A DNA stretch of 36,418 nucleotides from an uncultured Oscillospiraceae bacterium (lineage in GTDB: Bacteria > Bacillota > Clostridia > Oscillospirales > Oscillospiraceae), in the NCBI GenBank assembly GCA_904420435.1, contig CAJFVK010000008.1, positions 1 to 36,418 of the forward strand, written 5' to 3'. Under the pieces are notes generated by a model, which was given only the letters and a program-made list of their open reading frames with translations, searched no databases and was not told where the DNA came from. Shown here piece by piece: positions 1-36,418 of this stretch. Made by a program: the position numbers and the translations under genes. The stretch's first letter is position 1, and every line of letters starts with the position of its first letter.

Positions 1-891
1 GCCACTGTCCCCACCAGCGTGGTTCTGGATGAAAACAAGATGTTCCTCGAGGTGTCCGGCGCCCGCCGCGTGACGGAAGCCCTGGTGATGGATCAGGCAA
101 CCGGAGAGTATTCCCCCGTTGATCCCGATGGCCGCTACACTCTGGCCTGCCATGACTATATGCTCTATGACAAGGGCGACGGCTTTGCCATGTTCGGAAA
201 GGACAACGTCACTGTATTGAAAGACCGGGTTATGGCGGATAACGAGGTCCTCATCAACTACATCGTGGATGAGCTGGGCGGCTCCGTACCCGCTGACTAT
301 GCCCAGGCCCAGGGGCGCATCACCATCAAGACCACCGCCGAGGCCGGGCATGTGGCTGGCTTTACTGATGTGACAACCGCCAACTGGTACGCTGACGCAG
401 TCGCCTACGCGGTGGAGCATGGACTGATGAACGGCGTCAGCGCCACCACCTTTGAACCCAACAGCACCATGAGCCGGGCCATGATGGTGACCGTGCTCTA
501 CCGGATGGCCGGTTCCCCCGCGGTGAGCGGTGAGAATGTCTTCACCGACGTGCCCAATGGCAGCTGGTACGCGGACGCGGTGACCTGGGGCGTGGAGAAC
601 GGCCTTGTCACCGGGACGACGGATACCACCTACGAGCCCAACGCTGGCATCATCCGGGAGCAGATGGCTACGCTGCTGTGGCGCTACGCCGGTTCGCCGG
701 ACGTTTCCGGCTCCGATGGGCTGGATCAGTTCACTGACGCCGCCAGCATCTCTGGCTACGCCCGGACTGCCATGGCCTGGGCCAGCCAGCAGGGGCTGGT
801 GAACGGCACCAACGGGACCCTGTCCCCCAGGGGCAGCGCCACCCGCGCGGAGATTGCCACCATTCTGATGCGCTATCAGACCGCTGCGTAA
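1..891 (+). CDS. C-terminal part of a 5'-nucleotidase/UDP-sugar-hydrolase-like protein with three C-terminal SLH domains (5' truncated by the window)
   Basis: Frame is open from base 1. The segment YTLACHDYMLYDKGDGFAMFG resembles the 5'-nucleotidase C-terminal domain; three SLH repeats follow (FTDV..NWYADAVAYAVEHGLMNG, FTDVPNGSWYADAVTWGVENGLVTG, FTDAASISGYARTAMAWASQQGLVNG). Confidence 0.8.
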   Translation, partial: ATVPTSVVLDENKMFLEVSGARRVTEALVMDQATGEYSPVDPDGRYTLACHDYMLYDKGDGFAMFGKDNVTVLKDRVMADNEVLINYIVDELGGSVPADYAQAQGRITIKTTAEAGHVAGFTDVTTANWYADAVAYAVEHGLMNGVSATTFEPNSTMSRAMMVTVLYRMAGSPAVSGENVFTDVPNGSWYADAVTWGVENGLVTGTTDTTYEPNAGIIREQMATLLWRYAGSPDVSGSDGLDQFTDAASISGYARTAMAWASQQGLVNGTNGTLSPRGSATRAEIATILMRYQTAA

Positions 892-904
892 GCGGCGGAC
901 GAGA

Positions 905-937
905 AGGGAGCACGGCTGACCGCCGTGCTCCCTTTTT
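905..937 (+). terminator. Intrinsic terminator after the SLH protein
   Basis: AGGGAGCACGGC-TGACC-GCCGTGCTCCCT, 12-bp stem followed by TTTTT. Confidence 0.85.
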
Positions 938-1070
938 CCTGCGCGGAGGGCTTGGGGCGAACCGCATCACCGGAAGCGTGGCGCCGATACGGGAAAAACC
1001 GCCAAATCTTCCATCTTGCTTTTTCCCGGGGGGACGGCTATAATGAAATCAGATCACAGGAAAGGGGGCG

Positions 1071-1607
1071 ATGCCGATGGGCCAGGAATTTGAGGAGATG
1101 ACAGAAGACATTCTCTGCCATCCGCAGTTCCAGGCGCTGCGGAGCTTCTGCCATCACGGCGGGGAAAACTCCCTGTATGACCACCTTGTGGATTCTGCGA
1201 AGTGTGCGTATCGACTGGCGGCCGCATTCGGCCTTTCCCAGGAGCGGGTGCGGGCGGTGACCCGCGCGGCGCTGCTGCACGACTTTTTTGGATATGACTG
1301 GCGCGATGAATCCCACAAGCAGATGGTCCGGCAGTACACCGGCTGGAAACGCCTGAAACAGATGCACGCTTTTTCCCACGGCGCCTATGCCGCCAAGCGC
1401 GCGTCCCTCTACTTCACGCTGGATGACCGCCAGCGCGGCGCTATCAGGAGCCACATGTTCCCTCTGGCCCCTGTGCCCCGCAGCTCGGAGGCCTGGATTG
1501 TCACCCTGGCAGACAAAATGGTCGCCTCCCGGGAGATGTCCGCTGCCGTGCGCTGGCATGTGCGGCAGCTGTATCACCGGGCACGTCTGTCCGTGGCGCA
1601 CTCCTGA
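1071..1607 (+). CDS. HD-domain (phosphohydrolase-like) protein
   Basis: 178 aa; N-terminal H..VYDHLVDSAKCAYRLA-like helix, ALLHDFFGYDW HD signature, later SHGAYAAKRA and IVTLADKMVA. Start preceded by GGAAAGGGGG. Confidence 0.75.
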   Translation: MPMGQEFEEMTEDILCHPQFQALRSFCHHGGENSLYDHLVDSAKCAYRLAAAFGLSQERVRAVTRAALLHDFFGYDWRDESHKQMVRQYTGWKRLKQMHAFSHGAYAAKRASLYFTLDDRQRGAIRSHMFPLAPVPRSSEAWIVTLADKMVASREMSAAVRWHVRQLYHRARLSVAHS

Positions 1608-1719
1608 GCGTGGAGCGCGGCGATTTCCTGAGCCGACCGGTGTAAGGCCAGTACAGGCGCGGGGCCGGCCCTTCCCGGGGGAGGAGATCTCCCGCCTGGC
1701 TGGGTGTGAGAGCGCCTGC

Positions 1720-2101
1720 GCGCAGAAGGAATTTTTCTGCGCTGGAGCTAAAAAAACCATCCGCCGGACGCCGGCGGAGAGGAGCGGCGGGCCCGCTCCG
1801 ATGATTCTCCGGATTCCCGCTGAACCGCAGGCAGGGACGGCTCATGCCGTCCCTGCCTAGTCTGTCGAAAAAGTCTGAACGACTTTTTCGCAGCCTAAAC
1901 ATGCCGTACCTTTCCCACTGCGGAGCAGTGGGAAAGTCCCCGCTTCGCGGGCCGCACGCCTTGCTTCGCAAGGCTTTGCGGGGCATTTGATTGGATTCGA
2001 GGAGGGCTTTGCCCCCTCGAGCTCCCCCAGCGCTGTGCAGCGCTTTATTTCTAAAGGGAGTTCTTCCACACGCTGGGCAGGGACGGCTTAGCTGTCCCTG
2101 C
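1720..2101. repeat. Dense intergenic array of about 11 consecutive hairpins
   Basis: Stems read directly: 1720-1742, 1761-1777, 1781-1799, 1829-1858 (13 bp perfect), 1866-1890 (10 bp perfect), 1910-1936 (12 bp perfect), 1939-1951, 1958-1974, 1997-2020, 2029-2044, 2077-2101 (with T tail). Confidence 0.85.
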
Positions 2102-2119
2102 TTTTTATCATGAATTCAC

Positions 2120-2162
2120 GAAAAACCCCAGGCAGGAAAACCTTCCCGCCTAGGGTTTTCCT
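2120..2162. terminator. Bidirectional terminator between the HD gene/hairpin array and ygfK
   Basis: AAAACCCCAGGCAGGAA-AACC-TTCCCGCCTAGGGTTTT imperfect stem with A-tract and T-tract on both sides, between converging genes. Confidence 0.7.
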
Positions 2163-2206
2163 ATTGTGGCAGAAGCGAATCCCGGCGGGGGGGGGGAAAC
2201 CGGCCG

Positions 2207-5161
2207 CTATCCGATCAGATACCGGTAGCTGGAGAGGACGGTGCAGATCAGCACCTCGATCTCCCCCGGCAGGTCGTTGTCGCCGCGGAGGTCATATTCG
2301 CCCACCTTCCCGTCCAGGCGCACCAGCACCCGGCCGTTCTCCAGGGGCAGGAAGCCGCTGTTGTCCGGGCTCTCGTCAAAGCCCTCCCGGTCGTGGAAGA
2401 GGGTGAATTTCTCCTTATAGGGGGCGCTGTCGTAGGGGCAGAAGACGGCGCAGTTGCCGCACTCGTTGCACATCCGGTCCACATGGAGGATCTGGGGACG
2501 GCCATCTGGCAGCAGGATCACCACGTTGGCCCGGTTGGGGCACACGTCCGCGCAGACCTGGCAGACCACGTTGCAGCTCAGGCACCGGTCGCCCTCCCGC
2601 TTGGCGCTCTCACAGAGGACGCCCTTCCGGGCGATGGCCTCCTGGCGGGCGGCGTGGGCCATGTGGGGGATCTTCACCGGATAGGGGCTGCCGATGACAG
2701 CCTCGGCAAAGGCGGCCGCGTCGGCGATACCCTCCACCACCGTGGCGGGCCCCCGGAGCACGTCGCCGGCGGTGTAGACCTGGTCCAGGTTGGTAGTAAA
2801 GCCGGGGCGGCCCTTTTCGCCCACCTGGATGCCGTAGGAGGCCAGCATGTCGCCATCCACCTTTTCGCCCACAGCGGAGATCACCGTGTCGCAGTCGATG
2901 GAAACGGTTTCACCGGTTTCCACGGGGCTGCGGCGGCCGGAGGCGTCGGGCTCGCCAAGGACCATCTTCCGGCACAGGAGCTTGCCATCCTTCTGCTCCA
3001 CCGGGCTCACCAGCTCCAGGAACCGGACGCCGTCGGCCATGGCCAGCTCCAGCTCCTCTGCGTCGGCGGGCATATACTTCTTGGTGCGGCGGTAGACCAG
3101 GGTGCTGGATTTTGCCCCGGCCCGGAGGGCCAGACGGGCCGCGTCCATGGCGGTGTTACCGCCGCCGATGACGGCCACATGGCCCAGTTCCTCCACCTTG
3201 CCGCTCTTCACATCCCGCATCCAGCCGATCACCGGCTTCACACGGCCGGGGATGTCCAGCTGTCCGGCCTTCCAGGCGCCCACGGCGAAGAGAATGTGGG
3301 TGTAACCCTTGGCGCGCAGCTCCTCCACCGGGGGGGCGGGGGTGTTCAGCTTTACCTCCACCCCCATTTTCCGCATGAGGGCCGCATCCTTCTCAATGGC
3401 CTCATTGGAAATGCGAAAGTCGGGGATCACATACCGGACGATGCCGCCAAGGGCCCCCTCCCGCTCAAAGAGGGTGGTGGGGATGCCGGCCCGGCCGCAG
3501 AAGTAGGCCGCCGCCATGCCGGTGGGGCCGCCGCCCACAATGGCCACCTTTTTGCCGTCGTAGACGGGGGTGGGGGTCTTCAGCTCCGCCATCACCTGGT
3601 CGTAGCCCCGCTCCGCCGCCACCAGCTTGGAGGCGCGGATCTGCACCGGGGTTTCATAGAAGTTCCGGGTGCACTTGTCCATGCAGTGGTGGGCGCAGAT
3701 GGTGCCGGTGATGAAGGGCAGGGGATTCTTTTCCAGGATCACCCGGAGGGCGGCGGCGTAGTGGCCCTTGCGGCACAGCTCGATATATTCCGGGATATCC
3801 TGGCCGATGGGACAGCCGCCCTTGCAGGGGGCGGTGAAGCAGTCCATCAGGGGGACCTTGCTGTAGAGCTTGCGGCGGGGGAGGGGCTTGACGGCCTTCA
3901 CATGGTGCTTGTCGCTGCGGATGGCCAGGGCCAGGGCGTCCACTTTCTCCACATCCACCGCGGTGAAGGGCGCGAAGGGCATCCGCTCCAGCTTCTCCGC
4001 GATCTGGGTGAAGCGCTGGTAGCCGCCGGGCTTCAGCTCCGTGGTGGCCATGGTGATGGGCCAGATCCCGCAGGAGAAGAGCCTGTCGATGTTGAAGTAG
4101 TCCGCGCCGCCGGAGTAGCTCAGCCGGAGCCGCCCGTCAAACTCGTGGCTGACCCGGCGGGCCATCTCGATGGTCAGGGGGAAGAGGCTCTTGCCCGCCA
4201 TGTACATCTCCTGGCTGGGCAGCTCCCCGTTTTTCACATCCACCGGGAAGGTGTTGGAGAGCTTCAGGCCGAACTCCAGGCCGTTGTCCGCCGCCAGCGT
4301 CAGAAGCCGCCGGAACATGGGGATGGCGTCGGCATACTGGAGGTCCTCGTTGAAGTGGTGCTCGTCAAAGGAGATATAGTCGTAGCCCATGCCGTCCAGG
4401 ATGGAGCGGGCGCTCTCGTAGCCCAGAAGGGTGGGGTTGCACTTGACGAAGGTGTGGAGATGCTTCTCCGAGATGAGGTAGGAGGCGATCCGCTCGATCT
4501 CGTCCGGCGGGCAGCCGTGGAGGGTGGACAAGGTGACGCTGTCGGACACCCTGGGGGAGATGGAGTCGATGTAGGCACTCTCGGCGGGGAACATCTCCTT
4601 CAAAACAGCGATGCACTCCTGGAAGATGGGCTCCCGGGAGGCGTCCACCATGCCGCTTAGATACTTGTCGATCTTCTCCCCCTTGATGCCCTCCAAGTCG
4701 TAGCCCACGGACATGTTGAAGATGAAGCCGTTGGGATCGCCTAAACCGTAGACCTTGGAGAGGATCTTGCAGGCGCACCAGGCCTTCACATACTCCTCGT
4801 AAGCCTGGGGGACTGTCAGCTCCGTGCTCCACTCGCAGTTGTAGCACTCGTCCTCCGCCAGGATGCAGGGACGGTTGATGCAGGCGGCCAGATCCGCCCC
4901 GTCCACCTTCTGCACGGTCTTCAGCTCAAAGAATCGGGCGCCGGCAAAATAGGCGGAAACGATGTTCTGGGCCAGCTGGGTGTTGGGCCCCGCGGCGGGG
5001 CCAAAGGGAGTTTCGATGGTTTCGCCGCCGAAGATGGGCAGCTTCTTCTCTCCGGCCACGTAGGGCCGATGGACGCCGAAGATGGAGCCGTCCCGCCGGT
5101 ACTCGGTGGTGATCCAGTGCATCAGCTCCCGAAAGGGAATGGGAATCATTTTTTCAGACAT
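2207..5161 (-). CDS. ygfK: YgfK-family putative selenate reductase / NAD(P)-FeS oxidoreductase
   Basis: 984 aa; N-terminal dihydroorotate-dehydrogenase-like segment (MIPIPFRELMHWITTEY...FGPAAGPNTQLAQNIV), central CxxxCP (CKGGCPIGQDIPEYI) and Rossmann GGGPTGMAAA / GGGNTAMDAA motifs, C-terminal ferredoxin-like Cys motifs (CLSCNVVCQVCADVCPNRA, CNECGNCAVFCPYDSAP). Confidence 0.88.
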   Translation of the reverse strand: MSEKMIPIPFRELMHWITTEYRRDGSIFGVHRPYVAGEKKLPIFGGETIETPFGPAAGPNTQLAQNIVSAYFAGARFFELKTVQKVDGADLAACINRPCILAEDECYNCEWSTELTVPQAYEEYVKAWCACKILSKVYGLGDPNGFIFNMSVGYDLEGIKGEKIDKYLSGMVDASREPIFQECIAVLKEMFPAESAYIDSISPRVSDSVTLSTLHGCPPDEIERIASYLISEKHLHTFVKCNPTLLGYESARSILDGMGYDYISFDEHHFNEDLQYADAIPMFRRLLTLAADNGLEFGLKLSNTFPVDVKNGELPSQEMYMAGKSLFPLTIEMARRVSHEFDGRLRLSYSGGADYFNIDRLFSCGIWPITMATTELKPGGYQRFTQIAEKLERMPFAPFTAVDVEKVDALALAIRSDKHHVKAVKPLPRRKLYSKVPLMDCFTAPCKGGCPIGQDIPEYIELCRKGHYAAALRVILEKNPLPFITGTICAHHCMDKCTRNFYETPVQIRASKLVAAERGYDQVMAELKTPTPVYDGKKVAIVGGGPTGMAAAYFCGRAGIPTTLFEREGALGGIVRYVIPDFRISNEAIEKDAALMRKMGVEVKLNTPAPPVEELRAKGYTHILFAVGAWKAGQLDIPGRVKPVIGWMRDVKSGKVEELGHVAVIGGGNTAMDAARLALRAGAKSSTLVYRRTKKYMPADAEELELAMADGVRFLELVSPVEQKDGKLLCRKMVLGEPDASGRRSPVETGETVSIDCDTVISAVGEKVDGDMLASYGIQVGEKGRPGFTTNLDQVYTAGDVLRGPATVVEGIADAAAFAEAVIGSPYPVKIPHMAHAARQEAIARKGVLCESAKREGDRCLSCNVVCQVCADVCPNRANVVILLPDGRPQILHVDRMCNECGNCAVFCPYDSAPYKEKFTLFHDREGFDESPDNSGFLPLENGRVLVRLDGKVGEYDLRGDNDLPGEIEVLICTVLSSYRYLIG

Positions 5162-5234
5162 AGGTACTCCTCTCTCAGCTCTCCGCCCGCGCCGCGCCCC
5201 ATAGCCGGCGCGGGCCTGTTTTCGCAGATGGGGT

Positions 5235-5456
5235 TTACTCCGTAAAAGTGTATTTGACCAGGTTTCCGTGGCCGTCGCCAGTGGTGATCACCGTGTCGCC
5301 ATCAGCGGTTACGCTCCGGTCCAGGATCGGGAACCGCCCGTGTTCTGCCACATAGGCCTCCGGGCTCTCCGCCTCCGCCTCCACGATCTCCCGCTTGGCA
5401 AACTGGCTGCCGCCGCAGGGGTTGATATCCTCGATCATGATTTCAAATTTACGCAT
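5235..5456 (-). CDS. Small uncharacterised protein (73 aa) between ssnA and ygfK
   Basis: Translation from ATG at 5456: MRKFEIMIEDINPCGGSQFAKREIVEAEAESPEAYVAEHGRFPILDRSVTADGDTVITTGDGHGNLVKYTFTE; AGGAGAG ribosome-binding site upstream; operon orientation and tight spacing to ygfK. Confidence 0.65.
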   Translation of the reverse strand: MRKFEIMIEDINPCGGSQFAKREIVEAEAESPEAYVAEHGRFPILDRSVTADGDTVITTGDGHGNLVKYTFTE

Positions 5457-5493
5457 GGTGTCTACTCTCCTCTCAGAAAAATACGTTGACCCA

Positions 5494-5567
5494 GCCGCCC
5501 CGGGCGGCGGCTCCAGTGACATCGGTCACTGGAGAGGGGTGAGGTCGAGGGGGACAGGGGCCCCCTC
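5494..5567. repeat. Hairpin cluster between the duplicated ssnA tail and the small ORF
   Basis: GCCGCC-CCG-GGCGGC (5494-5508); CTCCAGTGAC-ATCG-GTCACTGGAG (5511-5534, perfect 10 bp); GAGGGGG-N7-CCCCCTC (5547-5567). Confidence 0.8.
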
Positions 5568-5576
5568 AAAAAAAGC

Positions 5577-5646
5577 TCAGTAGGTTCTGTGGTTGAGTTC
5601 CTCCCAGAGCTTCCGGCTCTCCTCCAGAATATGGGCGTTCTCGGCC
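5577..5646 (-). pseudogene. Duplicated 3'-terminal fragment of ssnA
   Basis: Reads AENAHILEESRKLWEELNHRTY* on the minus strand, parallel to the intact ssnA end AENAHILEESRKLWSELNHRAY* at 5792-5861; 59/70 nt identical by eye. Confidence 0.85.
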
Positions 5647-5648
5647 GT

Positions 5649-5762
5649 TCCCATGGGTAATTCCCATGGGAGCCCTGAATTGTCCTAGAAACGGCGGAAG
5701 TGAATTCCGCCGCCCCAAGGTTTTGTGCCGGGCCGGCACAAAACGCTTGTACGCCGCAAGCG
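5649..5762. repeat. Hairpin cluster between the two ssnA 3' ends
   Basis: TCCCATGGG-TAATT-CCCATGGGA (5649-5671); CGGCGGAA-GTGAA-TTCCGCCG (5692-5712); TTTTGTGCCGG-G-CCGGCACAAAA (5721-5743); CGCTTG-N7-CAAGCG (5744-5762). Confidence 0.85.
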
Positions 5763-5791
5763 GCGGGGAGGAGGCCGAGAACCCGCACGGA

Positions 5792-7138
5792 TCAATACGC
5801 GCGGTGGTTCAATTCGCTCCAGAGCTTCCGGCTCTCCTCCAGAATATGGGCATTCTCGGCCTCCTCGTCGACGCCCACCAGTTCTCGGTCCTTCATAAGG
5901 AGTTTCCCGTTGCAGATGGTGGTCTGGCACTGGCGGCCGGTCATGCCGAAGAGCATGTGGCCGTCGATATTCTCGTGGGAGAAGGGGGTGAAGGGCTTGT
6001 AGTCCATGACGATCACATCTGCCGCCGCGCCGGGGGAGAGCTTCCCCAGGGGGATGCCGAAGTACTTCTCGCCGATGACCGGGTTATTTTGGAACAGCAT
6101 GGTGGTGACCTCGCCCCAGCCCACGTTGGGAAGACATGCGTTGTGCCGCTGGATGGCCAGGGCCACCTTCAGGCTCTCCAGCATGTCATTGGTGTAGGCG
6201 TCGGTGCCGAGGCCCACGGTGATGCCCCGTTTCATCAGCTGGAGGATGGGGGAGCAGCCCACGGCGTTGCCCATGTTGCTCTCCGGGTTGTTGACGCACA
6301 TGGTGCCGGTTTCCTGGAGAATCTCCATCTCCGCGGTGTTCACATGGATGCAGTGACCCAGAATCGTCATGGGGCCCAGGATGCCGTGGTCCTGAAGCCG
6401 CTGGACCGGGCGGCGGCCGTAGTTTCGGAGGGAGTCGTATACGTCGTTCATGCCCTCGGACACGTGGATATGGTAGCCGGTGCGGCCGTTGTTGGCCTCC
6501 ACCATCCGGTCAAAGGTCTTGTCGGAGATGGTGAACAGGGCGTGGCCGCCGAACATGGCTTTCAGCATGTCGCTGGGATTCTTCTCACAGTAGGTGATGA
6601 AGTCCGCGTTCTCCTGGATGGCCTGGAGGCTCTTCTCCTCTCCGTCCCGGTCGCTGACCTCGTAGCACAGGCAGGAGCGGATGCCGAATTTTCTGGCGCT
6701 CTCCGCAATCTCCATCAGGGAGCCGGGGATCTCACAGTAGGAGGCGTGGTGGTCAAAGATGGTGGTGACCCCCTGCTTGATGCAGTCCAGATACAGGGCG
6801 TCGGCGCTGGCCCGGGTACCCTTCAAAGTCAGATGCCGGTCAATATACCACCACTGGCCGTCCAGCACCTCATAGAAGGTGGTGGGGTTGTATCCGTCGA
6901 TGGAGAGGCCACGGGCCAGAGCAGAGTAGATGTGGGTATGTGCGTTCACCAGGCCCGGCATGATAACGCCGCCCCTGGCGTCCAGAAACTCCGCCTGGGG
7001 ATATTTGCTTTTCAGGTCGACGGTCCTGCCAACCTCCAAAATTTTCGTACCGTCGATGACCACGCCGCCGTCGCTGAGATAGGGGAGGGAGGGGTCCCTC
7101 GTAATCAGCCGTCCGTTCGCTAAAATATACATCTCCAT
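5792..7138 (-). CDS. ssnA: SsnA-type putative aminohydrolase (amidohydrolase superfamily)
   Basis: 448 aa; GLVNAHTHIYSALARG metal-binding motif, YHIHVSEGMNDVYDS, LGHCIHVN, GLGTDAYTNDML; adjacent to ygfK as in known ssnA/ygfK loci. Confidence 0.87.
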   Translation of the reverse strand: MEMYILANGRLITRDPSLPYLSDGGVVIDGTKILEVGRTVDLKSKYPQAEFLDARGGVIMPGLVNAHTHIYSALARGLSIDGYNPTTFYEVLDGQWWYIDRHLTLKGTRASADALYLDCIKQGVTTIFDHHASYCEIPGSLMEIAESARKFGIRSCLCYEVSDRDGEEKSLQAIQENADFITYCEKNPSDMLKAMFGGHALFTISDKTFDRMVEANNGRTGYHIHVSEGMNDVYDSLRNYGRRPVQRLQDHGILGPMTILGHCIHVNTAEMEILQETGTMCVNNPESNMGNAVGCSPILQLMKRGITVGLGTDAYTNDMLESLKVALAIQRHNACLPNVGWGEVTTMLFQNNPVIGEKYFGIPLGKLSPGAAADVIVMDYKPFTPFSHENIDGHMLFGMTGRQCQTTICNGKLLMKDRELVGVDEEAENAHILEESRKLWSELNHRAY

Positions 7139-7188
7139 TCCTCCTGTTCCGTTAGTTTGCGCCGGGCGAGCCCAATCATCCGGATAAC

Positions 7189-7222
7189 AAAAAATGTTTC
7201 AAATCTACGGGAGATTTGAAAC
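7189..7222 (-). terminator. Intrinsic terminator inside the ssnA 5' leader (candidate attenuator)
   Basis: On the minus strand GTTTCAAATCT-CCCGT-AGATTTGAAAC (11-bp perfect stem) followed by ATTTTTTG; lies downstream of the promoter at 7305-7333 and upstream of the ssnA start. Confidence 0.8.
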
Positions 7223-7304
7223 ACTCAAGCAAAAAGCCGGAGTGATAGTTGCAGCCCGTGCGCGAAGCACTTCGTTACAGCTACCATTCTTGGATTGTAC
7301 TTTT

Positions 7305-7333
7305 ATTATAGCGGAACGCCGGAAAAATTGCAA
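7305..7333 (-). promoter_or_regulatory. Sigma-A-type promoter for the ssnA operon
   Basis: Minus strand TTGCAA-N17-TATAAT. Confidence 0.75.
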
Positions 7334-7454
7334 TGGCATTGCTCTGAAAATTTCTCTGGCTGGCTGACAAAAAACGAGCACCCTTTTTGTACAAGTTGCG
7401 CCGGATATGGAGGAGCGGGCCGCACAGGGCGGCCCACTCCGGAAAGCCAATCGC

Positions 7455-8090
7455 TTACATGGTGCCGAAGATCCGGTCCCCCGCATCCCCCAGGCCGGGG
7501 ACGATATAGCCCCGCTCGTTCAGGCGGTCGTCCACCGCGCCGCAGTAGATGGGCACATCCGGGTGCTCCGTCTGGATGCGCTGGACGCCCTCCGGGGCGG
7601 CCAGGAGCACCATGAGCTTGATGCGCTTGCAGCCGAAGTCCTTCATAAAGCCGATGGCCGCGGCGGCGCTACCTCCGGTGGCCAGCATGGGGTCTACGAT
7701 CAGCACGTCCCGCTGGGCAATATCCTTGGGCATCTTGCAGAAGTACTTCACCGGCTCCAGGGTTTCCTCGTCCCGGTAGAGGCCGATGTGCCCCACACGG
7801 GCGGAGGGGACCATCCGCAGCACCCCGTCCACCAGGCCAAGGCCCGCCCGCAGGATGGGCACCACGGCAAATTTCTTCCCCATCAGGGTGGGGGCGGTGG
7901 TCTTGCAGATGGGGGTCTCCACCTCACGCTCCGTCAGGGGCAGGTCCCGGGTGGCCTCATAGGTCAGGAGCATGCCGATCTCGCTGACCAGCTCCCGGAA
8001 GTCCTTGGTGGAGGTGTTCTTGTCCCGCAGGATGGTGAGCTTGTGGGCCAGCAGCGGATGGCTGACAACGTGCAGGGTATCTTTTTTCAT
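7455..8090 (-). CDS. upp: Uracil phosphoribosyltransferase
   Basis: 211 aa; [55 protein letters not shown]-binding motif, [18 protein letters not shown]-terminus. Confidence 0.97.
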
Positions 8091-8117
8091 GGCAGCGTCC
8101 TCCCAATCTCTCGCATG

Positions 8118-8393
8118 TTACGATTTCTTGCCTGTTTTTGTTTTTAACGGCTCCAGCTCCGCCCCGCAGTAGGGGCAGCAGGTGATGTCATAGGGAACCC
8201 GGTCAGAGATGTGCCGGCCGCAGCTGGGGCAGCGGAATTTGACAGCGTGGACACCCACCCCGGCCAGCATCAGGATAAGGCCGAAAATGCTGACGGCGTT
8301 CCAGCCCCGGTGGACGCAGAACGCCACAAGAAGGGCAAGGGCGCCGGCGACCTCCACGCAGTTGGCAATGATGCGCCATTTTCTGCAGCTCAT
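8118..8393 (-). CDS. Small membrane protein with C-terminal zinc ribbon
   Basis: 91 aa; two hydrophobic segments then CPSCG...CCPYCG. Confidence 0.65.
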   Translation of the reverse strand: MSCRKWRIIANCVEVAGALALLVAFCVHRGWNAVSIFGLILMLAGVGVHAVKFRCPSCGRHISDRVPYDITCCPYCGAELEPLKTKTGKKS

Positions 8394-8406
8394 AAGCGAC
8401 CTCCTC

Positions 8407-9123
8407 TTACGCAGGGTCCTGTGTCTGCCGCTGCAATCTTTCCAGCCGCTCCCGCTCCGCCTGGCTCAGGCGGAGGTAGACCGGGAGGAGCTCCTGGGCC
8501 GTGACCGTCTCCCCCCGGAGGACCATGGCCTCTCCCACCAGACCCACCCCTACGGCGCTCTGGAGCCGCAGGTGGGCGGGGGCCAGGCGGCAGGCGAAAC
8601 CCCGGTCCGCCAGGTAGCGGAAGCACAGCTCCGCCCCGTCGCCCACGATGGTGTAGGTTGTTTCTGCCTCCAGCTCCCGCTCCAGCTCCGTCAGGGCGAT
8701 GGCCCGGTCCGGGGCCAGGCGGGTGAGGATGCCATCCCCGCCGGAGAAAATGGCGTTGTAGATCTGTTGGCGCCGGGCGTCCATGGCGCAGAGGATGGGC
8801 CCTTGAATGTGGGTCAGGGGGGCCGCCATGGCCTCCAGGGTGGAAACCGCCGCGCAGGGGAGGTCCGCCGCCCAGGCCAGTCCCTTCACCGCCGCCACAC
8901 CGATCCGCAGTCCGGTAAAGGAGCCAGGTCCCGCCGCCACGGCGATGGCGTCCATGTCCCGGAGGGACAGCTCGCTGTTGCGCAGCATGTCCTCCACCAT
9001 GGGCATCAAGGTCCGGCTGTGGGTCAGGGCAGTGGCCTGAAAGGCCATGGCCACCGGCGCGCCGTCACGGATGACGGCGCAGGATGCGGCCTTGGCCGAG
9101 CTTTCTATCGCAAGTATCGTCAT
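8407..9123 (-). CDS. tsaB: tRNA threonylcarbamoyladenosine biosynthesis protein TsaB
   Basis: From ATG 9123: MTILAIESSAKAASCAVIRDG...AVAAGPGSFTGLRIGVAAVKGLAWA; 2 bp downstream of tsaE. Confidence 0.93.
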   Translation of the reverse strand: MTILAIESSAKAASCAVIRDGAPVAMAFQATALTHSRTLMPMVEDMLRNSELSLRDMDAIAVAAGPGSFTGLRIGVAAVKGLAWAADLPCAAVSTLEAMAAPLTHIQGPILCAMDARRQQIYNAIFSGGDGILTRLAPDRAIALTELERELEAETTYTIVGDGAELCFRYLADRGFACRLAPAHLRLQSAVGVGLVGEAMVLRGETVTAQELLPVYLRLSQAERERLERLQRQTQDPA

Positions 9124-9124
9124 G

Positions 9125-9598
9125 TCAGCGCTCCTCCGCCTTTCCTGTTTCCTGCCCGCCCGATGGCAGACGGGGGACTGCAATGGTGATGATCCGCCCC
9201 TCTTCCTCCTCCGGATGGCGGCGGATGGAAACACGGATGCTCTCCGCCGGCAGGGCGGAGGCCACCTGCTCGCTCCACTCCACCGCGCAGACGCCTCCCC
9301 GATCCAGGTAGTCCTCCCAGCCAATGTCGAAGAGTTCCTCCGGGCCGGAGAGGCGGTACATGTCAAAGTGGAAGAGGGGGAGCCGCCCCCCGGGATACTC
9401 GTTGACGATATTAAAGGTGGGGCTGGATACCCGGCCGGCGCAGCCCAGCCCCCGGGCCAGCCCCCGGGTGAAGGCCGTCTTCCCGGCGCCCAGATCGCCG
9501 AAGTAGGCCACCACATCCCCCGGCTCCAGCAGCGTAGCCAGCCGCTCTCCCAGGGACTCGGTTTCCGCAGGGCTGTGGGTGATATATTCCTTTTCCAT
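9125..9598 (-). CDS. tsaE: tRNA threonylcarbamoyladenosine biosynthesis ATPase TsaE
   Basis: 157 aa; GDLGAGKTAFTRGLARGLG P-loop, SSPTFNIVNEY, LFHFDMYRL, EWSE. Confidence 0.95.
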   Translation of the reverse strand: MEKEYITHSPAETESLGERLATLLEPGDVVAYFGDLGAGKTAFTRGLARGLGCAGRVSSPTFNIVNEYPGGRLPLFHFDMYRLSGPEELFDIGWEDYLDRGGVCAVEWSEQVASALPAESIRVSIRRHPEEEEGRIITIAVPRLPSGGQETGKAEER

Positions 9599-9747
9599 GG
9601 AAAACCTCTCTGCTCTGTTCTGATTTCAAAGTATAGCACAATCCGGAGGGTGTGAAAAGAGGAAAAGCGAAAATGGGGGAACTTCCGCCCTTTTGGCCGC
9701 GCCGCCCGGAGGGAGGAAAAGCGGCGCGGGGGAGATGGGAAAGGAGG

Positions 9748-9776
9748 TTTACAGGCCGCCCGCCCTGTGGTACAAT
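9748..9776 (+). promoter_or_regulatory. Promoter for the rodA/ftsW-family gene
   Basis: TTTACA-N17-TACAAT. Confidence 0.6.
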
Positions 9777-9842
9777 AATAAAACCCGCCGGCGGCCCCGT
9801 TTCCGGGACGCAGGGGCGATTTCAAAAAAGGAGTTTCCAAGC

Positions 9843-10991
9843 GTGCGCTCACTGACCGGAGCAATTCAATATGTCTGGCGGAAGATGGACCCGGTGCTTC
9901 TGGGGCTCATCCTGGCCGCCACCGGCTACGGCGTGGTGCTGGTGGCCAGCGCCACCAACTACACCGGCTCAAGCCGCAATGTGATCGTCCAGGCGGCCGC
10001 CGCCGTCCTGGGAATCTTTGCCTACGCTTTTTTTTCCGTGGTGGATGTGGAGCACTTCTCGGAGAAGTGGAAGTGGTTCCTGGCCTTCAACATCGGCTTC
10101 ATCCTCCTGCTGATGACGCCCCTTGGCATGGAGGAGAACGGCAACCGCTCCTGGCTCTACACCCGGGGCATGCCCACCAGCATCCAGCCGGCGGAGATCG
10201 TCAAGCTGACCTTCACTGTGCTGCTGGCCAAGCAGATGGCCTGGTTCCGGGAGAACCGGAAGATGCGGGGGCTGGACTCCCTGCTCTGGCCGGCGGCCCA
10301 CGCCGGCTTCATGTTCGCGCTGATCTTCGTGGTGTCCAGCGACGTGGGCAGCGGTATGGTCTATCTGGTGATCTATGTGGGCATGGCCTTCGCCGCCGGT
10401 CTCCCCTGGTACTGGTTCGCCATCGGCACCGGCGTTCTGGGAATCGGGATTACGGCGCTGGTGGTGCTGGATAAGGTGCCCACCTATATGATGGAACGGT
10501 TTATCGTCATCTTTGACCACAGCTACAGTCCCCAGGGGGTGGGCTGGCAGCAGACCCGCGGCCTGATGGCTTTGGGCAGCGGCGGGATTTTCGGGCAGGG
10601 TCTCTTCAACGGGATCCAGACCCAGTCCCTGGATCCGTCCTCCCTCCCGGAGCGGGAGACGGACTTCATCTTCTGCGTGGCGGGGGAGGAGCTGGGGCTG
10701 ATCGGCTGCCTGGCGATCATCCTGCTGGAGACCCTGATTATCTACCGCTGCTTCCAGACCGCCCGGATTGCCAGGAGCAGCATGGAGTCCCTGGTCTGTG
10801 TGGGATTTGCCACCATGCTCATGTTCCAGACCATTGAGAACATCGGCATGTGCCTCTTTGTGATGCCGGTGATCGGCCTGACCCTGCCCTTTTTCAGCTA
10901 CGGGGGCAGCTCTATCGTCACCCTCTTTGCCGCCATGGGCATTGTGTCGGGCATCCGAAAACGGATTCTCCCGGAGTGGCTGCGCAATTAG
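9843..10991 (+). CDS. rodA: FtsW/RodA/SpoVE-family peptidoglycan polymerase (RodA-like)
   Basis: GTG start with AAGGAG upstream; multi-TM; GMPTSIQPAEIVKLTFTVLLAK, QQTRGLMALGSGGIFGQGLFNG, LPERETDFIFCVAGEELG, LPFFSYGGSSIVTLF. Confidence 0.88.
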   Translation: MRSLTGAIQYVWRKMDPVLLGLILAATGYGVVLVASATNYTGSSRNVIVQAAAAVLGIFAYAFFSVVDVEHFSEKWKWFLAFNIGFILLLMTPLGMEENGNRSWLYTRGMPTSIQPAEIVKLTFTVLLAKQMAWFRENRKMRGLDSLLWPAAHAGFMFALIFVVSSDVGSGMVYLVIYVGMAFAAGLPWYWFAIGTGVLGIGITALVVLDKVPTYMMERFIVIFDHSYSPQGVGWQQTRGLMALGSGGIFGQGLFNGIQTQSLDPSSLPERETDFIFCVAGEELGLIGCLAIILLETLIIYRCFQTARIARSSMESLVCVGFATMLMFQTIENIGMCLFVMPVIGLTLPFFSYGGSSIVTLFAAMGIVSGIRKRILPEWLRN

Positions 10992-11019
10992 CCCGGGCAG
11001 GCAGCCCAGACAAAAATTG

Positions 11020-11075
11020 AAGAAGACGGCCCGCCTGGTTTTAGCCAGGCGGGCCGTCTTCTTCTGTACTTTTTC
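11020..11075. terminator. Bidirectional terminator between rodA and dapH
   Basis: AAGAAGACGGCCCGCCTGG-N6-CCAGGCGGGCCGTCTTCTT, 19-bp perfect stem between converging genes. Confidence 0.92.
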
Positions 11076-11093
11076 TTATGAAGCAAATCTACC

Positions 11094-11792
11094 TTATAGG
11101 TTGCGCAGAGAGTCCTCCAGGGCAGTCTTTATGGTGGTCTTCTCGTCCTTCATCTTGATCACCCGGGCGGGGCAGCCCGCCACCACGGCGTTCTCCGGCA
11201 CGTCCTGGGTCACCACCGCCCCGGCGGCCACCACCGCGCCCTTCCCGATGCGGACCCCCTCGATCACCACCGCGTTGGCGCCGATGAGCACGTCGTCCTC
11301 CACGATCACCGGCGTGGCGCTGGCGGGCTCGATCACGCCGGCCAGCACGGCGCCGGCGCCGATGTGGCAGTGGTCGCCCACCGTGGCCCGGCCGCCCAGG
11401 ACGGCCCCCATGTCGATCATGGTGCCCCGGCCCACCACCGCGCCGATGTTGATGATGGCCCCCATCATGATCACCGCCGCGTCGCCGATGGACACCTGCT
11501 CCCGGATGATGGCGCCGGGCTCAATCCGGGCGTTGATCCCCTTCAGGTCCAGCAGGGGAATGGCGCTGTTGCGCCGGTCGTTCTCCACCACCAGGTCCGC
11601 AATGCTGCCGGCGTTGGCGGTAAGGATCGGCTCCAGCTCCCTCCAGTCACCGAAGACGATCTTGCTCCTTCCGCCCCCAAACACCTTGGCGGTTCCGTAG
11701 TCGATGGGGGAGCGCTCGTTCACATAGACCTTCACCGGGGTCTTTTTCTCCGCGTTGGCAATGTGGGCAATGAGTTCCTGGGCTGTCATCAT
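11094..11792 (-). CDS. dapH: 2,3,4,5-tetrahydropyridine-2,6-dicarboxylate N-acetyltransferase
   Basis: 232 aa; N-terminal DapH domain ([23 protein letters not shown]) and left-handed beta-helix hexapeptide repeats; downstream of dapA-dapB. Confidence 0.92.
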
Positions 11793-11797
11793 GGTAC

Positions 11798-12520
11798 TTA
11801 CTTTCCTCCAAACAAAATATCCTGCAGCTGGTAGTGGCCCTTGGGCATATGGATCAGCTTCCGGGCCACATACAGCGCGCCGTTGACAAAAATCTGCCGG
11901 GAGCCGGCCTTGTGGGTGATCTCCAGCACCTCGTCCACGCCGAAGAAGCTCACCGTGTGCTCTCCCGCCACGGTGCCGCCCCGGATGGCGTGGATGCCGA
12001 TCTCGTTCTTCTCCCGCTTGCCGCAGATCCCCTGCCGCCCGTAGACGGGCTTCATCTGGTGCCTGGGATCGATGGCGTCCAGCAGGAGCTTGGCGGTTCC
12101 GCTGGGGGCGTCCACCTTCTGGTTGTGGTGGGTTTCCACAATTTCAATGTCAAAGTCCGGCTTCAGCACATCGCTGATCTGCTCCAGCACCTGGCGGAAC
12201 ACGGCGATCCCGATGGAGTAGTTGGCGCTGTGGAGCACCGGGATCAGCTGCCCCAGCCGGTGGAAGACCTCCAGATCGTTGGGGGTATAGCCGGTGGTAC
12301 CGCTGAGCAGGGGAGTGGATGTGCGGCGGGCGTAGTCCGCCACCCGGGAGAGGGCGGCGGGGCTGGAGAAATCCATCACCACGTCCGCCTTCAGGTCGGC
12401 CTTTTCCAGGGCGGCCGTGTTGTTCTCATCGAAAACCCCCGCCACTTCATCCCCCGCAGCGACAGCGGTCTGCTCAATGAGGCGGCCCATGCGGCCGTGT
12501 CCAATCAGTACGATCTTCAT
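11798..12520 (-). CDS. dapB: 4-hydroxy-tetrahydrodipicolinate reductase
   Basis: From ATG 12520: [54 protein letters not shown] overlap with dapA. Confidence 0.96.
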
Positions 12521-13410
12521 GCCAGCAGCCCAGCCTCCTCCATCAGCTTCTCCAGGGCCGCCTGGTGGGCGGCGTCCATCTCGCACAGGGGCAGGCGGAA
12601 GGGCCCGGCCTCCATACCCATCCGGTTCATGGCGGTCTTCACGGGGATGGGGTTCACCTCCATAAAGAGGCCGTTCATCAGGGGAAGATAGCGCAGCGCC
12701 GCGTCCACGGCGGCCTTCCGGTCCCCCTCCAGGAAGTTCATCACCATGTCGTGGCACTGGCGGGGCATGATGTTGGCCCACACGGAGATGATGCCGCTGC
12801 CGCCGATGGAGAGGAGGGGGATGGTGATGTCGTCGTTGCCGCTCCAGAGGGCGAAATCGTCCCCCACCAGGTGGGCGATCTTCATGGCGTAGGACATATC
12901 GCCGCTGGCCTCCTTGATGCCGGCGATGTTGGGGTGGCTGTGGAGCCGCTCCAGAACCTCCACGGAGATGGAGCAGCCGGTCCGGCCGGGCACGTTGTAG
13001 AGGATGGCGGGGAGATCCACCTGGTCGGCCACAGTGGCAAAGTGGCGGTACATCCCCTCTGCGTTGGCCTTGTTGTAGTAGGGGGAGATCAGGAGCAGCC
13101 CGTCGGCCCCCAGGGCCTGGGCCCGCCGGCTCTTCTCCAGCATGGTTTCCGTGCAGTTGGAGCCGGTGCCGGCGATCACGGGGACACGGCCCGCCGCCGT
13201 TTCCACCACGCAGCGGAGCACCGCGTCATCCTCCTCGTGGGTCATGGTGGAGGACTCGCCCGTGGTGCCCAGGGCCAGGATGCCGTCGGTCTTGTTCTCA
13301 ATGTGCCACTCCACCCACTGGCGCAGGCGCTCGAAATTGACGCTCCCGTCCTGGTGGAAGGGGGTCACCAGGGCCACGATGGAACCTCTCAGTCCCTGCA
13401 GCTTGTTCAT
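12517..13410 (-). CDS. dapA: 4-hydroxy-tetrahydrodipicolinate synthase
   Basis: From ATG 13410: MNKLQGLRGSIVALVTPF; GTTGESSTMTHEE, SPYYNKANAEGMYRHF, ILYNVPGRTGCSI, IAGIKEASGD. Confidence 0.97.
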   Translation of the reverse strand: MNKLQGLRGSIVALVTPFHQDGSVNFERLRQWVEWHIENKTDGILALGTTGESSTMTHEEDDAVLRCVVETAAGRVPVIAGTGSNCTETMLEKSRRAQALGADGLLLISPYYNKANAEGMYRHFATVADQVDLPAILYNVPGRTGCSISVEVLERLHSHPNIAGIKEASGDMSYAMKIAHLVGDDFALWSGNDDITIPLLSIGGSGIISVWANIMPRQCHDMVMNFLEGDRKAAVDAALRYLPLMNGLFMEVNPIPVKTAMNRMGMEAGPFRLPLCEMDAAHQAALEKLMEEAGLLA

Positions 13411-13435
13411 ACTTGTTTTCCTCCTGTCTAAAAAT

Positions 13436-13473
13436 CTGAAAACAAGAAAGCCGGTAGGCTCTCTACCGACTTT
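13436..13473 (-). terminator. Expression-platform terminator of the lysine riboswitch
   Basis: Minus strand AAAGTCGGTAG-AGAGC-CTACCGGCTTT then CTTGTTTTC, between the aptamer and dapA. Confidence 0.8.
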
Positions 13474-13507
13474 ACACTGCCGCCCCAACGGCTCCATGTG
13501 ACAGTTA

Positions 13508-13672
13508 GTAGATAGCGCAACTGCGGCAAAACTGCCGCAGACAGTGACGGAGATCTTCTCCCCGCCCCCATCTTGCCCACACGCCTGTGTGCAAAATTCG
13601 GCGAAATTGCTTCCGCTGCGTTCCCAGCCCGCCGGCTCCCGCAGCATCGTCGCTCCCGCGCCTCTATCTTGT
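13508..13672 (-). promoter_or_regulatory. Lysine riboswitch (L-box) upstream of dapA
   Basis: Minus strand AAGATAGAGGCGCGGGAG...UUUCGCCGAAUUUUGC...CUCCGUCACUGUCUGCGGCAGUUUUGCCGCAGUUGCGCUAUCUAC; AGAGGCGC, CGCCGAA and CACUGUC blocks and the P1 closing pair match the L-box class; position upstream of dapA. Confidence 0.9.
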
Positions 13673-13680
13673 TTTGTAAC

Positions 13681-13709
13681 ACAATAGCATAGATTTTTCC
13701 ATCTGGCAA
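13681..13709 (-). promoter_or_regulatory. Promoter for the lysine riboswitch-dap operon
   Basis: Minus strand TTGCCA-N17-TATTGT about 10 nt before the aptamer. Confidence 0.65.
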
Positions 13710-13897
13710 GAGGCAAATTGAGAAAAAATTCCGCCCGGTTTCCGGCGGGCGGGGAGGGAGCACCGGAGAAATCTGTCAGAAATCACCGGTTCCACCTGTA
13801 CAAAAAAGCCGCCCGCGCGTTATAATAGGGCCAACGAAACATCCCGGCGGCCCGGTGCAATGGGCGGAGGTGAAGCCGGGAAGAGGGGAGAGGCTGT

Positions 13898-15013
13898 ATG
13901 CTGGATCGGATCAGACAATACCGCCGGGATCTGCACCAGATTCCGGAGCTGGGGCGGGAGCTTCCGGAAACCCTCCGGTATGTGGAGCATGTACTAAGGC
14001 CCCTGGGCTGCCGGGTGTTTTCTCCTTCGGAGGGGGCGCTGTGCGCCTGGTTTGACGCGGGGAGGGCCCGCACGACAGCCTTCCGGGCGGATATGGACGC
14101 TCTGCCGGTGGAGGAGCACACCGGGGCCTCCTACTGCTCCAGGCATCCGGGGCGGATGCACGCCTGCGGCCACGACGGGCACACGGCGATGGTGCTGGAG
14201 CTTGCCAACAGAATCGCTGACAGGCGAAATAGCTTGACAAGTAATGTGCTCCTGATTTTTCAGCCCGCGGAGGAAACTGACGGCGGTGCCCGGCAGATCT
14301 GCCAGTCCGGCGTGCTGGAGGAGTATCGGGTGAGCCGGATTTTCGGCCTGCACCTCTGGCCCGGCCTGCCGGCGGGGACCCTCTGGACGCGGCCGGGGGC
14401 GATGATGGCCAAAAACAGCGAGGTCAACGTGATCATCTCCGGCCGCAGCATCCACATCACCAAGTACGCCCAGGGGGTGGACGCCCTGGCCATCGGCGCG
14501 GAGGCCCTGGAGCGGATCTACGCCATGGCGGCGGAGGAGCTGCCGCCGGAGGAGCTGCGGGTGCTGCGCTTTGGCCGGATGGTCAGCGGCACCGTCCGCA
14601 ACGCCCTCAGCGCCCGGACAGAGCTCCAGGGGACGCTGCGGGTGTTCTCCATGGACACCTTCAGGTTCCTGACCCGGCGCTGCCGGGAGATCCTGGCGGA
14701 GCTGGAGAACCGGTACGGCTGCAAGGCGGAGGCGCAGTTCAGCGAGGGGTACCCGCCGGTCTGCAACAGCCCGGAGCTGGTGCAGGCGGTGCGGGACTTC
14801 CTGGGGGAGGCGGCGCCGTCCCTTCTCCCTCAGCCGGATTTGACGGCGGAGGACTTCTCCTTTTACCAGCAGCGCCTGCCCGGCCTGTTCTGCTTTTTGG
14901 GAGTGGGGGACACGGCGCCCCTCCACGCGGCGGAGTTCGACTTTGATGAGTCGGTGCTGGAGGCGGGGGTTTCCTACTACGAGCGCCTGCTGGAGCTGCC
15001 GGAAAACGTCTGA
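13898..15013 (+). CDS. M20-family amidohydrolase (candidate N-acetyl-diaminopimelate deacetylase)
   Basis: 371 aa; RRDLHQIPELG, FRADMDALPVEE, HACGHDGHTAM, FQPAEETDGGA, LTAEDFSFYQQRLPG. Confidence 0.85.
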   Translation: MLDRIRQYRRDLHQIPELGRELPETLRYVEHVLRPLGCRVFSPSEGALCAWFDAGRARTTAFRADMDALPVEEHTGASYCSRHPGRMHACGHDGHTAMVLELANRIADRRNSLTSNVLLIFQPAEETDGGARQICQSGVLEEYRVSRIFGLHLWPGLPAGTLWTRPGAMMAKNSEVNVIISGRSIHITKYAQGVDALAIGAEALERIYAMAAEELPPEELRVLRFGRMVSGTVRNALSARTELQGTLRVFSMDTFRFLTRRCREILAELENRYGCKAEAQFSEGYPPVCNSPELVQAVRDFLGEAAPSLLPQPDLTAEDFSFYQQRLPGLFCFLGVGDTAPLHAAEFDFDESVLEAGVSYYERLLELPENV

Positions 15014-15041
15014 ATATCTGTAAAGTAGAAGCGCTATTCAG

Positions 15042-15752
15042 CTATTGAGTAGCCGAGCGGTGGGACGGACTGTTCCCGGCCTGATGCCGGTCCTCCAGCA
15101 GATACCCCACGCCCCGGACGGAGCGGATGGTGATGGGGCAGCCCAGGGAGCGCAGCTTCTGCCGGAGGCGGGCGATATTGGTCCAGACCACATGGATCTC
15201 CGCGTCGGAGTCCCAGCCCCAGATCCGCTCCATCAGCTGCTCTGTGGACAGGGCCGCCCCCCGGGCGCGGAGCAGAAGCTCCATGGTCTGAAATTCCTTC
15301 CGGTTCAGGTAGGCGCTGCGGCGGCCATAGAGGAGGACGCAGGAGCTGGTGTCCAGCGCCAGAGCACCGAAGGACAGGACGTCCGGGACGTAGCTTCCGC
15401 CCCGCCGGAGCATGGCCCGGACCCTGGCCAGGAATTCCGTGGCGGCAAAGGGGATGGACAGGCACTCGTCGGCGCCGCTCTCCAGGGCCTCCACCAGACG
15501 CTCCAGCCCGCCGGAGCAGAGGAGGAAGACCGGCAGGGACAGGCCCTCCGCCCGGAGGCTTCTCAGCACGGAGAGAGCGTCCTCCTCCGGCAGAGCCTCG
15601 CAGAGGATCAGGCCGTCATAGCGCCCCTCCGCGCAGTAGTCCCGGACGTCCTGGCAGCCCTCCAGCAGGTCCACCGCATACTTCTGCCGCTCCAAAAGAG
15701 CCTTCAAACCGGCAGCCATGTGCTGCCGGCAGTCCGCAATCAGCAATTTCAT
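15042..15752 (-). CDS. OmpR/PhoB-type response regulator with degenerate receiver domain
   Basis: From ATG 15752; receiver-like fold (MKLLIADCRQ...YDGLILCEALP...LPVFLLCSGG...GADECLSIPFAATEFLARVRAMLRR) and intact C-terminal winged helix (NRKEFQTMELLLRARGAALSTEQLMERIWGWDSDAEIHVVWTNIARLRQKL...IRSVRGVGYLLE). Confidence 0.85.
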   Translation of the reverse strand: MKLLIADCRQHMAAGLKALLERQKYAVDLLEGCQDVRDYCAEGRYDGLILCEALPEEDALSVLRSLRAEGLSLPVFLLCSGGLERLVEALESGADECLSIPFAATEFLARVRAMLRRGGSYVPDVLSFGALALDTSSCVLLYGRRSAYLNRKEFQTMELLLRARGAALSTEQLMERIWGWDSDAEIHVVWTNIARLRQKLRSLGCPITIRSVRGVGYLLEDRHQAGNSPSHRSATQ

Positions 15753-16150
15753 GTCGTATCCTCCCGGGGTCAGGTCCCTCTTGCGGCGATTGGCACAGGT
15801 ATTGGTTAGAGAGTGTAGCGCATGGTTTTGAATAGTTTGTAAACAAAGGAAAAATGTTTTATGATCGTTTACAAATTCCCTGAAACGGCGCTTACCTATC
15901 CTTAAAAAGAACAGACCTGCACTTTTTCGGACGCTTTTTATCCCCGCTGTATGCCGCCGGCGGGGCGCGGCAGAGCGGAGGGATGCCTGGCCCGCGGAGC
16001 GGACAGAGGGACCATGCCCTTTCCTGCGCAGGGAACAGAGGAAAGGCACCTCCTACTTATAAACAGATTGTAAAATTTGCTGTCGATTTATGGTACGTTT
16101 AAGGAAAGTGCAGTATGATAGAACAATAAAAAAATAGGAGGTAGCTGCCT

Positions 16151-16825
16151 ATGAAGATATTGGTAGTAGAAGATGAGCGGCGGCTGGCCAACTCCATTGC
16201 GGACCTGCTGCGGACCAACGGGATGGAGGTGGACGTGGCCTACGACGGGAACGCCGGCTACGCCTACGCCTCCAGTGGGATATATGACCTGCTGATTTTG
16301 GATGTGATGCTGCCCTACCAGTCGGGGTTTGAGGTGACGAGCCGCCTGCGCTCGGAGCGCAACGGCGTTCCGATCCTGATCCTAACAGCAAAGGGGGATA
16401 CCGCCGAGCGGATCGCCGGGCTGGACGCCGGCGCGGACTACTATCTGACCAAGCCCTTTGACACGGGGGAGCTGCTGGCCTGCGTCCGGGCGCTGCTCCG
16501 CCGGCAGGGGGAGCAGGTGAATGTGCTGGAGTTCGGCAACACCACCCTGGACCTCTCTACCTGCATCCTCTCCCGCGGCGACGAGCAGGTGCGGCTGAGT
16601 ACCCGGGAGTTTGACATCATGCGGATCCTCATGTCCGCCCAGCACCGGAACGTGGCTAAGGAGGCCGTTCTGACCAAGGTCTGGGGCTACGACTCCAACG
16701 CGGATGAGAACCATGTGGAGGTCTACGTTTCCTTCCTGCGCAAGAAGCTGGCGGTGATCCACTCCAACATCCGGATTGTGGCCATCCGGCGGCAGGGCTA
16801 CCACCTGGAAACGGCGGAAGAATGA
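16151..16825 (+). CDS. OmpR-family response regulator
   Basis: 224 aa; MKILVVEDE, LLILDVMLP, LILTAKG, LTKPFDTGEL, C-terminal winged helix. Confidence 0.95.
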   Translation: MKILVVEDERRLANSIADLLRTNGMEVDVAYDGNAGYAYASSGIYDLLILDVMLPYQSGFEVTSRLRSERNGVPILILTAKGDTAERIAGLDAGADYYLTKPFDTGELLACVRALLRRQGEQVNVLEFGNTTLDLSTCILSRGDEQVRLSTREFDIMRILMSAQHRNVAKEAVLTKVWGYDSNADENHVEVYVSFLRKKLAVIHSNIRIVAIRRQGYHLETAEE

Positions 16826-18045
16826 TCCGGCGGCTTCAGGTCCGCTTCGTGTGCATCACCATGTCCATCGTACTGGTGATGCTGTGCGCCATTTTCTGGA
16901 TGGTTTCCGCCATGACCCGCCGGAACATGGAGAAGGCCAGCCTGGAGTTTCTCTACGCGGCGGCGGCGGATCCCGACCGCCGTTTTGAGCGGGTGGACCG
17001 GGAGGACGCGCCTCAATTCCCCTATTTTGTCCTGGACCGGCTGGCGGACGGAACGGTGGAGCTGGCCGGGGCGGGGGGCTACACGGGTCTGGATCAGGCC
17101 CAGATGGACGACCTGGTGGGTCTGGCGGAGGCGTCGGAAAACGATTTTGGGGTGCTGGGGGAGTACAGCCTGCGCTATTTCCGCCTGGAGAGCGTTTCCG
17201 GGGTGCGGGTGGCCTTCGCGGATATCTCCGGCGAGGTGCGCACCCTCCAGGAGATGGCCCGGGACGGCGTGGCGATCATGGCGGTGAGCCTGCTGGTGTT
17301 CCTGGGGATCAGCGTGCTCCTGGCCCGGTGGGCGGTCCGCCCGGTGGAGGAGGCCTGGAAGAGCCAGAAGCAGTTTGTGGCGGACGCCTCCCACGAGCTG
17401 AAAACGCCCCTGACGGTCATCATGACCAACGCCCAAATGCTCCAGAGCGCCGCGGATCCGGAGCAGGTTTCCAGGCGTGTGGAATACATTTCCGCCGAGT
17501 CCCGGCAGATGCGGGATCTGGTGGAGCAGCTGCTGGAGCTGGCCCGGTCGGATACCAGCCTGCCCGGCCAGCAGATGGAGCCGGTGGATCTGAGCCGTAC
17601 GGCGGAGATGTGCGCCCTCACCTTCGAGCCGGTGCTCTTTGAGCGTCGCCATACCCTCCTCTGCCAGATTGCCCCGGGGCTGTATGTCCGGGGCAGCAGG
17701 GGGCGGCTGGAGCAGCTGCTCGGCATTCTGCTGGACAACGCCAACAAGTACGCTTCGCCTGACAGCCAGGTCCGGCTGACCCTCCGCCGGCTGGACAAGG
17801 GCCGCTGCCTGCTGGAGGTGTTCAGCCAGGGGGAGCCCCTGACCAGGGAGCAGTGCCGGAAGGTGTTCCAGCGGTTCTACCGGGCGGACCCCGCCCGCTC
17901 CGCCGACGGCGGCTTCGGCCTGGGGCTGTCCATCGCCGCGGGTATTGTCCGCCAGCACGGGGGGAGCATCTGGGCCAGGCCAGAGGCGGATGGGAATACC
18001 TTCGCTGTCCGCCTGCGCACCCTGCGCCGGCCGGCTGCGCCATAA
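16822..18045 (+). CDS. Sensor histidine kinase (partner of 16151-16825)
   Basis: 407 aa; two TM segments, FVADASHELKTPLTVIMTN H-box, ILLDNANKYA N-box, GGFGLGLSIAAGIVRQHGG. Confidence 0.95.
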   Translation: MIRRLQVRFVCITMSIVLVMLCAIFWMVSAMTRRNMEKASLEFLYAAAADPDRRFERVDREDAPQFPYFVLDRLADGTVELAGAGGYTGLDQAQMDDLVGLAEASENDFGVLGEYSLRYFRLESVSGVRVAFADISGEVRTLQEMARDGVAIMAVSLLVFLGISVLLARWAVRPVEEAWKSQKQFVADASHELKTPLTVIMTNAQMLQSAADPEQVSRRVEYISAESRQMRDLVEQLLELARSDTSLPGQQMEPVDLSRTAEMCALTFEPVLFERRHTLLCQIAPGLYVRGSRGRLEQLLGILLDNANKYASPDSQVRLTLRRLDKGRCLLEVFSQGEPLTREQCRKVFQRFYRADPARSADGGFGLGLSIAAGIVRQHGGSIWARPEADGNTFAVRLRTLRRPAAP

Positions 18046-18066
18046 AAACAGGCGGATACAAAAAAC

Positions 18067-18097
18067 ATCCGGAGGACGCTCCTCCGGATATTTTTTT
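18067..18097 (+). terminator. Intrinsic terminator after the histidine kinase
   Basis: ATCCGGAGGA-CGC-TCCTCCGGAT then ATTTTTTT. Confidence 0.92.
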
Positions 18098-18319
18098 GCC
18101 CGCCGCCGGCGAAAAAGAGCGGGGACGACGGCAGCCTGCTGCCGGGACGTTTTGCCGACTGCTGCTGGGACGTGGGACAAACGGCTTCCAGCGGCAAAAA
18201 TCCGTCACAAAAAGTTCAAAATTCCTTTACAAAATCTGCTGCGTTTTTTCAGCGGCTCTTAAGAGGGGGAGGGTAAGGTAGAAGCAGAAGGGAAGGGGCC
18301 CTTACCCGAGAAGAAAGAT

Positions 18320-19525
18320 GTGAAAAGGAGTTTTGCTATGAAGGAACAATGGGTGCGGAAAAGCCGCGGTTTTTTCCGGAGGATTGGAACGCTGTCCCTG
18401 GCGGCGGCGGTGCTGCTGGCGCTGACGGTAACGGCGTCTGCTGCCGGATTGGAGCTGAGCACAGACTATCCGGGGATCTCCGCCAGGGCGGGGGAGACCC
18501 TGTCCTTCTCACTGGATATTGAGAACGGCAGCGGCGCCGGCAGTACGGTTTCCCTGACGGAGAGCTCCCTCCCCGACGGCTGGGAGGGCTACTTCACCGG
18601 CGGCGGAAATGAGATCAGCAGCGTCTTTGCCAAGAGCGGCGAGAACATCGGTATCGCCACCTACTACCTCACCATTCCGGACGGCGCGGAAGAGGGGGAC
18701 TACCAGGTGGTCCTTCTGGCCAGCGGCGGAGGAATGAGCTCCAGCCTGACCCTGACCCTCCATGTGACCGCCCAGGAGCACGGGGGAAGCTCCCTGACGG
18801 CGGACTACGCTGACCAGGAGGGCTCCTCCGACGCCAGCTTCAGCTATGGCGTCACCATCCAGAACGACACCGGCGCCGAGCAGACCTACAGCCTCTCCGC
18901 CTCCGCCCCCACTGGCTGGACCGTGACCTTCACGCCCTCCGGGGAGAGCACCCATGTGGCGGGCATCACCGTGGCTGAGCAGAGCAGCCAGGGCCTGACG
19001 GTGACCGTCACGCCGCCCGCCGGCGTGGACGCGGGGGAGTACACCATCCCCATCTCCGCCATCTCCGCCACGGAGAACCTCTCCGTGGAGCTGACGGCCA
19101 ATATCACTGGTACTTATACCATCGACCTCTCCACCCCCAGCGGGCTGCTGAGCTTTGACGCCAACGCCAACCGGGAGACCTCCATCACCCTGACCATCAC
19201 CAACACCGGCAACGTGGACCAGCAGAACATCAACCTGATCTCCTCCGTTCCCACGGACTGGAGCGTCACCTTCTCCGAGTCCACCATCGACGTTCTGGAG
19301 GCCGGCGCCACCAAGGAGGTCACCATGTATGTGACCCCGTCCTCAGACGCCCTCAGCGGGGACTATGCCATGTCCGTTACCGCCCAGTCCAGCTCCAGCG
19401 CCGACTCGGTGGAATTCCGGGTGGCGGTGAAGACGGAAATGATCTGGGGCATTGTGGGCCTCCTGCTCATTGCCGCCGCGGCCTGTGGCCTCTGGTACGT
19501 CTTCCGTAAGTACGGAAGGAGGTAA
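18320..19525 (+). CDS. Exported NEW3-domain (alpha-galactosidase NEW3-like) membrane-anchored protein
   Basis: 401 aa, likely start ATG 18320 or 18338; signal peptide, repeated Ig-like NEW3 modules (FSLDIENGSGAGSTVSLTESSLPDGWEGYF; YSLSASAPTGWTVTFTP; INLISSVPTDWSVTFSE), C-terminal TM helix. Confidence 0.8.
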   Translation: MKRSFAMKEQWVRKSRGFFRRIGTLSLAAAVLLALTVTASAAGLELSTDYPGISARAGETLSFSLDIENGSGAGSTVSLTESSLPDGWEGYFTGGGNEISSVFAKSGENIGIATYYLTIPDGAEEGDYQVVLLASGGGMSSSLTLTLHVTAQEHGGSSLTADYADQEGSSDASFSYGVTIQNDTGAEQTYSLSASAPTGWTVTFTPSGESTHVAGITVAEQSSQGLTVTVTPPAGVDAGEYTIPISAISATENLSVELTANITGTYTIDLSTPSGLLSFDANANRETSITLTITNTGNVDQQNINLISSVPTDWSVTFSESTIDVLEAGATKEVTMYVTPSSDALSGDYAMSVTAQSSSSADSVEFRVAVKTEMIWGIVGLLLIAAAACGLWYVFRKYGRR

Positions 19526-19529
19526 TTGC

Positions 19530-20549
<1,020 letters not shown>

Positions 20550-21577
20550 GAGCGGGATGGCTGCGCTGTTCCGGAAGGAGCTCTCCGACCACCTCAACAG
20601 CCGGCGCTTCTACCTGATGTTCGCCCTTCTGCTCCTGGCCACCACCGCCAGCCTGGCTGGCGGCATCTCCAGCATCGTCTCCTCCGGCGGCGGGGACTAC
20701 GTATACCTGGAACTGTTCACCACCGGCAGCGCCTACATCTATTCCTTCGCCACATTCCTTGCGTTCCTGGGCCCCCTGGCGGGGATCGCCCTGGGCTTTG
20801 ACGCGGTCAACAACGAGCGGAGCCTGGGGACGCTGAACCGCCTGGTTTCCCAGCCCATCTATCGGGACTCCATCATCAACGCCAAGTTCCTGGCGGGGTT
20901 TGCCGCTCTGGGCGTCATGATTTTCGCCCTGGGGCTCTATGTCTGCGGCGTGGGCATCATCACTCTGGGCCTTCCGCCCCAGGCGGAGGAGATTTTCCGG
21001 ATTCTGACCTTTCTCCTTCTGACGTGGGTCTACACCGCCTTCTGGCTGGGACTGTCCATCCTGTTTTCCGTCCTTTACCGCCATGCGGCCACGGCGGCCC
21101 TCTGCGCCATCGCCATCTGGCTGTTCCTCAGCCTCTTCATGTCCCTGGTGGCCGGCGGCGTGGCCAATCTGCTCTATCCCACCGACGGGATCCAGGGCTT
21201 CTTTAACACCATGAGCAACTACCAGCTGAATCTGGCGCTGAACCGGATCTCCCCCTACTACCTCTTCAGCGAGGCGGCCACCACCATCCTGAGCCCCAGC
21301 GTCCGCTCCATCGGGGTGGTTACCACCTCCCAGCTCACCGGCGCCGTGGCGGGATACCTGCCCTTTGGGCAGAGCCTCCTTCTGATCTGGCCCCATCTGG
21401 TGGGGATGATCGCCCTGACCATGGCGGCCTTTGCCTGTGCCTACATCTCTTTCATGCGCCAGGAGATCCGGGCCTGAGGGCGCGCGGCGCGGATGCCGCG
21501 AAAACAGAGCAGGGGAGGGGAGCTTCCCCGGCCGTTTGGTATTTTTTACCTGTGAGAAACCGTTTTTTGATACGCTT

Positions 21578-21608
21578 AGGGAGGCGGCTTTAGCCGCCTC
21601 CCTTTGTC
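21578..21608 (+). terminator. Intrinsic terminator after ABC-2 permease
   Basis: AGGGAGGCGGC-TTTA-GCCGCCTCCCT then TTG; 11-bp perfect stem, short T tail. Confidence 0.65.
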
Positions 21609-21716
21609 CTGCGCCTCTCCGGAAGGCCGAAGACCTGAGGATCTTTTCAAAACTTCCCGCCTCTCCATGCAAAATTCATAATTCTGTGGTAGACTCTCCG
21701 GGAGAGGTGATCCGAT

Positions 21717-22385
21717 TTGAGAAAAATCCTGATCATAGAGGACGAGCCGGACATCCAGGAGCTGCTGACCGCCTATCTCCGGGACGCGGGGTATGAAACC
21801 GCCGCGGCCGGGGACGGTGCGGCGGCGCTGGCCGCCTTTGAAAACGCCCCCTTTGACCTGGTGCTGCTGGACGTCATGCTGCCCAAGGTCGACGGCTTTG
21901 AGGTCTGCCGCCGGATCCGCAGGTCCTCCCAGGTGCCGGTGGTGATGCTGACGGCCCTGGACGGGGAGGCGGAGCAGCTGCGGGGCTTTGGCCTGAACAT
22001 CGACGACTACGTGACCAAGCCCTTCTCCATGCCGGTCCTGCTGGAGAAGATCCGGGTGATCCTCCGCCGCGCCGGCGGCGGGGAGAAGGACAGCCGCCTG
22101 CGGTACCGGGACCTGGTGGTGGACCCGGACACCCGGGAGGCAATCCTGGCGGGCCGCCCTCTGGACCTGACCGCCCGGGAGTTCGAGCTGCTGCGCACCT
22201 TTCTCGCCGCGCCGGGGCGGGTGTTCACCCGGGAGATGCTGCTCTCCCGCCTGTGGGGCTACGACTTCTATGGGGACGAGCGGGTGGTGGACAGCCATAT
22301 CAAGAACCTGCGCCGCAAGCTGGGCCGGGACTACATTGAAACCGTGAGGGGGGTGGGCTATCGTGCTGCGAAGGAAGATGGCTGA
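21717..22385 (+). CDS. OmpR-family response regulator
   Basis: TTG start; RKILIIEDEPDIQELL, LVLLDVMLP, VVMLTALDGE, VTKPFSMPVL, C-terminal winged helix. Confidence 0.94.
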   Translation: MRKILIIEDEPDIQELLTAYLRDAGYETAAAGDGAAALAAFENAPFDLVLLDVMLPKVDGFEVCRRIRRSSQVPVVMLTALDGEAEQLRGFGLNIDDYVTKPFSMPVLLEKIRVILRRAGGGEKDSRLRYRDLVVDPDTREAILAGRPLDLTAREFELLRTFLAAPGRVFTREMLLSRLWGYDFYGDERVVDSHIKNLRRKLGRDYIETVRGVGYRAAKEDG

Positions 22386-23877
22386 AAGCCTGACCGTCCG
22401 CATTTTCCTGATCACGTTTTTCATTCTGCTCTCGGCCGGGGCTGTCACCTTCGGCCTTATCGCCTGGGCCACCCCCAGCACCTATACCGCCGTGGTCACC
22501 GACGACCTGACGGCCCAGGTGGACGCGCTGGTGGAAAAGCTGACCGGCACGGCGCTGGAGGACTGCGGCCCTGTGCTGGATGCCTTCATCCGCGCCTCCG
22601 GGGCGGAGGCCATGCTGGTGGGGCCGGATGGCCGAATGGCCGATACCGGTTCCCAGCTGGCCGTCCGGTCGGTTTACGAGGATGATTCCATGATTGTCAC
22701 CGCCGCCCAGGGGGATGCCGCCGTGACCTACGATGCGAGCGCATCTGCGTCAGAGGATACGGTGGCCGTCACCATGTCCGAACAGGCCACCGTCACTGCA
22801 AAGGTGCAGTTTGCCGGACAGGAGGGGCCCTGCACCCTCTACGTCACCCCCCGGATGGAGGCGGAAAATCTGGCGGTGCGGGCCCTGGTGCAAATGGCGC
22901 CGTGGCTGCTGCTGGCGCTGCTGGTGTTCTCCCTGCTGTGCGCCCTGGTCTACTCCCGGTATATCACCCGGCCCATTGTGCGGCTCAGCGGCATCGCGGG
23001 GAAGCTGGCCCGGCTGGACTTTCAGTGGACCTGCGGCGAGAAGCGGCGGGACGAGATTGGCCGGCTGGGCCGCAGCCTGGACGAGATGGCGGGAAAGCTC
23101 TCCGCCGCCCTGCGGGAGCTGGAGAGCGCCAACCGCGCGCTGAAGGGCGAGGTGGCCCGGGAGCGGGAGCTGGACCGACAGCGGATGGCCTTTTTCAACG
23201 CCGCCTCCCACGAGCTGAAAACCCCGGTCACCATTTTGAAGGGGCAGCTCTCCGGCATGCTGGAGGGCGTGGGGGTGTATCAGGACCGGGACAAGTATCT
23301 GCTCCGCTCCCTCCAGGTGACGGGACGGATGGAAAACCTGATTGGGGAGATGCTGGCCATCTCCCGGATGGAGGCGGGCGCCGCCCCTCTCCGGTGGGAG
23401 CGGGTGGAGCTGTCCGCCCTGATGGAGGAACAGCTGGCGCTGGATCGGGAGCTGATGGAACAGCGGGGCCAGCGGCTGGTGCCGGACCTGACGCCGGAAA
23501 TCGCCGTCACCGGCGACCCGTCCCTTCTGGGCAAGGCGGTGGGAAACCTGCTCTCCAACGCCTCCCTCTATTCGCCGGAGGGGGCGGAAATCCGGGTGTG
23601 GTGCGGGCTGCTGGGCGGACGCCCGGCGCTGACCGTGGAGAACACGGGCGCCCATATCGGCGCGGAGGCCCTGCCCCGCCTGTTCGAGGCCTTCTACCGG
23701 GCCGAGGGCTCCCGAAACCGGAGCACCGGAGGCAGCGGCCTGGGGCTCTATCTGGTCAGAATGATTCTGGACCGGCACGGGGCGGCATGTACCATTGAAA
23801 ACACGGAGGACGGAGTGAGAACTGCTGTGAAATTTGCAGCGGGAACTTTGTCGGTGGACTTGGCAGAAACCCCGTGA
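22363..23877 (+). CDS. Sensor histidine kinase (partner of 21717-22385)
   Basis: 504 aa; GTG start; HAMP region, FFNAASHELKTPVTILKGQLS, LLSNASLYS, GGSGLGLYLVRMILDRHGA. Confidence 0.95.
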   Translation: MLRRKMAESLTVRIFLITFFILLSAGAVTFGLIAWATPSTYTAVVTDDLTAQVDALVEKLTGTALEDCGPVLDAFIRASGAEAMLVGPDGRMADTGSQLAVRSVYEDDSMIVTAAQGDAAVTYDASASASEDTVAVTMSEQATVTAKVQFAGQEGPCTLYVTPRMEAENLAVRALVQMAPWLLLALLVFSLLCALVYSRYITRPIVRLSGIAGKLARLDFQWTCGEKRRDEIGRLGRSLDEMAGKLSAALRELESANRALKGEVARERELDRQRMAFFNAASHELKTPVTILKGQLSGMLEGVGVYQDRDKYLLRSLQVTGRMENLIGEMLAISRMEAGAAPLRWERVELSALMEEQLALDRELMEQRGQRLVPDLTPEIAVTGDPSLLGKAVGNLLSNASLYSPEGAEIRVWCGLLGGRPALTVENTGAHIGAEALPRLFEAFYRAEGSRNRSTGGSGLGLYLVRMILDRHGAACTIENTEDGVRTAVKFAAGTLSVDLAETP

Positions 23878-23915
23878 TAGAATAGGAGATATCCTAAATG
23901 CAGGGAGGTGCTTTG

Positions 23916-23954
23916 ATGAAAATCGGACTTGCCGCTGCTCCATGCAGGGCCTGA
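23916..23954 (+). CDS. Putative 12-aa leader peptide MKIGLAAAPCRA upstream of cat
   Basis: GGGAGGTG Shine-Dalgarno 5 nt before ATG; stop codon directly follows the first arm of an 11-bp inverted repeat. Confidence 0.45.
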   Translation: MKIGLAAAPCRA

Positions 23955-24005
23955 CAGAACAGAACTTGTATGGAGAAAACCACTCCCTCCCAATGGCCCT
24001 GCATG
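23941..24005 (+). promoter_or_regulatory. Inverted repeat in the cat leader
   Basis: CATGCAGGGCC (23941-23951) / GGCCCTGCATG (23995-24005), perfect 11 bp, 43-nt loop. Confidence 0.75.
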
Positions 24006-24041
24006 TTGAAGCATTCCATCAAAATGCAGAGGAGAATTGAG

Positions 24042-24677
24042 ATGAACTATCAAATCGTTGACTTAAATGCCTGGAACAGGGGAAGCCTGTTCCAATTCTA
24101 CATCAATCAGATGCGGGTTGTAATGAGCTTGACTGTGGACATTGATGTAACCCCGCTGGTCCGCTTCGTCAGGAAAAACGGCATGAAATTTTATCCGACC
24201 ATGATCTGGATCGTGTCAAAGGTCGTAAACAGCCGCGATGAATTTAAATATGGATGGGATGCTGACGGCAATCTGGTCAGGTGGGATTTTATTTCTCCCA
24301 GCTATGCCCATTTTCATCCGGAGGACGAGAACTTCACAAAGCTGGTCACCCCATATACCGGGGAACTGGGGGAATTCCACGCCCGTTTTCTGCGGGACCG
24401 GGAGAAGTATCAAACTTTGCGGGCCGTTGCAGAGAACCAGCCGGCCAATCATTTTGATGTGTCCTGCCTGCCCTGGGTCCGGTACCGGCACTTTGATGTC
24501 CATGTATTTGACGAGGGGAAGTTTCTTGCCCCTGTCATCACCTGGGGCAGGTATGAGGAGGAGCGTGGAAAGCTGGTCCTGCCCCTGACCATGAACATAC
24601 ATCATGCGGTTGCAGACGGATTTCATCTGTCCAGATTTTTCAATGAGGTACAGGGGCAGATCGACTCCCTGAACTGA
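24042..24677 (+). CDS. cat: Type A chloramphenicol O-acetyltransferase
   Basis: 211 aa; ATG at 24042 with GAGGAG upstream; catalytic block LPLTMNIHHAVADGFHLSRFFNEVQ; FYPTMIWIVSKVVN; SCLPWVRYRHFD. Confidence 0.9.
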   Translation: MNYQIVDLNAWNRGSLFQFYINQMRVVMSLTVDIDVTPLVRFVRKNGMKFYPTMIWIVSKVVNSRDEFKYGWDADGNLVRWDFISPSYAHFHPEDENFTKLVTPYTGELGEFHARFLRDREKYQTLRAVAENQPANHFDVSCLPWVRYRHFDVHVFDEGKFLAPVITWGRYEEERGKLVLPLTMNIHHAVADGFHLSRFFNEVQGQIDSLN

Positions 24678-24713
24678 CAGAAGAAAGTGATGCAGCACCG
24701 CTGACAGGCATAG

Positions 24714-24746
24714 AACCGGCAGGCCCGAAAAGGCCTGCCGGTTTTG
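24714..24746 (+). terminator. Intrinsic terminator after cat
   Basis: AACCGGCAGGCC-CGAAAA-GGCCTGCCGGTT then TTG. Confidence 0.75.
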
Positions 24747-24860
24747 ACAAGAGGGAAGCGGCGGTATGGAAATCTCCATACAAACCACACATTCCCTCCA
24801 CCTCCCCTCCACACAGCCCTGGTATCCTTTCTCCATCCCAAGCAGAAAGGAACCAGACAT

Positions 24861-25730
24861 ATGGAAATCGCAATTGAAAACGTCAGCATGACCTATCCCA
24901 ACGGGAAGCAGGCGCTGCGGGAGCTGGATCTGGAGCTGAAATCCCCCAGCCTCGTCGGCCTGCTGGGGCCCAACGGGGCGGGCAAGTCCACCCTGATGAA
25001 GCTGCTGGTGTCTGCCCTGGCCCCCACCGCCGGTACCATCCTGGCGGACGGGCAGCCGCTGGAGAAGGCGGAGCGGCAGCTGAAAGCCCGGCTGGGGTAT
25101 CTGCCCCAGGACTTTGGCCTCTTCGACGAGCTGACCGTGACGCAGTTTCTGGACTACATGGCCGCGCTCAAGGGCCTGCGCGGCCCGCAGGCGGCCATCC
25201 GGGAGGTGATCCGGGCGGTGAATCTGGAGGAGAAGGCCAGGGCCAGGATCCGCACCCTGTCCGGCGGCCAGCGCCAGCGGGTGGGCATCGCCCAGGCCCT
25301 GCTGGGGGATCCCGCCTTCCTGATCTTTGACGAGCCCACGGTGGGCCTGGACCCGGAGGAGCGCATCCACTTCCGCAACCTGTTCTCCCGGGCCGCCCAG
25401 GACCGGCTGGTGCTGCTCAGCACCCACATCATCGAGGACGTGCAGTCCGTGTGCGACCAGCTGGTGGTGATGGATCACGGCCAGATCCTGTTCGCCGGTA
25501 CGCCGGAGGCGCTGATCCAGTCTGCCGCCGGCCATGTGGGGGTGTTCTGGGAGCGGGAGGCCGGCCAGGAGGCAGGGCTCCACATCACCGCCCGGGTGAA
25601 CACTGGCCGGGGCGTCCGGTGCCGGGCGGTGGCGGACACGCTGCCCGCCTATGCCCAGCCGTCAGAGCCGTCCCTGGAGGATGCCTACCTTTATCTCATC
25701 CATCTCCACTCCAAGGAGGCGGCCCTATGA
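24861..25730 (+). CDS. ABC transporter ATP-binding protein
   Basis: From ATG 24861; LLGPNGAGKSTLMKLLV, LSGGQRQRVGIAQALLGDPAFLIFDEPTVGLDPEE, LLSTHIIEDVQ. Confidence 0.94.
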   Translation: MEIAIENVSMTYPNGKQALRELDLELKSPSLVGLLGPNGAGKSTLMKLLVSALAPTAGTILADGQPLEKAERQLKARLGYLPQDFGLFDELTVTQFLDYMAALKGLRGPQAAIREVIRAVNLEEKARARIRTLSGGQRQRVGIAQALLGDPAFLIFDEPTVGLDPEERIHFRNLFSRAAQDRLVLLSTHIIEDVQSVCDQLVVMDHGQILFAGTPEALIQSAAGHVGVFWEREAGQEAGLHITARVNTGRGVRCRAVADTLPAYAQPSEPSLEDAYLYLIHLHSKEAAL

Positions 25731-27913
25731 AGACGCTCCGCCTCTTTCCCCTGGAGCTGGGACGGCTGCTGCGCAGCCGCCTGACCTGGCTGGTGGTGCT
25801 GCTGACCGTGCTCTCGCCGGCAGCGGGTCTTATCCTCTACAAGCCCGCCTACGCCGACACCATGCTCTCCATGTACCTGGCGAACCCGGCCCTGGCCGGC
25901 GGTGTGGCAGGGGGCATCCTATTCGCCCTGCTCACCATTTTTGAGCTGGATCGGGCCCGCCGCAGCCGGACGGACATGCTGACGGACGCGGCGGTCTCCC
26001 CCCACGCCATGGCCCTGGTGCGGCTGCTGGCCCTGCTGACAGCGGCGGTGCTGGCCACGGGCCTCGCCATGCTGGTGTGGCTTCCCATCAGCATGGGGCT
26101 CATCGGCGCCGTCTTTACCGGCGTGGATTATGTCCTGGCCTACCTGCTTTTTATGGGGCTGGCCCTGCCGCTGGCCATCCTGGCCGCCGGGGCCGCCTAT
26201 CAGTTTACCCAGCGGACGGATCTGTCGGCGGTGCTGCTCGCAGCCTTCGCCGGCCTGAGCCTGACGGTGTGGGCGGACGACTGGCAGCTGTGCTGGCTGA
26301 ACCCCTGCGTGTGGGCCATGTCTGATGACTTCACCAACTTCCGGCTGTTCCGCACAGTGGCCTGGATGCGCCTGACCTGGCTGGGGATCCTGGCGGGGGT
26401 GTGGGGCGTGTCCTATCTCTGCATCCGCCGGTACGGGAAGGGGCTGTTGGGCTCCCTGGGGCGGAGCGTCCGGCGGGTCTGGCGGCCCGCTATTGCCCTG
26501 GCCCTGCTGGTCTGCTCCGGCACCGCCTACGCCGCCCAGCCCTTCTATGACAACAGCAATCCGGATCTGACCGCCATGACACTCTATGAGCTGGACTATG
26601 CCGAAGGAGTTACCTTCTTAGACCGCACCGTCCAGGTGTTCCCGGACACGGAGGCCGGGGCCGTAGAGGGCCGGGCCGTCTACCGGTTTCAGAACACCTC
26701 CGGAAAGGAATGGACGGCCTGTTTCGGCGTGGACCCGGGCTATGACCTGACCGCCAGCGTGGGCGGGGAGGCGGTTCCCGCCGTCCGCACCGGCTATGAG
26801 GAGAGCAACATGGCGTTGTGGGAGATCGCCCTCCCGGCGGACGGGGAGGTGGAGCTGACCCTGGAATACGGAGGCTTTCCCAAGGACTGGAACCTCTCCT
26901 CCACCGTCCAGGGCGACCCGGAGATCAGCGGGATCTACCTGTGCCTGGAGAACCAGCGGCTGTTCCCCTACCTGCTGAACGTGCTGCCCGGGGACGAGGA
27001 CTATCCCACCACCGTGGAGGTCACCCTGCCCGGCGCCATGCTGGCCATCCCCTTCGGAACCAGCGAGGCGGAGGTGGTGGCGGAGCATAGGGACGGCACC
27101 AGAACCTGGCGCTATGCGTCCAACAGCACCGGCGGCATCCTCTACGCCGGGGACTATGTCCGCCAGGACATCCAGGCCGGCGGCATGACCATCGAATTTT
27201 ATTACGGCCGCAAGCACCAGGCGGTCATGGAGGCCGCCGGGGCGGCGGACGCGGTGCGGGCCGTGGTGGACTACTGCACGGAGCACTACGGCGCGCTGTC
27301 CTTCGGCACCGGCGACACCCTGAAGCTGATCCAGAGCCGGGTGGCCGGCGGCGGCTACGCCGTGGACGGGGCCAGCCTGCTGAACGAGGAGGACTTCACC
27401 ACCGCCAACCTGGACGACACCGGCAAGGGTGCCATCCCCGGGGAGGTGTTCATCCACGAGCTGGTCCACCAGTGGTGGGGCCTGGGCAATATGTTCGACA
27501 CGGCGGACGAGACCAGCCCCTGGTCCTCGGAGGGACTGACGGTCTACACCACCTACCGCATCGTCAAGGAGCTCTACGGCGAGGACTATGCGCAGAAATA
27601 CTATGTAGACCAGTGGCGGCAGGAGGTGGACGACTACTTTTTGAACTTCTACGTCCGCCGCCCGGAGTATCTGGAGAAGCTGCCGGAGGCGGAGCGGCTG
27701 AACATCGCGGGCAGCCTGTCCGGCGTGCGCCACTACAGCGAGATGCCCCTGAAAATTTTGAAGGCGGAGCAGCTGGTGGGCGGCGAGGCGGCCATGGACC
27801 AGATTCTCCACGATCTGTTCAACCGGGAGGTTGACCCCGCGTACCCCTATCTGACCTATCAGGACTTTTTGGATGCCTGCCATCTGACGGAGGAGGAACT
27901 GGATCTTGGGTAA
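25727..27913 (+). CDS. ABC permease fused to an M1-like metallopeptidase domain
   Basis: From ATG 25727 (ATGA overlap with ATPase); multi-TM N-terminal ~250 aa, then extracytoplasmic region with HELVHQWWG and WSSEG zinc-site motifs. Confidence 0.85.
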   Translation: MKTLRLFPLELGRLLRSRLTWLVVLLTVLSPAAGLILYKPAYADTMLSMYLANPALAGGVAGGILFALLTIFELDRARRSRTDMLTDAAVSPHAMALVRLLALLTAAVLATGLAMLVWLPISMGLIGAVFTGVDYVLAYLLFMGLALPLAILAAGAAYQFTQRTDLSAVLLAAFAGLSLTVWADDWQLCWLNPCVWAMSDDFTNFRLFRTVAWMRLTWLGILAGVWGVSYLCIRRYGKGLLGSLGRSVRRVWRPAIALALLVCSGTAYAAQPFYDNSNPDLTAMTLYELDYAEGVTFLDRTVQVFPDTEAGAVEGRAVYRFQNTSGKEWTACFGVDPGYDLTASVGGEAVPAVRTGYEESNMALWEIALPADGEVELTLEYGGFPKDWNLSSTVQGDPEISGIYLCLENQRLFPYLLNVLPGDEDYPTTVEVTLPGAMLAIPFGTSEAEVVAEHRDGTRTWRYASNSTGGILYAGDYVRQDIQAGGMTIEFYYGRKHQAVMEAAGAADAVRAVVDYCTEHYGALSFGTGDTLKLIQSRVAGGGYAVDGASLLNEEDFTTANLDDTGKGAIPGEVFIHELVHQWWGLGNMFDTADETSPWSSEGLTVYTTYRIVKELYGEDYAQKYYVDQWRQEVDDYFLNFYVRRPEYLEKLPEAERLNIAGSLSGVRHYSEMPLKILKAEQLVGGEAAMDQILHDLFNREVDPAYPYLTYQDFLDACHLTEEELDLG

Positions 27914-28655
27914 GATTTTTCGATATGAGTGCAGGCGGCTGCTGTGGAACAAATTCTTCGCGGGCCTGCTGCTGGTACTGCTGTTCTACGGCTGGCAGGT
28001 GCTCACCGGCGTGACCATTTTGGGAGTGTCCCACACCGCCCCCTTCTCCCCCTGGAGCTTCGGGGACTATCTCAGCCGGATGGTGCCCCTGCTGTGGATC
28101 GGGAGCCTGTTCTTCCTGACCTTCTTCACCTCCGGCAAGGCCCGTCGGGCGGCAGTGCTCACGGACGCCGCCCCCATGGAGCCCCGCCGCTATGCCCTGG
28201 CCCGCTGTGCCGCTGCCCTGGCGGGGGCGGCCCTGCTGGCCCTGGCCTGCCTCGCGGAGGCTGCCGTGTTCTATGGATGGTATTTTGACTGGTACGGCTG
28301 GGAGGAGCTGGCCCTCCCCGCCCTGGCGGCCCTGGTACCGCCCCTGTTGTTCGCCCTGGGCAGCGGATGGCTGCTGGGGTGGCTGCGGCCCTGGCTGGTC
28401 TATGTTTGGATGCTGGTTCCCTTTGCGCTGCCGGCCCTGCCTTTGCCGGAGGCCCTGGGGCTTTGGGACGGAAGCTTTTTCACCGCCTATCCCCTGACCC
28501 TGGGGGCCCTGGACCCGGCGTTTTCCCTGCCGGGCGGGGCCGCCGCGGCCCAGGGGGCCCTGCTGCTGGCCGGCGCCGGGCTGCTGGCGCTGCGGCCGGT
28601 CGGAAGCGGTACAGGCCGCAGAACCGGCGGCGAAGAAATAGCGCGCGAAAAATAG
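27906..28655 (+). CDS. Membrane protein, probable additional ABC permease subunit
   Basis: 249 aa, TTG start overlapping the upstream gene; MGKIFRYECRRLLWNKFFAGLLLVLLF and about six hydrophobic segments. Confidence 0.75.
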   Translation: MGKIFRYECRRLLWNKFFAGLLLVLLFYGWQVLTGVTILGVSHTAPFSPWSFGDYLSRMVPLLWIGSLFFLTFFTSGKARRAAVLTDAAPMEPRRYALARCAAALAGAALLALACLAEAAVFYGWYFDWYGWEELALPALAALVPPLLFALGSGWLLGWLRPWLVYVWMLVPFALPALPLPEALGLWDGSFFTAYPLTLGALDPAFSLPGGAAAAQGALLLAGAGLLALRPVGSGTGRRTGGEEIAREK

Positions 28656-28799
28656 CTGCGCCGCCTTCAGACTGTCCCGTTTTGGGATGTCCCTTTGACG
28701 CCGCGCCGCCCAGGGAAGGGGACCTTCTGAGGCCAATAGGCCGTGGGCTGGCGAGGAACCCGCTTTCCCCTGAATACGCCGTTCTTCCGGATAGGAAAC

Positions 28800-28837
28800 G
28801 TACCCCCTGGCAACAGCCAGGGGGTACAAGCGTTTTT
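28800..28837. terminator. Terminator between the converging permease and EamA genes
   Basis: GTACCCCCTGGC-AACA-GCCAGGGGGTAC (12 bp), + strand GCGTTTTTA tail. Confidence 0.75.
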
Positions 28838-28859
28838 ATATCATTTTATTGCTGTGCGC

Positions 28860-29723
28860 TCACAGGAGCATGGCCAGCGTCCCCGCCACGATCAGCGCCA
28901 GGCCCCAGCTGGCCTTTCTCGTCAGCCGCTCGTGGAAGGCCAGATAGGAGAAGGCGATGGTGACCAGGATGCTCAGCTTGTCGATGGGGACCACCACGCT
29001 GGCCAGCCCGTCCTGCAGGGCCCGATAATAGCATAGCCAGGAGGCGCCGGTGGCCAGCCCGGACAGGCAGATAAAGGCCAGCTCCCGCCCGGGGACCCGC
29101 CGGACCTCCCCGGCCTTCCCGGTCACCAGCACCATGGCCCACGCCATGACCAGCACCACCCCGGTGCGGATGGCGGTACCCAGGTTGGAGTCCACCCCCT
29201 GGATGCCGATCTTGCCCAGAATCGCGGTCAGGCTGGCGAAGACCGCCGAGCCAAAGGCGTAGAGCATCCACCCCCTGCCCTGAGGCGCGGCCGCCTTTCC
29301 GGACCGCTTCGGCTCAATCATGAGAAACGTACCCGCGCCGATCAGCGCCACGCCGACCCCCTGAAACAGCCCGATGGGTTCTCCCAGCAGCAGGAAGGCC
29401 AGCAGGATGGTCAGTACGGTGCTGGACTTGTCAATGGGCACCACCTTGTTGATGTCCCCAATCTGCAGAGCCCGGAAATAGCACAGCCAGGAGGCCCCGG
29501 TGGCAAGGCCCGAGAGGATCAGGAAGAGCACCGTCGTCCCGTCCAGCCCGCCCAGCTGGGACTGGGAGCCGGTCACCAGCACCATGATCCACGCGAAAAT
29601 CAGCACCACGATGGTCCGGATCGCGGTCGCCACGGTGGAGTCCGTCGTGCGGATGCCGCACTTGGCCAGAACGGCTGTGACCCCGGCGAAAAAGGCGGAG
29701 CCCACAGCAAAGAAGATCCACAT
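28860..29723 (-). CDS. EamA/DMT-family transporter with strongly similar halves
   Basis: From ATG 29723; two EamA repeats, LSGLATGASWLCYFRALQIG.. and LSGLATGASWLCYYRALQDG... Confidence 0.9.
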   Translation of the reverse strand: MWIFFAVGSAFFAGVTAVLAKCGIRTTDSTVATAIRTIVVLIFAWIMVLVTGSQSQLGGLDGTTVLFLILSGLATGASWLCYFRALQIGDINKVVPIDKSSTVLTILLAFLLLGEPIGLFQGVGVALIGAGTFLMIEPKRSGKAAAPQGRGWMLYAFGSAVFASLTAILGKIGIQGVDSNLGTAIRTGVVLVMAWAMVLVTGKAGEVRRVPGRELAFICLSGLATGASWLCYYRALQDGLASVVVPIDKLSILVTIAFSYLAFHERLTRKASWGLALIVAGTLAMLL

Positions 29724-29739
29724 GTTCGTCACCTCTGTT

Positions 29740-30432
29740 TTATTGTGCCCGGAACCGGTACCCCGCGCCCCACACGGTCTGGATGTAGCGCGGATGTCCG
29801 GGGTCCCGCTCCAGCTTTTCCCGGAGCCGGTTGATATGGACGGCAACCGTGGCGTTGTCCCCCATGGCCTCCAGCCCCCAAACCTTCTCATACAGATCCT
29901 CCCGGCTGAACACCATGTCCAGGTGGAGCATGAGGAAGAGGAGCAGCTCGTACTCTTTATTTTTTAAACTGACCTCCCGCTCCCCTACATAGACCCGGTG
30001 GGTCTGGGTATTCAGGCGGATCTCGCCCACCTGGAGCTCGGACCTGGGCTTTCCCGCGGCGCCGGTCAGCCGCTGGTAGCGGGCCAGGTGGGCGCCGACC
30101 CGGGCCACCAGCACGCTGGGGAAGAAGGGCTTTTCAATGTAGTCGTCCGCACCCAGGCCCAGGCTGCGGATCTTGTCGATGTCCTCCCGGCGGGCGGTTA
30201 CCATCAGGATGGGGATGTCGATCTCCTCCCGGAGCTGGCGGCAGACGGCGAAGCCATCCGCCCCGGGCAGCATCAGGTCCAGCAGGATCAGGTCAAATTC
30301 CCCGCTGCGTCCGCGGGTGAGGCCGGTTATGCCATCCGCGGCGATCTCCACCTGATACCCGTTCAGCTCCAGATAATCCCGCTCAATGGACGCGATGTCC
30401 CCGTCGTCTTCCACAATCAGAATCTTCTGCAT
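29740..30432 (-). CDS. OmpR-family response regulator without adjacent histidine kinase
   Basis: 230 aa; MQKILIVEDD, LILLDLMLPG, ILMVTARRED, IEKPFFPSVL, C-terminal winged helix (VWGAGYRFR). Confidence 0.94.
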   Translation of the reverse strand: MQKILIVEDDGDIASIERDYLELNGYQVEIAADGITGLTRGRSGEFDLILLDLMLPGADGFAVCRQLREEIDIPILMVTARREDIDKIRSLGLGADDYIEKPFFPSVLVARVGAHLARYQRLTGAAGKPRSELQVGEIRLNTQTHRVYVGEREVSLKNKEYELLLFLMLHLDMVFSREDLYEKVWGLEAMGDNATVAVHINRLREKLERDPGHPRYIQTVWGAGYRFRAQ

Positions 30433-30840
30433 GGGGTCAGCCTCCCTCCGTCACATCATCCCGGCGATCAACCCGCCGGCGGACCGGCTGCGCGCAGAAC
30501 TGCCCGTTCCTATTCTGCGCCGCCTTGGCCGCGATTGCAAGAGCCAATCCACTGCTTCCCGCCGGATTTTGGCGGGCCGCTCCGGGAAAACATGCCGGAC
30601 GGCCTGATGGGGATTTTCTCCGGCGCGCGGGGCCTTCTCCAACCGCCCTATATCATACCATGGATCGACGGGGAAAACTTAAACAGAAGATAAACTCCGC
30701 TGGAAAAAGGCCGGCTTCACAAAAGCCTGCCAGTTTTCTCACATTTTTCTCACACCTTGGCCTTATGGTATTGCTGCCATCAAACAGGAATTTGATGCAA
30801 GGGAAAAGAAATTGATTTGATACAGAAAGGATTATGTTTT

Positions 30841-31596
30841 ATGAAGCGAATTGCCTCGGCCTTCCTTACCCTCAGCCTGGCGCTGACTCTGACCGCCTGC
30901 GGCGGGGCGGGGAACGATAACACATCCTCTTTCGCGCCGGATACGCCGCCCGCACAGGGACAGGAGGAGCAGACGCCCACTGCGCCAGAGAATGGAGGCT
31001 CGCCCGCCGGCAGTGATCCCTCCGAATCCACCGACGACGCCTCATCCTCAGGAAGCAACATTCTGATCGCCTATTTCGGCGTCCCGGAAACGGATGGGAC
31101 CGATACGGTGGCAGGCGCCAGCCGGGTGGCCACGGAGGACGGCGTGGTGGGCAATACGGAGTTTATTGCCCAGGCCATCCAGCAGGCGGTGGGCGGAGAC
31201 CTCTTCGCCATCGAAACCGTTCAGGAATATCCCGGTACCCACGATGAACTGCTGGACTTTGCCTACAACGAGCTGCGTCAGGACGCCCGCCCCGAGCTGG
31301 CCGCGGAAATTGAGAACCTGGATCAGTACGACGTGATCTTCCTGGGTTATCCCAACTGGAACGCCGACCTGCCCATGCCCCTGTACACCTTCCTGGAGTC
31401 CTACGATTTCGCGGGCAAGACCATCGTCCCCTTCGTCACCCACGGCGGCAGCGGCTTCTCCCGCACCATCTCCACCATCCAGTCCCTCCAGCCGGATGCC
31501 ACGGTGCTGGAGGACGGCCTGTCCATTCCCCGTGGCAATGTGGTGGATGCCGCCCAGGAGGCCATGGACTGGGCCGCCGGCCTGAATCTCGCCTGA
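30841..31596 (+). CDS. Lipoprotein flavodoxin
   Basis: From ATG 30841; lipobox LTLTAC; Ser/Thr/Pro-rich linker; NILIAYFGVPETDG..VVGNTEFIAQAIQ..GGDLFAIETVQEYP...FLGYPNWNADLPMPLYTFLESYDFAGKTIVPFVTHGGSGFSRT. Confidence 0.9.
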   Translation: MKRIASAFLTLSLALTLTACGGAGNDNTSSFAPDTPPAQGQEEQTPTAPENGGSPAGSDPSESTDDASSSGSNILIAYFGVPETDGTDTVAGASRVATEDGVVGNTEFIAQAIQQAVGGDLFAIETVQEYPGTHDELLDFAYNELRQDARPELAAEIENLDQYDVIFLGYPNWNADLPMPLYTFLESYDFAGKTIVPFVTHGGSGFSRTISTIQSLQPDATVLEDGLSIPRGNVVDAAQEAMDWAAGLNLA

Positions 31597-31624
31597 GAGA
31601 GTCCTGAGAGGAGCGGGATCTGTC

Positions 31625-32317
31625 ATGAACAAAAGTATGCGGCTTAAACTGGCCGCTGACGTCGGAATGACGATTCTCCTGCTTGCCCTGATGGCCTACC
31701 AGCTCACGGGAAACTTTGTCCATGAGTGGGCAGGGGCGGCCATGTTCCTCCTGTTTATCGCCCACCACATCCTCAACCGCCGATGGTTCGCAAGCCTAGG
31801 AAAGGGGAGGTGGAGCCCTCTGCGGATCCTCCAAGCCGCTGTCGATTTTCTCCTGCTGGCGTCCATGCTGGGCCTGATGGTCAGCGCCGTGATCCTCTCC
31901 CGGTATGTGTTCTCCTTCCTGCCGATCACCGGCGGAGCGGCCATGGCCCGGCGCCTCCATCTGCTCTGTTCCTACTGGGGATTTGTGCTGATGAGCCTGC
32001 ACCTGGGACTCCACTGGGGGATGGTGGTGGGCATGGTCCGCAAGGCCCTTAGGCTGCCTGCCTCAAAAGTCCGTGCCACAGCCCTGCGAGTCGTGGCGGG
32101 CGGGATCGCCCTCTACGGGGCCTATTGCTTCCTCTTCCGGTATCAGCTGTGGCTCTACCTGTTCCGGCAGGCGGAGTTCGTCCTCTTCGACGCCTTCGGC
32201 CGCCCGGCCATCCTGTTCTATGTGGATCACGTGGCCATGATGGGGGCGTTCGTCCTGCTGTCCTACGGGCTCACCCGGCTTTTGCAGGCGAGAAAGCGGG
32301 GAGGCGCCAGCGTATGA
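31625..32317 (+). CDS. DUF4405-like / cytochrome b-like membrane protein
   Basis: 230 aa, about 6 TM; His in putative helices: FVHEWAGAAMFLLFIAHHILNRRWF and RRLHLLCSYWGFVLMSLHLGLHWG. Confidence 0.75.
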   Translation: MNKSMRLKLAADVGMTILLLALMAYQLTGNFVHEWAGAAMFLLFIAHHILNRRWFASLGKGRWSPLRILQAAVDFLLLASMLGLMVSAVILSRYVFSFLPITGGAAMARRLHLLCSYWGFVLMSLHLGLHWGMVVGMVRKALRLPASKVRATALRVVAGGIALYGAYCFLFRYQLWLYLFRQAEFVLFDAFGRPAILFYVDHVAMMGAFVLLSYGLTRLLQARKRGGASV

Positions 32318-34170
32318 AACAGTGGGCTTGCGGCGTCCTGGCCGCAGCACTCCTGCTGGGGACCTCCGGTTGTGCCCAGACCCCGTCGGAGGATCCCGTC
32401 CAGGAAACGCCGGCGGAGGCCACCGCCGGGCTCTTCGTCATGGATACCTACATTGAACTGACCGCCTACGGAGCCGAGGCGGATGTGGCCCTGGAGGCCG
32501 CCCAGGCCCGCATCCTGGAGCTGGAGGGACTGTGGTCCGTCACCGATCCGAGCAGCGACATCTACGCCGTCAACCACAGCGGCGGCGCGGCCACCCAGGT
32601 CAGCGAAGACACCGCCGAGATCCTCTCCTTTGCTCTAAAGATGGCCGGGGAAACTGGCGGCGCCCTGGACCCCACCCTCTACCCGGTGCTGACCGCCTGG
32701 GGCTTTACCACCGACCGATACCAGATCCCGGACGCGGAAACCCTGTCCGCCCTGCTGGAGAACACCGGATATGAGAAGGTAAGTTTAGACGGGCAGACCG
32801 TGGCGCTTCCGGCGGGGATGGAGCTGGATTTGGGCGCGGTAGGGAAGGGCTACGCCGCCGATGAAACGGCCCAGGTCCTGGTCAGCTACGGCGTGGAGTC
32901 CGCCCTGCTGGCCTTGGGCGGCAACGTCCTGGCCTTGGGCAGCCGTCCCGACGGGACTCCATGGTGGATCGGCGTCCGGGACCCCGACACCGACGGAACC
33001 CTGGGCGTCCTGGAGGTTACGAACCAGAGCGTGGTGGTTTCCGGCGGCTATGAGCGGTACTTCGTGGGGGAGGACGGGCAGCGGTACTGGCACATTTTGG
33101 ACCCGGAAACCGGCGCCCCCGCCCGGAGCGGTCTGACCCAGGTTGCCATCGTCAGCCAGGAGAGCAAGCTGTGCGACGCCCTCTCCACCGCCGTGTTCGT
33201 CATGGGGCTGGAGGCGGCCACCGATCTCTGGCGGGCGCGGCAGAATTTTGAGATGGTGCTGTTGGCCGACGACGGCACGGTCTATCTCACAGAGGGCCTG
33301 GCCGAACGCTTCACGCTGAACGCCGGGCAGGAGGAACGGGAGGTGCAGATCCTTGCCGCGGCGGATCCGGCAGGCGGCACCCACGCCATCGACCCCGCGG
33401 GCGGATATGAGGTGGAGACGGAGGAGGTGTTCGCAGAAAACCAGGGGGACAGGATCTACGGCCTGCTCTACCGTCCCGCGGGAATCGAGGGACCCCGGCC
33501 CACGGTGATCTACACCCACGGCTTCGGCAGCTCCTACCGCAACGGTACTCCATACGCCCAGGCCCTGGCCGCCCAGGGGTACCTGGTGTACTGCTTCGAC
33601 TTCCGGGGCGGCAGCGAGTCCAGCCGCAGCGAGGGTTCCAACCTGGAGATGTCGGTTTTTACCGAGCAGTCCGATCTGGAGGCGGTGATCGCCATGCTGC
33701 AGGCCCGGGACGATGTGGACGACAGCAATCTGTTTCTCCTGGGGGCCAGTCAGGGCGGCATGGTGTCCGCCATGACGGCTGCGGACAACCGGGATGACAT
33801 TGCGGGAGCCGTTCTGCTCTATCCGGCGTTCGTTCTGGTAGATGGTGCTATGGAGCAATTTGACAGCATCGATGAGGTGCCGGACTCCACGTATTACCTG
33901 TTTATGACCGTGGGCCGGGCCTATTTTGAGGGCCTGTTCGGCTACGACGTCTATGCGGACATCCAGGGCTACAACAAGGATGTCCTGATCATCCACGGCG
34001 ACCGGGACGGCCTGGTGCCGCTCTCCTATTCCGAGCGCGCGGTGGAGGTGCTGCCCTCGGCGGAGCTGGCCGTCATTCCCGGCGCCGGGCATGGCTTTTC
34101 CGGCGACAGCCTTGATCTGGCTGTGGGGTACATCACGGAATACCTGGGTTCTCACCTGAACGCCGGCTGA
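32314..34170 (+). CDS. Lipoprotein fusion: ApbE-type FAD:protein FMN transferase + alpha/beta hydrolase
   Basis: From ATG 32314; lipobox LLGTSGC; ApbE motifs VMDTYIELTAYG, LDLGAVGKGYAADE, ALGGNVLALG, HILDPETGAPA, LCDALSTAVFVMG; C-terminal hydrolase motifs THGFGSSYRNG, LLGASQGGM, HGDRDGLVP, GAGHGFSG. Confidence 0.9.
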   Translation: MKQWACGVLAAALLLGTSGCAQTPSEDPVQETPAEATAGLFVMDTYIELTAYGAEADVALEAAQARILELEGLWSVTDPSSDIYAVNHSGGAATQVSEDTAEILSFALKMAGETGGALDPTLYPVLTAWGFTTDRYQIPDAETLSALLENTGYEKVSLDGQTVALPAGMELDLGAVGKGYAADETAQVLVSYGVESALLALGGNVLALGSRPDGTPWWIGVRDPDTDGTLGVLEVTNQSVVVSGGYERYFVGEDGQRYWHILDPETGAPARSGLTQVAIVSQESKLCDALSTAVFVMGLEAATDLWRARQNFEMVLLADDGTVYLTEGLAERFTLNAGQEEREVQILAAADPAGGTHAIDPAGGYEVETEEVFAENQGDRIYGLLYRPAGIEGPRPTVIYTHGFGSSYRNGTPYAQALAAQGYLVYCFDFRGGSESSRSEGSNLEMSVFTEQSDLEAVIAMLQARDDVDDSNLFLLGASQGGMVSAMTAADNRDDIAGAVLLYPAFVLVDGAMEQFDSIDEVPDSTYYLFMTVGRAYFEGLFGYDVYADIQGYNKDVLIIHGDRDGLVPLSYSERAVEVLPSAELAVIPGAGHGFSGDSLDLAVGYITEYLGSHLNAG

Positions 34171-34266
34171 GCCGAGCGCATCACCGCTGCCGTCGTGAGA
34201 GCGTGTCGCCCATGGGGAGATGAGCTCCCCACCTGGCAGGCGGCTTGATCTCCCAGCGCGCAGAAG

Positions 34267-34301
34267 CCCGCGCCGCCAAGCACGGTGCGGGCTTTTCCTG
34301 T
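34267..34301 (+). terminator. Intrinsic terminator after the ApbE-hydrolase gene
   Basis: AGCCCGC-loop-GCGGGCT then TTTCC. Confidence 0.65.
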
Positions 34302-34336
34302 AATCACTGTTTTTATGTAGAAAGGATGGGATCATT

Positions 34337-34894
34337 TTGAAACGAAAAATTGCACTTGTACTCGCTGTCCTTGCGGCCGCCGGCCTGCTCTCTGCCTGCG
34401 GCGCTCAAGCTGCTTCACCCTCTTCTCCAGCCATTTCCTCCGACCAGATTTTAGTGGCTTATTTCTCCAACAGCGGAAATACTGAGGAGGTGGCCCAGCT
34501 GATCGCGGAGCGGACCGGTGGGACTTTGGCTGAGATCCAGCGGGCTGTCCCCTATGACGACCTCCAGGCTGAGGCGGAGGAGGAGATCAACGCGGGCGCG
34601 CGTCCGGAGATCACGGTGGATGTGGAGGATATCAGCGATTATGAGATGATCTTTGTGGGCTATCCCATCTGGTGGGACGAGGCCCCGGCCATGATCTCCA
34701 CCTTTCTGGCCTCCTTCGATTTTGACGGGAAAACCATCGTGCCCTTCTGCACCAGCGCCAGCGACGACATCGACAACAGCCTGCACATTTTTATCGAGCT
34801 GTGTCCCGGCACCACCATCGCCGAGGGGCTGACCGCCAATGATTTGGACGACGTTGAGCCCTGGCTGGATACGCTTGGCGTATTGGCCGATTAA
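34337..34894 (+). CDS. Lipoprotein flavodoxin (second)
   Basis: 185 aa, TTG start; lipobox LLSAC; ILVAYFSNSGNTEEVAQLIAERTGG, FVGYPIWWDEAPAMISTFL, KTIVPFCTSASDDIDNS. Confidence 0.92.
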   Translation: MKRKIALVLAVLAAAGLLSACGAQAASPSSPAISSDQILVAYFSNSGNTEEVAQLIAERTGGTLAEIQRAVPYDDLQAEAEEEINAGARPEITVDVEDISDYEMIFVGYPIWWDEAPAMISTFLASFDFDGKTIVPFCTSASDDIDNSLHIFIELCPGTTIAEGLTANDLDDVEPWLDTLGVLAD

Positions 34895-35023
34895 AAGGAA
34901 GCGCCGAGGCTGCGGCGGGCGACTCCCGGTATGGCTCCGCCCCCGCTGGGGGCGCCTGAATCGGAAACAGTTTCAAAATCGTTGAACTTCTGTTTATCTC
35001 CTGTTTAACAGCGGGGGGTAAAC

Positions 35024-35593
35024 TCAATACCTGACCACGCTGGACATCCCCTCGCAGATCAGCCTGGTGGCCAGCTGGATGACCTCTTCCAGCGAGAGCC
35101 GCTTGCCGTCCGCCACCCACTGGCGGTAGAGAATGGCCGTGATGCTGCCGTAGTAGGCAAAGATGATATTTTCGGAAGCCTCATCCAGGCCAAAGGCTCC
35201 CCGGTTCATCAGCTTCCGGTATCCCATTACCTGCTGGTTGATGCGGTCGTAGAGAAACTGATAGCTTCCGCTGCACAGCAGCCGGTCCTGGAGGGGAGAC
35301 TGCTCGGCCATATACTCGAAGAACACCCGGATCATCCGCCGGATATCCGCCATCTTCGAGTAAGACACCTGCTTTTCAATGATCTCCCCGGCGATCTCGT
35401 CCTGGAGCTCCCGGAGCAGCGCCTCGATGGAGTCGTAGTGCAGATAAAAGGTATTTCGGTTGATCATGGCCCGCTGGGTCAGTTCCTTGATGGTGATGTC
35501 CGGATAGTCCATCTCCATGATCATGGCACAGAAGGCGTCCCGGATCGCCTTCCGGGTGCGGATCACCCGCAGATCGGTCTTTTTTGGTTCCAT
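35024..35593 (-). CDS. TetR/AcrR-family transcriptional regulator
   Basis: From ATG 35593; RTRKAIRDAFCAMIMEMDYPDITIKELTQRAMINRNTFYLHYDSIEALL HTH; ligand domain follows. Confidence 0.9.
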   Translation of the reverse strand: MEPKKTDLRVIRTRKAIRDAFCAMIMEMDYPDITIKELTQRAMINRNTFYLHYDSIEALLRELQDEIAGEIIEKQVSYSKMADIRRMIRVFFEYMAEQSPLQDRLLCSGSYQFLYDRINQQVMGYRKLMNRGAFGLDEASENIIFAYYGSITAILYRQWVADGKRLSLEEVIQLATRLICEGMSSVVRY

Positions 35594-35680
35594 CGGAGCA
35601 GCCTCCCTGAATTTTTTGTGACTTCCTGGGCGTTTTGTGAAGAAATGCCGCATATTGGGCAAAGCGGGCCCAGCCTCCCA

Positions 35681-35710
35681 TTGATTTTTGTTTTGCCCCT
35701 GCACTATGAT
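35681..35710 (+). promoter_or_regulatory. Candidate promoter of the cytosolic flavodoxin gene
   Basis: TTGATT-N18-TATGAT; -10 overlaps the dyad TGCAC-TATGAT-GTGCA (35700-35715). Confidence 0.5.
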
Positions 35711-35742
35711 GTGCACAAGCCTAATAAAAAGCGCGAGATTAT

Positions 35743-35755
35743 TATATGGCATATA
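35743..35755. promoter_or_regulatory. Palindrome in the tetR-flavodoxin divergent intergenic region (candidate operator)
   Basis: TATATG-G-CATATA. Confidence 0.4.
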
Positions 35756-35788
35756 TGAGGGTACGTCAAGCAGGGAGCGTGAAGAACA

Positions 35789-36280
35789 ATGGGCAAGAAA
35801 CTGATCGTCTATTATTCCATGGACGGAAATACCAGGCAAATTGCGGAGCGCATCCAGGCAGAAACCGGCATTCCCCTGATCCGGCTGGACACGGTGGAGC
35901 CCTATACGGGAACGGATGAGGAGATCATCGCCCAGGGACAGGACGAGGTAAACCGGGGCTTCCGCCCGGAACTAAAGCCCCTGGGCTTTGATCCGGAGGA
36001 GTATGACACGTTTCTGGTGGGGACGCCCACCTGGTGGTACACCATGGCCTCCCCCGTCCTCAGCTTTCTTCATCTGGTGGACTGGAAAGGAAAAATCCTG
36101 GTCCCGTTCCAGACCCACGCCGGCTGGCCGGGACACTGCCTGGAGGACATGGAGCGGGCCTGTCCGGGCGCGGAGGTCCGGTATCCCAAGAAGATCCAGT
36201 TCAGCCCCCAGCAGTTTGGGAAGCTGGTGACGCCCCAGAGTGAAGTGGAGTCATGGATTGCGGCGCTGAAAACATGGTAA
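35789..36280 (+). CDS. Cytosolic flavodoxin
   Basis: 163 aa; KLIVYYSMDGNTRQIAERIQAETG, FLVGTPTWWYTMASPVLSFL, KILVPFQTHAGWPGHC. Confidence 0.9.
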   Translation: MGKKLIVYYSMDGNTRQIAERIQAETGIPLIRLDTVEPYTGTDEEIIAQGQDEVNRGFRPELKPLGFDPEEYDTFLVGTPTWWYTMASPVLSFLHLVDWKGKILVPFQTHAGWPGHCLEDMERACPGAEVRYPKKIQFSPQQFGKLVTPQSEVESWIAALKTW

Positions 36281-36362
36281 GAGGTGCTGCGGCGGACACA
36301 GCAGGCTGGCGGAGAGCATCAGCGCCAACCGGCAAATTGCATCTTTGAAGGAGGTTTTTATC

Positions 36363-36418
36363 ATGAACGAGTTTGTCTATACCTATCCTACCGCCGTCTA
36401 CTTTGGCGAGGGCGCGGC
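36363..36418 (+). CDS. N-terminus of an iron-containing alcohol dehydrogenase (truncated by window)
   Basis: MNEFVYTYPTAVYFGEGA, typical N-terminus of Fe-ADH family; AAGGAGG upstream. Confidence 0.65.
   Translation, partial: MNEFVYTYPTAVYFGEGA

Follow-up and report, generated by a model that had tools for sequence, protein, structure and literature searches.

Three adjacent genes at positions 30841-34170 of the window (the whole 36,418-nt stretch analyzed, from the uncultured Oscillospiraceae contig CAJFVK010000008.1) form one operon, which encodes a lipoprotein flavodoxin (F1), a DUF4405 membrane protein, and a lipoprotein in which ApbE is joined to a hydrolase. Homology makes it rather probable that this core operon is one of the ApbE-dependent systems of the DUF4405 type for extracytosolic electron transfer that were reported in 2024, with F1 as the putatively flavinylated protein and DUF4405 as the predicted relay. 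Huang, Meheust, Barquera, and Light reported clusters of apbE, DUF4405, and Flavodoxin_4 genes in Firmicutes, including an Oscillospiraceae bacterium, and they showed flavinylation of Flavodoxin_4 by ApbE and heme b in DUF4405 (PMC11334425). An earlier note on this DNA knew of no described system of such composition, a claim that these published clusters contradict. As judged from the sequence, the new element relative to the described systems is the joining of ApbE to an esterase-like hydrolase, which is unusual.

The order F1-DUF4405-ApbE/hydrolase was repeated in Candidatus Intestinimonas pullistercoris with 78-80% identity, and a Ruminococcus MAG harbored F1-type flavodoxins, DUF4405, and a stand-alone ApbE together. 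The linkage of the core genes is not due to chance, since the order recurs in Intestinimonas and a Flavodoxin_4 gene lies within 3 kb of DUF4405 in 30 of 37 loci. The earlier note had joined seven genes into a single system. Pfam and NCBIfam profile matches and lipoboxes placed these genes where it had read them, the iron-containing alcohol dehydrogenase (iron-ADH) aside; the single system was rejected because the Intestinimonas sister cluster preserves the three-gene core alone. None of the other four (F2, the TetR gene, F3, and the iron-ADH) is retained there, and F2 is missing downstream of the fusion. The conserved core, from the sequence comparison, is therefore three genes, F1, DUF4405, and ApbE/hydrolase, and the remaining four look like a separate module with its own divergent promoter region.

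Of these four, F2 (34337-34894, plus strand, TTG start) is a lipoprotein Flavodoxin_4 protein with lipobox LSAC and an E-value of 1.7e-32. It is followed by a TetR-family regulator (35027-35593, minus strand), whose TetR_N match was weak (E 2.4e-5, 24.5 bits against a 24-bit cut-off), and by F3 (35789-36280, plus strand), a cytosolic Flavodoxin_4 protein without a signal peptide (E 3.9e-18). A -35/-10-like sequence for the TetR gene, TTGACG-17-TATAAT, was found on the minus strand at 35769-35741. The last gene (36363-36418, plus strand) is cut by the contig end, the window being a complete contig, and the translation of its first 18 codons (MNEFVYTYPTAVYFGEGA) makes an iron-ADH plausible. No flavin transporter gene was detected among the ORFs from 29740 to the contig end; such a gene is frequent, not obligatory, in DUF4405/ApbE/Flavodoxin_4 clusters.

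Divergently from F1, the gene at 29740-30432 (minus strand) encodes an OmpR-family response regulator with Pfam Response_reg and Trans_reg_C domains. No histidine kinase gene adjoins it, and the next gene on the same strand encodes an EamA transporter. An 11-bp tandem direct repeat (TTTTCTCACAtTTTTCTCACA, 30734-30754) upstream of F1 is a candidate binding site for an OmpR-family response regulator, and the repeat was also found at the same place in Intestinimonas, where the flanks have diverged. A genome scan allowing up to 3 mismatches returned one other site, and a reversed control pattern returned none. The regulon could not be drawn, since downstream of the sole other site lies the gene of a lipoprotein that has PGA_cap and Peptidase_M15 domains.

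The fusion gene (32314-34170, plus strand) is a single open frame with lipobox TSGC, and its start overlaps the end of the DUF4405 gene (ATGA). The ApbE FMN transferase domain covers approximately residues 42-335 (E 1e-82), and an S33/cinnamoyl-esterase-like alpha/beta hydrolase domain covers approximately residues 375-610 (Hydrolase_4/Abhydrolase_1, E about 1e-20). The HILDP histidine, which we take to be V. cholerae His257, aligned with solved ApbE structures, and the GASQGG nucleophile elbow aligned with solved alpha/beta hydrolases. The fused domain shares its fold and catalytic motif with cinnamoyl, chlorogenic, and ferulic acid esterases (3pf8, 10bv, 7z2u) and S33 hydrolases (7wwh), but differs from them in being fused to ApbE and exported. 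An assembly artefact was rejected as the origin of the fusion because the independent Intestinimonas genome contains a full-length homologue, 80% identical, with the catalytic residues kept.

The fused hydrolase may be an outward-facing esterase of the same pathway. The strongest competing explanation, to which we give somewhat less than an even chance, is that the hydrolase is unrelated to electron transfer and that the fusion arose when two genes were joined by chance, persisted in one lineage, and simply anchors an esterase to the membrane. The narrow distribution agrees with a chance join: the fusion was found in two complete cases and one on a broken contig, only the window genome carried it among 300 sampled family genomes, and most stand-alone hydrolase homologues are encoded at a distance from DUF4405 and flavodoxin genes. 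Against it, the fusion has remained intact at 80% identity with its catalytic residues preserved, one stand-alone lipoprotein homologue (genome G184) lies 2 kb from DUF4405, and exported esterase-type genes unrelated to the fused hydrolase occur near DUF4405 in 11 of the 37 loci.

F1 (30841-31596, plus strand) carries lipobox LTAC and matched Flavodoxin_4 (E 8.5e-22) and NCBIfam NF005389 above the cut-off. In the alignment, an insert between beta1 and alpha1 carries the flavinylation-like motif DTVAGAS, and in the AlphaFold model, strand 74-78 and helix 105-117 flank this insert. The best fold-search matches of the model were 4ici, 4j8p, and 3klb, the last of which was the comparator in Huang et al. 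2024 (PMC11334425). The export signal is a lipobox by the sequence rule, as in the motif-bearing relatives. Compared with the [S/T]GA[S/T]-like motif, F1 retains the acceptor Ser, the Ala, and the Asp, whereas Ala replaces S/T at the first position; the corresponding motif is DTVANAS in the Intestinimonas relative and DAVSGAT, DASSGAS, or DAVSSAS in other members. A strict DNA pattern of the FMN_bind-type motif had no match anywhere in the window because the F1 motif departs from that consensus.

A less favored explanation, which we regard as unlikely, takes F1 and F2 as ordinary exported flavodoxins with non-covalent FMN, assigns ApbE to another substrate, and sees a general stress or detoxification neighborhood of flavodoxins, aldo/keto reductases (AKR), iron-ADH, and carboxymuconolactone decarboxylase (CMD) that gathered DUF4405 and apbE. 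The departure of the F1 motif (AGAS, NAS in the relative) from strict [S/T]GA[S/T] is in its favor, as are the many exported lipoprotein flavodoxins that stand beside DUF4405 without the motif, and the reshuffled neighborhoods, where AKR, iron-ADH, and CMD genes abound. However, alignment placed the insert in 18 lipoprotein flavodoxins, all of which keep its D, A/P, and S/T positions; no cytosolic member has it. The motif was present in 18 exported and 0 cytosolic sequences and absent from 21 and 33, respectively (Fisher p 2.6e-6, uncorrected for phylogeny). Furthermore, F1, DUF4405, and ApbE occur together in Intestinimonas and Ruminococcus, and the insert-bearing Flavodoxin_4 proteins of A. 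xylanovorans and D. lacus were demonstrated to be flavinylated (PMC11334425). The AKR cofactor motif reads IPGS...HI rather than IPKS...RI. Loss of NADPH use by extracellular AKR was weighed as an explanation and rejected, as cytosolic copies share the motif.

A point against the favored reading is that apbE was rarely beside DUF4405 in the family sample; the other two apbE-containing clusters came from an ApbE query. Of the two lipid-anchored flavodoxins in the earlier note, both have lipoboxes and F1 has the insert, but F2 showed no flavinylation insert or motif in the alignment, with an SNSGNT loop there instead. The motif-less exported flavodoxins next to DUF4405 qualify the generalization of the 2024 paper, which does not cover them.

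The DUF4405 gene (31625-32317, plus strand; Pfam E 2.7e-13, above the cut-off) encodes a six-helix membrane protein, predicted to be a heme b cytochrome. Its model has six long helices (mean pLDDT 90), and among 29 sequences H47, H126, and H130 were invariant, and H33, H48, and H112 were at least 90% conserved. A fold search against the PDB returned nothing significant (best E 0.75), with cytochrome b561 only among the weak matches. These histidines, the F1 insert, and the homology to an experimentally examined system support the earlier proposal of a path from a b-type cytochrome to a lipid-anchored flavoprotein with a flavinyltransferase.

The operon shares with the published clusters (PMC11334425) the same three parts, their occurrence in Firmicutes including Oscillospiraceae, the beta1-alpha1 insert, and a six-helix DUF4405 with central histidines; it differs in the hydrolase fused to ApbE, the adjoining motif-less lipoprotein flavodoxin, and the lack of a flavin transporter gene alongside. 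Listeria-type flavin-based extracellular electron transfer (EET; Ndh2, PplA, FmnB) similarly combines a lipoprotein ApbE-type transferase with a lipid-anchored flavinylated carrier, predicted in the window, but here the carrier is a flavodoxin instead of FMN_bind and the membrane carrier is DUF4405. No FMN_bind lipoprotein carrier was found in the window cluster, and the only two FMN_bind genes of the genome are on contigs C38 and C93. For the demethylmenaquinone pathway of the Listeria type, MenD and MqnA/D were not found in the genome, which is 92.7% complete. Rnf/Nqr complexes with NqrC/RnfG also use ApbE-dependent covalent FMN outside the membrane, as predicted for the window, whereas the operon has no rnf or nqr genes. 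The second apbE of the genome adjoins rnfC, rnfD, and an FMN_bind gene on contig C93, which would leave the window ApbE free for F1.

By analogy, we infer flavinylation, heme binding, and esterase activity for the window proteins. The lipid-anchored ApbE would attach FMN outside the membrane to the serine of DTVAGAS in F1, and the flavin, being covalent, would therefore be unable to diffuse away. DUF4405 would carry electrons from an inside donor across the membrane to F1, which would then reduce an outside acceptor. Menaquinone pathway genes were not found, so instead of menaquinol a soluble flavoprotein or ferredoxin may serve as the donor. We infer this direction, along with the donor, the acceptor, and the esterase role; the sequence does not fix the direction, but inward flow, in which the flavodoxin gathers electrons outside and DUF4405 brings them to the cytosol, is very improbable, as characterized ApbE-dependent respiratory reductases and EET run outward (PMC8238504).

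The fused ApbE-esterase could mark a hydrolyze-then-reduce surface pathway, although we consider this speculative and improbable. The exported esterase would release a reducible compound, for instance by freeing a hydroxycinnamate bound in a dietary ester, which the DUF4405-flavodoxin chain would then reduce extracellularly. This would be one of several recurring sets in gut Oscillospiraceae, whose members include exported esterases and flavodoxins and even fusions of flavodoxin and aldo/keto reductase anchored to the S-layer. With this operon, a class of extracytosolic electron transfer that was described only recently gains a natural ApbE-hydrolase fusion. That fusion, together with the recurrent neighboring esterases, is a clue to the acceptor chemistry of gut clostridial DUF4405-flavodoxin systems.

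The window, one whole contig (36,418 bp) of a 2.4-Mb, 92.7% complete genome, contains all the genes that the earlier note had claimed: two lipoprotein Flavodoxin_4 genes (F1 and F2), a DUF4405 membrane protein gene, an ApbE-hydrolase fusion gene, a TetR gene, a cytosolic Flavodoxin_4 gene (F3), and the first 18 codons of a probable iron-ADH gene. F1 (30841-31596), DUF4405 (31625-32317), and ApbE-hydrolase (32314-34170) are tightly spaced, with a 28-bp gap followed by an ATGA stop/start overlap. F2 lies 166 bp further on, and the TetR gene and F3 are divergently oriented. The claim that this composition was undescribed was not borne out, since Huang, Meheust, Barquera, and Light (mSystems 2024; PMC11334425) report these parts. 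They described an ApbE flavinylation site on Flavodoxin_4 with a beta1-alpha1 insertion, confirmed flavinylation and the requirement for the predicted Ser/Thr in two such proteins, found apbE frequently co-localised with DUF4405 in Firmicutes and Proteobacteria, often plus a flavinylated Flavodoxin_4, and demonstrated heme b in DUF4405 from an Oscillospiraceae bacterium. The locus is an ordinary representative of this system, itself described only recently, and its one structural novelty is an ApbE-esterase fusion.

F1 combines a lipobox and a flavodoxin core with IAYFGVPETDGTDTVAGASRVATEDGVVGNTEF between beta1 and alpha1. In the predicted structure, whose pLDDT is mostly >90 in the core and lower in the insert, strand 74-78 and helix 105-117 flank this insert; the nearest solved folds were 4ici, 4j8p, and 3klb. 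The inserts of relatives read DAVSGAT, DASSGAS, DAVSSAS, DAVSSAT, DATTSAS, DAVASPS, and DTVANAS. The fetched loci gave 81 distinct, untruncated flavodoxins, which we surveyed for this flavinylation-like motif, calling export by simple rules. The motif-bearing sequences comprised 18 with a lipobox, none cytosolic, and 4 unclear, whereas the motif-less ones comprised 21 exported (15 lipoproteins, four with SLH domains, and two with other signals), 33 cytosolic, and 5 unclear. The p-value of the association (Fisher test, 2.6e-6) is only a guide because the export rules are simple and the sequences related. The motif accompanies export, yet export does not need the motif, and roughly half of the exported flavodoxins in the survey lack it; F2 is a member of this exported, motif-less class. 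The 2024 generalisation (PMC11334425) that flavodoxins outside the cytosol bear signs of flavinylation therefore needs qualification, at least in this family. Motif-less lipoprotein flavodoxins adjoin DUF4405 at L096:3744-4523, L101:6718-7449, L030:1426-2142, L117:6249-7019, and others, and contig C28 of the window's genome (L034:1341-3890) has a second DUF4405 gene adjoining another motif-less lipoprotein flavodoxin. Ruminococcus sp. RGIG4067 encodes, between DUF4405 and apbE (L120:5962-7827), a secreted protein of 621 aa in which two of the three Flavodoxin_4 domains bear flavinylation-like motifs (DASASAS and DANTSAS); its N-terminus is dockerin-like by eye, with no Pfam match for that part.

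DUF4405 occurs sporadically, in 34 of 300 genomes from the family. Six long helices were predicted (mean pLDDT 90), and Foldseek returned no significant PDB match. Across 29 homologues, H47, H126, and H130 were invariant and H33, H48, and H112 conserved at >=90%, an alignment pattern as expected for a bis-His heme. Most likely, electrons would pass outward from a donor inside through the DUF4405 heme to flavinylated F1, whose maturation by ApbE would take place outside the cell. MenD and MqnA/D were not found in the 92.7% complete genome, which makes menaquinol a less likely donor. The second apbE of the genome, which probably acts for Rnf, adjoins rnfC, rnfD, and an FMN_bind gene.

Flavodoxin_4 genes lay <=3 kb from DUF4405 in 30 of 37 loci, and were lipoproteins in 20, motif-bearing in 11, and motif-less lipoproteins in 10; ApbE was as close in three, two of which came from the ApbE query and are hence biased. 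Esterases or hydrolases, from three different groups, lay <=3 kb away in 11 of the 37. By hand comparison, the esterase group EST12 lay about 1.3 kb or less from DUF4405 in six of the ~16 genomes having it, far above the expectation from chance placement. Other repeated neighbours, labelled from similarity clusters and by eye, with Pfam only where run, were aldo/keto reductases, iron-ADH, carboxymuconolactone decarboxylase, FMN reductases, and LysR/TetR-type regulators. At L091:8493-9386, L095:8103-9014, L082:6030-7979, and L082:8656-9471, DUF4405 is directly adjoined by exported esterases from at least two groups (EST12; CE1 esterase and BD-FAE). Surface proteins that join three SLH domains, Flavodoxin_4, and an aldo/keto reductase in a single chain, a fusion that appears extracellular, occur at L151:2886-5153 and L152:7423-9627; next to them lie a lipoprotein flavodoxin and esterases with SLH or lipid anchors. 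An aldo/keto reductase lipoprotein (L105:1838-2872, minus strand) has its catalytic residues intact and shares a neighbourhood with DUF4405 and a lipoprotein hydrolase; its presence is surprising, since NADPH would not be expected outside.

An 11-bp tandem repeat, TTTTCTCACA, at 30734-30754 precedes F1 by about 90 bp. Its spacing fits OmpR-family regulators, and it is a candidate binding site. Within three mismatches, the genome has one other site (G000:C20:10925-10945), and the reversed control pattern had none. That other site precedes a lipoprotein gene with PGA_cap and Peptidase_M15. The repeat recurs at the matching place in a Candidatus Intestinimonas pullistercoris cluster, where the surrounding sequence has diverged. 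A response regulator and histidine kinase lie directly upstream of that cluster; in the window, an OmpR-type regulator gene is divergent and lacks an adjoining kinase.

The ApbE half of the fusion, HILDP histidine included, aligned over its length to FMN transferases of solved structure. The C-terminal half matched S33 hydrolases and cinnamoyl/chlorogenic acid esterases, and retains the nucleophile elbow GASQGG, the HGDRD aspartate, and the GAGH histidine. In the sample of 300 family genomes, the window's fusion was the only protein whose match covered both halves. The genome collection scan recovered a full-length homologue (80% identical) in the Intestinimonas cluster, with F1, DUF4405, and the fusion in the same order; downstream on that contig are an FMN-reductase remnant and the start of an SLH protein, and F2, TetR, and F3 were not found there. 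The scan also gave fusion fragments with broken frames in a Lawsonibacter MAG. Its contig (L121:3671-6337) carries a hydrolase, two F1-type flavodoxin fragments, an ApbE fragment, and an F2-like piece, which we read as a decayed or misassembled copy of the window's locus. The main text of Huang et al. 2024 (PMC11334425) has no mention of hydrolases, esterases, or lipoproteins, and Meheust et al. 2021 (PMC8238504) has none of DUF4405, esterases, or hydrolases. The most interesting reading of the fusion is that its hydrolase may be a linked surface esterase.
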